DNA from: Desulfoplanes formicivorans
GTDB taxonomy: Bacteria; Desulfobacterota; Desulfovibrionia; Desulfovibrionales; Desulfomicrobiaceae
Assembly: GCF_001748225.1 (NCBI RefSeq)
Contig: NZ_BDFE01000015.1
Coordinates: 186,001 to 250,000 of the forward strand
DNA: 64,000 bases
Direction of reading: 5' to 3'
Position numbers and translations under genes: made by a program. The first letter of the stretch is position 1; each line of letters starts with the position of its first letter. The notes below the pieces were generated by a model. It ran no database searches. It had not been told where the DNA came from and worked only from the letters and a program-made list of their open reading frames with translations. Positions 1 to 64,000 of the stretch are shown in pieces.

Positions 1-173
1 TCATTGCCAAAATCCAGAACGCTCTGGCAGCCAAAGGATACGATCCCGGCCCCCTGGACGGCATCTACGGACCCTTGACCAAGAAAAGCATGGTCAAATA
101 CCAGCAGGATAACAAGCTGGCCACGGGTGCAGTCACGTATGAAACCCTGGAACACCTCGGTCTCATCCGCTAA
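1..173 (+). CDS. Peptidoglycan-binding (PG_binding_1) domain protein, C-terminal fragment
   Basis: The reading frame is open from base 3 and ends with TAA at 171-173, giving the last 56 residues of a protein that begins outside the window. The segment has the typical PG_binding_1 pattern: an IQxAL helix, then a G-Y-x-P-G-x-x-D-G-x-Y-G-P-x-T loop, then a helix ending in YQQ and an L-x-x-L-G-L end. This domain normally targets a cell-wall or secreted protein to peptidoglycan. The rest of the protein, and so its enzymatic role, is not visible. Confidence 0.85.
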   Translation, partial: IAKIQNALAAKGYDPGPLDGIYGPLTKKSMVKYQQDNKLATGAVTYETLEHLGLIR

Positions 174-242
174 AAGACGTACAAGACAACAGATAGACCC
201 CGGTCTGGATACGCGGTGGACCGGTAACACGACATCCCAACC

Positions 243-280
243 CCAAAGGCCATCCATTGCATGCAATGGATGGCCTTTGG
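243..280. repeat. Perfect 38-bp palindrome (2 x 19 bp)
   Basis: Bases 243-261 are the exact reverse complement of 262-280, with CATG at the centre. The palindrome lies 70 bp beyond the PG-binding stop codon and between two convergent genes. It could fold into a very stable hairpin in either transcript and act as a bidirectional terminator, but no T-run follows on either side. A recombination or protein-binding site is the alternative. Confidence 0.7.
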
Positions 281-460
281 ACGTGGTAAAGAGGGGGGAA
301 AGGAGCTGAACGAATCCATTTCAGGGGTGCAAAACCCCATGCAGCGCAGCGGACCGCCAGTCGCCTTCGGGCTTCCGATACGTTCCGATGCGTTCGGCCG
401 GACAGCTTGCAGTTGAAAATGATGTGCAGGATGGCCGCCATGACGGTTTGCACCAGGCGG

Positions 461-1156
461 TCAGGTCACAGAACCGGAACGGCTCACCGCTGCGTGGGCG
501 TGTGTGAGCATGGAGGGATCCCACACCATGCACTGGCAAAGCCCCAGCCCAACCACCTGGATTCCCGGGGCAAGGGTTCCCATGGAGTCTTCATGGTGGT
601 GCCCATGAAAAATCCATTGAACGCCCCTCCTCCGTGCAAAATGATCAAGAACATCGAATCCGTACGCATGAGAACCCGGTGCTTCATGGGTGAGCAGGAT
701 GTCCATGGGCTCCCAAGGGGCAGCAAGATCCTCGGGAAAAATGGTTGTCCAGTGTTTCAAGGGAAGCTGGCCTTCAAACAGCTCATGCTTCCCCAAGGAG
801 GTGCGATCCTGCCAAAGCGCCTTTTCCGGAGGATACCATATGTCTTTGCGGAATATCCCGGACACGCCGCCCATACGCACTCCATCCACGGTGATCACCT
901 TGTTGTGAAGATGATGGTCCCACATGCCCAGATGATTGCGCAAAAAACGCGGGTGATCCGAATCATGGTTCCCCAGGATAAACCACGTTCTGGCAAGGAG
1001 CTGTGTTCCCAGAGGGGCCAGCTCCTGTTCAAGAGGGCGGTTGGGAGTTTGATCTCCCAGAAAAAAAATGCCCGCAATGGTGTCCGGGGAATACCCTGCA
1101 ACGGTTGCCAGCACTTCCCGGAAATCTCCATGGCAGTCTCCCGCAAGAATGATCAT
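461..1156 (-). CDS. Calcineurin-like metallophosphoesterase
   Basis: The 231-residue protein carries the metallophosphoesterase metal-ligand motifs in order: GDCHG near the N-terminus, FLGDQ about residue 33, GNHD about residue 61, and GHHH near residue 185. The family uses a two-metal centre to hydrolyse phosphomonoesters or diesters; substrate cannot be told from sequence. No signal peptide is seen, so it is probably cytoplasmic. The ATG at 1156 follows a strong AAGGAGG ribosome-binding site. The gene stands alone between the PG-binding gene and rsmB. Confidence 0.85.
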   Translation of the reverse strand: MIILAGDCHGDFREVLATVAGYSPDTIAGIFFLGDQTPNRPLEQELAPLGTQLLARTWFILGNHDSDHPRFLRNHLGMWDHHLHNKVITVDGVRMGGVSGIFRKDIWYPPEKALWQDRTSLGKHELFEGQLPLKHWTTIFPEDLAAPWEPMDILLTHEAPGSHAYGFDVLDHFARRRGVQWIFHGHHHEDSMGTLAPGIQVVGLGLCQCMVWDPSMLTHAHAAVSRSGSVT

Positions 1157-1346
1157 GTGCCCTCCTTAGGCCAGAAGGAAAATGATCATTATAACCGGCT
1201 CACGATTTCTCGTCAACGCAACCTGCATGGGCCAGGACAAGAGCCGATCCCGGAGCGCACGGCTTCACCGGATCAGGACTCCGCCTGAACAACAGGTCGT
1301 ATCCAAAACGCCCGGTCACGGTATCATTGGTATTCTGGCACCGGCC

Positions 1347-2642
1347 TCATGCTTTGCGCACTGTTACTGCGTAGAAAAATTCCCCCAGGCCTTCCCGGCT
1401 TTTTGTTGCATATTCCCTGACAATGGTCGCATTCCTGTGGCGTTTGCACAATCGAGCAATCTGGTCTTGATTTTCCGCCGGGTTCAACGTGCAGGTTATG
1501 TAGGCAATGACCCCTCCTGTGGGCAGAACGTTCCAGGCGTTCTCCAAGATGGCCTTTTGGGTTGCCATCAATGCGCTGACATCCCTGGGTGTGCGCTTCC
1601 ACTTGCTGTCGGGACGTCTTGCCAGCACGCCCAGACCGGAACAGGGCACGTCCAGGAGAATGGTTCCCGGAGGGGTACGAAAGGGCGGAGTCTCTTTGGC
1701 CGAAGCCCGAAACAGGGGAATACGCCTCCCCGTACGCCTGCATTCCTGTTGCATGCCGGCCAATCGGCCCGTGTGCAGATCACTGGCCCAGACAGGGAAG
1801 CAGCCCTGTTCCAAAAGGGCCATGCTTTTTCCGCCACGACCACAGCAGGCATCCCAAATGGGGGTGGGCCACGACAGGGGTTCAAGGGCACTCAGGGCCA
1901 TCTGCGCGGCATAACTCTGCCGGGAAACCTGCCCCTGACGCAGCAACTCATCCAGATGATCGAAAGATTGTTGCAAGGCAAGGCTCCTGCCGCACCGGGC
2001 CAGCAGAAGATCCTGAACCTCTAGGGCAAGGCTTTCGGGATCCATATCCGGGCCACATCGCAAGCCAAGGGCCGGACGGGCAATGGACCCTTCCAGCACC
2101 TCGCAGGCGGTGTCCATCCCGTAGCTTTCCAGCCAAAGGCGCACGATCCACTCAGGGCAGGAATAGTAGCGGGTCAAAAAGGTCACGGTATCCGGATCAT
2201 CCTGACGGTACCAATCAGGCTCGTGAACCGCTGGGCCAAGATCACCGATCCTTCTGAGTACGGCATTGGCAACACCAGCCAGCCGTTTCCCCCACGAGAG
2301 CTTGATCCCCTGGACGGCCCAATCCACCGTGGCATACGCGGGGATCCGGTCCAAAAAGGCCAGTTCATAGGCGGCCATGCCCAGCACAAGCATGAAAACA
2401 CGGGGCAACTTGTCCGGTGATCGCAAAAAAAAGGTCACCAGAAAATCCGACCGCGTCTTGTTACGCACGTACCCATAGGCCAGTTCCGTGGCCAACCCCT
2501 TGTCCCTGTGAGAAAGACGCGGTGTATCAAGGGCCTGGTCAAGGGCGAACTGGAGATCCTGATGCTTGTACAGGCAGCGATATATCGCCTGTAAGGCCAC
2601 CTGGCGAGCCAAAGGAAGAGAATCAGAAGAAAAGGATTTCAT
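1347..2642 (-). CDS. rsmB: 16S rRNA (cytosine-967-C5)-methyltransferase RsmB (Sun/Fmu)
   Basis: The 431-residue protein has a NusB-like RNA-binding domain at the N-terminus (about 1-140) and a Rossmann methyltransferase domain after it. Motifs seen include DACCGRGGK (SAM binding), the DVPCSGLG loop and the ITCTLNP segment carrying the second conserved Cys typical of m5C RNA methyltransferases. It methylates C967 of 16S rRNA in known members. It follows the DUF116 gene by 73 bp and ends the minus-strand translation cluster. No clear ribosome-binding site precedes the ATG. Confidence 0.93.
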   Translation of the reverse strand: MKSFSSDSLPLARQVALQAIYRCLYKHQDLQFALDQALDTPRLSHRDKGLATELAYGYVRNKTRSDFLVTFFLRSPDKLPRVFMLVLGMAAYELAFLDRIPAYATVDWAVQGIKLSWGKRLAGVANAVLRRIGDLGPAVHEPDWYRQDDPDTVTFLTRYYSCPEWIVRLWLESYGMDTACEVLEGSIARPALGLRCGPDMDPESLALEVQDLLLARCGRSLALQQSFDHLDELLRQGQVSRQSYAAQMALSALEPLSWPTPIWDACCGRGGKSMALLEQGCFPVWASDLHTGRLAGMQQECRRTGRRIPLFRASAKETPPFRTPPGTILLDVPCSGLGVLARRPDSKWKRTPRDVSALMATQKAILENAWNVLPTGGVIAYITCTLNPAENQDQIARLCKRHRNATIVREYATKSREGLGEFFYAVTVRKA

Positions 2643-2715
2643 GGAGGAAAGGGCAAAAAGGTGCGTAATGAGCCGTCAACAACAGACTTGAAAAGAAAGG
2701 GACACAGGGGGTGTT

Positions 2716-3582
2716 TCAGGCCTGTTCCTTGTCAGAGCCAGTGCCCGGCGTGGGGTGGACGTTGCGTTCACGGTTGGCGTCTTTTTTCAGAAATCGCTTG
2801 ATGGCCCACTCCACATGCTCCAGAGGCACCTGGGTATCCAGGCAGGGGCCGTACGGACGCTGATTCAGAACTCCAAAACAGGGCAGGGGATAGACATCCT
2901 GGATACCGCTGGCCAGATCCCGCTCGCAGGCCACGGCAATGATGAATTTGGGTTTGTTCTGCACCACAATACGCCGGGCAATGGTCCCTCCTGTGGCAAT
3001 GGCCAGGGTGACCCCGTAGGTATCACTCAGATTCAGCAGGCCGGCAATGGGACATTTGCCGCAACGTTTGCAGTTATTGATGTCGTAGGTCAGGCGGATC
3101 TTGCACCGGCTGTTCTGCAGACAATGGGGCATAAGCATGAGCATGTCCCGAGACAGATACTGCTTGTTTTCTCCCAGAACAAGCTCATTGTTCACCTTGA
3201 TGAAGGAAGCCCGGATCTTTGCCTTGGGAATGTTCAGAAACCGCCCGAGCATGGTCATGAGGGGCAAAAAAAGCTTGATGGTCAGCCCGCGCATCTTCCG
3301 GGACAAAAAAACTTTTCTGCCCAGCAGGATGTTCAGCACAAGGGCCAGGGAGGACCAGGCCACCAAAAGGATGGCCATAAGGATCACCGAGCCGAAAATC
3401 CAGGGGACAACAGGGTGAATGGAGCCAAGCCCCACCGTGGGGATGAGCCACAAAAAAACCAGAATCAGACAGATGAGCACCGATGTCCCGGTGATCAGGC
3501 CGATAAAAAGACGCTTTCTGGCCACATACGTGGATTCGATGGCGTCTTCCAGGGCTAGGAGATTCTGGTCTTTTTTGGACAT
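2716..3582 (-). CDS. DUF116 family membrane protein with Cys-rich cytoplasmic domain
   Basis: The 288-residue protein has two hydrophobic segments (about 23-50 and 60-90) followed by a soluble domain with clustered cysteines, including NCKRCGKCPI and VACERDL, as in DUF116. The function of DUF116 is not established; the cysteines could hold a metal. It lies between fmt and rsmB, with gaps of 82 and 73 bp, all on one strand, so co-transcription with translation genes is likely. This neighbourhood suggests a link to translation or methionine processing but proves nothing. Confidence 0.8.
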   Translation of the reverse strand: MSKKDQNLLALEDAIESTYVARKRLFIGLITGTSVLICLILVFLWLIPTVGLGSIHPVVPWIFGSVILMAILLVAWSSLALVLNILLGRKVFLSRKMRGLTIKLFLPLMTMLGRFLNIPKAKIRASFIKVNNELVLGENKQYLSRDMLMLMPHCLQNSRCKIRLTYDINNCKRCGKCPIAGLLNLSDTYGVTLAIATGGTIARRIVVQNKPKFIIAVACERDLASGIQDVYPLPCFGVLNQRPYGPCLDTQVPLEHVEWAIKRFLKKDANRERNVHPTPGTGSDKEQA

Positions 3583-3664
3583 GCGGCTGATGAGATATGG
3601 TGTGGAAGGGAAGAGACAGGGACCCGGGTCTCATGACCTTCAAAGGGTGCGAAGCTGTTTCCTG

Positions 3665-4630
3665 CTAACACACCGAGGACAAATACCCGCAAAAAAAGCT
3701 CTTGGCTTCAAGGGGCTTGCCCCCTGCGGGTTTGATGGTGGAAAGGAGATATTCCCGGTCCTTGCAGGCAATGGCCAGGTTGTCCCCGCGCATGCCCAGA
3801 AAGGTTCCGGGCAGCGTGCCCTGAGCCACGGGATCACCAATGCTACCCGGATACAGGGTCAGCTTGACCGTCTTGCCCGGCTTGCGCTCCCAGAAAAACC
3901 AGGTGCCGGGCCAGGGGAAAAGCCCCCGAATCTGATCGTGAACCTCTTGAACCGGACGGTTCCAGTCAACCAGTCCTTCGGATTTCTGGAGCTTGGGCGC
4001 GTAGGTGGCCAGATCATGCGCCTGGATTTGGGGATGAATGAGCCCCTGATCCAGCTTGGACAGGGCTTCCACAAGCAGTTTTCCGCCCATGGCGGCCAGA
4101 TCATCGTGCAGGGATTCGGCCGTGTCGTTGATGCCGATGCCCATGGCCCGTTGCAAAAGAATGGGGCCGGAATCCAACCCCTTTTCCATCTGCATGATGG
4201 TGATGCCGGTGACATGATCCCCGTTCATGATCGCCCGTTGAATCGGAGCGGCCCCGCGCCATTTGGGCAGAAGCGAGGCATGGACATTGATGGCCCCCAG
4301 GGGAGGAATGTCCAGAACCGTTTGGGGCAGAATAAGCCCATAGGCCGCCACCACCAGCAGATCGGGATTGAGATCGGCCAAAACCCGACGATCCTGTTCC
4401 TCTTTGAAATGCTCCGGCTGGTACACGGGCAATCCCTTTTCCAGGGCCAGCTGCTTGACCTCGGAAGGTTTGCAGACCTGGCCCCGGCCGCAGGGCCGGT
4501 CAGGCTGGGTGTAAACACCAACGACCTCCCCACCTGTATAGGCAAGGAGGTCGTCCAGGATCACGGCCGCAAATCCGGGCGTGCCCATGAAGACTATTTT
4601 TTTGCGTCGCGTCGTTTGGTTTTCAACCAT
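3665..4630 (-). CDS. fmt: Methionyl-tRNA formyltransferase
   Basis: The 321-residue protein (usual length about 315) opens with KIVFMGTPGFAA and carries the formyltransferase motif around SLLPKWRGAAPIQ, plus the C-terminal Fmt domain. It formylates Met-tRNA(fMet) using 10-formyl-tetrahydrofolate. The start at 4630 gives 37 bp overlap with def; an internal ATG at 4588 would cut the first beta strand and is rejected. The overlap implies translational coupling with def, whose product removes the same formyl group later. Confidence 0.96.
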   Translation of the reverse strand: MVENQTTRRKKIVFMGTPGFAAVILDDLLAYTGGEVVGVYTQPDRPCGRGQVCKPSEVKQLALEKGLPVYQPEHFKEEQDRRVLADLNPDLLVVAAYGLILPQTVLDIPPLGAINVHASLLPKWRGAAPIQRAIMNGDHVTGITIMQMEKGLDSGPILLQRAMGIGINDTAESLHDDLAAMGGKLLVEALSKLDQGLIHPQIQAHDLATYAPKLQKSEGLVDWNRPVQEVHDQIRGLFPWPGTWFFWERKPGKTVKLTLYPGSIGDPVAQGTLPGTFLGMRGDNLAIACKDREYLLSTIKPAGGKPLEAKSFFCGYLSSVC

Positions 4631-5115
4631 TTTGCCAGCTTCTTTTCGTAAAGTGTTCGTTTGAGTCTACTGATATGATCAATGAACAATATGCCGTCAA
4701 GGTGATCGATTTCGTGCTGCAGGCAAATGGCCAAAAGGTCTTGGGCTTCAATCTCCAGAGGATTGCCGTCCAGATCCAGGGCCTTGACCCCCACCCGGGC
4801 CGCGCGTTTGACCTTGGCCCGGTACCCGACCACGCTCAGGCATCCTTCTTCAGACTCGGTGGTTCCGGAGCTCTCCACAATCTCCGGGTTGATCAGAATG
4901 CGCAGATCATCCCGTTCCTTGGGGCCGGAAATGTCCACTGTCACCAAACGGATGTTTTCGGCCACCTGAGGAGCGGCCAGACCAATCCCGTCGTTGGAGT
5001 ACATGGTCTCGACCATGTCATCAGCCAGGGTCCGCACTTCCTGGGTGATGTCCGCAACAGGCACGCTCTTTTGAGCCAGAATGGGATCGGGATAGGTCAC
5101 TATTTTCTTATTCAT
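4594..5115 (-). CDS. def: Peptide deformylase
   Basis: The 173-residue protein has all three deformylase motifs: GIGLAAPQ, EGCLS (Cys ligand) and QHEIDHLDG (two His ligands and catalytic Glu). It removes the formyl group from nascent N-terminal fMet, using a bound Fe2+ or similar metal. The start is set at the ATG at 5115, one base after the aspS stop codon; a longer frame exists upstream but lies inside aspS. The gene overlaps fmt at its 3' end. Confidence 0.97.
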   Translation of the reverse strand: MNKKIVTYPDPILAQKSVPVADITQEVRTLADDMVETMYSNDGIGLAAPQVAENIRLVTVDISGPKERDDLRILINPEIVESSGTTESEEGCLSVVGYRAKVKRAARVGVKALDLDGNPLEIEAQDLLAICLQHEIDHLDGILFIDHISRLKRTLYEKKLAKWLKTKRRDAKK

Positions 5116-5116
5116 G

Positions 5117-6922
5117 TCATTCACTCTTGGAGGTTTCCCGAAGCCGCAGGCCCAGTTCCCGAAGCTGGTTCCGATCCACCGCATTGGGGGCATCGGTCAA
5201 CAGACAGGTGGCCTTCTGGGTTTTGGGGAAGGCGATCACGTCCCTGATGGAGTCAACATCCCCAAGGAGCATGATCAAACGGTCCAGGCCAAAGGCGATT
5301 CCTCCGTGGGGAGGAGCACCGTATTCCATGGCGTGGAGCAGGAACCCGAACTTGTCTTCGGCCTCTTGCTCGCCAATACCCAGAGCCGCAAGCACTTCCT
5401 GCTGCAACTCGGTCGAATGGATGCGGATGGATCCGCCTCCGATTTCATTGCCGTTCAAGACCATGTCATAGGCCTTGGCCCGGGCCTTGCCCGGATCAGT
5501 CTTCAAATATTCCAGATGACCTTCCTGGGGGCAGGTAAACGGGTGGTGCATGGCGGTCCACCGTTTTTCATCGGCATTCCATTCAAGCATGGGAAAGTCG
5601 GTGATCCAGACGAAACGGTACGCATCCTTGTCAATGAGATCAAAGCGTTCGCCCAGTTTGAGACGGAGATTGCCCAAGGCCGCATTGACCATGTCCGGCG
5701 CGCCTGCCTGAAAAAAGACGATGTCTCCGGGCTTAAGTCCCAGGGTCTTGGTCAGCCCGGCTCGTTCCTCGTCACTTAAAAATTTGGCAATGGGCGACTG
5801 CCAGGTGTCTTCCTTGATCTTGATCCATGCCAACCCCTGGGCCCCGTAGATACGCACAAAATCCGTATAATCATCAATTTCCTTTCTGGAAAGCACCGAA
5901 CCGCCTTCGACCTTCAATGCCTTGACCAGCTCGGCCTTGGCAAACAGCCGGAATCCCGAACCGCGCACAATGGAGGTCACGTCCTTTAAGGGCAAACCGA
6001 ATCGCAGATCCGGCTTGTCCACCCCGTAGGTCTCCATGGCCTGGTCATAGGTCATGCGTTCAAAGGTGGTCGGAATCTCAATCCCCAGAGTGTCCCTGAA
6101 CACGGTCTGCATCATGCCCTCGGCCATGGTCATGACGTCCTCTTCTTCCACAAAGGACATCTCGATATCGATCTGGGTGAATTCCGGCTGCCGGTCGGCG
6201 CGCAGATCCTCGTCCCGAAAGCATTTCACGATCTGATAGTACCGTTCCAGCCCGCCCACCATGAGCAGCTGCTTGAACAGCTGGGGAGACTGGGGAAGGG
6301 CATAGAAGGATCCCTGATTGACCCGGCTGGGCACCAGAAAGTCCCTGGCCCCTTCGGGTGTACTGCGGGTCAGAATGGGAGTTTCCGTCTCAATGAAGCC
6401 CAAGTCGTCCAGGTAACGACGCACACTCTGGGCCGTCTTGTGTCGCAGCACAAGATTTTTGGCCAACCGGGGGCGACGCAGATCCAGATACCGGTACTTG
6501 AGGCGCAGGTTTTCGGACACGTCCACGCGGTCCTCAATGAGAAAGGGAGGCGTCTTGGACGTATTGAGCAGCTTGAAGGCACTGACCAGAACCTCGATCT
6601 CACCGGTGGCCATGTTGGGATTGATCATGTCATCGGGCCGGGCCAGAACCGTCCCCTTGACGGCCAGGACAAATTCCGTGCGCAAATGGCCGGCTTTCTC
6701 GTGGATTTCCGGATGTTCTTCCGGGGAAAACTTGATCTGGGTCAGGCCGGTCCTGTCCCGCAGATCAATGAAAATGATCCCGCCGTGGTCACGCCTGTAC
6801 TGAACCCACCCCATGAGGCAGACCTCCTGGTCCACATCCGTTGCACGCAGCTGCGCACAGGTATGGGTTCGTTTCCAGCCGTCAAGTGTATCAAGTTGCA
6901 AGTCGGTGCGTCGTTCGTCCAT
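5117..6922 (-). CDS. aspS: Aspartyl-tRNA synthetase (bacterial type)
   Basis: The 601-residue class II synthetase has an N-terminal OB-fold anticodon-binding domain (about 15-115), a split catalytic core with motif 2 around [16 protein letters not shown] and motif 3 around GIAFGLDRL, and the inserted GAD domain typical of bacterial AspRS. It charges tRNA-Asp. It may be non-discriminating (also tRNA-Asn) if AsnRS is missing; that cannot be seen here. Its stop is one base from the def start. It follows hisS by 280 bp on the same strand. Confidence 0.97.
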
Positions 6923-7202
6923 GGAAATGCCTTTTTGAAGGATAAAGGGTAATGGATAAAAGATGTGAAATATTACGATATATGATGAATGATTTCAGGT
7001 AATTGTCATGATGGCGAGATAGAATTTCAAAAATGTAGGAAAGTTCGCCACCATTCAGGCCACTGCTCGTGGATGAAAAATGCCCAAGTGTTGCGTTGTT
7101 GCGGAGCCCCCGTACCTGCCCCTGCCAATAATTCTGGTTGGCGCAGGCATGCACGGGCAATGAGAGGCTGTATCCTTCCCAACCTGCGCACTGCCTACTT
7201 CT

Positions 7203-8453
7203 TTAACACTGCAATCCCAACGCCTGTTCGAGATCATTCTGGCTGACCGCCTTCTGGGCGCCCGTGGCCATGTCCTTGACAATGATCTGATCCTTTTCCA
7301 GCTCTTCGGGACCCAGCAAAAGACAGGTCTTGACCCCCAACTTGTTGGCCTGCCTCAAAAGGCTCTTGACAGACTTGGCCTCGAAACTGACCTCCCCGGC
7401 AAACCCCTTGTCCCGCAAGTTCTGGGCAATGATCATGGCCTTGTTCAGGGCTTGCTGATCCAGCACGGCCAGGAAAAAATCAAGCTGAGGCGAACCGATC
7501 TTGTCCAGGAGCAGGGCAAGACGCTCCATGCCGCAGGCAAAGCCCAGTCCCGGGAGATCAGGGCCACCGAGCTGCCTGATCAGCCCGTCGTACCGCCCTC
7601 CGCCGGCCACAGAGGCCTGGGCTCCGATGTCATGGGACACGACCTCGAAGGTGGTTCGCTGGTAATAGTCCAATCCCCTGACCAGCCGTTCATTGTGCTC
7701 GTAGGCAAGGCCGGCCTGATCCAGAATGGACAGGACCGTGTCAAAATGGTCCCGACACCCCGGGCACAGGGAATCGCTGATTTTCGGAGCATCCTTGACC
7801 AGCTCTTTGCACGTGGGAACCTTGCAATCAAGAACCCGCAAGGGATTGGTGGACGCCCGTCGCTGGCAGTCCTCACACAACCGGGACTGATCAAGACCTT
7901 CCAGAAAAGAGGTCAGCCGCTCATGAAAAACCGGTCGACACTCGCGGCATCCCAGGGAATTGATCTCAATGGACAGCTTGTCCAGCCCCAGCCCCTTGAG
8001 GTACGACCAGACCATGAACATGAGCTCGGCATCGGCCTGGGGCGCATCGGTCCCCAGAACTTCGACGTTGATCTGATGGAATTGACGCATGCGTCCCTTT
8101 TGGGGACGTTCGTACCGGAACATGGGACCGCAGGTGAACAGCTTGGCAATGGGGTGAAGGGAATGGATCTTGTTTTCGATAAACGCCCGGACCACCCCGG
8201 CGGTCGCCTCGGGTCGAAGGGTCAGAGAACGGTTTTTGCGGTCCGGAAAGGTATACATCTCTTTTTGGACCACATCGGTTTCCTCGCCAATGGACCGGGC
8301 AAACAACTCGGTTTTTTCCACCAGGGGAAGCCGCACTTCCTGACAGCCGTATCGGGAAAAAATGTCCCGGGCTGTCTGCTCCATAAACACGAATTTGTCG
8401 CTTTCCGGAGGGAACAAGTCGGCAAATCCCTTGATCTTTTGTATTTTGGACAT
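7203..8453 (-). CDS. hisS: Histidyl-tRNA synthetase
   Basis: The 416-residue class II synthetase has motif 2 around RPEATAGVVRAF, the histidine A motif LVRGLDYYQRTTFE and GGGRYDGL, and a C-terminal anticodon-binding domain. It charges tRNA-His. The start is placed at the ATG at 8453 (MSKIQKIKGF), which matches the usual HisRS N-terminus; the longer frame up to 8534 adds an unrelated stretch. No good ribosome-binding site is seen. hisS next to aspS on the same strand is common in this bacterial group. Confidence 0.96.
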   Translation of the reverse strand: MSKIQKIKGFADLFPPESDKFVFMEQTARDIFSRYGCQEVRLPLVEKTELFARSIGEETDVVQKEMYTFPDRKNRSLTLRPEATAGVVRAFIENKIHSLHPIAKLFTCGPMFRYERPQKGRMRQFHQINVEVLGTDAPQADAELMFMVWSYLKGLGLDKLSIEINSLGCRECRPVFHERLTSFLEGLDQSRLCEDCQRRASTNPLRVLDCKVPTCKELVKDAPKISDSLCPGCRDHFDTVLSILDQAGLAYEHNERLVRGLDYYQRTTFEVVSHDIGAQASVAGGGRYDGLIRQLGGPDLPGLGFACGMERLALLLDKIGSPQLDFFLAVLDQQALNKAMIIAQNLRDKGFAGEVSFEAKSVKSLLRQANKLGVKTCLLLGPEELEKDQIIVKDMATGAQKAVSQNDLEQALGLQC

Positions 8454-8773
8454 AATGAATGGACGTTGTTGAAGGGGACGAAAGGGATGGTCTCCATTGA
8501 ATGCAGAAACGTTCCTGCATAATGAATGATCCATGGGATGTCAAAAAACACGATTTGGCGCATGGCCTAGAATATGTTGTAAGGATCAAGACAGATCTGT
8601 ACCCTATGAGCGCACCAACAGCCTCGCCATCAACCGCATACAAGGATTGCTTAAGGGGACGCCGTGGAGCCTGCGCCCCCCTCGAACAGACGTGCCAGGG
8701 GACACACCCTTTCGGCAGCCAGCCATCCGGCAGGCTCCGCTACCTTTGGCCTGACAAAGCTCAAGGATTGTGA
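8454..8773. other. Divergent intergenic region, hisS / ClC
   Basis: These 320 bp separate two divergent genes and must hold both promoters, but no convincing -35/-10 pair could be chosen. An AAGGA ribosome-binding site for the ClC gene is present at about 8762. Short open frames here have no starts with ribosome-binding sites and look like chance. No fluoride-riboswitch-like motif was recognised. Confidence 0.5.
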
Positions 8774-10561
8774 ATGACAGATAAAGATTTTCAAACCACG
8801 TTTTCCGTGGTCGGCAAGTGGACCTTCTATTGCGTGGGAATCGGTCTGGTGGCCGGTCTCGGGGCCATGATCTTCCATGTCCTCTGTGATGTGGGATTCC
8901 ACTTCTTCATGCACCAGCTGGCCGGATACCATCCCCCTTCGCCAGCAGGGGAGCATTCCATGTTCCCCCAGCCTCAAAACGAGCTGCTCCGGTACATGCT
9001 CCTGATTCTTCCCTGCGTAGGCGGGTTGCTCAGCGGATTTCTGGTCTACACCTTTGCGCCCGAGGCAGAGGGACACGGCACGGACGCGGCCATTGACGCC
9101 TACCACAACAAGGGCGGTCTCATCCGGGCCAGGGTGCCGGTGATCAAGACCATTGCCTCGGCCATCACCCTGACATCGGGCGGTTCAGGCGGTCGTGAAG
9201 GGCCCATCGCCCAGATCGGGGCCGGATTCGGATCATTTCTGGCCACCAGACTCAAACTTTCCCGGCGGGAACGCCGGATCATGCTGGCCGCGGGCATGGG
9301 TGCAGGCATTGGCGCCATTTTTCGGGCTCCCCTGGCCGGAGCATTGTTTTCCGCCGAAGTGCTGTACAAGGATCCGGACATCGAACCCGAGGTTCTCATC
9401 CCCTCGGGCATGGCCTCGGTGGTGGCCTATTGCGTGTTCTGCTCGGTTTTTGGCTGGGGCTCCCTGTTCCATTCACCTGATTTCACTTTCCGCGATCCCG
9501 TGGAGCTTCTCCCGTACACGGTTCTGGCCCTTGTCGTGGCCGGGTTCGGATGGCTCTATGTCAAATCCTTTTACGGCGTGACCGGCCTGTTTCGCCAATG
9601 GAAGATTCCCAACCATGTCAAACCGGCCATTGGGGGGCTCATTACCGGCATATTCGGCTTCTTTCTTCCCCAGACCCTGTCCTTTGGCTACGGCTACATG
9701 CAGCAGGCCATCAACAACGAACTGTCCATTCTGTTTCTGCTGACCATCTGCATCGGCAAGATCCTGACCACCTCCTTCACCATCGGCTCGGGCGGTTCGG
9801 GCGGGGTGTTCGGCCCCTCGGTGGTCATTGGCGGGGCAGTGGGCGGCGTGGTGGGCAAACTGGCCAACACGCTTGTTCCCGGACTGGTCAACCATCCGGG
9901 TTCCTTTGTGGTCGTTGGCATGGCCGGATTCTTCACGGCCGTGTCCAACACCCCCATCTCGACGATCATCTTCATCAGCGAAATGACCAACTCCTACCAC
10001 CTGCTTTTGCCGAGCCTTCTTGTCTGCTCCATTGCGTATATGATTTCCAGAAAATATACCATTTACGTCAAGCAGGTCCAAAACAAGATCGATTCTCCGG
10101 CCCATGCGGGTGATTTTTTCGTGGATGTCCTGGAGTCCATCCGGGTCCGCGATCTGAAAGACCGGCTCGTCCAGCCGACCCTGGTCAGAAACGACATGCC
10201 CATGTCCCGATTCAAGGAAATCTTCAGCCACACCAAACAGCACTATTTCCCGGTTGTGGACAAACAGAACCGGTTTGTGAGCATCTTTTCGTCCACAGAC
10301 ATCCGGGCGATTCTGTTCGACAAGGGATTGGATGATCTGGTGGTCATGGGCGATATCGGCACCAAGGAAATCATCGCCACCACCCCCAGCGAAGACCTGA
10401 ACACGGTCCTGGCCCGGCTGACCATCAAGAACATCGACAGCCTGCCGGTAGTCAAGGAAGGGGATCCCTATACCCTCATCGGCATGCTCCCCAGAAGGGC
10501 GGTGGTGGATTTTTACAATCGGCGGGTGGAGGCCATGAAAAAGCGAATGGACGAGGAATGA
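8774..10561 (+). CDS. ClC-family chloride channel / transporter with C-terminal CBS pair
   Basis: The 595-residue membrane protein carries the ClC signature motifs GSGGREGP (about residue 137), GSGGSGGVFGPS (about 338) and a later NTPIS segment, followed by two CBS domains (about 455-585) facing the cytoplasm. ClC proteins are homodimeric Cl- channels or H+/Cl- exchangers; CBS domains usually bind nucleotides and gate them. The Glu in GREGP, the exchanger gating residue position, is present. It appears monocistronic. Confidence 0.93.
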   Translation: MTDKDFQTTFSVVGKWTFYCVGIGLVAGLGAMIFHVLCDVGFHFFMHQLAGYHPPSPAGEHSMFPQPQNELLRYMLLILPCVGGLLSGFLVYTFAPEAEGHGTDAAIDAYHNKGGLIRARVPVIKTIASAITLTSGGSGGREGPIAQIGAGFGSFLATRLKLSRRERRIMLAAGMGAGIGAIFRAPLAGALFSAEVLYKDPDIEPEVLIPSGMASVVAYCVFCSVFGWGSLFHSPDFTFRDPVELLPYTVLALVVAGFGWLYVKSFYGVTGLFRQWKIPNHVKPAIGGLITGIFGFFLPQTLSFGYGYMQQAINNELSILFLLTICIGKILTTSFTIGSGGSGGVFGPSVVIGGAVGGVVGKLANTLVPGLVNHPGSFVVVGMAGFFTAVSNTPISTIIFISEMTNSYHLLLPSLLVCSIAYMISRKYTIYVKQVQNKIDSPAHAGDFFVDVLESIRVRDLKDRLVQPTLVRNDMPMSRFKEIFSHTKQHYFPVVDKQNRFVSIFSSTDIRAILFDKGLDDLVVMGDIGTKEIIATTPSEDLNTVLARLTIKNIDSLPVVKEGDPYTLIGMLPRRAVVDFYNRRVEAMKKRMDEE

Positions 10562-10671
10562 GAAAGCATGAATCTCTGAAGAGGTGACATCATCTTGGAC
10601 ACAGAAGGTTTCGGCCAAGAGGGCAAGATAAGCCTTTCATTGAACGCTGTTGCATCCCAATATTTGCCACC

Positions 10672-10706
10672 AAAAAAAGGGCTTACACATTTCTGTGTAA
10701 GCCCTT
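10672..10706 (-). terminator. Rho-independent terminator downstream of tRNA-Arg
   Basis: A perfect 13-bp stem (10677-10689 with 10694-10706) and 4-nt loop is followed, reading the minus strand, by seven T residues (10672-10678). It lies 8 bp past the CCA end of tRNA-Arg, so it ends the transcript carrying the tRNA and probably the small upstream ORF. Confidence 0.93.
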
Positions 10707-10714
10707 GAATTTAC

Positions 10715-10791
10715 TGGTGCTCCCGGCAGGATTCGAACCTGCGGCCCACGGATTCGAAGTCCGGCACTCTATCCAGCTGAGCTACGGAAGC
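10715..10791 (-). tRNA. tRNA-Arg(TCG)
   Basis: The 77-nt minus-strand sequence folds as a cloverleaf: acceptor stem GCTTCCG/CGGGAGC with one G-T pair, T-arm GCAGG-TTCGAAT-CCTGC, discriminator A and encoded CCA. The anticodon loop CTTCGAA gives anticodon TCG, reading CGA (Arg). The base pair closing the top of the anticodon stem (27-43) is C-T, a mismatch, while the other four pairs are normal. It is followed by a strong terminator. Confidence 0.96.
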
Positions 10792-10807
10792 ATGAAGGTG
10801 AAACCTG

Positions 10808-10903
10808 TTATTCCTCGACGTGGCCGTGTTCGTTGTGCAGGGCCCAGAGGATAAGGCCGAGGGAACAGAGTCCTGTGAGAAGAATGATTCCTGTATACAG
10901 CAT
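10808..10903 (-). CDS. Small single-pass membrane protein, 31 aa
   Basis: A 31-codon frame starts at ATG 10903 after a very strong GAAGGAGG site with good spacing and ends with TAA at 10808. The product has one hydrophobic helix (about 3-22: GIILLTGLCSLGLILWAL) and a short His/Glu-rich tail (HNEHGHVEE), predicted N-out or N-in single pass. It lies 16 bp upstream of tRNA-Arg on the same strand with no terminator between, so the two likely share a transcript. The topology recalls small oxidase accessory proteins such as CcoS or CydX, but there is no real sequence match; function unknown. Confidence 0.7.
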   Translation of the reverse strand: MLYTGIILLTGLCSLGLILWALHNEHGHVEE

Positions 10904-11186
10904 GGCGTCCTCCTTCAATAAAACGGATTGGCTGAAATGGGCTTGATGGATATTTGAATCAATTGTTCTGAAACGATCATCTAGTCCGTATCAGGCAAAA
11001 TTTCAATAGATTTCTGCCCTCACAATCAAACCGGCCAAGGGACATCCACAAAACGCCCGCCACCAAGGTTCCCATGGCTTGGCATGCCTTGATTTTTGGG
11101 ATGAATTGGAAGAAGAGTGGTCTATTGCTCTTCGCAGGGCATCTTTGTGAACAGATATCCCAAACTCCTGCTTCAAGGACCATCTC

Positions 11187-12512
11187 ATGCACCCCATGCC
11201 ATTCCGATCCGTTGTTCTGACCATCGTATGTCTGCTGCTGGGCTCACCATATGCCATCGGCGCTCAGGATCCTTTGACCCTGACCATGGAGGAATGCATT
11301 GCCAAGGGGCTGCGGGACAATCCGCAACTCAAGGCGCTACGCAGGGAGATCAGAGCCTCGGAATACGGTGTTGATGCCGCAAAGGGCGGTCTTGGCCCTT
11401 CGATGACCGCCAATTACCGGTATCTGCGCCAGGAACATGATACACCCCTGGCGGGCATGGCTCAGGACGACTGGATGCTCAACCTGAACCTGCACCAGCC
11501 CCTGTTCACCGGATTCAGGCTCCTGAGCAATCTGGAAAAATCCCGTTTGGCCAGGGATGTGGCCACGGCCCGATTGGAGCAGGCCAGCCAGGCGTTCATC
11601 CTCAATGTCCAGCGAACCTTCCTGACCCTGCTCCAGGCCCGGGAAAATGTGCGCAGTGCCAAAGATTCCCTGACCCGCCTCAAGTCCCAGCTCAAGGTCA
11701 TAACCGCCTACTACGAAGTGGGATTGCGACCCAAGCTCGACGTCCTTCAGGCCGAGGTGGACGTGGCCCGTGCCGAGCAGCAGCTCCTGGCCGCCCAGAT
11801 CGCCGTCAGGGTCCAGATGTCCAGACTGAACAGCCTGCTGGACATTCCCGTTCAAAAGGATGTCAACTACGTGGGCGCCCTGGAGTTCATCCCCTTTATC
11901 CGGGATCTGCAGCATTGTCTGGACACTTCCCTTGCCCATCGGCCCGATATGAAAATCGCGGCCAAGTCCATTGCCATGGCCCAAAAGAATGCCCAAATGG
12001 TTGCCAGCGGCTTTTATCCCCAACTGGCTGCAGACGTTGATTACTACTCCCACGGTGATGAACCCGATGCCTACGGCAACGATATTGTTGACGAACAGAA
12101 CAATGACTACTGGACAGCCCGGGTAACCCTTTCCTACAAATTTTTCGAATCCGGAGCCAATTACCACGCATGGAAACAGGCCAGGGAAAAGATCGCTGCC
12201 CTGGAGCATGATTACACCGACCTGCAAAACGAAATCTCCTTTCAGGTCAAATCCTCCTATGACACCCTCAAGGAAAGCATCGAGCGCATTGAGGTGACCA
12301 GAAAGGCGCTGACCTCGGCCAGGGAAAGCTTTCGCATGGCCAAGGCACGGTACGAGGCCCAGGTGGGAACAAATACCGATGTCCTGGACGCCCAGGCCAA
12401 CGTCACCCAGGCCGAGGCCGACAAAACACAGGCGTTGGCCGACTACCAACAGGCGCTGGCAGCCTTGTACAATGCCATGGGAGTCAGAAACATCAACCTG
12501 CAGCCCAGGTAG
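11187..12512 (+). CDS. TolC-family outer membrane efflux protein
   Basis: The 441-residue protein has a signal peptide (hydrophobic stretch about 8-24, probable cleavage after AIGA), then two OEP repeats with long amphipathic helices and the repeated pattern L-x-x-A-x-N-P-x-L / D-V-L-x-A-x-x-x-x-x-x-A typical of TolC. It would form the trimeric outer-membrane duct of a type I secretion or efflux system. No membrane-fusion protein or inner-membrane pump gene is adjacent, so its partner is elsewhere. An AAGGA site precedes the ATG. Confidence 0.9.
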   Translation: MHPMPFRSVVLTIVCLLLGSPYAIGAQDPLTLTMEECIAKGLRDNPQLKALRREIRASEYGVDAAKGGLGPSMTANYRYLRQEHDTPLAGMAQDDWMLNLNLHQPLFTGFRLLSNLEKSRLARDVATARLEQASQAFILNVQRTFLTLLQARENVRSAKDSLTRLKSQLKVITAYYEVGLRPKLDVLQAEVDVARAEQQLLAAQIAVRVQMSRLNSLLDIPVQKDVNYVGALEFIPFIRDLQHCLDTSLAHRPDMKIAAKSIAMAQKNAQMVASGFYPQLAADVDYYSHGDEPDAYGNDIVDEQNNDYWTARVTLSYKFFESGANYHAWKQAREKIAALEHDYTDLQNEISFQVKSSYDTLKESIERIEVTRKALTSARESFRMAKARYEAQVGTNTDVLDAQANVTQAEADKTQALADYQQALAALYNAMGVRNINLQPR

Positions 12513-12649
12513 CATCAGGGGTTGGGCGATCCGGATTCGTGCACATCGGACGTTCATCCCGTTCCAGGATCCCGGCACCGGTTTCCTGACAACGAGCTGA
12601 TCGCATACCGTCCACACACCATCACCATCAACGGTCCAAGGAGAATCGG

Positions 12650-13111
12650 ATGACTGACGCAGAGATTGCAAAGCCTTTCATCAAAGCCACCCAAAATATT
12701 CTGTCAACAATGGCCGGATTGGAATCAAAACCTGGAACGCCGTATGTCAAAAAGGAAAAGGTTGCCAAGGGTGATGTGTCCGCGATCATCGGGATCACAG
12801 GTGAAAAAAACGGCACCTTTGCCATTTCCTTTTCCAAGACCTGTGCAATCCAGATCGTCAAGCAGATGCTCGGGGATGATGTGGATGACATCTTCAACGA
12901 CGTGCAGGATGCGGTGGGGGAAATATCCAACATGATTTCCGGACACGCCCGGCTGGGACTTGCCGAGATGGGACTCAAACTCCAGGGGTCCACCCCGTCG
13001 GTCATCATGGGCGACAATCATGTGATCAGCCACATGACCAGGGCGGCGGTCATTGTCATTCCCTTTGAAACCAAATTCGGCCATTTTGTGGTGGAATTCT
13101 GCTTCGAATGA
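12650..13111 (+). CDS. CheX-like chemotaxis phosphatase
   Basis: The 153-residue protein matches the CheC/CheX family: an E-I-S-N-M-I-S-G-H-A-R segment (about residues 91-101) provides the ExxN catalytic pair (Glu and Asn) used to dephosphorylate CheY-P, and the fold is a single CheX-type domain. CheX members lower CheY-P and so reset flagellar signalling. A strong AAGGAGA site precedes the ATG. No other che gene lies here; the next gene, of unknown function, is 96 bp downstream on the same strand. Confidence 0.82.
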   Translation: MTDAEIAKPFIKATQNILSTMAGLESKPGTPYVKKEKVAKGDVSAIIGITGEKNGTFAISFSKTCAIQIVKQMLGDDVDDIFNDVQDAVGEISNMISGHARLGLAEMGLKLQGSTPSVIMGDNHVISHMTRAAVIVIPFETKFGHFVVEFCFE

Positions 13112-13207
13112 GCCCGGCGGTCCTGACGTCAATGGACTTATGGTTCTGACTTCACGGAGCACGCATCCGTCCAGGCGTCTGCCCTTGGCATCCAACCCAT
13201 TCTCATC

Positions 13208-14026
13208 ATGGAAAAAACACGTGACATCAATGCCCGTGTAAAGGCATTGCTCCTTGACGCCAGAACCCGGGAAACCCGTAAACTTCCTGCGGAATTCGAC
13301 ATGGTTGACATGCCGCTGGAAGGCGTGGCCGCCTACTGGCTTTCCCTCAAAAAAGTTCTTGTGGAAAAGAAAAAGCCGAACCTGTTGGCAACCGAAGCCG
13401 CGCACACCAGGGAAGCCTATGTCCGGCACCTTCTCGAACTGTGTACCTCCTCCCTGGATGCGGCCTCCATCCGCTGTTTTGCCGCGGTCAAAAAAAAGGT
13501 CATTCTTGCGGATCTCCAGCGAAAATTCGTACTCATGGCCATTGCCATTCTGGGGATCGCGGACAATGAAAATCCCCAAAAGGTCATGGTTCGGTTCCTG
13601 TCCAAATTTCCCATCTCACCGGTTTTTGAAAAACAGGTTTTCGAGGTTGCTCAACTGATCATCGCCAACCTGGAGAATGCCTCGTTCAACCATCGCAAGT
13701 TCCTGGCCCTGAACCTGCGCATGAAGCCCGAAGCCATGCTCATTGTTCTGGTTGTCTTTTGCATGCTTGTCCGCCGCAAGGGGGCAGGGGGCCTTGATCC
13801 CTTTCTGCAGCATGTCCGATGCAACTATTTCAACGAGGGGTTGACCCTGATCAAGGACGGTTTCGACAAGGACTTCATCAAATACCGCCTCAACCTGCAA
13901 AAACGCGAAATCCTGGAAGAAACCGAATTGAAGATGGATATGTCCGTTGAACTTGCCCTGGCCCTGATCCGCCAGGTCACCTATGACGACATGTATCTGA
14001 TCGCCCGGTCATACATGCTTTCCTGA
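13208..14026 (+). CDS. Protein of unknown function, 272 aa, mostly helical
   Basis: I do not recognise a family. The protein is rich in charged helical segments, has no signal peptide, and has one hydrophobic stretch (about 178-191, MLIVLVVFCMLVRR) that could be a buried helix or a weak membrane segment. It follows the CheX-like gene on the same strand and may share its transcript. No clear ribosome-binding site precedes the ATG at 13208. Codon usage and the length of the frame support a real gene; a role beside CheX is inferred only from position. Confidence 0.7.
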   Translation: MEKTRDINARVKALLLDARTRETRKLPAEFDMVDMPLEGVAAYWLSLKKVLVEKKKPNLLATEAAHTREAYVRHLLELCTSSLDAASIRCFAAVKKKVILADLQRKFVLMAIAILGIADNENPQKVMVRFLSKFPISPVFEKQVFEVAQLIIANLENASFNHRKFLALNLRMKPEAMLIVLVVFCMLVRRKGAGGLDPFLQHVRCNYFNEGLTLIKDGFDKDFIKYRLNLQKREILEETELKMDMSVELALALIRQVTYDDMYLIARSYMLS

Positions 14027-14032
14027 TTCTGC

Positions 14033-14056
14033 CGTGGCCGCTTTCGCCCGGCCACG
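14033..14056. terminator. GC-rich hairpin between convergent genes (possible terminator)
   Basis: CGTGGCCG at 14033-14040 pairs perfectly with CGGCCACG at 14049-14056 around an 8-nt loop, seven bases after the stop of the 272-aa gene. There is no T-run, so intrinsic termination is uncertain. Confidence 0.4.
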
Positions 14057-14143
14057 AACACGTCCTGTCCGTCTCTTCGGCCTCATGTTGTGACTGGATT
14101 ACGTACCCCTTTTCCAGACAATCCCGGGCTCCATAAACACCTG

Positions 14144-15676
14144 TCACTCCGTGGCAGCGCTTCGTTGCTGCCTGGCCCCCTCCCGTCCGTAGAGCCATGT
14201 CCAGCGGGCCAGCTTGCTGGCCAGATCACGGGACAACTGGTCCGGCAAAACCCGCCACCCCCAATTGCCGTCCCGCTGTGAAGGCGTGTTCATCCTGGCC
14301 TCGTGCCCCAGGGTCAAAACGTCCTGCAGAGGAAGGATGCACAGATCGGCCCGGGACATCATGGCGACGCGAATCATGGCCGCATGCAAGGCATGATAGT
14401 CACTGTCCGTTCCCAGATATTCGGCCACCAAGGCTCTTTGCTCAGGAGCCAGTTCCTTTTGGTACCAGCCCTTGAGGGTGTTGTTGTCGTGTGTTCCCGT
14501 ATACACAACACTGTTCTTGTCGATATTGTGAGGAAGATAGGGGTTGTTTGGCAGGTCATCGCCAAAGGCGAACTGGAGAATTTTCATGCCCGGAAATCCA
14601 AAATACGCCATGAGCTCCCTGACGTCCTGGGTGATATGTCCGAGATCCTCGGCAACAATATCCAGGTCGGGAAGCTGTTTCTGGACCAGTTGAAAGAGCT
14701 GTTTGCCCGGACACGGCCGCCACACCCCATTGCGGGCAGTTTTGGATCCAGCCGGAACCTGCCAGAAGGCCACAAATCCCCGAAAATGGTCCAGACGGAC
14801 CGTATGATAAAGCATCCCGTTATGCCGTAACCGATCAATCCACCAGGAAAAGTTGCTGGCCGCCATGTGCTCCCAATTGTACACGGGATTGCCCCATAAT
14901 TGTCCTTTTTCACTGAAATAATCGGGCGGAGCACCTGCCACGTGGATGGGCAGCAGGTTGTCGTCCAGTTCGAACAATTCGGGATGTGACCAGACATCGC
15001 AGCTGTCCAGACTCACATAGATGGGCATGTCACCAAAAAGCCGGATATGGAGCCCAACACAATGGGCCTTGAGCGCTTCCCACTGTTCGAAAAAAATAAA
15101 TTGCTTGAAGCGCTCCCGCTCCACTTCCATGCTCAGCCGTTCACGCCATTCATCCAGAGCCCCCGGATGCCTGAACCGGATATCCTTGGGCCAGTAGTAC
15201 CAGGGAAGGCCCTCGAAATGCTGCTTCAGGGCAGCAAACAGGGCGTAGTCTTCGAGCCACCACCCGTTGGCCGTCTTGAAATCCAGATATCCTGTTCGCC
15301 CCGGAAGCCAGGAAAGACCGTTTTCAAAGGCAATGCGCAGCAATTGCTCTTTCCATGCTGCCACCCGGGCGTATTCCACCCGATCGTCCGCAAACAAGGG
15401 CAGGGCACCAAGATTCTCCGGACTCAGATACCCCTGGGCAACAAGAACATCCGGACTGATGAGCAGGGGGTTGCCGGCAAAGGCCGAATAGGCGTTGTAC
15501 GGAGAATTGCCTGTTCCGCTATTGGTGGGTGTCAGGGGCAGCAATTGCCAATACGTCTGTTGGGCACGGGCCAGAAAGTCCGCAAAAGCATGGGCACCTG
15601 GACCCAGGTCTCCGATCCCGTATCTGGAAGGCAGGGAGGTAATGTGCAAAAGAATGCCGCTTGCCCGATGCTTCAT
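14144..15676 (-). CDS. malQ: 4-alpha-glucanotransferase (amylomaltase)
   Basis: The 510-residue GH77 enzyme opens with ASGILLHITSLPSRYGIGDLG and carries the family motifs HTVRLDHFRGF (catalytic Asp), VAEDLGHIT (Glu) and YTGTHDNNT (Asp/His). It disproportionates alpha-1,4-glucans, here presumably in glycogen turnover with the adjacent branching enzyme. The ATG at 15676 follows a GAGGG site; a GTG at 15691 overlapping the glgB stop is a possible alternative. It is 11 bp from glgB. Confidence 0.95.
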   Translation of the reverse strand: MKHRASGILLHITSLPSRYGIGDLGPGAHAFADFLARAQQTYWQLLPLTPTNSGTGNSPYNAYSAFAGNPLLISPDVLVAQGYLSPENLGALPLFADDRVEYARVAAWKEQLLRIAFENGLSWLPGRTGYLDFKTANGWWLEDYALFAALKQHFEGLPWYYWPKDIRFRHPGALDEWRERLSMEVERERFKQFIFFEQWEALKAHCVGLHIRLFGDMPIYVSLDSCDVWSHPELFELDDNLLPIHVAGAPPDYFSEKGQLWGNPVYNWEHMAASNFSWWIDRLRHNGMLYHTVRLDHFRGFVAFWQVPAGSKTARNGVWRPCPGKQLFQLVQKQLPDLDIVAEDLGHITQDVRELMAYFGFPGMKILQFAFGDDLPNNPYLPHNIDKNSVVYTGTHDNNTLKGWYQKELAPEQRALVAEYLGTDSDYHALHAAMIRVAMMSRADLCILPLQDVLTLGHEARMNTPSQRDGNWGWRVLPDQLSRDLASKLARWTWLYGREGARQQRSAATE

Positions 15677-15687
15677 GAAATGAGCCC

Positions 15688-17577
15688 TCACGGCTGGGAA
15701 GCAGGCTTGAAAAAAACGGCTGCCAGTGGGGGCAGAGTCAGTTCGGTCATGTACGGAAAACCATGCCAGCTTGCATGGCGCGCTTCCACCGCACCCTTGT
15801 TGCCCACGCCGCTTCCGCCATACACCGTGGCATCACTGTTCAGGATTTCCAGCCAGGTTCCTCCCCGGGGCAGACCGACCCGATACCGGTATCGGGGAAC
15901 CGGGGTGAAATTGCAGGCCACAAGAATGACCTCCTGTTGGTATTGGCGAAAAAAGGTCAGCACGCTCTGGTCCGAATCATGACAATCCTCCCAGGCAAAG
16001 CCGTTCTGGTCATAATCACCCGCGTACAGGGCTTGTTCGCGCGTATATGCCAGGTTCAGATCCCTGACCCAGTCCCTGATGCCCTGGTGAGCCGGCTGGT
16101 CCAGAAGATGCCAGTCAAGGGACGCATCATGGTTCCATTCCCGCCATTGGCCGAACTCTCCTCCCATGAACAGCAGCTTCTTGCCGGGCTGACCGGTCAT
16201 GTAACCGAACAAAAGACGCAGGTTAGCCCTTTTCTGCCAGGAATCACCAGGCATTTTATCCAGAAGAGACCCCTTCAGGTGCACGACTTCGTCATGGGAC
16301 AGGGGAAGAATGAAATTCTCCGTGTAGGCGTACCAGAGGCCGAATGTCAGCTGGTCATGATAAAATTTTCTGTGCACCGGGTCCTTGGACATATAGCTCA
16401 GAGTATCGTTCATCCACCCCATGTTCCACTTCATGCCGAACCCCAGGCCTCCCAGGTACACGGGACGAGAAACCATGGGCCAGGACGTGGACTCCTCGGC
16501 CATGGTCTGCACATCGGGATAATTTTCATACACGGCCATGTTCAGTCGGCGCAGAAAATCAAGGGCTTCCAGGTTTTCGTTCCCGCCATATTGGTTGGGA
16601 ATCCATTCCCCTTCCTTGCGTGAGTAATCCAGATAGATCATGGAGGCCACGGCATCCACCCGCAACCCGTCTGCATGGTATTTTTCCAGCCAGAACAGGG
16701 CACTGCTGATGAGATAGGCCTGCACCTCATACCGGCCGTAGTTGAAGATGGAGCTGTTCCAGTCCGGATGAAACCCCTTGCGCGCGTCTTCGTGCTCAAA
16801 GAGGTGGGTGCCGTCAAAACGCGACAACCCGTGGGCATCTGCCGGAAAGTGGGAGGGCACCCAGTCCAGAATGACCCCGATGCCGTTTTGATGCAGATGA
16901 TCGATGAGGTACATGAAATCCTGGGGAGTGCCGTAGCGACTTGTAGGCGCGAAATAGCCCACGGTCTGGTATCCCCATGATCCGTAAAAGGGATGTTCCA
17001 TGATCGGCATGATCTCCACGTGGGTGAACCCCATGGCGGTCACATGCTCCACCAGCAGGTGGGCCATGGACCGGTAGTCCAGAAAACCGTCCGGATCGTC
17101 CGGACTCCGCTTCCATGAGCCCAGATGGACTTCATAGATGGACATGGGAGCTTGCAGGCTGTTTTGGGCCTTGCGTTGGTCCATCCATTCCTGGTCATGC
17201 CACTGGTAATCAAGCTCCCAGATTCTCGATGCCGTGCGCGGAGGTTCTTCCCAATACACGGCAAAAGGATCCCCCTTTTCGGCCACGCCACCACCGTTTC
17301 CCTGTTCGAGCCGGAACTTGTATTCCTGCCCGACACGGGCACCGGGCACAAATCCCTCCCAGATACCGGATCCGTCCTGACGGACCGAAAGGGGAGACGC
17401 TGTGGGGTTCCATTGATTAAAGGCCCCGATGACATGGGCGGAACGCGCATTGGGCGCCCACACCGCAAACCAGGTCCCGGCCTGCCCGTTCATGGTCGTG
17501 GGGTGGGCACCAAGCTTGTCATAAAGACGGTAGTGGCGTCCCTGCTTGAAAAGATAAATGTCGTGGTCGGTCATCAT
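15688..17577 (-). CDS. glgB: 1,4-alpha-glucan (glycogen) branching enzyme
   Basis: The roughly 629-residue GH13 enzyme has an N-terminal CBM48 domain, then the (beta/alpha)8 barrel with [20 protein letters not shown] (nucleophile Asp), MAEESTSWP (acid/base Glu) and [10 protein letters not shown]. It transfers alpha-1,4 segments to 6-OH to make branches in glycogen. Starts at 17577 or 17574 (tandem ATG) fit the normal length; the frame extends further upstream without support. It is followed at once by malQ and preceded by holB with a 112-bp gap. Confidence 0.95.
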
Positions 17578-17689
17578 AGCTTCATCCCGTTGGCAATTGA
17601 TCATGAGCCGGCACATCCGTTTTCCTGCACCATCCTGCTGCGTTCCCACCTCCTGCGCAACCCAGCGGGTTCAATAATGCCACACCTGG

Positions 17690-18544
17690 TCACGAATGCT
17701 GGTGAACCATCTTCCAAAACCGGACAGCAACCCAGTCCATGACCAGAGCCGGATTGACCCGCTTGTCCAGACGGTAAAACCCGTGGGCCAGAACATGTTC
17801 CAGCCTGTCAAAGGGAACGGGTTGGGGAATATTTTTCAGATAGCGACTTAGTTCGGTCCCGTTTTCTCCCTTGGAATAGAGGACAACGCCCTGTTGGCAA
17901 TGGAGAAGCATTTTCCTGGCCAAGTGGGCATCCACCTCGTTTTTCTTCCCGGTCCTGGCAAACCAGCCCTGACCCGTTTTCATGAAATGGATCAGGGCCT
18001 GTTCCCATTCCAGGATGTCCTTGGAGGGTGCAAAACCTTTCTGCCACGGCAGGGTAAGCACAAAGCTCCGGGAAACCAGGGTTGGCAGAAGGGTCCCCCG
18101 TTGGGGCGCCAGGAGGACAAAAACATTGCCCGGCCCAGGTTCCTCCATGGACTTGAGCAGGACATTGGCGGCAGGAGGCTCCATGTTCTGGGCCTCGGCA
18201 AGGATGATCACCCGCGTTCCCTTGCCATGGGGAGGCTGCCCCATGAGCCCCCGCACCGTGCGCACATCACTGATGAGGATCTGGGATTCCCGGCCATCCA
18301 CGATGGCCATATCCCTGAACACCTGGTCCTGTATCTGAAGACATGTGGGACAGCTGGAACACGGAGGCTGCCGGTTCGGACAATTGAGCAGTGCCGTCCA
18401 GTACTGGGCCAGGGCAAAACGGGAGGTCACGTCGCCTCCTTCCAGAAGGAGGGCGTGGGGAGGATTGCTGGCAAGACTGTCCAGGTAACGGACAATCCTG
18501 TCCTGCCCCAAAGGTCGAAGGGTGTTGCAAGAAGAATGTTCCAT
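17690..18544 (-). CDS. holB: DNA polymerase III delta' subunit (clamp-loader)
   Basis: The 284-residue AAA+-like protein has the delta' zinc-binding module C-x8-C-x2-C-x2-C (about residues 54-69), an ISDVRTVRGLMG segment and the ILAEAQNMEPPAANVLLKSMEEP box around sensor 1. Like other delta' subunits it lacks a normal Walker A motif (GGDVTSR). It helps load the beta clamp. The ATG at 18544 sits inside a near-parS sequence (18537-18552), an unusual overlap; an in-frame TTG is at 18553. Confidence 0.85.
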   Translation of the reverse strand: MEHSSCNTLRPLGQDRIVRYLDSLASNPPHALLLEGGDVTSRFALAQYWTALLNCPNRQPPCSSCPTCLQIQDQVFRDMAIVDGRESQILISDVRTVRGLMGQPPHGKGTRVIILAEAQNMEPPAANVLLKSMEEPGPGNVFVLLAPQRGTLLPTLVSRSFVLTLPWQKGFAPSKDILEWEQALIHFMKTGQGWFARTGKKNEVDAHLARKMLLHCQQGVVLYSKGENGTELSRYLKNIPQPVPFDRLEHVLAHGFYRLDKRVNPALVMDWVAVRFWKMVHQHS

Positions 18545-18552
18545 GTGAAACA
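18537..18552. promoter_or_regulatory. Near-consensus parS site over the holB start codon
   Basis: TGTTCCATGTGAAACA matches the parS consensus TGTTTCACGTGAAACA at 14 of 16 positions (differences at positions 5 and 8). The sequence lies about 9 kb from the consensus parS at parAB. Many chromosomes have several parS sites in the origin region, so this may be a secondary, weaker ParB site; it also spans the holB initiation codon. Confidence 0.45.
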
Positions 18553-18625
18553 AAATGGCGGGTTACGGTGAAAGGACGAAGAGCGTGCACAACACGCCCC
18601 TTGAACATGTGCATCCTTTCTTTCC

Positions 18626-18817
18626 TCATCTGCTCGGGGTCTTGTCAATGCAATTTTCATCCGCATGTTCCTTGCTACCAGCGTTCTGGCAGAAACGGAT
18701 GCAGAGGGGATCACACCAGGTGCCACGCCGGGCATGGCCGGAACAAACCGGGCAAGGTTTGCCAGACGGCCACCTTTCTGCCCGCACTTTCTTGTCGGGC
18801 CTTGAACAGGAAGGCAT
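18626..18817 (-). CDS. Possible small zinc-ribbon protein, 63 aa
   Basis: A minus-strand frame from ATG 18817 to TGA 18626 encodes a basic peptide with the arrangement CPVC-x9-C-x3-C-x3-C, similar in style to small YacG-like zinc-binding proteins, though the match is not close. It lies just upstream of holB on the same strand. The ribosome-binding site is poor (GGGGGAG about 13 nt upstream), and another frame (to about 18893) has a better placed site but a less convincing product. Treat as tentative. Confidence 0.4.
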   Translation of the reverse strand: MPSCSRPDKKVRAERWPSGKPCPVCSGHARRGTWCDPLCIRFCQNAGSKEHADENCIDKTPSR

Positions 18818-18984
18818 AAAAAGTTCTTGACTCCCCCGCATCCCTCGGGCATTCACAGCGCATGAATACTCCCAACCAGACTCTTTTTTCCAACGCATAT
18901 TTCTTTTTTTGGTATTATTTTGTGTTGACCTGTGGTCTGGACGGGAAGGTGTAACTTTTTATCACGCATACACATGTACCCCAA

Positions 18985-19018
18985 GGGCCGCAGGCGACAC
19001 GCCGGCGGCCCTTTTTTT
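18985..19018 (+). terminator. Leader terminator (candidate attenuator) of the aromatic operon
   Basis: GGGCCGC (18985-18991) pairs with GCGGCCC (19005-19011), with an inner GGCG/CGCC stem, followed by seven T residues (19012-19018): a textbook intrinsic terminator on the plus strand, about 60 bp before the ADH synthase start. The nearest upstream plus-strand gene ends at 14026, so the terminator most likely acts on the operon's own leader. No antiterminator or leader peptide was clearly identified; a TTGACC at 18922-18927 may be the -35 box. Confidence 0.7.
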
Positions 19019-19078
19019 CGGCCGTCGCCGTCCGCCCCGACCCGCCAACCCACCATCCGCAATTGCGGGGAGGACATC

Positions 19079-19876
19079 ATGCAGGCAGGAAAAGATCTTC
19101 GTTTGGAGCGCATCCTCAATGCCTCATCCGGAAAAACCATTCTCGTTCCCATGGATCATGGCGCCAGTCTCGGGCCCATCCCCGGACTGATTTCCCCACA
19201 CAAGGCAGTTGACAGCGTGGCCAGAGGCGGGGCCGATGCCGTACTCATGCACAAGGGACTGGTCCGTTCGGCCTATGCAGGACACGCCCGTGATCTTGCC
19301 CTGATCATCCACCTTTCCGCGTCCACGGACCTTTCCACCCGTCCCAATGCCAAACGCCTCGTGGCCACGGTGGAAGAAGCCGTCAAAATGGGTGCTGACG
19401 CCGTGTCCGTGCATGTCAACCTGGGCGACGAAACCGAATCCACCATGCTCGCGGATCTGGGCCAGGTGGCCTATGCCGCCCAGGAGTGGGGCATGCCCCT
19501 GCTGGCCATGGTATACGGACGCGGGCCCAAAATCTCCAATTCCATGGCCCCTTCGGTCGTGGCCCATTGTGCCCGGGTTGGAGAGGAGCTTGGAGCTGAT
19601 ATCGTCAAGGTCCCTTACACGGGTGATATTGATTCATTCGCCAGGGTGTGCCAAGGGTGTTCGATTCCCGTTGTCATTGCCGGCGGTCCCAAAATGGATA
19701 CCCGCGACGACATTCTGCGTATGGCCCATGATTCAGTTGCAGCCGGTGGAGCAGGGCTTTCCCTTGGGCGCAATGTCTTCCAGGATCCTGATCCCGCAAG
19801 TCTGGTCAACGCCCTTGGAGCCATTGTTCATCAGGGCCAGGGTTTGGAAAGAGCACGAACCATGCTGGCCGCCTAG
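19079..19876 (+). CDS. 2-amino-3,7-dideoxy-D-threo-hept-6-ulosonate (ADH) synthase, archaeal-type
   Basis: The 265-residue protein belongs to the DeoC/FbaB class I aldolase family. It has VPMDHGASLGPIPGL near the N-terminus, the Schiff-base region VKVPYTGD and the phosphate-binding VIAGGPK and GLSLGRNVFQ. In archaea and some sulfate reducers it replaces DAHP synthase, joining aspartate semialdehyde with a sugar phosphate product. The start at 19079 follows a GGGGAGGA site; the frame runs in further upstream through the leader terminator. DHQ synthase II follows, supporting the assignment. Confidence 0.92.
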   Translation: MQAGKDLRLERILNASSGKTILVPMDHGASLGPIPGLISPHKAVDSVARGGADAVLMHKGLVRSAYAGHARDLALIIHLSASTDLSTRPNAKRLVATVEEAVKMGADAVSVHVNLGDETESTMLADLGQVAYAAQEWGMPLLAMVYGRGPKISNSMAPSVVAHCARVGEELGADIVKVPYTGDIDSFARVCQGCSIPVVIAGGPKMDTRDDILRMAHDSVAAGGAGLSLGRNVFQDPDPASLVNALGAIVHQGQGLERARTMLAA

Positions 19877-20112
19877 ACAGGCATGCCCGGTATTCGCCAT
19901 TCATTCCAGCGGCCCCCGGCACGCCAGCATGGGCAATCCCGAGGGACAGATGATGACCTTTGCCTGCGGATTTTCGGTCATCCAGGTGACCATGCTCTGG
20001 GGATCACGCCATGAGGACGTGCGATCTTCCTGTCCTTGCCCCACCCTGCACGCGTGTTGCGCAGGAACAACCAGCCGAGCGTTTATACTGATTTTCAATA
20101 AGGATACTTTCC

Positions 20113-21084
20113 ATGCGCCGAACCATTTATTTCAAAGCCATTCCCTTTTCCCAGGACGATGTCACCCTTGCCCTGGAGTCAGGAGTTGATGCGATTATTG
20201 CCGAACCCGAACATGTTCAGGAGATCGAAGCCCTTGGCCGCGTTGCGGTCATCCCTTCGGACGCGGTCATCTTCAAGGCACTGACGTGCAAGGACGACGA
20301 AACAGATGTTGTTGCGGCCCTAACTGCACAACGTACGGTCATCCTTGAAACCGGATGGGAAATCATTCCCGTGGAAAACATTCTGGCTCAAGAGCCTGCC
20401 CTGGGCCTTGAAGTGGATTCCCTTAACGCGGCCCGCGTTGGCGCCGGCATTCTGGAAAAGGGAGTTGCGACCCTGGTTGTTGTGCCCCAGGCCATTACCC
20501 AACTTAAAGACATTGTTCGCGAAATGAAACTTTCCCAAGGCACCGTGCTTCTTGAATCCGCGGAAATCATGGCCATCACCCCGGTGGGACTCGGCCACCG
20601 CGTATGCGTGGACACCCTGTCCCTCCTTGACACCGGTCAGGGCATGCTTGTGGGCAATACCAGCGGATTTTCCTTTCTGGTCCACGCGGAAACCGAAACC
20701 AACCCGTATGTGGCTCCACGGCCGTTTCGCATCAATGCCGGCGGTGTCCATTCCTACGCCATGCTTCCCGAAGACCGCACCGCCTATCTTGAGGAACTCG
20801 CTCCAGGCCGGGAAGTGCTCATCGTGGGCGCTGACGGCAAGGCCTCCACGGCCATTGTTGGCCGTTGTAAAACGGAAATCCGCCCCATGCTCATGGTTAC
20901 CGCCCGAATGGGCGAACGAACCGGGTGCGTTTTTCTGCAAAACGCCGAAACCATACGCCTGGTTCGGGATGACGGAACACCCGTGAGCGTGGTTCTCCTG
21001 GCTCCCGGAGATCGTATTCTCTGCCATCAGGATGCAGCAGGCCGCCATTTCGGCATGCGCATCCAGGAAGACATCCGCGAATAG
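20113..21084 (+). CDS. 3-dehydroquinate synthase II (archaeal-type AroB')
   Basis: The 323-residue protein matches 3-dehydroquinate synthase II: conserved EPEHVQEIEALG, AQEPALGLEVDSL, ESAEIMAITPVGLGHRVCVDTLSL and the C-terminal NAETIRLV region are in place. It oxidatively deaminates and cyclises ADH to 3-dehydroquinate with NAD+, and is unrelated to classical AroB. An AAGGA site and a good TATACT box at about 20084 precede it, so it may have its own promoter in the 236-bp gap after ADH synthase. Confidence 0.93.
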   Translation: MRRTIYFKAIPFSQDDVTLALESGVDAIIAEPEHVQEIEALGRVAVIPSDAVIFKALTCKDDETDVVAALTAQRTVILETGWEIIPVENILAQEPALGLEVDSLNAARVGAGILEKGVATLVVVPQAITQLKDIVREMKLSQGTVLLESAEIMAITPVGLGHRVCVDTLSLLDTGQGMLVGNTSGFSFLVHAETETNPYVAPRPFRINAGGVHSYAMLPEDRTAYLEELAPGREVLIVGADGKASTAIVGRCKTEIRPMLMVTARMGERTGCVFLQNAETIRLVRDDGTPVSVVLLAPGDRILCHQDAAGRHFGMRIQEDIRE

Positions 21085-21092
21085 GGGGGGGC

Positions 21093-22166
21093 ATGAACGA
21101 ACCTTTTGGCAAGCTCAGACACCAGATCGACGAGGTCGATTCCCAACTGCTCCAGCTTTTGAACAAGCGGGCCGCCCTCAGTCTCGAGGTGGGAACCATC
21201 AAGGCCAAAGGCAAATTTCCCATTCTCAATCCCAAACGGGAAAAGGACCTTGTCCTCAATCTGGAACGCCTTAATACCGGTCCCCTGCCCAACGAACATC
21301 TGCGCCGCATCTATCGGGAGATCATGTCCTCGTCCCGCCGGCTCCAGGCCCCCCTTACCGTGGCCTATCTTGGTCCCAAGGGAACCTTTTCCTATTATGC
21401 CGGGGTGGAGGCGCTGGGATCAAGTCTTGATTACATTCCCCAGCGTGATCTGGAATCCGTGTTCCAGGCGGTTGCCTTTGGCAAGACCCGCCTTGGAATC
21501 GTGCCTTTTGAAAATTCCCTCAACGGCGGAGTAGGGCAGAGCATGGATCTTTTTCTGCGCTATGACGTTTCCATCCAGGCGGAAACCTATTCGCGCATCA
21601 GCCATTGTCTGCACGGCAGGACCCAGGATCTTGAAAGCGTCTCCCATATATTTTCCCATCCCCAGGCACTGGCCCAATGTACCCGGTGGCTCAGGAATAC
21701 CGTTCCCCAGGCAGAACTCGTGCCCACGGTGAGTACGGGAGCTGCCGTGGAATTGGCTCTCCAACATCCGGGAGGAGCTGTCATCGGCCATGTCACGCTG
21801 GGTTCGGGAGCAACCCTGCGCTGTCTGGCCCAGGATATCCAGGACGAACCCGACAACTGGACGCGCTTTCTCATTCTCACCCGGCAACCCTATGCCGGTG
21901 AAGCCAGAGACAAAACATCCCTTTTGCTCACCCTTCCCGACAAACCCGGAGCTCTGCAGCGCGTTTTGACCATTTTTTCCGAGGCACACATCAATATGAC
22001 CAAACTGGAATCAAGACCCCTTCGTTTTGAAAAATGGAAGTACGCTTTTTTTATTGATGTCCAGGCTGATCTGAGTGTTCCTGACGCACAGCCCGTCATG
22101 GACAGGCTTCGGGATCAATCCCAGTCATTGCGTGTTCTTGGCAGCTACACCACGTGGTCCGCATGA
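21093..22166 (+). CDS. pheA: Bifunctional chorismate mutase / prephenate dehydratase
   Basis: The 357-residue protein (P-protein) has an AroQ-type chorismate mutase domain (about 1-85, with LRHQIDEVDSQLLQLLNKRA), a prephenate dehydratase domain (about 90-270, including the PFENSLNGGV motif) and a C-terminal ACT domain (ESRPL motif) for phenylalanine feedback. It converts chorismate to phenylpyruvate. It begins 8 bp after the DHQ synthase stop after a run of eight G's that can serve as ribosome-binding site, so the two are co-translated. Confidence 0.96.
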   Translation: MNEPFGKLRHQIDEVDSQLLQLLNKRAALSLEVGTIKAKGKFPILNPKREKDLVLNLERLNTGPLPNEHLRRIYREIMSSSRRLQAPLTVAYLGPKGTFSYYAGVEALGSSLDYIPQRDLESVFQAVAFGKTRLGIVPFENSLNGGVGQSMDLFLRYDVSIQAETYSRISHCLHGRTQDLESVSHIFSHPQALAQCTRWLRNTVPQAELVPTVSTGAAVELALQHPGGAVIGHVTLGSGATLRCLAQDIQDEPDNWTRFLILTRQPYAGEARDKTSLLLTLPDKPGALQRVLTIFSEAHINMTKLESRPLRFEKWKYAFFIDVQADLSVPDAQPVMDRLRDQSQSLRVLGSYTTWSA

Positions 22167-22208
22167 TATGCCGGGCTCTTTCCCTTCATCCTTAACCCCC
22201 TGACCATC

Positions 22209-23537
22209 ATGCAAACCATTTCCATTACCGCTCCCGCGTCCAAATCCCTGTCCCATCGAGCCCTTATCTGCGCTGCCTTGTCAACATCCGAGGCCGTGGT
22301 CGAAAATGTCCTGGCCAGTGACGATCTGGCCCGAACCCGGGAAGGACTTGCCGCTTTGGGCGCGCGGTTTCGCCTTTCCCACAACGCCATGCATGTTCAG
22401 GGCGTGCCCACCCGTCACCTTCCAGACGATACGGTTGATCTCTTTGTGGGTGAATCCGGGACCACATGCCGACTCCTTGCCGGAGTGCTTGCCGCTTTTG
22501 CCGGCACATTCCGCATGCATGGAGCAGGGCGGATGCATGATCGCCCCATGACCGCGCTGATCCAAGCCCTTTCCCAGTGGGGGGTGTCCTTTACCTTTGA
22601 AGACAAGCAGGGATTTCTCCCTCTTATCGCCCGCAGCCCCGGCACCCTGGGCGATACCATTGCCATTGATATTTCCGAAAGCAGTCAGTTCTTGTCCGCC
22701 TTGCTTCTTGCGGCTCCATGTGCCCCAACCTCCGTGACCATCAGTCTTGCCGGGACCAAGGTGGTCTCCTGGCCGTATGTGGCCCTTACTCTTCAGGTCA
22801 TGGAAGATTTCGGAGTTCATGTTGATGTCCAGACCAAAACGGGCAATCTGTGGGAATCTGTGGACTGGCGATCCCTCAGGGCCGTCTCCCCTGAATCCGT
22901 TCGCTTTCGGGTTAAACCGCAGCAATATGTCATGGACCAGAACTATCATGTTGAAGGGGACTGGAGCAATGCGTCCTATTTTCTGGCTGCCGGAGCTGTA
23001 GGCTCCCTGCCTGTTCGTGTTCACGGCATTCGTCCCGATTCCATGCAGGGGGACCGGGCCATTCTCGACATCCTCCAAACCATGGGGGCAGCATCCGTGT
23101 GGGATGCACACGGATGCACGGTCTTTCCCTCACGCCTGACCGGCACACGGGTGGATATGTCTTTCTGCCCGGATATCGTTCCCACCGTGGCCACGGCAGC
23201 CTGTTTTGCAACCGGTCCCACCGAAATTCGGGGTGTGGCTCACTTGCGATTCAAGGAAAGCGATCGCCTGCAGGCCGTTGCCTCCCAGCTGCGTTTGGCA
23301 GGGCAGGACGTGACCATTCTGGACGACGGCCTGATTATTCATCCCAGGCCCATGCAAGCCGGAGACATGCTCTCCCTTGCAAGCTTCAGCGATCACCGCA
23401 TTGCCATGAGTCTGAGTCTTCTTGAATGCAGCGGGCGCAGGATTGTCTTTGATGACCCCGAATGCGTCTCCAAATCCTTTCCCGATTTCTGGGATCTCTG
23501 GGCCCGTATTCCCAAGGGGCACGTTGCATCTTCGTGA
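22209..23537 (+). CDS. aroA: 3-phosphoshikimate 1-carboxyvinyltransferase (EPSP synthase)
   Basis: The 442-residue protein carries the EPSP synthase hallmarks: SKSLSHRALICAAL, the GESGTTCRLLAG loop, RPMTALIQAL and the later RFKESDRLQAVASQLR and FSDHRIAMSLSLL segments. It joins shikimate-3-phosphate and PEP. In the class I inhibitor loop the usual NAGTAxR is SGTTCR here. It follows pheA by 42 bp. The ATG at 22209 lacks an obvious ribosome-binding site. Confidence 0.96.
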   Translation: MQTISITAPASKSLSHRALICAALSTSEAVVENVLASDDLARTREGLAALGARFRLSHNAMHVQGVPTRHLPDDTVDLFVGESGTTCRLLAGVLAAFAGTFRMHGAGRMHDRPMTALIQALSQWGVSFTFEDKQGFLPLIARSPGTLGDTIAIDISESSQFLSALLLAAPCAPTSVTISLAGTKVVSWPYVALTLQVMEDFGVHVDVQTKTGNLWESVDWRSLRAVSPESVRFRVKPQQYVMDQNYHVEGDWSNASYFLAAGAVGSLPVRVHGIRPDSMQGDRAILDILQTMGAASVWDAHGCTVFPSRLTGTRVDMSFCPDIVPTVATAACFATGPTEIRGVAHLRFKESDRLQAVASQLRLAGQDVTILDDGLIIHPRPMQAGDMLSLASFSDHRIAMSLSLLECSGRRIVFDDPECVSKSFPDFWDLWARIPKGHVASS

Positions 23538-23759
23538 TGCCTTTGCGCAGCGCTTTATTATGAGGCCGCGACCTCTCGGTTCTTGCCACAGGAACTCGAC
23601 AGCGGCCGGGGATGGCTGGCACCTGCGCGTTGCACGGAGCAAAAGTCATGATCACGACAGCACCTTTCCTTGGCAGCCTGACCGTCCCCAACCTGACATG
23701 GTTTGTCAGGAAATCCTTGCAAACCCATTATCATGCTGCTTGATAAGGCAGGATACCCA

Positions 23760-24509
23760 ATGATTTCACCATTTTTGCAAAAAGTGGCCATTTTCGGATC
23801 TCGCGGCAACATGGGCGGTTTTTTCATGGACCGGTTCCTGAACATTGGTCTGGATGTCTATGGATTTGATCTGCCCATGGACATCAACCTCCTTTGCCGG
23901 GTCATCCCCACGGTGGACCTGGTGCTCCTGGCCGTACCCATTCCGGCCATGGATGCGTGTCTGGCCGCAATTTCCCGCCTTTTGAAGCCGACCACCATTT
24001 TGGCTGATCTTTGTTCCGTAAAAACATTGCCCGTAAAAAAAATGCTTCAGGCCTTTTCCGGACCTGTTGTCGGCACCCATCCCCTGTTCGGACCGCAGCC
24101 GCGTGACGAGGAGCTGCGCATGGCCATCTGCCCGGCTCGAGACCCCCTTGCTGCCGAACGACTGGAAGAGGTTTGTGCCATGTGTTCCCTGACCACCTTT
24201 CGAACCGACCCCACCCGTCACGACAAGGCCATGGCCTTTATTCAGGGGCTCAATTACGTGGGAACTCTGGCCTACTTCTGCGCCCAAGACCAGGAGGACG
24301 GCCTCAGGCAATTCATTACCCCATCCTTTGCCCGACGCATGGAAGCGGCCCGGAAAATGGTGGTCCAGGACGGCCCTTTGTTCGCAGCCCTGTGCGACAA
24401 CAATCCCTTCATGGCAGCGGCCATCCGCAAACATCTGAAGATGCTTGGCCTGGCCGCTGCCGGGGATTACGAACTTCTCCGGGACAAGGCTCTTCACTGG
24501 TGGCAATAA
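23760..24509 (+). CDS. Prephenate dehydrogenase-like protein (TyrA family)
   Basis: The 249-residue protein starts with an NAD(P)-binding Rossmann motif VAIFGSRGNMGGFF and continues with ADLCSVKTLPV and GTHPLFGP, the pattern of TyrA-type prephenate dehydrogenases, but is shorter than many. It would make 4-hydroxyphenylpyruvate for tyrosine. An ATG at 23733 and TTG at 23703 are in frame upstream; 23760 is preferred because GGCAGGA sits at good spacing. It comes after aroA with a 222-bp gap in which I see nothing else. Confidence 0.85.
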   Translation: MISPFLQKVAIFGSRGNMGGFFMDRFLNIGLDVYGFDLPMDINLLCRVIPTVDLVLLAVPIPAMDACLAAISRLLKPTTILADLCSVKTLPVKKMLQAFSGPVVGTHPLFGPQPRDEELRMAICPARDPLAAERLEEVCAMCSLTTFRTDPTRHDKAMAFIQGLNYVGTLAYFCAQDQEDGLRQFITPSFARRMEAARKMVVQDGPLFAALCDNNPFMAAAIRKHLKMLGLAAAGDYELLRDKALHWWQ

Positions 24510-24642
24510 TCTGCTGGCCATTATCTACAAAATTGTCTATTTGTGCATCTTCATGTTCAACCGTACATCACGGTCGCGTTCGAATCCATGTCATGAACCC
24601 ATGACGCATGTTTTTGCCACCTCTTTGCCAGGAGAAAGCATT

Positions 24643-25995
24643 ATGGAAGAATATCCCATTTTCAACTGCAAGACCTCGGATGATGTCATCAAGGCCGTTC
24701 AGGACTATCACATTTCCTTTGTCCAGTTCTGGTTTGTGGATGTTCTGGGAACCCTCAAGAGTTTTCAGGTCACTCCCAGTGAGCTCGAGGCCGCCTTTGA
24801 AGAGGGGATGGGTTTTGATGGTTCATCCATTGAGGGATTCTGCCGTATCCATGAAAGCGACATGATCGCCTTTCCTGACGCCTCCTCGTTTCAGATGGTT
24901 TCCTGGCGTCCCACGGAACGACCTGTTGCCCGGATGTTTTGCGATATCGTCAAACCGGACGGCACACCCTATGAAGGGGACAGCCGCTACGCCCTGAAAC
25001 GCATGCTCGCACGGGCTGCGGAAAAGGGATACACCATGTATGTCGGTCCCGAGCTTGAATTTTTTCTCTTTGAAAACGACCGTGAACCGTCCTACACCGA
25101 TCTGGGCGGCTATTTTGATGCGCCTCCCCTGGATCTTGGCAATGACATTCGCCGGGATATCATTTTTTCTCTCAAACGCATGGGCATCAAGGTCGAATAC
25201 TCCCATCACGAGGTTGCTCCCAGCCAGCACGAGATTGACTTGCGTTACGACGAGGCCCTGAAAATGGCCGACACGGCCATTACCTACAAGGTCATTGTCA
25301 AGGAAGTGGCCCGCAAGCATGGATGTTACGCCACGTTCATGCCCAAACCCGTGTTCGGGGAGAACGGTTCAGGCATGCATGTGCATCAGTCCCTGTTCAA
25401 AAACGGTCGTAACATTTTTTTCGACGCTCATGACAAGGACGGATACAGCCTGAGCGCCGAAGGCAAATCCTATATTGCCGGCATTCTCAAGCATGCCAAG
25501 GAACTTACGGCCATCTGCAACCAGTGGGTCAACTCCTACAAACGCCTCGTTCCAGGCTATGAGGCCCCGGTGTATATTGCCTGGGCGCGGCGCAACCGCT
25601 CCTCCCTGGTGCGCGTACCCATGTACAAACCCGGCAAGGAAGCGGCCACCCGCATTGAACTCCGCTCCCCTGATCCGGCGTGCAATTCCTACCTGGCCTA
25701 TGCGTCCATGCTCGCTGCCGGGCTCAAGGGCATGGAAGAGAACTATATCCTTGAACCGCCAGTGGAAGAAGACATCTTCAGGATGGACAATGCCGAGCGC
25801 ACGGCCAAGGGAATCGACAACCTCCCCGGTAGCCTTATCGAGGCAGTCCATTGCCTTGAAAAAAGCGAAGTTATACGCGAAGCTCTGGGTGAGCACATCT
25901 TCAACAAATTCATCGATAATAAAAAGGTTGAATGGGATGATTACCGTACCCAGATCACGGACTATGAAATCAAGAAGTATTTTCCCCTGCTGTAG
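24643..25995 (+). CDS. glnA: Glutamine synthetase, type I (alpha subgroup-like)
   Basis: The 450-residue enzyme has the GSI beta-grasp segment (GFDGSSIEGF), the catalytic GPELEFFLF, MPKPVFGENGSGMHVHQSL and ARRNRSSLVRVP, and the C-terminal RIELRSPDPACN. It makes glutamine from glutamate, NH4+ and ATP. The region that carries the adenylylated Tyr in GlnE-controlled enzymes reads GIDNLPGSL, without Tyr, pointing to feedback or protein control rather than adenylylation. The start at 24643 follows AGGAGA; upstream extension lacks GS similarity. Confidence 0.96.
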   Translation: MEEYPIFNCKTSDDVIKAVQDYHISFVQFWFVDVLGTLKSFQVTPSELEAAFEEGMGFDGSSIEGFCRIHESDMIAFPDASSFQMVSWRPTERPVARMFCDIVKPDGTPYEGDSRYALKRMLARAAEKGYTMYVGPELEFFLFENDREPSYTDLGGYFDAPPLDLGNDIRRDIIFSLKRMGIKVEYSHHEVAPSQHEIDLRYDEALKMADTAITYKVIVKEVARKHGCYATFMPKPVFGENGSGMHVHQSLFKNGRNIFFDAHDKDGYSLSAEGKSYIAGILKHAKELTAICNQWVNSYKRLVPGYEAPVYIAWARRNRSSLVRVPMYKPGKEAATRIELRSPDPACNSYLAYASMLAAGLKGMEENYILEPPVEEDIFRMDNAERTAKGIDNLPGSLIEAVHCLEKSEVIREALGEHIFNKFIDNKKVEWDDYRTQITDYEIKKYFPLL

Positions 25996-26015
25996 CAGCC
26001 TTTGATCGCTGTCCA

Positions 26016-26054
26016 TGCCAAAAGCCCGGAGGCCGTGCCTTCGGGCTTTTGGCA
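26016..26054. terminator. Bidirectional-type intrinsic terminator after glnA
   Basis: An 18-bp stem (26016-26033 with 26037-26054, one G-T pair) with a 3-nt loop lies 20 bp past the glnA stop. The arm contains a CTTTT tract rather than a separate T-run. It separates glnA from the epimerase gene. Confidence 0.75.
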
Positions 26055-26131
26055 TTCTTGACCCGGGCAGGGTTTCGTGCTTGTAACCCGCCAGGAAGAA
26101 CTCGTTTATCCTCTACACGTCAGGAGACTTT

Positions 26132-27142
26132 ATGAACATATTGGTCACGGGTGCAGCCGGATTTATCGGCTTTCATCTTTGCAAACGCTTTTTGGACATG
26201 GGCCACACGGTCACGGGCATTGACAATTTGAATGATTATTACTCCGTACAGCTCAAGAAGGATCGCCTGGCCCTGCTCCAGGGCCGAGACGGGTTCACCT
26301 TTCTCAAACTGGATCTGGCCGACCGGGAGGGGATGCAGCAGCTTTTTGCCTCCAACGCTTTCACCCATGTGGTCAACCTGGCGGCCCAGGCAGGTGTCCG
26401 GTACAGCATCCAGAACCCCCTGTCCTATGTTGACAGCAACCTGCTGGGCTTTGCCAATGTTCTTGAAGGGTGCCGGCACACCAGGGTGCAACACCTCGTA
26501 TTCGCCTCGTCCAGCTCGGTTTACGGCCTGAACGCATCCATGCCGTTTTCCGTTCACGACAATGTCGACCACCCCATCAGCCTGTATGCGGCCAGCAAAA
26601 AATCCAACGAGCTCATGGCCCACAGTTACAGCTATCTCTACAACCTTCCCTGTACAGGACTCCGCTTTTTCACCGTGTATGGCCCCTGGGGTCGGCCCGA
26701 CATGGCCCTGTTCTTGTTTACCAAGGCCATTCTCGACCAGAAGCCCATGCAGGTTTTCAATCAGGGCAAAATGAAACGGGACTTTACGTATATTGACGAT
26801 ATCATCGAAGGTGTGGTCCGCGTGACAGAGCGCGCCCCCAAGCCCAATCCCCATTGGGATGCCAAGGCCCCGGATCCGGGTTCGGCCCCCTGCCCCTACA
26901 AAATCTACAATATCGGCAACAACAATACCGTTGAACTCGGCCGTTTCATCCAGGTTATCGAGGAGCAGCTGGGACGCAAGGGGATCAAGGAGATGCTTCC
27001 CATGCAGCCGGGCGACGTTGAGGCCACCTATGCCAACGTGGATGACCTCATTCACGACACGGGATTCAAACCCCAAACCCCCATTGAAGAGGGTATTGGT
27101 CAATTCATTGCCTGGTACAAGGAATACTACCACATCAGTTGA
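26132..27142 (+). CDS. NAD-dependent epimerase, UDP-glucuronate 4-epimerase-like
   Basis: The 336-residue extended SDR opens with MNILVTGAAGFIGFHL (NAD-binding GxxGxxG), has the SSSSVYG segment and catalytic YAASKKSNE (Tyr and Lys), and FFTVYGPWGRPDMAL, which is characteristic of the UDP-glucuronate/UDP-galacturonate epimerase group. It probably makes UDP-galacturonate for LPS or capsule. It has its own AGGAG site and lies alone between the glnA terminator and parS. Confidence 0.9.
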   Translation: MNILVTGAAGFIGFHLCKRFLDMGHTVTGIDNLNDYYSVQLKKDRLALLQGRDGFTFLKLDLADREGMQQLFASNAFTHVVNLAAQAGVRYSIQNPLSYVDSNLLGFANVLEGCRHTRVQHLVFASSSSVYGLNASMPFSVHDNVDHPISLYAASKKSNELMAHSYSYLYNLPCTGLRFFTVYGPWGRPDMALFLFTKAILDQKPMQVFNQGKMKRDFTYIDDIIEGVVRVTERAPKPNPHWDAKAPDPGSAPCPYKIYNIGNNNTVELGRFIQVIEEQLGRKGIKEMLPMQPGDVEATYANVDDLIHDTGFKPQTPIEEGIGQFIAWYKEYYHIS

Positions 27143-27475
27143 AGCAACCTGATTCCTGAGCGGGCATGCCCTGGCAGCCCGCTCACACCTCCATTGATCG
27201 CCACCACAACATCTTTTCACCTCTGCCCATTACCCTTGAGCACCCCGTGCTGGGCGTGTGTGACACACTCCAGCTGAGAAAACCTTGCCAACAGCGCCTT
27301 GCGGAAAGGGCATCCATCCCAAGCCCAAGACGTCACGAATCCAGCGCAAGAGCCTGCATTGCCTGCGGGTCCCCACCTCCCGCCGCACACAGAATCCACC
27401 GTGGTTTTGATGCCTTTTCCATTGACACCGAATCATTGATCCCAGTATACACCGTGACGAATGGCCGTCACTTCA
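27143..27475. other. Non-coding region before parS
   Basis: The 333 bp between the epimerase stop and parS hold no convincing gene: short frames on both strands lack ribosome-binding sites and recognisable products. The parA promoter presumably lies in the last part. No terminator hairpin with a T-run was found. Confidence 0.5.
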
Positions 27476-27491
27476 TGTTTCACGTGAAACA
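27476..27491. promoter_or_regulatory. parS centromere site, perfect consensus
   Basis: TGTTTCACGTGAAACA is identical to the bacterial chromosomal parS consensus, a 16-bp perfect palindrome bound by ParB/Spo0J. It lies 26 bp upstream of the parA GTG start. Its presence next to parA and parB marks this as the chromosomal partition locus, usually within the origin-proximal part of the chromosome. Confidence 0.97.
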
Positions 27492-27517
27492 ATACTCAAC
27501 CAACAAGCGAGGCAAAA

Positions 27518-28279
27518 GTGGCTCGGACGATTATTGTGGCGAATCAGAAGGGGGGGGTGGGTAAAACAACGACCACCGTCAATTTGGCGGCATCGCTGGC
27601 CGTGATGGAAAAAAAGGTCTTGATCGTGGACTGCGACCCTCAGGCCAACGCCTCAAGCGGATTGGGAATTGATGTGGGAGAGCAGGAAGACAACCTGTAT
27701 ACGGCCATGTTTGATGAGACACGGGTTCGTGACGCCGTGTGTGAAACCGAACTCCCGTACCTCCATGTTCTTCCGTCGACCCATGATCTTGTGGGGGCCG
27801 ACCTGGAACTGGTGGACCGACGGGAACGGGAATTTTATGTGGCCAACCTGGTGGAAAGCATTGGAGAGAAGTACGAATACATTTTTCTGGACTGCCCCCC
27901 ATCCCTGGGGCTGGTGACCATCAATGCCCTTTGCGCAGGCAGGGAACTGCTCATTCCCTTGCAGTGCGAGTATTATGCCCTGGAAGGAATTGCCCAGTTG
28001 CTACAGACCTATGAAGCAGTGAAAAAAAGGCTGAATCGGCGGCTGGAAATCATGGGAGTGGTGCTGACCATGTTCGACAAACGCAACCGCCTTTCCTTTC
28101 AGGTGGAACGCGAAGTCAGAACCTATTTTCCGGAAAAGACCTTTGCGACGAAAATCCCGAGGAACGTCAGGCTTTCCGAGGCACCAAGCCATGGAAAGCC
28201 CGCCATCACTTATGACATCCGATCCACGGGAACCCAGGCCTATATCTCCCTGGCCCGCGAAGTTCTGGAACGGGGGTAG
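27518..28279 (+). CDS. parA: Chromosome-partitioning ATPase ParA/Soj
   Basis: The 253-residue protein has the deviant Walker A motif KGGVGKTTT with the signature first Lys, the Walker B-like DCPPSLGL and the DPQANASSGLG switch, all of ParA/Soj. It lacks an N-terminal HTH, as in chromosomal type Ib proteins. It makes ATP-dependent dimers that move ParB-parS complexes. GTG is the start, after GCGAGG. Its stop is 5 bp from the end of an opposite-strand gene that splits it from parB. Confidence 0.96.
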   Translation: MARTIIVANQKGGVGKTTTTVNLAASLAVMEKKVLIVDCDPQANASSGLGIDVGEQEDNLYTAMFDETRVRDAVCETELPYLHVLPSTHDLVGADLELVDRREREFYVANLVESIGEKYEYIFLDCPPSLGLVTINALCAGRELLIPLQCEYYALEGIAQLLQTYEAVKKRLNRRLEIMGVVLTMFDKRNRLSFQVEREVRTYFPEKTFATKIPRNVRLSEAPSHGKPAITYDIRSTGTQAYISLAREVLERG

Positions 28280-28284
28280 ATGCG

Positions 28285-28692
28285 TTATTTGTGATCGCAA
28301 AAAGGGGTGCAGAAGCAGGTAATCTTGTCCTTGAAATGCTGCTTGGTCACCCTGGCCTTGCATGCCAGACATTCAAAGCAGGTCAACCCGCCGATATTGG
28401 CGGCCTTAAGACGGAATTTCCGGGGATCATCGGCCTGCCAATCCTGAGTAGTATTGCCGCACAGGTCGCAGGTGACATCCATGTCCACCTCATAGGCAAA
28501 ATCCCAGAAATCCATGAGGCGATTCCAATCGTCCATGGGCTCGGGAAGGGGAGTCCGGGTCTTTTCAAGGTACCTGTCGATGATCGGCTGGACGTCCTTG
28601 TGAATGGCCGCCCAGAGTTCCGGGGAAATGAACATGCCGAACATGTTCCCCTGCTTATCATAAAGAGCTGTTATATCTTTCTTTTTTTTCAT
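28285..28692 (-). CDS. Unknown small protein with Cys pairs (zinc-ribbon-like), 135 aa
   Basis: The frame from ATG 28692 (after GGAG at good spacing) to TAG/TTA stop at 28285 encodes an acidic protein with an N-terminal domain of unknown type and three Cys clusters in the C-terminal half: CDLC, CFECLAC and CFCTPFC, suggesting zinc binding. An upstream in-frame start (28752) is possible. It is convergent with parA (5 bp apart) and divergent from parB. I do not recognise the family; its placement inside the par locus is unusual. Confidence 0.75.
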   Translation of the reverse strand: MKKKKDITALYDKQGNMFGMFISPELWAAIHKDVQPIIDRYLEKTRTPLPEPMDDWNRLMDFWDFAYEVDMDVTCDLCGNTTQDWQADDPRKFRLKAANIGGLTCFECLACKARVTKQHFKDKITCFCTPFCDHK

Positions 28693-28878
28693 ATTCGCCA
28701 ACTCCGTTCGTATGTTGTGAAACAAGCGTGACACAAGGTATTTTGTCGACATCACCACAAGACATTGGTTCTGGAAAGCCCACGGCTCTCGTACCGCAAC
28801 AATCAGGGGATTGTCCGGACGATCCCCTGACGGCTGTCAGGTTTATAACCATGGTGCACGAAAAAGCAAGGTAACGAT

Positions 28879-29799
28879 ATGAGCGTCAAAACCAGAGGAC
28901 TAGGCAAGGGGCTGGATCTGTTGCTCAAGGGCAGCACCCCGGATACAACAGATGAACGTCTGGAAATCAGGGAAATTCCCCTCACGGATATTTTTCCCAA
29001 TCCCTCCCAGCCCAGACAGGAATTTGTCGAGGAAAGTCTGGACGAGCTGGCCCGATCAATCCGCAGTCAGGGCGTTCTCCAACCCATTCTGGTTCGTCCC
29101 CGCTCTGGAGCGCGCCACGGCTATGAAATCGTGGCCGGTGAACGCCGATGGCGCGCCAGTCAGCGCACCGACCTGAAAACCATCCCCGCCTTGGTGCGCG
29201 ACATTGATGACAAGGAAACCCTGGCCATCGCCCTGATCGAAAATCTCCAGCGTGAAGACCTCAATCCCATTGAGGAAGCCATGGCCCTGGAACGTATCAA
29301 ACAGGAACTGGAGCTGAGTCAGGAAGAACTCGCCCGGCAGGTGGGCAGAAGTCGGTCGGCCATTGCCAACAGCATGCGCCTGCTCAACCTGCCTCCCTCC
29401 ATCCAGAAGGATCTGGCGGCTCACGTTATCACGCCGGGCCATGCGCGGGCCTATCTGGCCCTAAATGATCCGGACAGCCAAAAGACGGCGCATGACAAGG
29501 TGGTGAAAAACCATCTCAACGTCAGGCAGACCGAAGCCCTGGTTCGACAGATGAATGCGGCCCCTGCCAAAGACAGCCCTGCTGACGACCTCAAGGACAA
29601 GGCGGCAAACAAGCGTTTTTGCCAGGAATGCAAAACAACCATTGAAAAGGTGCTGGGGAAACGCAAGGGACTTTCCCTTCGGGTCAGCGGTGGACCAGCC
29701 AAGGGATCCATCACCCTGTCCTATGCCAATGCCAGGGAACGGGAACGGGTGTTGCGCATCATGGAACAGGGTGCCGGGCACGTGGATAATCAGGAGTAA
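28879..29799 (+). CDS. parB: Chromosome-partitioning protein ParB/Spo0J
   Basis: The 306-residue protein has the ParB nuclease-like CTPase domain with the GERRWRAS motif, the ENLQREDLNPIEEA box, then a helix-turn-helix (SQEELARQVGRSRSAIANS) that reads parS, and a C-terminal dimerisation segment. It spreads as a CTP-dependent clamp from parS. The middle portion after the HTH includes a Cys pair (CQECKTT) not typical of ParB. The gene is followed 6 bp later by rfaE1, indicating co-translation. Confidence 0.96.
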   Translation: MSVKTRGLGKGLDLLLKGSTPDTTDERLEIREIPLTDIFPNPSQPRQEFVEESLDELARSIRSQGVLQPILVRPRSGARHGYEIVAGERRWRASQRTDLKTIPALVRDIDDKETLAIALIENLQREDLNPIEEAMALERIKQELELSQEELARQVGRSRSAIANSMRLLNLPPSIQKDLAAHVITPGHARAYLALNDPDSQKTAHDKVVKNHLNVRQTEALVRQMNAAPAKDSPADDLKDKAANKRFCQECKTTIEKVLGKRKGLSLRVSGGPAKGSITLSYANARERERVLRIMEQGAGHVDNQE

Positions 29800-29805
29800 A
29801 CACCC

Positions 29806-30810
29806 ATGGACCAAGTCAGCAAGACCGATGTGCTTGAGGGATTGAAACGACTTCAGGGCAAACCCGTTCTCATTGTAGGCGACTGCATGCTTGATCACTA
29901 TCAATGGGGATGCGTGGACAGAATTTCTCCCGAGGCACCAGTGCCTGTGGTGCAGGTGGAACGGGAATCCTGGAATTTGGGGGGCGCGGGCAACGTGGCC
30001 CGGAACATCAGGGCCCTTGGGGGTAATCCCTGCCTGGTATCCCTGGTGGGAGACGATGCCGCAGGGAAAAAAATCGCCCAAATGCTCGACAAGGAAGGCA
30101 TCCATCACCACCTGGTCACCTCCCTTCGCCCAACCACCATCAAGACCAGAATCATTGCCGCCAACCAGCAGATGCTGCGCGTGGATCAGGAAAAGAAACA
30201 AAGAATGTCGTCTGCAACCTGGAAGCGGTTTGCCTCCATACTCGCATCCCTGCGATCACAATACCAGGTCGCGGTGGTATCGGATTACGGCAAGGGCGTC
30301 ATTTCAGAGGAACTTCTGGAGAGCATGCAGCACGGGGGAGGACTGGACAAGGTCCTTGTGGATCCCAAGATCGAAAGCTACCCCATGTACAAGGGGCATT
30401 ACATCATGACCCCCAATGCCAAGGAGGCCGGGGAAAGCGCCCATGGCCCCATGGGATCCATCCCGGAAATTCTGGAAGTGGGCACAAGAATCCTCAAGGA
30501 CAAGCAACTGGACAACCTGCTCATCACCCTGGGAAGCCGGGGGATGGCCCTGTTCAGACAGGGGCAACCCACCCTGCATATCCCCACGGTTGCCCAGAAT
30601 GTCTATGACGTGACCGGTGCCGGGGATACGGTCATCGGTGTGCTGGCCCTTTGCCTGAGCAGCGGCCTGGATCTGCTGACAAGCTGCGTGATCGCCAATT
30701 GCGCAGCCGGCATTGTGGTCGGCCACGTGGGCACCGCATCCGTGAGCCCGGAGAAACTTGCAGCAAGCCTGGAATCCATAGCCCTTCCCCGCATCACCCC
30801 GTGGGAATGA
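29806..30810 (+). CDS. D-glycero-beta-D-manno-heptose-7-phosphate kinase (RfaE domain I / HldE N-terminal type)
   Basis: The 334-residue PfkB-family sugar kinase has VGDCMLDHYQWG near the N-terminus, the NLGGAGNVARN glycine-rich segment and the C-terminal DVTGAGDTVIG (catalytic Asp). It phosphorylates heptose-7-phosphate at C1 in ADP-heptose synthesis for LPS core. Only the kinase half is present; the cytidylyltransferase half (RfaE2) must be encoded elsewhere. It is coupled to parB by a 6-bp gap. Confidence 0.92.
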   Translation: MDQVSKTDVLEGLKRLQGKPVLIVGDCMLDHYQWGCVDRISPEAPVPVVQVERESWNLGGAGNVARNIRALGGNPCLVSLVGDDAAGKKIAQMLDKEGIHHHLVTSLRPTTIKTRIIAANQQMLRVDQEKKQRMSSATWKRFASILASLRSQYQVAVVSDYGKGVISEELLESMQHGGGLDKVLVDPKIESYPMYKGHYIMTPNAKEAGESAHGPMGSIPEILEVGTRILKDKQLDNLLITLGSRGMALFRQGQPTLHIPTVAQNVYDVTGAGDTVIGVLALCLSSGLDLLTSCVIANCAAGIVVGHVGTASVSPEKLAASLESIALPRITPWE

Positions 30811-30840
30811 CGAGAAAATCACTGGCAGGCCACCTGGTGA

Positions 30841-31509
30841 TCATTGACTTTTCAAGACATGATTCATCATTTTCTGCAGCTTGCCCATGTCCTCGAGAAA
30901 CATGTCTTCAAGCTGGGTCAACCGATTGCTGATGCGGTCGATGGCTGGGTTGGAACCGGACTCAAGGGGCTGATCCCGAAGGGCCTGGATGAGGGCATGG
31001 TGATCCTTGTACCCGCGATACAGGGTGCAAAGGGCCTGCTTGTATTGGGCAGAGGTCTTTTCAAGGGTCTCACGGCGGGCCTTTTCGGTTGCAAGCTCCT
31101 CCTGCAGCCGGGCAATGGTCGCTGACGTCTGATTGTCACGCTCCATGAGAGCGTCGATCTTGCGGCTCTGATCGCTGACAATTTCCAGAAACTGGAACAA
31201 CTTTTCCTGCAGGACAGAATTGTCGGACCTGACCAGGGACCGGCCCTCGGACAGTGGGGAAGATGCCACATCAATGGTTTTGGGCAGTTCCTGCTTGAGC
31301 AGGGCCTCCACCTCGTCCTTTTTATGTCCGTCGGAATACAGCTGAGAAATTCTGGTCAAAATGGGGCCGGCATCAGGGGCGTACAGGGTCATGCGTCCCA
31401 CCTTACGGTGGGGCAGGTAATCGGAAAAAAGCTTTGCATAGCGACGAGCTGTTGGTTCCGGGATCTGAAGACGTCGGGCCATGGCGGTCAGGCTCAGCCA
31501 ATCGTTCAT
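30841..31509 (-). CDS. MerR-type HTH protein with coiled coil
   Basis: The 222-residue protein starts with a MerR-like winged-helix segment (LTAMARRLQIPEPTARRYAKLF, read to about residue 70), then a linker and a long predicted coiled coil (about 100-170). No Cys or metal motif of classical MerR sensors is present. It probably binds DNA and oligomerises through the coil. It is transcribed away from parB-rfaE1. A palindrome about 90 bp upstream (31593-31611) may be its own operator. Confidence 0.75.
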   Translation of the reverse strand: MNDWLSLTAMARRLQIPEPTARRYAKLFSDYLPHRKVGRMTLYAPDAGPILTRISQLYSDGHKKDEVEALLKQELPKTIDVASSPLSEGRSLVRSDNSVLQEKLFQFLEIVSDQSRKIDALMERDNQTSATIARLQEELATEKARRETLEKTSAQYKQALCTLYRGYKDHHALIQALRDQPLESGSNPAIDRISNRLTQLEDMFLEDMGKLQKMMNHVLKSQ

Positions 31510-31592
31510 GGTGTCCTCGCAAAAAAGGGTGTACGGACAACGCTTCTGGCATAGACAAGTAAGCGGTCCCAGGAAAAAAGTGATATCTCAAG

Positions 31593-31611
31593 TGGTTTGT
31601 CTTACAGACCA
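31593..31611. promoter_or_regulatory. Inverted repeat upstream of the MerR-like gene
   Basis: TGGTTTGT-CTT-ACAGACCA is a palindrome with 7 of 8 matching positions per arm, lying 84-102 bp upstream of the MerR-like start. MerR proteins bind such repeats between promoter boxes, so it is a candidate autoregulatory site; the promoter itself is not clear. Confidence 0.35.
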
Positions 31612-31750
31612 AGATAACCACGGCCATGAATTATCGAAGATTTTGCAGAGCTGTCAACGACGGGATCACTGACCAGCGTCACACAACCAGGGGCGGTATC
31701 GCCATCATGACCCGGCCGTGATGAAGGATGACGACAAAGATGCTAACGGA

Positions 31751-32302
31751 TCAGCGTCTGAATCCTCCCCGCCACAAAAAGCCTTTTTCATCCCTGTTCC
31801 CCATGCGTGGAATCTCGGGAATCTGATAGACTTTGTACGTAACAGGATCGTCATCCATCTTGCGTGCATAGGTGGAACGGGCACTGAAAACATATCCGAG
31901 AATATCGTCCCTGGTGGGCGTTGCACCGGAGTCCAGGGGCCTGAGCAGCGCCTTGAGCGCAGGCTGTTCAAGACGGTCCCGTTCCCTGATCAGCGCAACC
32001 ATGGTCGTAATGGCCGCAGGGTCTTCCACCGGATTCCATCCCTGACCCAGGCCCCGATTTTCAGGGATCAGGACAAACGGGGAGTTTCTGGGTACAAACA
32101 AGAGTCCTGACGGGTTGAAGGACCTGGCGGAAAAATAGGTCTGGTACTGGTCCACATGTTCCAGGATCGCGGCAAGATCAAGATCGCTTCCCGCACGTGA
32201 CGGATGGACAAGGGGAGGGGTGGGCAAGGTTGCACAACCCCACAACAAGACAAAAAGACAAAGAAAAACAAAGGGCAGGGCGAACAGGCGATACGAACGC
32301 AT
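31751..32302 (-). CDS. Lipoprotein of unknown function, 183 aa
   Basis: The protein has a type II signal peptide: basic start, hydrophobic run (about 7-21) and a lipobox LLWGC with the Cys near residue 23. The mature part has no family I recognise, and has a Tyr/Phe-rich stretch. It would be lipid-anchored to the inner or outer membrane. A GGGAGG site precedes the ATG. It is divergent from the inositol monophosphatase-like gene. Confidence 0.8.
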   Translation of the reverse strand: MRSYRLFALPFVFLCLFVLLWGCATLPTPPLVHPSRAGSDLDLAAILEHVDQYQTYFSARSFNPSGLLFVPRNSPFVLIPENRGLGQGWNPVEDPAAITTMVALIRERDRLEQPALKALLRPLDSGATPTRDDILGYVFSARSTYARKMDDDPVTYKVYQIPEIPRMGNRDEKGFLWRGGFRR

Positions 32303-32487
32303 AAAGCCTCCCGGGCTTAAGATCGGTTGACAAAAACGCCTCTCGGGAAAACCCGTAAACAGCGCACAACCACTGCATGAGAATCTGCCTGAACAGTAAA
32401 CCTGTCAAAGTCTCTTGGCAATACCAGGAAACCAGAATGATCGGCAAAGCAAGCTGATCGTCATCTGTACGTCAACAGGGAGCACCC

Positions 32488-33267
32488 ATGTACGCCAAGG
32501 TAATGGAACACGTCATCAATGCGGCCCACGAAGCGGGCGCACGCATCAAAAAGGATTGGTCCCGGCCCAAGGATGTATCGCACAAAGGCAGGATCGACCT
32601 GGTCACCACAACTGATGTCCAGGTGGAAAATCTGCTGGTCTCCCGCCTCGGGGCGATCATTCCCGGGTCAACGTTCTGGTCGGAGGAGACCCACGCGTCC
32701 TCGGGTCTGCACACCTCGACCTGGATCATTGATCCCATTGACGGCACAACCAATTTTGTTCACCAAATCCCCTTTGTGGCCACATCCATTGCCCTGTGGG
32801 AACAGGGGGAACCCGTGCTCGGGGTTGTCAATCTGCCCGTCATGGGTGAGTTGTTTCACGCCATCAAGGGCCAAGGTGCCTTTTGCAATGGCAAACCCAT
32901 CAGGGTTTCCCAAACAGAAGAACTGAGCGCAAGCGTCATCGCCACGGGCTTTCCCTATGATATCGACCAGGAGATTGATCCTGTTCTGCAAAGCCTCAGA
33001 CATGTTCTTGTCAATGCCCAGGGCGTACGCAGGGCAGGGGCGGCTGCCGTGGACCTGGCCTATACGGCCTGCGGGCGGGTGGACGGATTTTACGAAATCG
33101 GTCTCAAACCATGGGACACGGCCGCAGGCATGCTGCTGGTCACCGAGGCCGGGGGCCGGGTTTCCCGATTTGATGCCCGCAAACCCTACCACCTCGGCGA
33201 CCGTGACATTCTTGCCAGTAACGGACATATTCACCAGGCCCTGGGGGCATGCATCAACCACGCGTGA
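32488..33267 (+). CDS. Inositol monophosphatase family protein (SuhB-like)
   Basis: The 259-residue protein has the metal-binding motifs of the family: WSEETHAS, WIIDPIDGTTNFVH (the D-P-I-D-G-T signature) and KPWDTAAGMLLVTEAGG. Members dephosphorylate inositol-1-phosphate and related sugar phosphates with Mg2+; SuhB also has roles in rRNA transcription. Which applies here cannot be told. An AGGGAG site precedes the ATG. Confidence 0.93.
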   Translation: MYAKVMEHVINAAHEAGARIKKDWSRPKDVSHKGRIDLVTTTDVQVENLLVSRLGAIIPGSTFWSEETHASSGLHTSTWIIDPIDGTTNFVHQIPFVATSIALWEQGEPVLGVVNLPVMGELFHAIKGQGAFCNGKPIRVSQTEELSASVIATGFPYDIDQEIDPVLQSLRHVLVNAQGVRRAGAAAVDLAYTACGRVDGFYEIGLKPWDTAAGMLLVTEAGGRVSRFDARKPYHLGDRDILASNGHIHQALGACINHA

Positions 33268-33291
33268 TCAACGCACAACCAAATTGCAAAC

Positions 33292-33564
33292 ATGCTGACA
33301 ATTATCGGAATATTCATGGCCGGGATAACCCTGGGATTTGTCATGCGCGGTCACCAGAACCTGCTGCATCTTGGATCACGTCTTGCTGACCTGGCCCTGT
33401 ACACCCTCTTGTTCATCCTGGGCCTGTCTCTGGGCGTGGACAAGCAGCTCATGGCCGATCTGCCGCATCTGGGACTGACCGGACTTGTCCTGGCCCTGGC
33501 CGCAGTGGTCGGGAGCATTGTCTGTGCCTTTTTCCTCGCCAAGGTCTGGGGTGATCGGGAATGA
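33292..33564 (+). CDS. LysO-like exporter, N-terminal half (DUF340)
   Basis: This 90-residue membrane protein with about three hydrophobic helices matches the N-terminal half of LysO/YbjE lysine exporters. The next gene encodes the rest; together they total 294 residues, close to the 299 of single-chain LysO. The two overlap by four bases (ATGA), so they are co-translated. Split LysO genes are known in several bacteria, so this need not be a frameshift; no ribosome-binding site is clear for this ATG. Confidence 0.85.
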   Translation: MLTIIGIFMAGITLGFVMRGHQNLLHLGSRLADLALYTLLFILGLSLGVDKQLMADLPHLGLTGLVLALAAVVGSIVCAFFLAKVWGDRE

Positions 33565-34175
33565 AAGACACCTGCATCCTGATCGGCTTTTTCATGCTCG
33601 GCATAGGGGGAGGACTATGCGGCATGATCCCCGAGGAATACCTGACAACCTCGCTGGAAATGGGCACCCTGTACGCGCTCATCTTTCTGGTGGGCATGGG
33701 CATGGGCAGTGACGGCAAATTTTTGCACAATATCCTGAATGTCGGGAAAAAAGACCTTATCGTGCCCATTGCAGTGGTTGTTGGTTCCCTTGCGGGCGGC
33801 TCCCTCATCTCCCTGGCTCTGGCTGATATTGATGTCATTGCAGGAGCGGCCGTTGGTGCCGGATTTGGCTACTACAGCCTGTCCAGCGTGCTCCTCTCGC
33901 AGCTCAGGGGGGATGAACTGGGCACCATCGCCCTGGTGGCAAACATTGTCAGGGAAGTGACCACCATTCTGGCCGCTCCCGTCATGGTCAGACTTGTCGG
34001 CCCCCTGGGGCCCATTGCCAGCGGAGGAGCCACCACCATGGACACAACCCTGCCGATCATTGTCAAATATTCCGGCAAGGCATACGCCATGACCTCGGTG
34101 ATCAACGGGATCGTGCTGACCTGCCTGGTCCCGGTACTGGTTCCGTTCATCCTGGCCCTTCGGCTTCCTTTTTAA
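33561..34175 (+). CDS. LysO-like exporter, C-terminal half
   Basis: The 204-residue protein has five or six hydrophobic segments and the LysO-like conserved region around GAAVGAGFGYYSLSS, LGTIALVANIVREV and SGGATTMDTTLP. In the family these line the transport path for lysine or its analogue. It is inner-membrane and must assemble with the preceding 90-residue chain. Its start codon overlaps the preceding stop. Confidence 0.9.
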   Translation: MKDTCILIGFFMLGIGGGLCGMIPEEYLTTSLEMGTLYALIFLVGMGMGSDGKFLHNILNVGKKDLIVPIAVVVGSLAGGSLISLALADIDVIAGAAVGAGFGYYSLSSVLLSQLRGDELGTIALVANIVREVTTILAAPVMVRLVGPLGPIASGGATTMDTTLPIIVKYSGKAYAMTSVINGIVLTCLVPVLVPFILALRLPF

Positions 34176-34281
34176 ACGATGACCAGAACAACACGACATA
34201 AATCGTCACCAACAAGCACACCCACGTGTACAAAGCAGTGAACCCGTGGGTCCACAACGCTGTTAACCAGGAGGATACAAC

Positions 34282-34458
34282 ATGATTTTTGTGGTCAGCA
34301 AATGCAATGACTGCCCCTTTCACCAGGTGATTGACGGCAAGAGAAAATGCAAGGTCGCCTCGGTCGTTTACCAGCAGATTCCGGATGAAGAAAAAAAGCG
34401 TCCCGAATGGTGTCCCTTGCGCAAAGAACAGATGATCGTCAGAGACAAGAAAATGTAA
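34282..34458 (+). CDS. Small Cys-containing protein, 58 aa
   Basis: A 58-codon frame starts at ATG 34282 with a perfect AGGAGG ribosome-binding site at about 34268. The product has CNDCPFH and KCK near the N-terminus and WCPL near residue 44, giving four Cys that could hold a zinc or iron; the rest is charged. I do not recognise the family. It lies about 105 bp beyond lysO on the same strand, and may be co-transcribed. Confidence 0.7.
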   Translation: MIFVVSKCNDCPFHQVIDGKRKCKVASVVYQQIPDEEKKRPEWCPLRKEQMIVRDKKM

Positions 34459-34654
34459 CCAATATGGTCAGGCAGGTGGATTGAGGGGTCTGTTAAAGGT
34501 TCGAAAACTGATTGCAGGCCGGCATTCATCCCCATAAACGAGCTCTCCCGAGCCAAGGCCGGGAACGCAACCAGACACTGCGTCACCCACGAAAAACGCG
34601 CCCTGAACGTGATGCATCAACGCCATGGCGCAACGTGATCGCCAGCTTCCAGAA

Positions 34655-34718
34655 CAAACAGCTAAGGGCCCCCTGTGCTTGACGTTACAACAAAGCACTG
34701 GGGGCCCTTGGCTGTTTG
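34655..34718. terminator. Long imperfect hairpin downstream of the histidine-kinase gene
   Basis: CAAACAGC-T-AAGGGCCCCC-T-GTGCTT pairs with the opposite arm (34693-34718) with 24 Watson-Crick pairs, one G-T pair and one mismatch, around a 12-nt loop. It lies just beyond the 3' end of the minus-strand kinase gene. A GTTTG follows on the minus strand rather than a T-run. It may terminate the kinase transcript or protect its 3' end. Confidence 0.6.
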
Positions 34719-34744
34719 ATGAAGAACAATGCCGGAGGTGCGAT

Positions 34745-36940
34745 CTATCCGGCAAGGGAGACGAGGATGGTTTCCAGTTCGGTGAGGGTAAAGGGTTTGG
34801 TCAGAAAATGATCAATCCCGCTGATGCGGCTTTTGGTGCGATCCTTGTCACTGGCCAGCCCGGTCATGGCAATGATGGGGATCCTGTTGCCCTGATCCCG
34901 GATGGTTCTGGCCACTTCAAAACCATCCATCCCGGGCATCTGAATGTCCAAAAGCAGGACATCGTACCGATGGGGATGGTCCACCAGCGCGGTGAGCGCT
35001 TCAGTGCCGTTTGCACACACATGATACTTGCCAATGCCGAGCACCTCAAAGATTTCAAGGATCAACTCCTGATTCATGGCGTTATCCTCGGCCACCAGAA
35101 TGCGCAGATGCTGGTATGAGGCAGGCACTGCAGAACACGGACACGTTCCCTCTTTCAAGCCGTCTGCAGCCTCCCCGCTGTCTGCGGGCATCTCGTGCAT
35201 GACTTCCAAATCCAGAGAGAAAAAAAACCTGCTTCCCTTGCCGCAAGCGCTTTGAACCATGATTTTGTCGCCTCCCAGCAAGGCAACGATTTTCGAGGCA
35301 ATGGAAAGACCAAGGCCCGTACCAGGGTATTTTCGGGCCAAGCCGTCGTCGATCTGTGTGAACGGCTGAAAAACGACATCCTGACGATCATCAGGAATGC
35401 CAATGCCCGTGTCTTGGACAGCAAACTGGATCCTGGCCACCCTGCCTGTGGTCTCCTGAGGGGTCTCAAGGCGGGCCTGGATGGCAATATACCCCGAAGA
35501 AGTAAATTTGATGGCATTGGCCACCAGGTTGTTCAGGACCTGTTGCAGACGCAGGGAGTCGGTCCGAACAAACCGGGGAAGCTGATCACACTCAAGGCGC
35601 AGTTCAAGCCCCTTGGCCTCGGCAATGGGAACGTGCATCTGTTGGATGGAGCCAAGAAGCTCTGCAAGATCAACCTGTTGCTCGTGAACGGAAAATCCCT
35701 TGGCCTTGAGTTTGGAAATGTCGAGGACATCGTTGATGATGTCCAGAAGGTTGTGAATGGAAATGAGCATATTGGAGGCATACCGCTCCTGCCTGGGGGT
35801 CAGGCCGGAACGCTGCAAAAGCTGCGTCATGCCGTAAATACCATTCAAGGGAGTTCGGACTTCATGGCTGACCGTAGCAAGAAAGGCATCCTTCATGGCG
35901 CTGACGGATTCCGCCTGGGTTCTGGCCTTGTTCAAATATCCGGCCATGGCCTTGAAGGAATTGATGAGCGAACGGATCTCGTCCTTGGAGGGAGAAGGAT
36001 AGACCAGCTTTTCCAGAGGGGCGATGGAATCGGTTTTCTGAATCTCCCGGGCTGCCCGGGAAAGGGCAACAATGGGAAAAATGATCCGGTGCTTGAGGTA
36101 GGCATAGAATCCGAAACAACCGCCTGCCACCAGAAGGGAAAAAAGAACCAGGATGACCCCAAGGGTTTGCAAGGGCTTTTGCACCGGAGCAAAATCCTGC
36201 AAAAGATAGATGCCCAACTTCTGGTTGGAAAGAAACAGGGTTGTGTTTCCCACCAGGAAATGGGCGGGTTCGCCCTCGCTGACCAGATGGATCTCCTTGT
36301 GGTCAAGCAGATCTTCCGCCGTGAAATGCTCCAGGGGAAGCTGGGTTGACGCGGCAACAACCTGGTTATCGGCAACCACGGCTATGTACTGGGGCTGATC
36401 CGTCCCCAGTTGGTCAAGAAATGACTGCTCGGGATAGATAAAGGCGACAACCAGAAATCCCAGCAAATGACGATTTCGGCTGTAAATGGGCTTGCGAACA
36501 AGATGGTTGAGACGCCCCTTGGCCACCAGAAACCGGTCAGAAGGCCCTGAAAAGCCCATGGGGCAGAAATCGGCTTCCGAAACAGGATAGGCACAGTTGA
36601 TGGTCTCATCCGGCCCCATTAGCCATGCCGCCCGAACAGAAGCCTGCAAAGTTGATTGGGCCAGCACGTTCCTGGCCTGCGACCACAATTTGAGCTGAAC
36701 AAGAACCCTCAAGGAATTGTCCGCAGCCATTCTTGCCGCATGCCGGCGGTTGAACAGCAGACGATTTTCAAGCATCTGCTCCACCAGGACTACTTCCCGA
36801 TGGAGTTCGGAAATCACGGTCTGCTGCTGAAGATGGATGATGTAGCTGAAAACAAGCGCGCCCACCAAGGCGAGCAGACACAGGAAAATCAGCCACGCAT
36901 TGAGCAGCCGTTTCTGCAGAGAAATATTGGAAGAGCTCAT
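34745..36940 (-). CDS. Hybrid sensor histidine kinase / response regulator
   Basis: The 731-residue protein has TM1 (about 13-36), an extracytoplasmic domain (about 37-255), TM2 (about 258-282), a HAMP-like region, HisKA with the phospho-acceptor His at about residue 359 (TVSHEVRTP), HATPase with LVANAIKFT and GTGLGLSI, and a C-terminal REC domain with LLLDIQMPGMDG. No DNA-binding output is present, so it passes phosphate onward. It starts within the stop of the preceding binding-protein gene (TAATG overlap), suggesting they form a sensory pair. Confidence 0.94.
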   Translation of the reverse strand: MSSSNISLQKRLLNAWLIFLCLLALVGALVFSYIIHLQQQTVISELHREVVLVEQMLENRLLFNRRHAARMAADNSLRVLVQLKLWSQARNVLAQSTLQASVRAAWLMGPDETINCAYPVSEADFCPMGFSGPSDRFLVAKGRLNHLVRKPIYSRNRHLLGFLVVAFIYPEQSFLDQLGTDQPQYIAVVADNQVVAASTQLPLEHFTAEDLLDHKEIHLVSEGEPAHFLVGNTTLFLSNQKLGIYLLQDFAPVQKPLQTLGVILVLFSLLVAGGCFGFYAYLKHRIIFPIVALSRAAREIQKTDSIAPLEKLVYPSPSKDEIRSLINSFKAMAGYLNKARTQAESVSAMKDAFLATVSHEVRTPLNGIYGMTQLLQRSGLTPRQERYASNMLISIHNLLDIINDVLDISKLKAKGFSVHEQQVDLAELLGSIQQMHVPIAEAKGLELRLECDQLPRFVRTDSLRLQQVLNNLVANAIKFTSSGYIAIQARLETPQETTGRVARIQFAVQDTGIGIPDDRQDVVFQPFTQIDDGLARKYPGTGLGLSIASKIVALLGGDKIMVQSACGKGSRFFFSLDLEVMHEMPADSGEAADGLKEGTCPCSAVPASYQHLRILVAEDNAMNQELILEIFEVLGIGKYHVCANGTEALTALVDHPHRYDVLLLDIQMPGMDGFEVARTIRDQGNRIPIIAMTGLASDKDRTKSRISGIDHFLTKPFTLTELETILVSLAG

Positions 36941-38043
36941 TATTGTTGTTCAATCAGCGGCATGGAGGTGTACACCGCATCAGCCGCCATAAGCAGGGGA
37001 AGCGGGATCTTCTTGGAGAGCATGGCCGCACGAGACGTGTTAAAGACAATGGCGAATTCGGGCGCATCCACAATGGGGAGATTGCCGGGATGCTGGCCTT
37101 CAAGAATTGCAACACCAAAAAGCCCGGCCGCATACCCCATGGATTCGAAATGGACGGCTGCCCCTCCAAACAGGCCAAGCCGGCACAATTCATAGTTGAT
37201 AGCGAGCTCGGGAAGGGAAGAGTGGACAAGGGTCCATGACAAAATGGCCCTGCCCGAAACCGGACGGCCCTGTTCATCGACCAGCAGAAAGGCCAGAGGG
37301 AAAATGGCGTCAACGCTTGTGTCCCTGTTCAATGCGTCAACGAGCTGCTTGTACTCACGAAAGGTACGAACCTGGCGGAGCTCCCACTCAACAGGCAAGG
37401 AGCCCCTGTTCTGCTCGGCTTCCAGGAGCATCTGACGGTACAGGGCCTGACCTGTGAAGGACTCGTCGGTGATGCCCACAACCCGACGGCATTGGGGTAG
37501 AGCCTGCTTGAGGACCTGCAGGGTTTTGTACAGGTAGAGCTTCTCGTAAATTCCGGTGATATTTCCGCCCGGATACGAACGCGACTGCATGAACCTGTGC
37601 GTCTGGTTGTAAACTTCCGGAGGGTTGTTCAGCCCGGAAAAGACAACGGGGCGAGTTGCATCTCCGGCAAGATCAAGGCCCACGGTACGAAAGGCATTAT
37701 CGTCAAGGGTCATGATCAGGTCGGGATCAAAGTCCTTGATGGCCCGCAAGGCAAGATCACCCCGTTGCCGAATCTCGTCCGGGGTTATGTACTGCGTCTT
37801 GGTCAGCATATAAAAATGCTCGAAAACCAACCGCCCCTTGCCAAGGCGTTCGGTCAAAGCCCGTTCAATGCCGCGAAACTGCGGTGCCCCGCAGATATGA
37901 TCAGGGCCATAGCTGTGGACCACAAAGACCCGAAACACCTTGTCGTTTTTTCCGGCCCAAGAAACCGCCGAATAAGCGACAACGCCTACAATGGACACGC
38001 TGATCACGAAGACCTGAAGAAAACGGGAAACGAAACATGGCAT
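36940..38043 (-). CDS. ABC transporter-type substrate-binding protein (ABC_sub_bind), orphan
   Basis: The protein of about 367 residues has a signal peptide (MPCF... through VSWAG) and matches the ABC_sub_bind family (type-1 periplasmic-binding fold; VVHSY, DPDLIMTLDDNAF, GGNITGIYE segments). No permease or ATPase gene is nearby; instead the gene overlaps the hybrid kinase downstream by one base, so it probably reports a ligand to that kinase. The ATG at 38043 is used; a TTG at 38094 with an AAGAGG site is a possible alternative that lengthens the N-terminus. Confidence 0.82.
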   Translation of the reverse strand: MPCFVSRFLQVFVISVSIVGVVAYSAVSWAGKNDKVFRVFVVHSYGPDHICGAPQFRGIERALTERLGKGRLVFEHFYMLTKTQYITPDEIRQRGDLALRAIKDFDPDLIMTLDDNAFRTVGLDLAGDATRPVVFSGLNNPPEVYNQTHRFMQSRSYPGGNITGIYEKLYLYKTLQVLKQALPQCRRVVGITDESFTGQALYRQMLLEAEQNRGSLPVEWELRQVRTFREYKQLVDALNRDTSVDAIFPLAFLLVDEQGRPVSGRAILSWTLVHSSLPELAINYELCRLGLFGGAAVHFESMGYAAGLFGVAILEGQHPGNLPIVDAPEFAIVFNTSRAAMLSKKIPLPLLMAADAVYTSMPLIEQQ

Positions 38044-38187
38044 GGTGGTCAGTTTGCCCGTATTGTCTGACAGAAGCAACGAAAAAAAATGCAAAAGCCT
38101 CTTGTTTCCAACATACTGAAAACAAGCGGCTTTATTTTTTCGAATACGGATTAACTGCAGAGTTGTCCTACAATTTTAGGACACGCA

Positions 38188-38218
38188 CCAACCCGGACCC
38201 CTGTCAGGACCGGGTTGG
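38188..38218. terminator. Hairpin at the motA 3' end
   Basis: CCAACCCGG (38188-38196) pairs with CCGGGTTGG (38210-38218). The hairpin spans the motA stop codon. No T-run follows, so it is at best a weak terminator, or an mRNA-stabilising structure between motA and the binding-protein gene. Confidence 0.35.
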
Positions 38219-39094
38219 GACCGTGTGCAACGAGGTCACGGCAGATGGTCCGGACAGGTCCGCTGTTTCTTCCTGGTGGCGCGTGCGTACCATGCGAATG
38301 TACTTCTGGCGAATGGCCTGAAAATCACGGGTTGTAGCATACCGCTCGGCAGGAGCGAGAAACGAGGCAAGGCGCTTTTCCAGCTTGCGCGGATGCTGTT
38401 CCTTCCTGATGGCCAGTACTCCCTCAAGAATGATCGAGGCGTTGAGCAATTCGTCATTGGTCCTGCCACGAACACTTTCGGCTAGGGGAGTGCAAAAAAA
38501 CTGATTGAAAACGATCCCGTACAGGGTCGAGGTCAGGGCCATGGGAATGGTCTGCAGGATGATCTCGGTATCACCGAGTCCGGAAAGCATCCCGATGAGC
38601 CCGATCACGCTTCCGGCCACCCCAAAAGACGGGGCAATACGCCCCATGTTCCGAAAGATGACTTCGCTTTGTTGACGACGATTTTTGAAAAAAACCATTT
38701 CCATGGACAGGATTTCCCGGATTTCCTCTTGGGAGTACCCATCAACCAAGAGTTCAAGTCCATTGCGTAGAAACGCGACGCCGTGCTTGCCCGCACTCTT
38801 TTCCAGGCTCAACAGGCCGTGACAGCGGGACTTGATGGACAGCTCCAGCAGGGATTGGACAATGGACGCTGGCGGGGGAGGGGTTGTGGTGTAGATATGT
38901 TTGCAGGTTTTGAATGCCCTGATCAAAGCATCATAAGGATGACTCAAAAAAATGGCGCCGAGGGTGCCGCAGACAACAACAGCCAACCCGCTCAGATTCA
39001 GAAAGGCAAGCCCATTGTCCATGAACACAAAGGCCATCAAAAAGATACACAGGCACACGGCCGCTCCATAAAAGTTCTTTCTGGTCATGATCAT
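38204..39094 (-). CDS. MotA/TolQ/ExbB-type flagellar stator proton-channel protein
   Basis: The 296-residue protein has four hydrophobic segments (about 10-28, 33-50, 155-175, 190-205) and a large cytoplasmic loop between the second and third, with GVAGSVIGLIGMLSGL, the MotA-type TM3. It assembles with the following MotB to form the stator that drives flagellar rotation, using H+ or Na+. It overlaps motB by four bases (ATGA). No other flagellar gene lies in the window. A local MotA relative such as PomA is possible. Confidence 0.85.
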   Translation of the reverse strand: MIMTRKNFYGAAVCLCIFLMAFVFMDNGLAFLNLSGLAVVVCGTLGAIFLSHPYDALIRAFKTCKHIYTTTPPPPASIVQSLLELSIKSRCHGLLSLEKSAGKHGVAFLRNGLELLVDGYSQEEIREILSMEMVFFKNRRQQSEVIFRNMGRIAPSFGVAGSVIGLIGMLSGLGDTEIILQTIPMALTSTLYGIVFNQFFCTPLAESVRGRTNDELLNASIILEGVLAIRKEQHPRKLEKRLASFLAPAERYATTRDFQAIRQKYIRMVRTRHQEETADLSGPSAVTSLHTVPTRS

Positions 39095-39825
39095 GTTCCC
39101 TGACGGTTTCTGGTCAAGAAAATCTCAACCCGTCGATTGTGGATTCTGTTGGCCCGGGACGTGTTGGGTACCCGGGGATCGTTGGCTCCACGGCTGCTCA
39201 CCGTGATCCTCGAGGGCGCAATACCGCCCTCATGCATAAGCCAATGGGCAACGCTCATGGCCCTGGCAATGGCCAGTTCCCAATTTCCTGCAAAGGTCGG
39301 GGTATGCACGGGCATCCCATCAGTATACCCGATGACTTCCACGTCCAAATGAGATTGCTGCAAAACAGGGAGCATGGACTGCAGCAGGGAAAGGGCCTCG
39401 GGCTCAAGCTTGTCTGAAAGATGGTCAAAAAGAAGCGGCTTCTCCAGGGAAAAAGCCTTCCGATCCGGCGTGTCCTGGCTCTGTTCCTCATCGCCTAAGC
39501 GCAAGCTGGGAGCGGTCTTTGCCTCCACACCGGCGGAAATATCCCGGTGCACGGGCCGCACCTTTGCGACCCGGGACTCGGGCCGGTCAAGTTCTTGACG
39601 TACATCCTGAGTTGAACCAGTCAAGGCCTCACTTACCTCTCGAAAAAAATCGCGCTTGGCGCTGGCATAGACAAACAGAACCGCAAAAAGGATGAACATG
39701 GTCATCATCAGGTCCGACCAGGGAACCGACCAGGAACCGGGATCAGAGCCCTGATCCGGGCTCTGATCGAGCAACCCGGCCATGGTTTCCTCATGGTGCG
39801 TCAAGGGAGTGCGAGGCTTGTACAT
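39091..39825 (-). CDS. MotB-type stator protein with OmpA domain
   Basis: The 244-residue protein has the MotB N-terminal transmembrane segment WSVPWSDLMMTMFILFAVLF, including the Asp that carries the ion in the channel, followed by a linker and an OmpA-like peptidoglycan-binding domain (VIGYTDG, SRGANDPRVPNTSRANRIHNRRVEI). It precedes motA in the operon, the reverse of the usual motA-motB order. A TAGGA site precedes the ATG. It starts about 115 bp from the nuo operon terminator. Confidence 0.88.
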   Translation of the reverse strand: MYKPRTPLTHHEETMAGLLDQSPDQGSDPGSWSVPWSDLMMTMFILFAVLFVYASAKRDFFREVSEALTGSTQDVRQELDRPESRVAKVRPVHRDISAGVEAKTAPSLRLGDEEQSQDTPDRKAFSLEKPLLFDHLSDKLEPEALSLLQSMLPVLQQSHLDVEVIGYTDGMPVHTPTFAGNWELAIARAMSVAHWLMHEGGIAPSRITVSSRGANDPRVPNTSRANRIHNRRVEIFLTRNRQGT

Positions 39826-39940
39826 GAAATCCTACAGAATGGAAAAAAGAGTCAAAATTCTGTTGCGCCATAAACACCTACGACAGAGCAAGGACAGTGC
39901 CGTTTTCAGATCTTCAGGCAAAACCTGCCGCTAATCCGCC

Positions 39941-39980
39941 AAAAAAAGAGGCGTGATTCCGTACAAGGGAATCACGCCTC
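39941..39980 (-). terminator. Intrinsic terminator of the nuo operon
   Basis: A perfect 13-bp stem (39948-39960 with 39968-39980), 7-nt loop and run of seven T's on the minus strand (39941-39947) lie 134 bp beyond the nuoN stop and upstream of motB. It separates the complex I operon from motB-motA. Confidence 0.92.
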
Positions 39981-40114
39981 AGGGCGTTCATGAAGCACAA
40001 GGGCAAGGAAGATGGTGCGGATGAAGCAGAGCCGGTTGAGAATGTGTGCTGATCACCCGCAGCCACAAAAGTTAGGTGGTAGCCACGTAATCAATCCTGC
40101 TCGCTACAAGGGAG

Positions 40115-41542
40115 CTAGACCCCCCATATGGAACGGGTGGCGGCCAAAGCGGTCTGGTACACGCTTGAGGGGATACACCCGAGAACCAGAACGATTCCTG
40201 CCAGTCCCAAGGCAGTGAGCCTGGCTCCGGGGGAAAGGTCAATGGTCCGTGGAGACTGTGCCTCACGGGTGTAGGCGTACCTGACCAGATTGAGGTAATA
40301 AAAGATGGAAAAGGCCGTGTTAATGGCCCCGAGAATGACCAGCCAATCGTACCCATGACCCCACAGGGAGGTGAACAGAAAGAGCTTGCCCGTAAATCCC
40401 ATGGTCGGGGGCATGCCCACCAGGGCAAAGGCCCCGACAGCCAGGGCCAGGGCATAGGCTGGCGCGTACTTGTACATGCCGGACAGATCCTCCAGTTCCA
40501 GATTTTCACCGGTGGGGGAGATCCGGGCAATAACCCAGAAGCAGGTCAGGTTCATGAAGACGTAGGCCAATCCGTAAAAAGCGGCTGCAGCAAGTCCGCT
40601 GGCTGTTCCGGCCACAAGTCCCATGAGCACGTACCCGGCATGGGCCACACCGGAATACCCCAGGATGCGCTTGACGTCCTTCTGGGCCAGAGCGGCCAGG
40701 TTGCCATAGGTCATAGACAGGGCGGCCAGGATGGCCAGGACGTCGGTCATGGCAACACCCGGCAAAACCAGATTGGTGATCCGGATCAGGGCCACAACAG
40801 CGCCGAGTTTGGGCAGCGTGGCCACAAACGCGGCTGTCTCGTTGGTGGCTCCCGTGTACACGTCAGGACACCAGAAATGAAAGGGAAACAGGGCCAGCTT
40901 GTAAAAAAAGGATATCAGAAACATGGTCGTTCCGATCATGGCGATGGGACAATCCATGGAGATCTTGCCGGTCAGCTCGCCCAGATACGAGGTGTGGGCG
41001 CAGGCCAGAATAAAGGAAAGGCCGAACAGGGAAATGGCTGTGGCTGCCGCTCCAAACAGGATATACTTGATGGCTGCCTCGGCCGCCGGCTTGTCCCCCT
41101 TGCGCAGGGAAATGAGCGAATACAGGCTGTAGGAGGAAATTTCCAGGGCGATGAACATGGTCATCAGCTCCACCGCACTGGCAAGGAGCATGAGCCCCCA
41201 GGTGCTCAGGGCGAGCATGAGGTAGTAATCCGTACGCTTGAAGGGTTCCACTCCGGGAAGTTTCTTGCCGTTGAACACCGTGATGCAGAAGCCCACGGCA
41301 ATGGCCAGCTTGAAAAACTGCGACAATCCGTCAACCCGGTAGGCATCGGCGAAAAACATGCCCTGACTACCCAATCCGGCAAAAGCGATGAGAACGCCCA
41401 CCAGAGAGGTCCATGCGATCCATTCGGTTTTTTCGGTTTCACGTCTGCATATTGAAACCAGAAACAGGGCGGCAATGAACAGAAGCAGAAAAAGCTCGGG
41501 GCCGAGGGTGACAATGAAGGAAATCATGGGGGAGTTGGTCAT
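40115..41542 (-). CDS. nuoN: Complex I subunit N (antiporter-like)
   Basis: The 475-residue polytopic protein has the Complex I antiporter fold: IALEISSYSLY (Glu of TM5), KLALFPFHFWCPDVY (Lys of TM7) and GFTGKLFLF (Lys of TM12). It is one of four proton-translocating subunits encoded in this operon and lies in the membrane arm next to NuoK. It is the last gene of the operon, two bases after nuoM, and is followed by the terminator at 39941-39980. Confidence 0.95.
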   Translation of the reverse strand: MTNSPMISFIVTLGPELFLLLFIAALFLVSICRRETEKTEWIAWTSLVGVLIAFAGLGSQGMFFADAYRVDGLSQFFKLAIAVGFCITVFNGKKLPGVEPFKRTDYYLMLALSTWGLMLLASAVELMTMFIALEISSYSLYSLISLRKGDKPAAEAAIKYILFGAAATAISLFGLSFILACAHTSYLGELTGKISMDCPIAMIGTTMFLISFFYKLALFPFHFWCPDVYTGATNETAAFVATLPKLGAVVALIRITNLVLPGVAMTDVLAILAALSMTYGNLAALAQKDVKRILGYSGVAHAGYVLMGLVAGTASGLAAAAFYGLAYVFMNLTCFWVIARISPTGENLELEDLSGMYKYAPAYALALAVGAFALVGMPPTMGFTGKLFLFTSLWGHGYDWLVILGAINTAFSIFYYLNLVRYAYTREAQSPRTIDLSPGARLTALGLAGIVLVLGCIPSSVYQTALAATRSIWGV

Positions 41543-41544
41543 CG

Positions 41545-43059
41545 TTACTGCACTCCTTGGCGGGACATCGGGATGGAGACGGACATGTGGGTAACCAGAT
41601 CGGGTCGCTTATCCTGCAACACGGTCTGCACCCGCTTGATGGTTTTGGGAATGGACGCGTCAATGGTCAGCCTTGTCAGGGTAGGGGCCAGACCAAGATA
41701 CAGGACCAGCACAGCCAGGGGCAGGATATAGGCCCACTCGCGACGGTCCAGATCAGGCAATTCCTTACCTGCGGAAGGAGCACCCCAGGCGAGCTTCTGC
41801 AGCAATCTGAGCATGTAGGCTGCTGCGAGCATGGCTCCGGGAATGGCCAGAGCACCGACAATGACGTTGTTTTGGAAGGCTCCGATCAGCACCAGAGCCT
41901 CGCCCACAAAGCTGTTGGTTCCGGGAAAACCCAGAGATGACATGGAAAACAATCCGAAAAAGCCGATATACGCGGGAAGATATTTGGCCAGACCAAGGTT
42001 ATCGGCAATCTCCCGACTGTGAGTTCGTTCATAAATGGCCCCCACGAGCATGAACAGGGCGCCCGTGGTGATACCATGGTTCAGCATCTGAAAGACCGCG
42101 CCTTCAATCCCCCGGGTGGTGAAAACAAAGATTCCCAGGGTGACAAACCCCATGTGAGCCACCGAAGAATAGGCAATGAGCTTTTTCATGTCCTTCTGCC
42201 CCAGAGCAACCAGACCGCCATAAATGATGGAAGCAATGGAAATGGCGATCATCAGCGGAGCAAAATACACGGAAGCATCAGGAGTCATGGGCAGGCAGAA
42301 GCGCAAGAACCCATAGGTGCCCATCTTCAGAAGAACAGATGCCAGCAATACACTACCGGCAGTGGGCGCCTCCACATGGGCGGCCGGAAGCCATGTGTGA
42401 AAGGGAAACATGGGCACCTTGACCGCAAAGGCCAGGGCCAGGGCCAAAAAGGCCCAGAACTGGAACCTGAAGGAAAATTCGCTTTCCATGATGACAGGAA
42501 TGGCAAAGGTTCCGGTCTGGAAATAAAAGGCAATGATGGCCACCAGAAGCAGGGTGCTTGCGGCCAGGGTGTACACGATGAACTTGATGGAAGCGTATTT
42601 GCGCCTGGGGCCGCCCCATACGGCAATGATCAGGAACATGGGCACGAGCATGGCTTCCCAGAAAACATAGAACAGAACCATGTCCAGGGCGGCAAAAACC
42701 CCGATGCACACCGCGATCATTAGCAACATGCAGATGTGGAATTCCTTGACCCGTTTGCCAATGTAGTTCCACGAGCAGAGCACACACAGGGGCAGAAGCA
42801 GAATGGTCAGCAGGATCATGAGCAGACTGATTCCATCAATGCCCAGGTAATAGGAAAGCCCCCATTGGGGAACCCAGGGAACCTGCTCCACGAACTGGAA
42901 ACCCGTGGCGTGGATGTCGAACCCGATGAGCGGAAAGGCCAGGGCCATTTCCACGAAACCGGCTGCCAGGGTGACCAGCCGGATCGTCCGGTCGTTACGC
43001 AACCAGGCCAGAAGAAACGAAACCGCAAGGGGAAAGACGATAAGACTCGTGAGGGTCAT
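41545..43059 (-). CDS. nuoM: Complex I subunit M (antiporter-like)
   Basis: The 504-residue membrane protein has the NuoM landmarks YVFWEAMLVPMF (TM5 Glu), KVPMFPFHTWLPAAHVEAPT, a MLVGAIYERTHSR segment and GTNSFVGEALVLIG, where TM12 carries Glu as is normal for NuoM. It forms a proton channel in the membrane arm. It lies 70 bp downstream of the NuoL-like gene and is coupled to nuoN. Confidence 0.96.
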   Translation of the reverse strand: MTLTSLIVFPLAVSFLLAWLRNDRTIRLVTLAAGFVEMALAFPLIGFDIHATGFQFVEQVPWVPQWGLSYYLGIDGISLLMILLTILLLPLCVLCSWNYIGKRVKEFHICMLLMIAVCIGVFAALDMVLFYVFWEAMLVPMFLIIAVWGGPRRKYASIKFIVYTLAASTLLLVAIIAFYFQTGTFAIPVIMESEFSFRFQFWAFLALALAFAVKVPMFPFHTWLPAAHVEAPTAGSVLLASVLLKMGTYGFLRFCLPMTPDASVYFAPLMIAISIASIIYGGLVALGQKDMKKLIAYSSVAHMGFVTLGIFVFTTRGIEGAVFQMLNHGITTGALFMLVGAIYERTHSREIADNLGLAKYLPAYIGFFGLFSMSSLGFPGTNSFVGEALVLIGAFQNNVIVGALAIPGAMLAAAYMLRLLQKLAWGAPSAGKELPDLDRREWAYILPLAVLVLYLGLAPTLTRLTIDASIPKTIKRVQTVLQDKRPDLVTHMSVSIPMSRQGVQ

Positions 43060-43129
43060 GAATGCCGACTCCGATCAGATGGTTGAGGCCAGGAACGCAC
43101 CCGGCCGTGGGTCTGATGCCATGTTTGTG

Positions 43130-44905
43130 TTAGAGGATGAAATAGACCGCAGCAATGATGCCAACGCCAATCAGGGCGGAGAGGCCCACATAATCCGACA
43201 GTTTGCCTGTCTGGAGTTTGGCCAGAAAACCTCCAATCCCCACAACCGAAGTGGCTGTTCCGTCCACCACCCCGTCAATGGTCGAAGCATCAAACCGGGA
43301 AGAGCCGCGGGCCATGTCCAGAAGTCCGGCAAGCCCCACCTTGCGATACACGGAGGTCCACCAGGAATCCACAAGGGCAACAGGATACTTGGCCAGAAAC
43401 AGCCCGATCCATCCCACGATGCGATAGAGAAAATCAAAATCAAAATTCCGCCCCTCGTGGGGAGCTATGACCTTGCGGCAGATGTAAAAGCCAAGCCCGG
43501 TGAATCCCAGAAGCTGCAGGGAAGCCAGCACCTGCCAGGGGGCAAAGGGATGATAATCCAGGGGAAACGGCAGCAGCCGGTACAAGGCCTGGGGATACAC
43601 ACCCGTGAAGAAACACAGGAAGGCGGCCATGAACATGGCAACATACATGTTGGCGGGCAATTTCTTGACCTCGCCGGTGTACTCGGGTTTGGACCAGAAC
43701 GCGAAATAGGGGAGCTTGATGCCAACCGAAAGAAAGGTACCAACAGCAGCGATTTCCATGCCCAGAGCAAGCCAGGTGTGATGGGACATGGCAGCTCCGG
43801 CAATGGTGATGTTTTTGGAGATGAACCCGTTAAACAGGGGAAATCCGGAAATGGAAACAGCAGCAACCATGTAGCAGAACATGACCAGTGGCATCCTGGA
43901 GGCCAGACCGCCCAAGCGGGTCAGTTTGGCAGTGCCTGTTGCATAGAGAATGCAGCCGGCAGCCATGAACAGCAGCCCCTTGTACAGGATGTGGGCATAA
44001 GCGTGGGCACAGGCACCGTTGACGGTCATGGCCGTACCGATACCGATACCAGCCACCATGTAGCCCACCTGGGAAACAATGTGATAGGCGAGAATACGCC
44101 GGGCATTGTTCTCAATGGTCGCGTAGGCCGCACCGTAGATGGTCATGATCACACCCATGATCCCGAGGATCTCGAATCCTGAAAAACCACGGGCCAGAAC
44201 GTATACAGCCGTCTTGGTGGTAAAGGCGCTCAAAAACACGGCACCGGTCACGGTTGCCTCGGGATAGGCATCAGGCAGCCAGGCGTGCAGGGGAACAACC
44301 GCAGCGTTGACGCAAAAGCCAAGGAGAATCAGCCAGTCATAAAGCTGGGCCGAACCCGGCTGAACCGCGGTAAAGGCAAAGGTTCCCAGATCCCCGTACC
44401 GCAACAGCAGTCCGGCCAGCAGAAAAAGACCGCCCAGGGTGTGGAAGAGGAAGTATCGGAAACCCGCCTGGGTGGAACGCTTGTTCCTGCCCAGCCAGAT
44501 GACAAAGGTGGAGGCCACGGACATGAGCTCCCAGAACAGAAACAGGGTCACGTAGTCACCGGAAAACACGCATCCAAAGCCTCCGGCCACGTACAAGGCT
44601 GCGGCAATATGCTGGTATTTGTCCTTGACGTGCATGGCAAAAATCATCCCGATCAACGCCTCAATGGCAAAAACATGGGCAAAAATGATGGAAAGCTTGT
44701 CCACGCGGCCAAAAACCATGTCCATGCCCAGCCAGCTCATGAATCCGTACGTTCCCTGATGCATGGACAGGACAGCGGCAATGGCTACCAGACCGGGGAT
44801 GGGCAAAAGCCAGCGCCAGGCCTTGTTGTTCCGGGCAAAAGGAAGAATGACGGCCAGGACAAAAAATCCCAGGGCCGGATGCAAAAAATTACTCAGACCG
44901 GTCAT
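43130..44905 (-). CDS. nuoL: Complex I NuoL-like subunit with MrpD-type core
   Basis: The 591-residue protein has the antiporter residues LFWELMSVAS, VPLHAWLPDAYPEAT, HILYKGLLF and FNGFISKN. Its N-terminal two thirds resemble MrpD/MnhD-type transporters more than classical NuoL, but the C-terminus (about 480-591) carries the NuoL-style extension with DASTIDGVVDGTA and LQTGKLSDYV, the region that forms the lateral helix and last TM in NuoL. Its start overlaps the small upstream gene by 17 bp. I call it NuoL by position and tail. Confidence 0.85.
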   Translation of the reverse strand: MTGLSNFLHPALGFFVLAVILPFARNNKAWRWLLPIPGLVAIAAVLSMHQGTYGFMSWLGMDMVFGRVDKLSIIFAHVFAIEALIGMIFAMHVKDKYQHIAAALYVAGGFGCVFSGDYVTLFLFWELMSVASTFVIWLGRNKRSTQAGFRYFLFHTLGGLFLLAGLLLRYGDLGTFAFTAVQPGSAQLYDWLILLGFCVNAAVVPLHAWLPDAYPEATVTGAVFLSAFTTKTAVYVLARGFSGFEILGIMGVIMTIYGAAYATIENNARRILAYHIVSQVGYMVAGIGIGTAMTVNGACAHAYAHILYKGLLFMAAGCILYATGTAKLTRLGGLASRMPLVMFCYMVAAVSISGFPLFNGFISKNITIAGAAMSHHTWLALGMEIAAVGTFLSVGIKLPYFAFWSKPEYTGEVKKLPANMYVAMFMAAFLCFFTGVYPQALYRLLPFPLDYHPFAPWQVLASLQLLGFTGLGFYICRKVIAPHEGRNFDFDFLYRIVGWIGLFLAKYPVALVDSWWTSVYRKVGLAGLLDMARGSSRFDASTIDGVVDGTATSVVGIGGFLAKLQTGKLSDYVGLSALIGVGIIAAVYFIL

Positions 44906-45158
44906 AGAACGCCTCGGGTTTGTTGATCAGGGGGTAAATGATTTTCTTGAGTACCAGAACCATGGCCACGCTGACCACGACACCAAAAAGGGCCCAGAAT
45001 CCGACCTTGGTTTCCAAGGCAAAATGGGCGTGGTGGGGATGAAGAAAAACATTGATCACGACCAGAAGGCCCAGGGCCGCGAACAACGCTTTTTTCCAGA
45101 AGGGGGCATTGTCCCTGGCCTTGACGAGCAAGCGCGAAAGTGAAGTGGTAAGGCTCAT
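44889..45158 (-). CDS. Small two-helix membrane protein in the complex I operon, 89 aa
   Basis: The protein has a basic N-terminus, two predicted transmembrane helices (about 22-40 and 51-70) joined by a short His-rich loop (HPHHAHF), and a short tail. It sits between the MrpD-like gene and the NuoL-like gene, overlapping the latter by 17 bp, so it is translated with them. I do not recognise a Nuo subunit; its length rules out NuoA or NuoJ. It could be a Mrp-like small subunit or stabilise the extra antiporter subunit. Confidence 0.75.
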   Translation of the reverse strand: MSLTTSLSRLLVKARDNAPFWKKALFAALGLLVVINVFLHPHHAHFALETKVGFWALFGVVVSVAMVLVLKKIIYPLINKPEAFYDRSE

Positions 45159-45225
45159 GACGATTCCGTTTCCTCGATGTTTTCGAACAGGATGCTAGAT
45201 ATCCGAGTGTCCAGGTGCAACAACG

Positions 45226-46719
45226 CTACATGCCCCGGAAAATCTGGATCAACTGAATGACCGGTTCCGGATAGATGCCGATGATAACGGAGATGGCCGC
45301 GGTAATGCACAAGGGAATAACCATGCACAAGGGGGCTTCCTTGACCCCTTCATAGGCAAAGGGGAGTTCGGCATATACCGGCTTGCCAAAAAAGGCCTTG
45401 TACACCACAGGCCCGAAATAGGCGGCATTGAGCAGGGTACTGGCCAAAAGACAGACCAGCAGAATGACCTGATGGATCTGCACGGCGCCATTGACCAGAA
45501 ACCATTTGGTCACGAACCCGCACACCGGGGGAATGCCGATCATGCTCAAGGAGGCCACGGCAAAGGCCCCAAAAGTCCAGGGCATCTTGCGCCCGATCCC
45601 GGACATGAGCCGGATGCTTCTGAGATTGCAGGAAACAAAGATGGCACCGGCCGCAAAAAACAGGGTAATCTTGGAAAAGGCGTGGTTGGCAATATGAATG
45701 AGCCCCCCCTGAACCGCCACCGGGGTGAGCATGGCCACACCGATGATGATGTAGGAAAGCTGACTGACCGTTGAATAGGCCAGCCGTGCCTTGAGATCAT
45801 CCTTGGTCAGAGCGATGATGGAGGCCACCACAATGGTGAATGCGGCCGCATAGGCAAGGGGAAGACCTAAGTGCAGATCGTTGAGCAGCTCCACGCCGAA
45901 TCCGGACAGGATGACCCGGCTGATGGAAAAGACACCGGCCTTGACCACGGCCACTGCGTGCAAAAGGGCCGAGACAGGGGTCGGGGCAACCATGGCCGAG
46001 GGAAGCCAGTTGTGCAGGGGCATGATCGCTGCCTTGGCAATGCCCAGAATGTAGAGGACATAGGTGATGGTGACCAGGACCGGATCAGCGTCAGCCGGAA
46101 AAATGCCCTGCACCATGTCCCCCAGATGAAAATCAAGGGTACCGGCCAGAACATAGGTCAGGATCATGGCGGGAAGCAAAAAGAGCTTCGAGGTTCCCAT
46201 GAGATAGACGATGTACTTGCGGCCGCCAGCATACCCTTCGGCATCCTGGTGGTGGGCAACAAGTGGGTAGGTAAAGATGGTGATGATCTCGTAGAACAGG
46301 TACAAGGTGAAGATATTGGCGCTCATGGCAACGCCCACCGCGCCAAAGATGGCCACGGCAAAACAGAAATAGTAACGTGTCTGGGCGTGTTCCTTGAGGG
46401 AGCGCATGTACCCGATGTTGTAGCTGGTGGCCAGAATCCACAAAAACGAGGCCACAAAGGCAAAAATCAAGGTCAACCCGTCGGCACAGAGTTTCACGTC
46501 AATGCCGGGCAGGAGATGAAACAGATTGAGGACAAGGATCTTGCCCGAAAGAACCGGCGGAAACAGGGACAAAACCGAAAGCAGCGTCAGGATGGCCGCA
46601 CCAAAGGACACGGCCTCGCGCTTGTTCGGGTCCTTGCCCGTAAGCCAGATCAGAACAGGGGCCACAAGGGTGATCCCCAAGGGAACGACGAGGCGGAAAC
46701 TGGTAACGATATCAGACAT
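45226..46719 (-). CDS. MrpD-like antiporter subunit inserted in the complex I operon
   Basis: The 497-residue polytopic protein has the antiporter signature residues: YLFYEIITIFTYP (Glu), GIAKAAIMPLHNWLPSAMVAPTPVSALLHAV, HAFSKITLFF (Lys) and GFVTKWFLV (Lys in TM12). It is closer to MrpD/monovalent-cation antiporter subunit D than to NuoL, M or N, and is additional to those three. It starts 3 bp from the nuoK stop. Extra antiporter subunits are known in some complexes (2M type); here the extra one is at the NuoK side in gene order. Confidence 0.9.
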   Translation of the reverse strand: MSDIVTSFRLVVPLGITLVAPVLIWLTGKDPNKREAVSFGAAILTLLSVLSLFPPVLSGKILVLNLFHLLPGIDVKLCADGLTLIFAFVASFLWILATSYNIGYMRSLKEHAQTRYYFCFAVAIFGAVGVAMSANIFTLYLFYEIITIFTYPLVAHHQDAEGYAGGRKYIVYLMGTSKLFLLPAMILTYVLAGTLDFHLGDMVQGIFPADADPVLVTITYVLYILGIAKAAIMPLHNWLPSAMVAPTPVSALLHAVAVVKAGVFSISRVILSGFGVELLNDLHLGLPLAYAAAFTIVVASIIALTKDDLKARLAYSTVSQLSYIIIGVAMLTPVAVQGGLIHIANHAFSKITLFFAAGAIFVSCNLRSIRLMSGIGRKMPWTFGAFAVASLSMIGIPPVCGFVTKWFLVNGAVQIHQVILLVCLLASTLLNAAYFGPVVYKAFFGKPVYAELPFAYEGVKEAPLCMVIPLCITAAISVIIGIYPEPVIQLIQIFRGM

Positions 46720-46722
46720 GGA

Positions 46723-47031
46723 TCATCCTTTGAGCGTGGAAATTTTCTGTTCCTCAATGGTTCCGAAACGGCGGTAGATGACAATGACGATGGCCAGAAC
46801 CAGGGTCGCTTCTGCCGCAGCCAATCCCATGATCAGCAGGGCGCCGAGTTGTCCCAGCTGCGCCGAGGCCGGTGTCAGCTGAGAGGTTGCCACAATGGAA
46901 AGCCCCGCACCGTTGAGCATGAGCTCCACACCGATGAGCATGCCGATGAGACGGCGACGCAGGAGCAGGCCGTACAAGCCCAGGGCGAGCATGCCCAGGG
47001 CAATGAGCTGGTACATGATAAATAGGTTCAT
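46723..47031 (-). CDS. nuoK: Complex I subunit K
   Basis: The 102-residue protein has three hydrophobic helices with conserved Glu in TM2 (GVELMLNG) and TM3 (GLAAAEATLVLAIVI), as in NuoK/Nqo11. These Glu residues are part of the proton path linking the quinone site to the antiporters. Its start overlaps the nuoJ stop by four bases (ATGA), so they are co-translated. Confidence 0.95.
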   Translation of the reverse strand: MNLFIMYQLIALGMLALGLYGLLLRRRLIGMLIGVELMLNGAGLSIVATSQLTPASAQLGQLGALLIMGLAAAEATLVLAIVIVIYRRFGTIEEQKISTLKG

Positions 47032-47540
47032 TGTCTCCTCTTGAATCCGAGCAGAATGGCGCCAGCCATGGCCGCAAACAGGACCACGGAGATGAGTTCA
47101 AAGGCCAGACCATAGGGACCAAGCAAGGCCCGGCCAAGGTCTGCAACCGCCACAGGGGATGCATTATTGGTGGTGACGATGGAGTACTTGATCACCGTCA
47201 TGGCCAGAAACGAGGCAGGAACAAATCCTGCCAGCACGGCCAGAACCCGCTTCTTCTTGGAAGTCTGGCTGCGATTCCTGGCTTCTCGCGAAGCCCCGGT
47301 AATGACGATGGCGAAAAAGATGAGCACGGCCACCGCACCCACATAAATGAGGATCTGCATCAACCCGATGAAGGGAGCGGCCAACAGAAAATACAGACCC
47401 GCCACGCCGAACAGGGAAATGACAAGCCCGGTAAAGGCCCGCACCAGACTGGGAATGGTCACCGCCCAAAGCGCCCCGCCCAGACAGAGGATGGTGTAGA
47501 ACCCAAAGGCGATATAAGCCATCTTCTCCATGAATATCAC
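47028..47540 (-). CDS. nuoJ: Complex I subunit J
   Basis: The 170-residue protein has five hydrophobic helices and the conserved LIYVGAVAVLIFFAIVI of NuoJ TM3, the segment known to shift between alpha and pi conformations during coupling. It overlaps nuoI and nuoK by four bases each. It belongs to the E-channel part of the membrane arm. Confidence 0.95.
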   Translation of the reverse strand: MIFMEKMAYIAFGFYTILCLGGALWAVTIPSLVRAFTGLVISLFGVAGLYFLLAAPFIGLMQILIYVGAVAVLIFFAIVITGASREARNRSQTSKKKRVLAVLAGFVPASFLAMTVIKYSIVTTNNASPVAVADLGRALLGPYGLAFELISVVLFAAMAGAILLGFKRRQ

Positions 47541-48031
47541 TCCTTGTCTTCAAGGGCTTTGCGCGACCGTTCGATCAGGTCGTACTCGAAATCTTCCCGG
47601 GAAAATCCGGCCAGATACACATCAGTGGAAAACCTCAGCGCGTTGGTGGGACAATTTTCCACGCAATGGCCGCACAGGCTGCAATAGTTGTAATCCAGAT
47701 GGAACAACGACGGATACTTGGCCTTTTTGGGTTTTTGCGGCTTGCCGTCCTCGCCTATTTCAGGCGGCAGGACCGCCTTTTCCACCGTGATGCACCCCGA
47801 GGGGCAGTTGCGGGCACAGGTACCGCAGGCGATGCACTTGGAATAATGGTCCGGGGCATCTGTTGGCACAAACTCGATATGTCCGTGATAGGTATCAATA
47901 TTGTCCACGGTCTGCCGGGGATAATGCACGGTCTCGGTTTTGGTCAGCAGGGCACGCCCCGTGATCCTAAGGCCGATGACCAGGGAGTAGAGTCCCTTGA
48001 TCGCTTGGCGTATGTCTTCGAAAAATGTCAT
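47537..48031 (-). CDS. nuoI: Complex I subunit I, 2[4Fe-4S] ferredoxin-like
   Basis: The 164-residue protein has two CxxCxxCxxxCP ferredoxin motifs, CIACGTCARNCP and CSLCGHCVENCP, for clusters N6a and N6b. It passes electrons from the peripheral arm toward NuoB. With no NuoEFG here, it is a likely entry or docking point for ferredoxin. The start at 48031 (MTFFEDIRQ) is chosen; the frame extends upstream only as unlikely sequence. The gap to nuoH is 93 bp. Confidence 0.95.
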   Translation of the reverse strand: MTFFEDIRQAIKGLYSLVIGLRITGRALLTKTETVHYPRQTVDNIDTYHGHIEFVPTDAPDHYSKCIACGTCARNCPSGCITVEKAVLPPEIGEDGKPQKPKKAKYPSLFHLDYNYCSLCGHCVENCPTNALRFSTDVYLAGFSREDFEYDLIERSRKALEDKE

Positions 48032-48124
48032 GTCGTTTCGCTTTTCGGGTTGTATTTGTACGTCATTCTGGCGAAAACCGTTATTGTGTGGTCCCAAAGT
48101 TCCCCACACCCGCGTCGATCACAA

Positions 48125-49096
48125 TCAGATTTTGACCAGTACCGCCACGTAAAAAATATTGATCAGGGCCAGGGGGATGAGCCATTTCCAGCTCAAATTG
48201 AGGAGCTGGTCGAACCTGACCCGGGGAAATGTCCAACGCATCCACATCATGACAAAAATCAGGAAATAGACCTTGGCTGCGAACCACCACCAGCCGTCAA
48301 CAAAGGGACCATGCCATCCGCCCAGAAACAGCGCCGTGCCCACACTGCTGACAATGACCATATTCGTGTATTCGGCAAAAAAGAACAGTCCGAATCCCAT
48401 GCTCGAATATTCCGTATGAAATCCTGCCGTAAGTTCACTTTCAGCCTCGGGCAAGTCGAACGGAGCGCGGTTGCACTCCGCCAGAGAGCAGATAAAGAAA
48501 ATGAAAAACCCAAGAGGCTGGAGCATGATATTCCACTGCCACGGCCAACTGCCCTGCATGGCGACGATCTCTGAAAAATTAAGGGATCCCGAATACATGA
48601 CAATACCGAGGACGGTAATGAGCAGGGGAACTTCATAGGCAACGGCCTGGGAAACAGCCCGGGAGGCGCCAAGAAGGGAAAACTTGTTGTTGGACCCCCA
48701 TCCGGCCAGGATGGTTGCCAGCACGCTGAGTCCGGTAAAGGCCAAAATGAGAACCACCCCGATCTCGAATTCCATGCCCAAAAGCGTGGGGCCGAACGGA
48801 ATGGGCAGAAAACAAAGAAACACGGGCGCAAAGGCCAGGATGGGAGCCAGCCAGAACAGCCGTTTATCCGCAGCAGCAGGAGCCACGAGCTGTTTGCCCA
48901 TGAGCTTGAGTCCGTCACACAACGTCTGCAGCAGACCATGGGGACCGACTTCAAAAGGACCGGGACGAACCTGGAAATGACCGGCCAGTTTACGCTCCAG
49001 CCAGACCAGAATCAGGGCGTTCAGGGAGACAAAGGCCAAAATGGCCACGGTGAAAATAAGAAGCCGCAACAGTTCCGCGGGGATGGTTGGTATCAT
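48125..49096 (-). CDS. nuoH: Complex I subunit H
   Basis: The 323-residue, eight-helix protein carries the NuoH motifs [26 protein letters not shown] and [14 protein letters not shown], and forms the quinone tunnel and the start of the proton path. It overlaps the nuoD stop by four bases. The Glu-rich loop and [15 protein letters not shown] segment are intact, suggesting a functional quinone-reducing complex. Confidence 0.97.
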
Positions 49097-50238
49097 CGGT
49101 CAATCTCCGGGATGACAAGGTCCAGGCTGCCGAGGATGGAAATGGCATCAGCCAACAGAGTTCCCTTGGCGCACTCGGAAAACAGACTCAAATTGGAAAA
49201 CGAAGGTGAACGGAGCTTGATCCGGTAAGGCACGGTCGTCCCGTCACTGACCAGGAAAATGCCAATCTTGCCCCGGGCTCCTTCCACAGCGAAATAGGTC
49301 TCGCCCTTGGGCGGCTTGATGACCTTGGGCACCTTGGCCCGTATCTTTCCTTCGGGAAGCTGATCCAGGGCCTGGGTGATGATGGCCAAGGACTGGGTGA
49401 TCTCGTCCAGTCGAACAAGGTATCTGGCCATGGCGTCCTTGGTATCCCGGGTGGGGATGGCAAAATCGAATCGGTCATAGATGGAATAGGGCTCAGCCCT
49501 GCGGACATCATAGGCCACACCTGATCCGCGCAGCACCGGTCCGGTGGCCCCGTATTTCCTGGCCATATCAACGGGAATCTCGCCGATTTCCTCACACCGT
49601 TTCCTGAGAATGAAATTGTCCGTGACAAGGTCCTTGTACATGGCAAGACGCTGGGGCATGCGCGCGCAAAAGGCCCTGAGCCCCTCAACGAACTCATCGT
49701 CCACATCGTGGGCGACCCCGCCAATGCGAAACGAGCTGTAGGTCAGGCGAGACCCTGTTATGCGCTGCAGCAGATCCTGGGCCCGTTCCCGATCTTCAAA
49801 GGCGTACAGGATGGGCGTAAAAGCACCCAGATCCATGACATAAGCCCCCCACCACAGCAGATGAGAGATGATCCGGTTCAGTTCACAGGAAATGATCCGG
49901 ACAAATTCGGCCCGCTCGGGGACCTCGATGCCCATAAGCTTCTCCACCGCGCCCACATAGGCCCAGTTCCAGGCCAGGGCATGCAGGTAATCCACGCGCC
50001 CCATGTTCGGCAAAAACTGGTTGTAGGTCTTGGTTTCGCCCATCTTTTCGTGCATCCGGTGCAGATAGCCCAGTACGGGCTCAGAGCGGGTAATGTACTC
50101 ACCGTCCAGTTCCACGAGCACGCGGAGCACGCCGTGGGTGGAAGGATGCTGGGGTCCCAGATTGAGAATCATGGAATTCTCGGTGGGACCCTGCTGAAAA
50201 TTCTGGGAGTAGAAATCTCCGTCCAGATTGAAGGTCAT
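49093..50238 (-). CDS. nuoD: Complex I subunit D (49-kDa type)
   Basis: The 381-residue protein has the NuoD/[NiFe]-hydrogenase-like large-subunit fold: [14 protein letters not shown] with the quinone-binding His, YLHRMHEK, DPLx-like end and [15 protein letters not shown]. Quinone site residues (His in the HPSTHG loop and Tyr near YTGT-equivalent region) appear in place, although I cannot check each. An AAGGAG site is 11 nt upstream. It follows nuoC by 9 bp. Confidence 0.96.
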
Positions 50239-50247
50239 AACGGTCGG

Positions 50248-50775
50248 CTACTCCTTGTCGCCGGAATCGTCCGGGTTTGCGGCACAGGGGACCTTCATGC
50301 CGATGGTCTGGCACTTGGAAAGGGAATCGAACAGCGAAGCCCTTTTTTTCTCGTCCTTGATCAGGGGATGAAATCCGAAATTGTCCGGAAGAAGCAGTGG
50401 AATCAGATTGGGATGCCCTGTGAAATGGATGCCGAAAAAGTCGTAGCATTCCCGTTCGTGCCAGTCCGCTCCCGGAAAGATGTCGCTGATGGTGGGAAGG
50501 ACCGGGTCCTCATGCACCGCCAGGGTGCGCAACGTCACCCGAAACGGTTTGTCGTACCGGGTAAAATGGTAGATAACCTCAAACCCTTCCTTGCCGTCCA
50601 TTCCGGTGATGTCTTCCAGAAAATATCCCGCCTTGTCCAAAGAGGCGGCTGCCTCACGCAGTCGCTCATGCTGCAGGAACAAATTCCAGGTCGTTCCCGT
50701 AGCCTCGTTGGCACACGAGGCCAGACCAAAGGGTTCAATCTCCTTGAGCCAGTGTGCGGGTATCCAATCTTTCAT
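50248..50775 (-). CDS. nuoC: Complex I subunit C (30-kDa type)
   Basis: The 175-residue protein has the conserved [23 protein letters not shown] signature of NuoC (the two ends of it read ADWHERE and GIHFTGHP) and a C-terminal acidic tail. It bridges NuoB and NuoD in the peripheral arm. The start at 50775 (MKDWIPAHW) overlaps the nuoB stop by four bases; an extension upstream is not supported. Separate nuoC and nuoD are the ancestral arrangement. Confidence 0.95.
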
Positions 50776-51302
50776 AATTTCACTTCCTCGGGCATGGGCC
50801 ACCAGCGCTTTCCGGTGATTTTTTCCTGAAGTTTGAACAATCCCTCAAGGAGCCCCTCGGGACGAGGCGGACAACCAGGCACATACACATCAACCGGAAC
50901 GATCCTGTCCATCCCCTCGATGACCGAGTAATTGTCCTTGAAGACAAAGGGACCGCCCGAAATGGCGCAATTGCCCATGGCAATGACATATCTGGGCGCG
51001 GGCATCTGCTCATAGAGCTTGATGATCGCCGGGGCCATCTTCCTGGTAATCGTGCCGGCAACGATCATCAGATCAGCCTGTCTGGGCGAGGGACGAAACA
51101 CCTCGGCACCAAAACGGGAGATGTCGAACCGGGACATGCCCGCTGACATCATTTCGATGGCGCAACAGGCCAACCCAAAGGTCATGGGCCACAGGGACAT
51201 GGCCCTGCAGACGTTGAGAACCTTCTTGGGCAGGGCAAAGGGGATCAGTTCCGGTTCGACCGAAGAGGTCAGCGGACCTATGCTTTGATCTTTCGGGGCC
51301 AT
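50772..51302 (-). CDS. nuoB: Complex I subunit B (N2 cluster)
   Basis: The 176-residue protein carries the N2 [4Fe-4S] ligands: the tandem Cys in [16 protein letters not shown] and PGCPPRPE. It passes electrons to quinone with NuoD. Its AGGAAAGG site overlaps the end of nuoA by 25 bp. The N-terminal 20 residues are variable and the start could be somewhat later. Confidence 0.96.
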
Positions 51303-51658
51303 GTAAAGACACCTTTCCTGTAAAAATAGAGAATGGCCGCCCCAAGGACGGACAGAAAAAGCAGGATCTCCACAAAGGGAATCCAGCCAACAGTACGGGG
51401 ATAGATGACAGCCACGGGAAAAAGATAGAGCACATCAACATCAAAGGCGATAAAAATGAGGGCGTAAAAATAATAGTTGATGTTGAAACTCCCCCATGCG
51501 CTCCCCTGGGGAGGCATGCCACACTCGTAGGGCATGGATATGGCCCCGCCCCGCGCCTTGGGCGCAAGGATCGTCGGAACGATGAGCGCCCCCACGGCAA
51601 AAAGAACGCCCGCAAGAATCAGGATGATCAGGCCCAGATGAAACCAACTGAAAACCAT
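51278..51658 (-). CDS. nuoA: Complex I subunit A
   Basis: The 126-residue protein has three hydrophobic helices and the NuoA landmark [11 protein letters not shown] (Cys loop) followed by [18 protein letters not shown]. It is the first gene of the operon and its promoter should lie in the following (higher-coordinate) 150 bp. The start at 51658 is preferred because AGGAGA sits nine bases upstream; an ATG at 51667 lies on top of that site. Confidence 0.95.
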
Positions 51659-51801
51659 ATGGTTCATTCTCCTGTGGCTGAAGGTGAGAGACAACGTGCG
51701 CCCTAGCCTTAGGGGGGAAAAACAAAAAGAACAGATTTAATCGGCTAAAGGTCGGCTTGCCCTGTTGAATGGATCAAACAACACCAGGAATGTTGTATAC
51801 G

Positions 51802-51816
51802 CCTGTCAGTGACAGG
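51802..51816. promoter_or_regulatory. Palindrome upstream of nuoA (candidate operator)
   Basis: CCTGTCAGTGACAGG is a perfect 7+1+7 inverted repeat 144-158 bp upstream of the nuoA start, close to a TATACA box on the minus strand (about 51796). It could be the site of a dimeric repressor or activator of the nuo operon; no regulator gene is obviously matched to it. Confidence 0.4.
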
Positions 51817-52168
51817 AATGCTAATATGCAGGAGGTGAAGGACCGGCAAAAATGGGAAAAAAAGAATTTTCACCGGGTCAGGAGACCTTACGGAAGCAAA
51901 GAGTGTTCAAAACAATGTGACTAAATTCACATAAAAATATATAAAAACATAAAAAAAGGCTAGTTACAAAAACTTTAAAATTTTGCCGAGGGGGTTTAAG
52001 AATGCTTTTTCGTCAATTGATCAGTCAGCAATACCCAGGCAAAAGGGAAAAACATGCCCCCGGGCCCTGCAAGACCCCCTTTTTCCATACAGCCACAAAT
52101 GCCCGGGCTCGCCACCCGATCCTGGCAATACCGGCAGATACTCCCGGAAGTTTACACAAAACCCAATG

Positions 52169-52201
52169 AAAAAGCCGCCCCCCTGCGGGCAGGCAGCTTT
52201 T
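52169..52201 (-). terminator. Probable intrinsic terminator of the TetR gene
   Basis: On the minus strand AAAAGCTGCCT pairs with GGGCGGCTTTT with two G-T pairs; the stem is followed by TTTTT. It begins 19 bp past the TetR stop, which fits termination of that transcript. Confidence 0.6.
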
Positions 52202-52219
52202 CCCTCCAAGGTTCCATGC

Positions 52220-52801
52220 CTATGTGGCAGCCAGGGTATTACGGAAAAAGGCAACTATTTCAGGATAAAAATCAGCAGGGGTGTTCAGGCGGATGTTGTT
52301 GGCGCGGGTAGCACCGATCATGGTGGAAAAAAGGATGTACGTGGTCATGTGCGGGTCGCAGTCCTTGATGGTCTTATCCTCAAGGCCCTTGGTCACGGCA
52401 TCCTTGAGCAGCCGAAAGATGCGTTCGCACTCGATGGTGATGGCCTTGTTCTCCTTGGGACCGGCCTCCAGAATAAAGGGAGAACACCGCAACAGGGTGG
52501 TGAACCATTCCTTGTTGTCCACGGAATATTTGAGAAAACATTTGATGAAATTGGTCACCGCGCCCAGACCATCTGATGAATAGAACAGACTTTCCTCAAG
52601 CTTGTCATGAAGGTCCCGGAGAATGGTCCGCTCCACCTGAATGAACAGTTTCTCCTTGCTCCCGAAATGGTGGGCAATGAGCCCTTCGGTCACTCCGGCC
52701 TCTTTGGCGACCTTCTTGTAGGTTGTTTCCGCGTATCCCAATTGTCCCAAAAGGCGGGCCGCTGCATCAAAAATATCATTTTTGGCGGTCTTTTTCACCA
52801 T
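52220..52801 (-). CDS. TetR/AcrR-family transcriptional regulator
   Basis: The 193-residue protein has a TetR N-terminal helix-turn-helix (IFDAAARLLGQLGYAETT with KKVAKEAGVTEGLIAHHFGSKE, residues about 8-50) and a variable helical C-terminal ligand domain. It is divergent from the FadL-type gene, 368 bp away, so it may regulate it in response to fatty acid or acyl-CoA; ligand unknown. GGGAGGAG lies right against ATG 52801; a GTG one codon later has better spacing. Confidence 0.85.
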   Translation of the reverse strand: MVKKTAKNDIFDAAARLLGQLGYAETTYKKVAKEAGVTEGLIAHHFGSKEKLFIQVERTILRDLHDKLEESLFYSSDGLGAVTNFIKCFLKYSVDNKEWFTTLLRCSPFILEAGPKENKAITIECERIFRLLKDAVTKGLEDKTIKDCDPHMTTYILFSTMIGATRANNIRLNTPADFYPEIVAFFRNTLAAT

Positions 52802-53169
52802 CTCCTCCCAAGTAATCCCACATACCCATGCCTCTGATCAGTTCATGATATAATGCGAACAAACACATATGTCATCTTTGCGCGCATATATTATGCATTC
52901 ATTCAATATTTGCCAGTTGTGGCTCAATATCAATAAAATCAAGAGGCGGTCAATCAGGACCCAAGGCCTGCAAAAATGAAAATTTTCATATCAAAAAAGG
53001 ATGTTGACCATGTCGGACTTTTTCTGTAGGCGCACGTTTAACTTTATTAAGTAAGTATTCAGTAAGGTCGATTTCATCTTGAGGTTACCCATGGTTTCCC
53101 TCCTGAAACTGCCCGATCGGGATGGCCAGCTGAAGAACACTCATGATGACAACCCAAGAAGGAGGAGTG
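52802..53169. other. Divergent regulatory region TetR / FadL
   Basis: The 368 bp are AT-rich and contain ATGAAAATTTTCAT at 52976-52989, a perfect 14-bp palindrome, and AGTAAG repeated 11 bp apart at about 53050. Both are candidate TetR operators. A TTGACC at about 53008 may be a -35 box. No gene is supported in this stretch. Confidence 0.45.
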
Positions 53170-54417
53170 ATGCGCATACAGCTATGGAAACGGGTGGGAT
53201 TACCTCTGGTCTGCCTGCTCATGCTTGTGGACTCGGCTTTTGGAGCGGGATTCGGCATTTATGAATGGAGCGCACGGGGCAACGCCCTGGGCGGGGCCAT
53301 GATCGGCAAAGCGGATGACCCCTCTGCCGTGGCCTACAACCCGGCCGGGATTACCCAGTTACCAGGCGTGCAGGTCATGGGCGGGTTTACAGCGCTCATG
53401 CCCTCGGCAACCGTTGAAGTTGAGACCGACGGGGGAGAATCCGGATCGTGGGATACTCATGATCTGGGTCTCGACGGGATAGCCCCCCATGCGTACCTCA
53501 CATGGCAGATGAACGATAAATTCTGGTTCGGCCTTGGCGCTTTCACCCGCTTCGGCCTGGCATCGGAGTATGATTCCAATTGGGCCGGAAGATATGCCGA
53601 GTATTATGCCGGGGTTGCCACCTATTCCATCAACCCGAGCATTGCCTATAAAATCAATGAGCAATGGTCTGTTGCTGCCGGCATCGAGGCCATGTACCTG
53701 GATATTGAAATCAAACGGAAAATTTATACCGGAGCTAAGGATATTGATGCCGACTTGGCTGGCGATTGCTGGGCCCCTGGGTATAATCTGGGTATACATT
53801 ACAAACCCGTGAAATGGTTTTCCGCAGGTTTGACATATCGTAGCGAAATTCATCCTCATGTTGAAGGGGATGTAGATTTTAGCAATAATTCAAAAGGGCT
53901 ATATGACCAAAGTGTGGTAGGCTATCTAAACCTGCCTGCGTCATGGTCCCTGGGACTGGCTTTTCAACTTAATGAAAAATTGAATCTCGAAGTGGATGGC
54001 ATATTTACCCAGTGGTCTGCGTACAAAGACATACGGTTTGCCTACGATACATTGACTACTCAGAAAGAAGAAAAAAACTGGAAAGACGTGTGGCGATTCC
54101 AGGTGGGCCTTGAATATGCCTATAACGACTGGCTCGACCTGCGGTGCGGTTATGTTTACGACCAATCTCCCATCAACGACGCCCATTATGACTACATGAT
54201 CCCCCTGACCGATCGTCACATTTTCAGTGTTGGTACGGGCATGCACTGGGGGAACGTTACCCTTGATCTGTCCTATGGATATCTTTTTTCGCAGGACAAG
54301 GATGTCGATATCGAAGTGGTGTTGTCTAAGGACTACGGAATTTCGCAAAAACAGGAAGCAACGTTTAAAAATGCCCACTGTCATATGGTCGGCATGACAA
54401 TAGGGTACACCTTCTAG
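53170..54417 (+). CDS. OmpP1/FadL/TodX-family outer membrane transport protein
   Basis: The 415-residue protein has a signal peptide (RIQLWKRVGLPLVCLLML to about DSAFGAG) and the FadL N-terminal plug motif around NALGGAMIGKADDPSAVAYNPAG, then a beta-barrel with alternating hydrophobic residues, ending in an aromatic Phe as outer-membrane proteins usually do. Such proteins take up long-chain fatty acids or aromatic hydrocarbons across the outer membrane. A strong AAGGAGGA site precedes the ATG at 53170. Base composition is more AT-rich than neighbours. Confidence 0.92.
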   Translation: MRIQLWKRVGLPLVCLLMLVDSAFGAGFGIYEWSARGNALGGAMIGKADDPSAVAYNPAGITQLPGVQVMGGFTALMPSATVEVETDGGESGSWDTHDLGLDGIAPHAYLTWQMNDKFWFGLGAFTRFGLASEYDSNWAGRYAEYYAGVATYSINPSIAYKINEQWSVAAGIEAMYLDIEIKRKIYTGAKDIDADLAGDCWAPGYNLGIHYKPVKWFSAGLTYRSEIHPHVEGDVDFSNNSKGLYDQSVVGYLNLPASWSLGLAFQLNEKLNLEVDGIFTQWSAYKDIRFAYDTLTTQKEEKNWKDVWRFQVGLEYAYNDWLDLRCGYVYDQSPINDAHYDYMIPLTDRHIFSVGTGMHWGNVTLDLSYGYLFSQDKDVDIEVVLSKDYGISQKQEATFKNAHCHMVGMTIGYTF

Positions 54418-54454
54418 TATGCCAGTGTGTGTCCCCTGTAAAACCTGTAAAGCA

Positions 54455-54489
54455 AAGGCCCTGTTCCCCGGACGCGGGAACAGGGCCTT
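54455..54489. terminator. Strong hairpin between FadL and FmdE-like genes
   Basis: AAGGCCCTGTTCCC (54455-54468) pairs perfectly with GGGAACAGGGCCTT (54476-54489), with a 7-nt loop, between two convergent stop codons. The minus strand continues with TTTGCTTT and the plus strand with ATTGCTTG, so it can serve both genes. Confidence 0.8.
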
Positions 54490-54521
54490 ATTGCTTGTAC
54501 AGTCTGTGACATGAAGAGCCA

Positions 54522-55058
54522 TCAACGTTGTTCCAATTGGGTAAAGCAAGGAATACACAAAATCTTTCCCCCAAATCTGCGTGTTCTGGATTCCATGGTC
54601 TTTTCACCGCACTTTTCACACACCAGACTTTCCAATCGATGAGCCCTGGACGGGACCGGATAGAGGGGGTCTGTAACGGCAAACAGGGTCTTGAAAGAAG
54701 CCGTCATGATATCCTGGATACGATCCTCCCTGGACATCTCCCGCCCCCAGAACTCTTCCTTGACGGCCACACGCATTCCCTTGCCCGTATCCCGGTTGTA
54801 AAAGGTAAATGCTGCCTTCCCCCAATCCCGGTGGATCAGGTTTCCCTTGCCAAAGGTGCAACTCATGAGGAATTGAATGGCATCCACCGCACACATGTCT
54901 GTTTCCGTGACGCAGACAATATCCTCGTCATGGGCGCTGCCAAATTCCTTGAGCCCCAGTTCGGCAACCCGCAGGCCCAGAGCCAGTCCCGGGCACCAAT
55001 GCCCGTGGAATGCCTGGGTCGCTTTTATTTGTTCCTGCGTCAGGGTACAACCGCTCAT
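54522..55058 (-). CDS. FmdE-family protein
   Basis: The 178-residue protein has an AFHGHWCPGLALGLR motif (His/Cys metal site), ETDMCAVDAIQFLMSCTFGKGNL, and a C-terminal zinc ribbon CEKCGE...CIPCF, the usual FmdE layout (formylmethanofuran dehydrogenase subunit E-like). No formylmethanofuran genes are near; many bacterial FmdE-like proteins are found with molybdenum or other metal enzymes. The ATG at 55058 follows AGGAGC. Confidence 0.85.
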   Translation of the reverse strand: MSGCTLTQEQIKATQAFHGHWCPGLALGLRVAELGLKEFGSAHDEDIVCVTETDMCAVDAIQFLMSCTFGKGNLIHRDWGKAAFTFYNRDTGKGMRVAVKEEFWGREMSREDRIQDIMTASFKTLFAVTDPLYPVPSRAHRLESLVCEKCGEKTMESRTRRFGGKILCIPCFTQLEQR

Positions 55059-55225
55059 GATACACGCTCCTGGTTGGGGTTGAGGTGTAAACCCGTTGGT
55101 AAGGAACACCTTTTTTAAATTCGTAATACTTGCTTGGCAATGTTTTTTTGATCAGAACCGGATCCGTCCCATATCTTCACTGTTCCCAACACCACAACAC
55201 GTTCATTTCACACGCAGGGCCATCC

Positions 55226-55882
55226 ATGGAACATTTGCAATTGCAGAACATAACCATCCAAAAAGACGGCAGAAACATCCTGGACAACATTCATCTCAAG
55301 GTGTGCAAGGGCGACAAGATCCTCATTCAGGGTCCCTCGGGGAGCGGCAAATCAACCCTGCTCAAGGCGATTCTCGGTTTTGCAAAAGGATGTACCGGAA
55401 CCATCCTGCTGGATGGCCAGAGCATTGATGCCCGATCCATAAAGACTTTCAGAAACCATTTTGCCTACATCGGCCAAAAGCCCCTGCTTTTCGAGGGAAC
55501 AGTCAGAGAATACCTCGAGCTCCCCTTTTCGTTCCGGCACAACAGGGAGAAAAAACCGCCCAAAGACAAATGGTTAGCGGTTCTGACCGCCCTGGGATTC
55601 GGTCCGGAAATCATGGCCGGGACATATCACTCCCTTTCTGGCGGGGAACAGCAACGGATAACCATTGCTCAAGCACTGCTCCTCAGGCGGGACATCTACC
55701 TCCTGGACGAGGTCACCTCGAGCCTGGACCAGGCCAACATCTTCCGGGTCATTGATCTGTTCACAACATCCGAAGAACAAACAATCATTGCCGTTTCCCA
55801 CAACAGGGAATGGGCGCAACACGCGACCAGAATATTCACCCTCCAGAACGGACAGATGCACGAACAAGGAGGCGCATCATGA
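55226..55882 (+). CDS. ABC transporter ATP-binding protein (FetA-like)
   Basis: The 218-residue protein has Walker A GPSGSGKST, the Q-loop IGQKPLLFEG, signature SLSGGEQQR and Walker B IYLLDEVTSSLD. With the following UPF0014-family permease it matches the E. coli FetA/FetB (YbbL/YbbM) pair, implicated in iron export and oxidative stress. The ATG at 55226 has only a weak CAGGGC site. The stop overlaps the permease start by four bases. Confidence 0.9.
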   Translation: MEHLQLQNITIQKDGRNILDNIHLKVCKGDKILIQGPSGSGKSTLLKAILGFAKGCTGTILLDGQSIDARSIKTFRNHFAYIGQKPLLFEGTVREYLELPFSFRHNREKKPPKDKWLAVLTALGFGPEIMAGTYHSLSGGEQQRITIAQALLLRRDIYLLDEVTSSLDQANIFRVIDLFTTSEEQTIIAVSHNREWAQHATRIFTLQNGQMHEQGGAS

Positions 55883-56673
55883 ATGCGGCCATGAACATTT
55901 CCGTGATCCATCTGGCATGTTTCTTTGTTCTGCTGATCATCCCCGGGCTTTTGTTTCGCTACCTGAATCTGCGCCTGACCCGGCAGATGATCATCGGATT
56001 CACCCGGATGATCATTCAGCTGTCCCTGGTGGCGGTCTATCTGGAATATATTTTCGCGTGGGACAGCATGATCGTGAACATCCTCTGGATCATGCTCATG
56101 GTCCTTGTGGCCAACGGAGCCATCCTCCGCCAAAGCGGCCTTTCCTTTCCCCGGTTCATCACGGCAACCTATCCGTGCTATGCGCTGCTGGCCATGGCCA
56201 TCCTGGCCAGCTTTTTGATCGTTCTGGACAAACAGGTTCTTTTTTCGGCCCGGTACCTGATCCCCCTGGCCGGGATGATTTTTGGCAATATCCTTCGCAC
56301 CAATGTGGTCGCCCTGGACCGCTTCTATGACCTGCTCATCAGACGGGAGGACGAATACATGGCCTATGTCTCCATGGGGGCGACCCAGGGGGAAGCCATC
56401 AGGCCCTTTGTCCGCGAAGCCTGCAGAGCGGCCTTTGGCCCGCAGCTGGCCTCGGTCTCCACCATGGGGCTGGTGGCCCTGCCCGGCATGATGACCGGCC
56501 AGATTCTCGGCGGGTCATCCCCGGCCGTGGCCATCAAGTATCAATTGATGATCATGGTGGCCATTTTCCTCACCTCCTCCCTGTCCAGTTTCCTGACAAT
56601 CATGGTCTCCGCCCTGAAAAGCTTTGACGCATATGGCCGGCTCAACAGGGACATGTTCCTCAAGGACCGGTAA
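55879..56673 (+). CDS. ABC transporter permease, UPF0014 / FetB-like
   Basis: The 264-residue inner-membrane protein has about seven hydrophobic segments and the UPF0014 pattern around RTNVVALDRFYDLL, GATQGEAIRPFVREACRAAFGPQL and GLVALPGMMTGQILGGSSP. It forms the transport channel for the adjacent ATPase. AAGGAGGC precedes the ATG at 55879. No further subunit follows. Confidence 0.92.
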   Translation: MNAAMNISVIHLACFFVLLIIPGLLFRYLNLRLTRQMIIGFTRMIIQLSLVAVYLEYIFAWDSMIVNILWIMLMVLVANGAILRQSGLSFPRFITATYPCYALLAMAILASFLIVLDKQVLFSARYLIPLAGMIFGNILRTNVVALDRFYDLLIRREDEYMAYVSMGATQGEAIRPFVREACRAAFGPQLASVSTMGLVALPGMMTGQILGGSSPAVAIKYQLMIMVAIFLTSSLSSFLTIMVSALKSFDAYGRLNRDMFLKDR

Positions 56674-56907
56674 CCAGACAACCCGGACCGGCATTATGAC
56701 ACAACTATGCGCACTCATGGGAAATCATGCACAAAAGGGACAGAAAGCCACTGGGTGTGTATGAGTACCATGATTTAGTCTGTATGCACCCCGGGCCTGA
56801 TGCAGTGACCGGGAATCGACACGGTACACAACACACGCATCTTTCTTTGCAATATTTCCCGTGGTGTGGCACCTTGTCCCCAATTGACAGGAATCAGGGG
56901 GCGATCC

Positions 56908-57816
56908 ATGCGCTATTTCATTCTCGGGAGTACCGGATATATTGGCAGCCATCTCGCAAAGTTTCTCGTATCCGAGGGACATGAGGTGACCGCAATGGTC
57001 CGTTCGGGCACCACGTCCCATCCCGATTCCCTGGACAACACGGACATCGTGTACGGGGACCCTCTTGCTCCGGGAGCATGGCAGCAGCACCTTCGGGACA
57101 GCAACGTGGACGCGATCGTCAATCTGGTTGGCAATCCGATCATCCAGCGCTGGACCCCCGCACGGCAGCAAGCAATCCACGACACGCGGATTCTGTCCAC
57201 GCGCATGGTGGTCCAGGCCCTTGCCGGGGCCCAGCCGAAAATTTTTCTGTGCGCCAATGCCGTGGGATATTTTGCCGAGGGCGGCAACAGCCTGCTTGAG
57301 GATGACGCCCTGCCGGGCAGGGATTTCCTGGCAACCATCTGCCAGGCCTGGCAGCATGAAGCAGAAGGCGCCCAGGCCCAGGGACACCGGGTAATCATCG
57401 GACGCTTTGCCCCGGTCATCGGCAAAAACGGCGGTCTGCTCGCGCCCATGCTTCCCGTGTTCAGGGCAGGATTGGGCGGTATCTTGGGAAACGGCAGACA
57501 ATGGATGAGCTGGATACACATTCATGATCTGTGCAGGGCCATTGCCTTTTGCGTGGACAATGCCTCCATGCAGGGACCCTGTACCATGACCTCTCCCCAT
57601 CCCGTGACCAACAAACGGTTCACTGCCATTCTCGGGAAGGTTCTTCATCGGCCCACGTTCATGCGGATCCCTGCGTTTGCCCTCAAGATGATCTATGGGC
57701 AGGTGGCCCAAGCCATGCTGGCCAGCCAACGCTGTGTGCCGTCACGTCTCTGTCAGGCAGGCTTTACATTTCATTTCCAGGATATTCATTCAGCCCTTGA
57801 GGATGTTTGCCATTGA
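56908..57816 (+). CDS. TIGR01777-type NAD-dependent epimerase/SDR with DUF1731 C-terminus
   Basis: The 302-residue extended SDR opens with YFILGSTGYIGSHLAKFL (NAD-binding) and has GRFAPVIGKNGGLL, SWIHIHDLCRAI and a DUF1731-like C-terminal segment, the usual layout of YfcH/SulA-type proteins of unknown substrate. It follows an AGGGGG site. Its stop overlaps the start of the downstream kinase, so the pair is co-translated. Confidence 0.88.
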   Translation: MRYFILGSTGYIGSHLAKFLVSEGHEVTAMVRSGTTSHPDSLDNTDIVYGDPLAPGAWQQHLRDSNVDAIVNLVGNPIIQRWTPARQQAIHDTRILSTRMVVQALAGAQPKIFLCANAVGYFAEGGNSLLEDDALPGRDFLATICQAWQHEAEGAQAQGHRVIIGRFAPVIGKNGGLLAPMLPVFRAGLGGILGNGRQWMSWIHIHDLCRAIAFCVDNASMQGPCTMTSPHPVTNKRFTAILGKVLHRPTFMRIPAFALKMIYGQVAQAMLASQRCVPSRLCQAGFTFHFQDIHSALEDVCH

Positions 57817-60326
57817 AGGAACGCACGTTCACCATTTTTACCCATATTTTTTGCTCACGCTACGTGCAAAGCGCTCTTTTGATGGCCTTGCTGTTAGTGC
57901 CTGTCAGAGCCATGTCCGCGCAACCGAACAAGGTTCTCCATTTTCGCGGAGACCGGGATTATCCTCCCTATGAATATTTGGATGAAAACGGCAACCCAAC
58001 AGGGTTTGACGTCGAACTTCTGAAAAGGGTTTGCCAGATCATGGGCATTGACTGCCGCATCACCCTGGGCCCCTGGAGCGAAGTTCGTGCCCAACTGGAA
58101 AACGGAACCATCCAGGGTATTACCGGGATGTTCTACTCAGGCAGACGGGAGCAGAATATCGACTTCACGACCTATCACAATATTATCTCCCACTCTATTT
58201 TTGTCCCCAAGACGTCCTCCATCACGGGCATCAATGACCTCATTGACAAGACCATCGGGGCCCAGAAGGGGGACATCATGCACGATTATGTTCTTCAAAA
58301 CGGACTTTCTTCAGCCGTGGTCGCCTACGACGATCAGGAACAGGTTCTTGCAAGTCTTGCCGCTAACAGGATTGACTGCGCACTGATCGCCAGAATTCAG
58401 GGTATATATTTCATGGAGAAGCTGGGGTTCGACAATATCAAGGCAGTCGGCCAATCCATCCTCCCCAGAAAATATTGTTTTGCGGTGAGAAAAGGGGATG
58501 AGCTCCTGCGTTCACAACTCAACGAAGGACTCCAACTCCTCAAAGAAAATGGAGAATTCGCTCTCATTCACGATCGCTGGTTCTCACCATATACCCACAA
58601 AGACATTCGCCAAAGGGTTATCAAAATACTGGTGTGGATCCTTGTGCCTTTCGGGATCACATTGTTCATCGTCATTGCCTGGTCCTACACGCTCAAACGT
58701 CAGGTCAGGGAAAAGACCAAAACCCTTCACAAGGAACTCACACGACGCAAGCGCATCGAAAAAGCCCTGGTTGCAAGTGAGGGCAATTACCGACGCGTCT
58801 TTCATAACGCCGCAACCTGCATGATGCTGCTGGATGAAGAAGGGAAAATCGTCATGGCCAATCAGAAGTGTCTGCAAACAGTTGGTTATGACCACCCCAA
58901 CATGTTGCGGGGCAAACACATCACTGGCCTCATGCCGGACGCCAATCTGCAACAGATTGTTCAGGCATGTTTGCTGGGAGACGAAGAGCCCGTCAAAAAA
59001 GAAGCACAGGTTCGCACCCGGGATGGCAAAACCAAAGATGTGGTCTTCTCTGTCGGCTCCATTCCCAACAGAAAGCGGTGCATTATTTCACTTCTTGACG
59101 TCTCGGCCATCAGGGAAGCAGAGCGCGAGCGCAAGCGCCTGGAGCAGGAACTTGCCCATGCACGAAAGATGGAAGCCGTGGGCACATTGGCCAATGGCAT
59201 CGCCCATGATTTCAACAACCTGCTGCAAACTATTTCGGGGAATCTTTATTTTCTCCAAAAAAAGACCCGGCAGAACGAGGAGCTCAGCGGCTACCTCCGA
59301 GATACCGCGTACAGTGTGAACAGGGCCCGGGAACTGGTCCGCCATCTGATGACCTTCAGCCGAAAGATGGAGCCCCAAATCGAGGTCGTGGATGTCCACG
59401 ACATCATCACCCGGGCATTGGCTCTTTTGCAAAGAACGATTCCCAGGATGATCACTCTGGAAACCAGATTTGCTAGGAAACAATGTCTGGTCAAGGTTGA
59501 TCCCGGACAGATCGAACAGATTCTGCTCAATCTGGTTCAAAACGCCTCCGATGCCTTGGAACAGAGTGGTCGCATTCTCCTGCAAACAGACCTGCTGGAC
59601 ATCCGCGAAACCAAATCTATGGATGGAAGCCTCCTCGAACCAGGTCGATATGTACGTATCCAGGTTCAGGACAATGGACCCGGCATACCGCCCGAGATTA
59701 TCGAGCATATCTTCGAGCCCTTTTTCACCACCAAGGATGTGGGCAAGGGCACGGGCCTAGGACTTTCGTCGGTGTTCGGAATCACTAAGGCACACAACGG
59801 ACACATTCAATGCACAAGCATTGTCGGCCAGGGAACCACCATAAATCTGTATTTTCCAAGTGTCTCTGCCCTGGAATTGGAATCAAAGGGCCAGGAACAG
59901 CCGGTCGACTCCATCCAGGATGCCCCGCCAGCAACAATCACTATTTTATTGGTTGACGATGAGGAGATGATCAGAGAGCTGACCCTCGAATTTCTCGAGG
60001 AGAAAGGGCATACGGTATTGACAGCGGCAAGCGGGGAAGATGCCCTGCGGATTCATGCCGCCCATAAGGATACAATTGACCTGGTGATCATTGATCTGGG
60101 CATGCCGGGCATGAGCGGTGAGCAATGTATCAGCAGAATGCTTGATCAGGATCCTGCAACCCGCATTCTGGTCGCTTCGGGATATTCAGGTCATCCCATC
60201 GCCCAGAACCCTCATGCACACGGCGTAATGGGCTTTGTAAACAAACCCTACAACTTTGAGGCCCTTGCAGCGCATATTGACGAGGCCCTTGCACGCAAGA
60301 CGGCCAAGGATCATCACAACAAGTAG
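57813..60326 (+). CDS. Periplasmic-binding (SBP_bac_3) / PAS hybrid histidine kinase
   Basis: The 837-residue protein has a hydrophobic signal-anchor (about 18-34), an SBP_bac_3 domain (about 40-260), one TM (about 270-292), a PAS domain (about 325-430), HisKA with [13 protein letters not shown] (His at about 465), HATPase ([20 protein letters not shown]) and a C-terminal REC domain with [11 protein letters not shown]. The binding domain should sense a small periplasmic ligand. TTG at 57813 after GAGGA overlaps the previous stop; a TTG at 57807 is too close to it. Confidence 0.92.
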
Positions 60327-60491
60327 GGGAACAAGACGCTATACTGCGAACTTTTTTCGCAGTTGCGATATGGTCTTCACAGATGTCCACCAAGACTTTT
60401 CGTAAGTGGATGCTATTGAAGAATCCAGATTATTGTAGTAGCCTAGTAGCAAAATAAGTGTATCAACCTTCAGGAACGACGGAAGAGGATT

Positions 60492-61781
60492 ATGGAAAAA
60501 ACCAAAACGAACCAGCCGGTTCAGGAAAAAGGGTCCTGGGATTGGGATGTGGGCGAAAAGAAAATCGTCAGCACCACCTACTGCTCCACCCAGTTCGAGT
60601 GGATCGAAGAATTTCAGGCCAGTCCGGACGGCGAGAAAATCGCCATGGTAGCCAAGGTTGGTGGGTTCGAATTCAGCGTTTGCGAGACCGGAGATATCTG
60701 GGATCCTCCGTATGAAAAGATCTGGCACCTGGGATACGGTCCTGATGGAAGGCTTGTGGCCCTGGTGGCCCAGGATGGGGAATGGACCGTGGCCGTCAAT
60801 GGTCAAACCTGGGAAGAGACCTACGGATTTTTGTGGGGGTCCATGTTCAGTGCCGACGGCAAAACCATTGCCGTTGCCGCACAGCAGAACATGGAGTACG
60901 GCATGGTGATTGACGGAAAACCCTGGAAAAAGTTTTTCGAAAACGCCAATCAGTTTGCCCTGAGCAACAAGGGGGACAGGTCCGCGGCCGTGGTCCAGAC
61001 CAAAAGTTTTGCCCAGGCCGATATCCTGGCCTATCAGAAAGGATGCTATACGGTTGCTGTTGACGGCGATCCCTGGGAACGGGAATTCGTCAATGTGTGG
61101 ACGCCGGTATTCAGCCCTGACGGCAGCCGGATTGCGGCACAGGTACGAACCTCCCTCTACGACTACACCGTGGCTGTTGACAGTCAGACCTGGTCCAGGG
61201 CCTTTGCCGGAGTGTGGACGCCCTTGTTCGCACCCAAGGACAAGTCCGTGGTCGCCCCGGTGCGGGAACGGGGAAAATGGGGCATGGCCAGAAACGGAGA
61301 AATCATCTGGGAACCCGTGTTCGATCAATGCTGGCACCAGCAGTTCTCGCACAACAGAGAAAACCTTTGGGCCATTGTGGCGCCCCAATACGGCCACTTC
61401 ACCCTGGCCAGGGATGGCCAGGCATGGAAGACCCGCTTTCCCGTGGTCACGGATCTGGTGCTTGCTCCCCAGGGACAGCGGGCTGCAGCCCTGGCCAAGG
61501 ACGACAAGAACCAGTGGACCGTCATCACGGACGATACCGCATGGCCGGGACGCTACGCCATGGTCTGGCCCGCCGTATTCAGCCCCAACGGGGAACACCT
61601 GGTCGCCAAGGTGGAACGCAACGGCAAGTACACCTTTGTGCTGGACGGCAAGGAACTGAGCGAATCCTTTGACCAGGCATGGGACCCCGTGTTCAGCCCG
61701 GACGGGGACAAGATCATGCTCAGATATATCAAGGATGATGCGTATTTCCGTCGGGTGGTGCGCAGGGAGGATTTCAAATAA
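60492..61781 (+). CDS. tmcD: TmcD, Trp-rich WD40-like repeat subunit of the Tmc complex
   Basis: The 429-residue protein consists of about eight repeats of roughly 45 residues with a recurring pattern T-V-A-V-x-G-x-x-W ... W-x-P-V-F-S-P-D-G, rich in Trp, probably a beta-propeller. It matches TmcD of Desulfovibrio Tmc, a subunit of unknown cofactor. No TM or signal is seen. It begins the operon here with an AAGAGGA site. A weak TTGAAG box lies about 75 bp upstream. Confidence 0.88.
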   Translation: MEKTKTNQPVQEKGSWDWDVGEKKIVSTTYCSTQFEWIEEFQASPDGEKIAMVAKVGGFEFSVCETGDIWDPPYEKIWHLGYGPDGRLVALVAQDGEWTVAVNGQTWEETYGFLWGSMFSADGKTIAVAAQQNMEYGMVIDGKPWKKFFENANQFALSNKGDRSAAVVQTKSFAQADILAYQKGCYTVAVDGDPWEREFVNVWTPVFSPDGSRIAAQVRTSLYDYTVAVDSQTWSRAFAGVWTPLFAPKDKSVVAPVRERGKWGMARNGEIIWEPVFDQCWHQQFSHNRENLWAIVAPQYGHFTLARDGQAWKTRFPVVTDLVLAPQGQRAAALAKDDKNQWTVITDDTAWPGRYAMVWPAVFSPNGEHLVAKVERNGKYTFVLDGKELSESFDQAWDPVFSPDGDKIMLRYIKDDAYFRRVVRREDFK

Positions 61782-61811
61782 TGATCAAGCTGCAAGATGT
61801 TGGAGGCAGTC

Positions 61812-62471
61812 ATGAATAGCGTGTATCAGTTCGTGGTCGGCCCGCTGGCCTGGGTCGCCTGGACCCTGTTTGTGGGCGGCTCGCTGGTTCGTCTGGCCCT
61901 GATGTATCGCTCGGTACGCAAAAAGGACCCGGTGGTCTTCGAGTACATGAGTTTCAAATACGGCATGCGATCCATCCTGCACTGGATCACTCCGTTTGGC
62001 ACGGTCAACTGGCGCAACAACCCGGCCATGACCGTGGCCACCTTCGGGTTCCACATTCTGTTGTTCGTGGTTCCCATTTTTCTGCTGGCCCACGTGGTGT
62101 TGTGGGACCAGTTCTTCGGCATCTCCTTTGTGACCCTGCCCGAATGGCTTGGCGATATCCTGGCCATGGCCGTGGTTGCTGCCTGCTGTTTTTTCGGGGC
62201 AAGGAGAATCATGCGTCCCGAGGTCCGTTTTGTGACCAGAACCATGGACTGGGTGGTCCTGGCCATTGTGGTCCTGCCGTTTTTGACCGGCATTTTGGCC
62301 TATCACCAGATCCTGAACTATGACCTGATGCTCATCCTGCACATTGTATCAGGAGAGATCATGCTTGCGGCCATTCCCTTCACCCGCCTCAGCCATATGC
62401 TCTTCGGACTCGCTTCCAGGGCCTACATGGGCTCGGAATTCGGTGCCGTCAGGCATGCCAAGGACTGGTAG
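61812..62471 (+). CDS. tmcC: TmcC, NarI-like cytochrome b subunit
   Basis: The 219-residue protein has five hydrophobic helices with His residues (for instance HILLF, HVVLW, HQILNYD and HIVSGEIM) that could hold two b hemes, as in NarI/HmcE-type quinone cytochromes. TmcC is the membrane anchor linking the periplasmic cytochrome to TmcB. The ATG at 61812 follows GGAGG; an upstream in-frame ATG at 61797 has no site. It follows tmcD by 30 bp and precedes tmcB by 27 bp. Confidence 0.9.
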   Translation: MNSVYQFVVGPLAWVAWTLFVGGSLVRLALMYRSVRKKDPVVFEYMSFKYGMRSILHWITPFGTVNWRNNPAMTVATFGFHILLFVVPIFLLAHVVLWDQFFGISFVTLPEWLGDILAMAVVAACCFFGARRIMRPEVRFVTRTMDWVVLAIVVLPFLTGILAYHQILNYDLMLILHIVSGEIMLAAIPFTRLSHMLFGLASRAYMGSEFGAVRHAKDW

Positions 62472-62498
62472 ATGACAGGCAAGCAAGAAGGAGAACCA

Positions 62499-63821
62499 AT
62501 GAAGACATCCATAGGACACATATCCCAACGCAAAATCCACGACGTGGGCATCCAGACCGGAGTGGACCGCCTGACCCCGGAACGGATTCAAGAAGTCGTC
62601 AATCAGGTCCTTCGGGGAGAAACCGGAGCCCGGCTTCAGGCCTACAGCGAAATATGCGTCCGCTGCGGTCTGTGCAGCGAGGCCTGTCATTTCTACCATT
62701 CCCATGACAAGGACCCCAGCTACTCACCCGTGGGCAAGGTCAGCCAGACCATCTGGCCCCTGCTGGAAAAAAAGGGTCGGGTCAGCCCGGAATTTGTCTA
62801 TCAGATGGCCCAGCTGGCATACACGGAATGCAACCTGTGCAAACGGTGCGTCCAGTACTGTCCCTTTGGCATTGATACCGCGTACATGATGCAGATCGTC
62901 CGCAGAATCTGCCACAAACTCGGGGTCACCCCCCAATATCTCCAGGATACGGCCCAAAGTCATGCCGCCACCATGAACCAGATGTGGGTCAAGGATGACG
63001 AATGGATCGACAGCCTGCAGTGGCAGGAGGAAGAGGCCAGGGATGAGATCCCGGACCTGCGCATCCCCTTGGATAAAAACGGGGCCGACATCTTCTATTC
63101 CGTGATCGGGCCAGAACCCAAGTTCAGAACCCAGCTCATCTATCAGGCCGCCGTGCTCATGAACGTCACGGGTCAGGACTGGACCATGCCTTCCATGCCC
63201 GGCTGGGACAACAGCGACATGGCCATGTATTCCGGCGATTACGAGATCATGGGGCGGCTCAAGCAGAAGCATTTTGAATCGGCCATGGATCTTCGGTGCA
63301 AACGGATCGTCATGGGCGAATGCGGTCATGCCTTCAGATCGGTTTACGACATGGGCAACAGGTGGCTCGGGTGGCGGTCCCATCCCATTCGGGTGATGCA
63401 TGCCCTTGAATTTTACTGGGAACTCATGGAGCAGGGTAAACTCAAGGTGGCCAAGACCTTTGACCAGCCCGTGACTCTGCATGATCCCTGTAACATTGTG
63501 CGTGGTCGGGGGCTGCATGAAAAGGCCAGAGAGGTTGTCCGTGCCTTTTGCCCCAATTTCATCGAAATGACCCCCAACAGGGAGCACAACTATTGCTGCT
63601 CGGCCGGAGGCGGGGTGATCAACTGCGGTCCTCCGTTCAAGAATACCCGGGTTACGGGCAACAGGGTCAAGGCGGATCAGCTGCGAAACACCGGGGCGGC
63701 CGTGTGCATTGCCCCGTGCCACAACTGTCACGGCGGACTCGAGGACATCATTCATACCTACAAACTGGATATGAAACTCATGTTCCTCATTGATATCATT
63801 TACGAATGCATGGAAAAATAG
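62499..63821 (+). CDS. tmcB: TmcB, HdrD-like iron-sulfur subunit
   Basis: The 440-residue protein has two ferredoxin motifs (CVRCGLCSEACHF and CNLCKRCVQYCPF) and two CCG-domain cysteine patterns in the C-terminal half (CNIVRGRG... NYCCSAGGG ... APCHNCHGG), as in HdrD and TmcB. Such proteins can bind a special [4Fe-4S] cluster that reduces disulfide-type partners; in Tmc this is the cytoplasmic module. The ATG at 62499 follows AAGGAGA. Confidence 0.94.
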   Translation: MKTSIGHISQRKIHDVGIQTGVDRLTPERIQEVVNQVLRGETGARLQAYSEICVRCGLCSEACHFYHSHDKDPSYSPVGKVSQTIWPLLEKKGRVSPEFVYQMAQLAYTECNLCKRCVQYCPFGIDTAYMMQIVRRICHKLGVTPQYLQDTAQSHAATMNQMWVKDDEWIDSLQWQEEEARDEIPDLRIPLDKNGADIFYSVIGPEPKFRTQLIYQAAVLMNVTGQDWTMPSMPGWDNSDMAMYSGDYEIMGRLKQKHFESAMDLRCKRIVMGECGHAFRSVYDMGNRWLGWRSHPIRVMHALEFYWELMEQGKLKVAKTFDQPVTLHDPCNIVRGRGLHEKAREVVRAFCPNFIEMTPNREHNYCCSAGGGVINCGPPFKNTRVTGNRVKADQLRNTGAAVCIAPCHNCHGGLEDIIHTYKLDMKLMFLIDIIYECMEK

Positions 63822-63830
63822 GAAATGCAC

Positions 63831-64000
63831 ATGGGAACGACAAACAATTCCGATCGCATACACGGCTTGGGATGGATTCCTGCGGCCATGATGGTCCTGA
63901 TGCTGGCCGTACTCGCTCTCCCGGGGATGGCCATGGCCCAGGAAGATATGACCATGATACGTTCGGACGCTTTTGAACATCATCAACGGCCAGCAGTCCG
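63831..64000 (+). CDS. tmcA: TmcA, type II cytochrome c3 (N-terminal part)
   Basis: The window ends about 57 codons into this gene. It has a signal peptide (basic start, hydrophobic WIPAAMMVLMLAVLALPGMAMA, then Ala-Gln) and a mature N-terminus EDMTMIRSDAFEHHQRPAV, which is typical of type II tetraheme cytochrome c3 before its first CxxCH. The ATG at 63825 two codons earlier is an alternative start. It lies 9 bp from the tmcB stop, so the operon runs D-C-B-A. Confidence 0.88.
   Translation, partial: MGTTNNSDRIHGLGWIPAAMMVLMLAVLALPGMAMAQEDMTMIRSDAFEHHQRPAV

Follow-up and report, generated by a model that had tools for sequence, protein, structure and literature searches.

The closest described systems are the Phe leader attenuators (RF01859; E. 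coli pheA and pheST), in which a leader peptide with aromatic codons is combined with an antiterminator in or after its ORF and a terminator before the biosynthetic gene. A leader may also serve several end products at once, as in the multivalent ilvGMEDA attenuator, where a single leader peptide carries codons for several amino acids sharing a pathway. The locus studied here lies in a 64,000-nt stretch of Desulfoplanes formicivorans contig NZ_BDFE01000015.1 (the whole stretch is hereafter called the window). It has the layout of the Phe leaders, but its codons are for Phe, Tyr and Trp rather than for Phe alone, and it would control the archaeal-type entry to the shikimate pathway. It resembles the ilvGMEDA leader in being multivalent and differs from it in the aromatic nature of the amino acids, in the operon and in sequence.

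A putative attenuator has been listed at the same position, ahead of the orthologous D. vulgaris supraoperon aroA'-aroB'-aroQ-pheA-aroF-tyrA-[trp], among Merino's predictions (Table 7 of Song et al. 2005, PMC1173090). That paper gives it as a predicted structure and nowhere speaks of a 'leader peptide'; its passages dealing with this attenuator contain no analysis of conservation, codon content or paralogues. We found no description of the leader peptide in the open-access literature. The kind of mechanism is textbook and its sensing principle is not new; the trivalent aromatic leader, its phylum-wide conservation, the isozyme-specific leaders, the Trp enrichment with trpE and the tyrA-embedded attenuator apparently are.

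The leader region and its operon

The features of the locus, all on the plus strand, are as follows.

18827-18832, +, possible -35 element TTGACT, weak, kept in the aligned sister genome
18862-18954, +, leader peptide ORF MNTPNQTLFSNAYFFFWYYFVLTCGLDGKV, stop codon at 18952-18954, kept in the sister genome and most related loci
18876-18882, +, strand 1 (CCAGACT), pairing with 18934-18940 in protector helix 1:2 (MFE fold; swap test over 143 loci)
18898-18921, +, eight consecutive aromatic codons Y-F-F-F-W-Y-Y-F, predicted stall site
18929-18938, +, strand 2 (CCTGTGGTCT), antiterminator partner of strand 3, inside the 3' part of the ORF (pairing, covariation)
18983-19018, +, intrinsic terminator, hairpin 18983-19013 followed by U7 at 19012-19018 (fold; covariation of helix 3:4)
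18985-18994, +, strand 3 (GGGCCGCAGG), common to antiterminator and terminator (pairing, covariation)
19020-19026, +, possible strand 5 (GGCCGTC), with complementarity to strand 4 exceeding that of shuffled and swapped controls
19067-19073, +, Shine-Dalgarno-like GGGGAGG of the ADH synthase gene
19079-19876, +, ADH synthase gene, first of the operon (ATG at 19079; TIGR01949, above cutoff)
20113-21084, +, 3-dehydroquinate synthase II family gene
21093-22166, +, chorismate mutase/prephenate dehydratase gene
22209-23537, +, aroA (EPSP synthase) gene
23703-24509, +, prephenate dehydrogenase-like gene (tyrA), C-terminus KALHWWQ

The terminator hairpin, AAGGGCCGC-A-GGCG-ACA-CGCC-G-GCGGCCCTT, lies 60 bp 5' of the ADH synthase start and has a stem of about -25 kcal/mol, in agreement with an earlier note on this DNA, which had described a strong intrinsic terminator at this place. 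It is not listed by a simple terminator scan, presumably because its stem is interrupted. The same note had found no plus-strand gene for almost 5 kb upstream, and indeed the nearest gene-like plus-strand ORF ends at 14026; the gene closest to the leader on its 5' side, a holB-like gene (17690-18553), is on the minus strand, in the opposite orientation.

The note had gone on to suggest attenuation by a possibly new sensing mechanism, as it recognised no leader peptide rich in aromatic codons. The absence of such a peptide, and with it a new sensing mechanism, is not supported, since the leader ORF, which starts 38 bp before the interval that the note had named, carries YFFFWYYF, the only run of at least five aromatic codons in the six frames of the whole window. 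Only one in 2000 dinucleotide shuffles of the region reached eight aromatic codons in 10. The sister genome L003 (Desulfoplanes sp.), the nearest named relative (83% identical at ADH synthase), has a leader ending in NAYFFWYYFMWTCGLDGLV and a stop codon, with strand 2 and the terminator identical to those of the window. No clear Shine-Dalgarno sequence precedes the leader ORF of the window; a Shine-Dalgarno-like 4-mer is present before 68 of 142 leaders in related loci. A promoter scan gave no convincing consensus promoter upstream of the leader: TTGACT was not assigned as a promoter, a convincing -10 element being absent, and TGGTATTAT has a mere resemblance to an extended -10, as its letters are the W-Y-Y codons of the leader. 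The missing Shine-Dalgarno sequence and promoter are points against the attenuator reading given below.

Competing helices and their conservation

Folding of 18840-19080 had been proposed in the note as a search for an antiterminator. The region folds 3.25 sd better than its dinucleotide shuffles and does contain one: strand 2, which starts 7 nt past the last aromatic codon, forms 10 bp with strand 3, that is, with the terminator's 5' arm. When folding is constrained by a ribosome on the aromatic run and the nascent transcript ends before strand 4, helix 2:3 forms; a ribosome placed at the stop codon masks part of strand 2, and the terminator is made by the full leader. At equilibrium, the full leader favours the terminator with the ribosome in either state. 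Since the terminator (-25.4) exceeds the bare antiterminator helix (-14.6) in stability, the switch must work kinetically, with the outcome fixed before strand 4 exists. Known attenuators likewise decide kinetically, before the last strand of the terminator has been synthesized.

We then compared loci drawn by ADH synthase similarity (near-duplicates among them), counting a leader as aromatic when at least 6 codons in 10 were aromatic at no more than 400 nt upstream of ADH synthase. Such leaders are found at 146 of 173 Desulfovibrionales loci, as against 32 of 1730 shuffles and 10 of 964 random windows, and at 37 of 57 loci of other Desulfobacterota, as against 22 of 570 shuffles. Nearly all Desulfovibrionales loci have the same layout, namely a short ORF with an aromatic run, a tail reading (A/S/T)CG(R/L) or ARG, a stop codon and a GC-rich terminator. 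By rule, an intrinsic terminator lies between leader ORF and first gene at 142 of the 146 loci, a rule that missed some hairpins lacking a U-run (L111, L140, L144, L146 and L163). The aromatic leader is absent from about 20 loci of other Desulfobacterota; at L212, L221 and L241-L243, ADH synthase is probably operon-internal, as an ORF stops some 30-45 nt upstream of it. No leader was found at L002, a paralogue with 42% identity, or at the archaeal locus L082.

The competing helices are conserved as pairings. Among 136 distinct loci, strand 2 pairs with its own terminator arm at -19.6, compared with -17.6 for swapped arms (sd of swap means 0.17) and -11.1 for shuffled ones. In a 144-row alignment of leaders, the covariation check put forward in the note, helix 2:3 reaches 90.8% pairing, compared with no more than 45% in slid registers, and shows two-sided changes at 6 of its 10 pairs (67 cells; shuffle mean 24, maximum 34), and the terminator helix 3:4 covaries as well; kinship of the rows inflates these swap and shuffle contrasts, an effect that touches the between-class change of strand 2 least. 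Among the remaining Desulfobacterota, strand 2 frequently reads GGTCTGCCCAC, which encodes GLP or VCP, opposite a strand 3 reading GTGGGCAGACC; the sequences have changed and the pairing is kept. Protector helix 1:2, present in the MFE fold, gives -22.1 for own and -18.4 for swapped partners (sd 0.28, 143 loci), a support weaker than that of helix 2:3 owing to broad search regions. What was found is thus a short leader ORF in which codons for the amino acids of the operon stand in tandem, an intrinsic terminator between this ORF and the first gene, a covarying antiterminator in competition for the 5' arm of the terminator, and a protector helix; leader conservation, the fit of strands 2 and 3 and covariation give attenuation, as suggested in the note, strong comparative support.

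Two further features were observed among these loci. In Desulfovibrionales, the segment just 3' of the terminator matches strand 4 as a pairing partner beyond expectation (-19.1 for own partners, -14.5 after shuffling and -17.25 after swapping, sd 0.19); this segment, 19020-19026 in the window, and its equivalents are transcribed only after the termination decision. In eight loci of other Desulfobacterota (L182, L190, L196, L197, L218, L219, L234 and L238), a second hairpin with a U-run follows the first; its 5' arm resembles strand 3, and strand 4 could pair with it. Serial alternating hairpins are known from his-type attenuators, which these leaders resemble in having two serial hairpins with interchangeable arms; they differ in their aromatic codons and in being known from sequence alone.

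Of the alternative explanations, the one that survives best, and we consider even this one very improbable, is that the hairpin marks the 3' end of an independent small RNA or of a stray transcript and that the operon promoter lies between 19018 and 19079. The lack of a convincing promoter 5' of the leader and the weak, sub-threshold matches to small-RNA families that span it would suit such an RNA. However, the ORF, its aromatic run, strand 2 and the terminator are kept as a unit before ADH synthase across the order and much of the phylum, and a terminator with no connection to the leader would have no need of a partner that covaries with it within an aromatic reading frame. We rejected an independent small RNA or stray terminator because leader and terminator are conserved together with ADH synthase.

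Still less likely is nascent-peptide arrest of the TnaC or SecM type, where the peptide itself would stall the ribosome on a free amino acid. The (A/S/T)CG(R/L) tail after the run, conserved in Desulfovibrionales, might suggest it, but since the tail is GLP or VCP outside this order with RNA pairing retained, its conservation is explained by strand 2; moreover, the order of F, Y and W within the run varies freely among species, unlike in an arrest peptide. Finally, that a riboswitch, a T-box or a protein-binding leader is the sensor and the ORF incidental has nothing in its favour beyond the existence of alternative structures and can be given hardly any credence, as the conserved element is the aromatic ORF with strands 2-4, little RNA is conserved elsewhere, and Rfam gave no T-box or riboswitch match at gathering in the window or with E up to 10 in 18780-19090. 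This absence, in line with the note, which recognised neither, fits ribosome-mediated attenuation. Rfam matches to known families are sub-threshold and do not identify the leader; Phe_leader (RF01859) has its best alignment, a weak one, at 18896-19018, with 17.3 bits and an E of 1.8, which falls short of the gathering score of 55 bits and does not make the leader a member of that family under the Rfam rule.

Leader codons, gene content and paralogues

Codon content follows gene content. Where the operon includes trpE, Trp codons are present in all 28 distinct leader segments (mean 1.71), compared with 31 of 41 leaders (mean 0.76) where no trpE was detected over at least 7 kb. Some genomes carry a second ADH synthase gene that stands alone. 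There, the leader of the operon copy is mixed, and that of the stand-alone copy is Tyr-only (YYYY; genera g17, g21 and g34) or Phe-only (FFFFF; g22, g23 and others). Leaders are mixed in 112 of 113 operon copies and mono-aromatic in 24 of 29 stand-alone copies (Fisher p = 3e-21, uncorrected for relatedness). The single exception, L065, was a wrong-frame choice as a Phe-only operon leader, its leader being mixed. This match of Trp codons with trpE and of mono-aromatic leaders with stand-alone copies supports the attenuator reading. In the ADH synthase tree, copies with Tyr leaders form one clade (SH-aLRT 97) and those with Phe leaders require one to three origins, so that few evolutionary events are involved. 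No convincing aromatic leader was found for the second ADH synthases L149, L161 and L167. At L170, L171 and L172, a tandem pair of ADH synthase genes lies behind a single mixed aromatic leader.

Separate tuning of duplicate first enzymes has a well-known counterpart in the DAHP synthase isozymes AroF, AroG and AroH, controlled separately by TyrR and TrpR. Here too, duplicate first enzymes would be tuned to different aromatic amino acids, with specificity residing in leader codons rather than in repressors.

Another regulatory site may exist in the closest relatives, where trpE follows the prephenate dehydrogenase gene, whose product has WWW(W)R in its C-terminal tail (junction loci L244-L256, L030, L145 and L171). 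Of 33 junctions in which the two genes are separated by 60 nt or more, a terminator precedes trpE in 28. Its arm pairs with the DNA just 3' of the Trp codons, which lies mostly within the dehydrogenase gene (-18.6 for own partners, -14.2 for swapped ones, sd 0.49). Junctions that lack trpE, or in which trpE overlaps the gene before it, show no pairing of this kind. The junction is probably an internal Trp attenuator using the Trp-Trp-Trp tail of prephenate dehydrogenase as its leader peptide. As the tail is also present without trpE (three W in six residues in 24 of 38), the protein feature seems to have been co-opted. At the counterpart in the window (24480-24509), tyrA ends in HWWQ, glnA is next and there is no such terminator. 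In this genome, the trp operon is relocated: trpE is located at C17:387657, away from the aromatic operon, and is preceded (L176:1009-1418) by two tandem Trp leaders, which contain NLWWWHG and AWLWWWLF, with a terminator after each; the sister genome (L260) has a similar leader pair before trpE.

Proposed mechanism and significance

We conclude with high confidence that the locus is a classical ribosome-mediated transcription attenuator, whose trivalent aromatic leader peptide would report the charging of Phe-, Tyr- and Trp-tRNA; transcription of the operon very probably depends on the speed of the ribosome on YFFFWYYF. RNA polymerase would transcribe the leader with a ribosome trailing behind. 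When charged tRNA-Phe, -Tyr and -Trp are ample, the ribosome would clear the run, reach the stop codon and cover strand 2, letting strand 3 pair with strand 4, and transcription would end at about 19018. If any one of the three charged tRNAs is short, the ribosome would stall on the run and strand 2, left free, would pair with strand 3 as soon as this is made, so that the terminator is blocked and the genes from ADH synthase to prephenate dehydrogenase are transcribed. Without translation, strand 1 could capture strand 2, termination being the default. From the sequence we infer translation of the leader, stalling, the amino-acid response, the default-off state and the promoter.

A broader hierarchy of translation-coupled attenuators over the archaeal-type aromatic pathway of Desulfobacterota is rather likely, comprising Phe+Tyr+Trp leaders on operons, Tyr-only or Phe-only leaders on duplicate ADH synthases, and an internal tyrA-tail attenuator where trp genes follow tyrA. 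Published expression data fit one transcription unit, the mechanism itself being outside their reach: the genes listed for DESAMv2_21548-21557 in D. hydrothermalis change in parallel (by about log2 -2.9 to -3.9; PMC4162548), and in D. desulfuricans, nitrate or NO induces the aromatic genes, no explanation being given (PMC5701242). The attenuator may bear on unexplained shifts such as the latter. Duplicated first enzymes provide a natural experiment, in which leader codons vary with the role of the gene copy, and if the tyrA-trpE case is true, an enzyme's own C-terminus would act as the amino-acid sensor for downstream genes. In sulfate reducers, the attenuator would provide a concrete mechanism by which the synthesis of aromatic amino acids is controlled.
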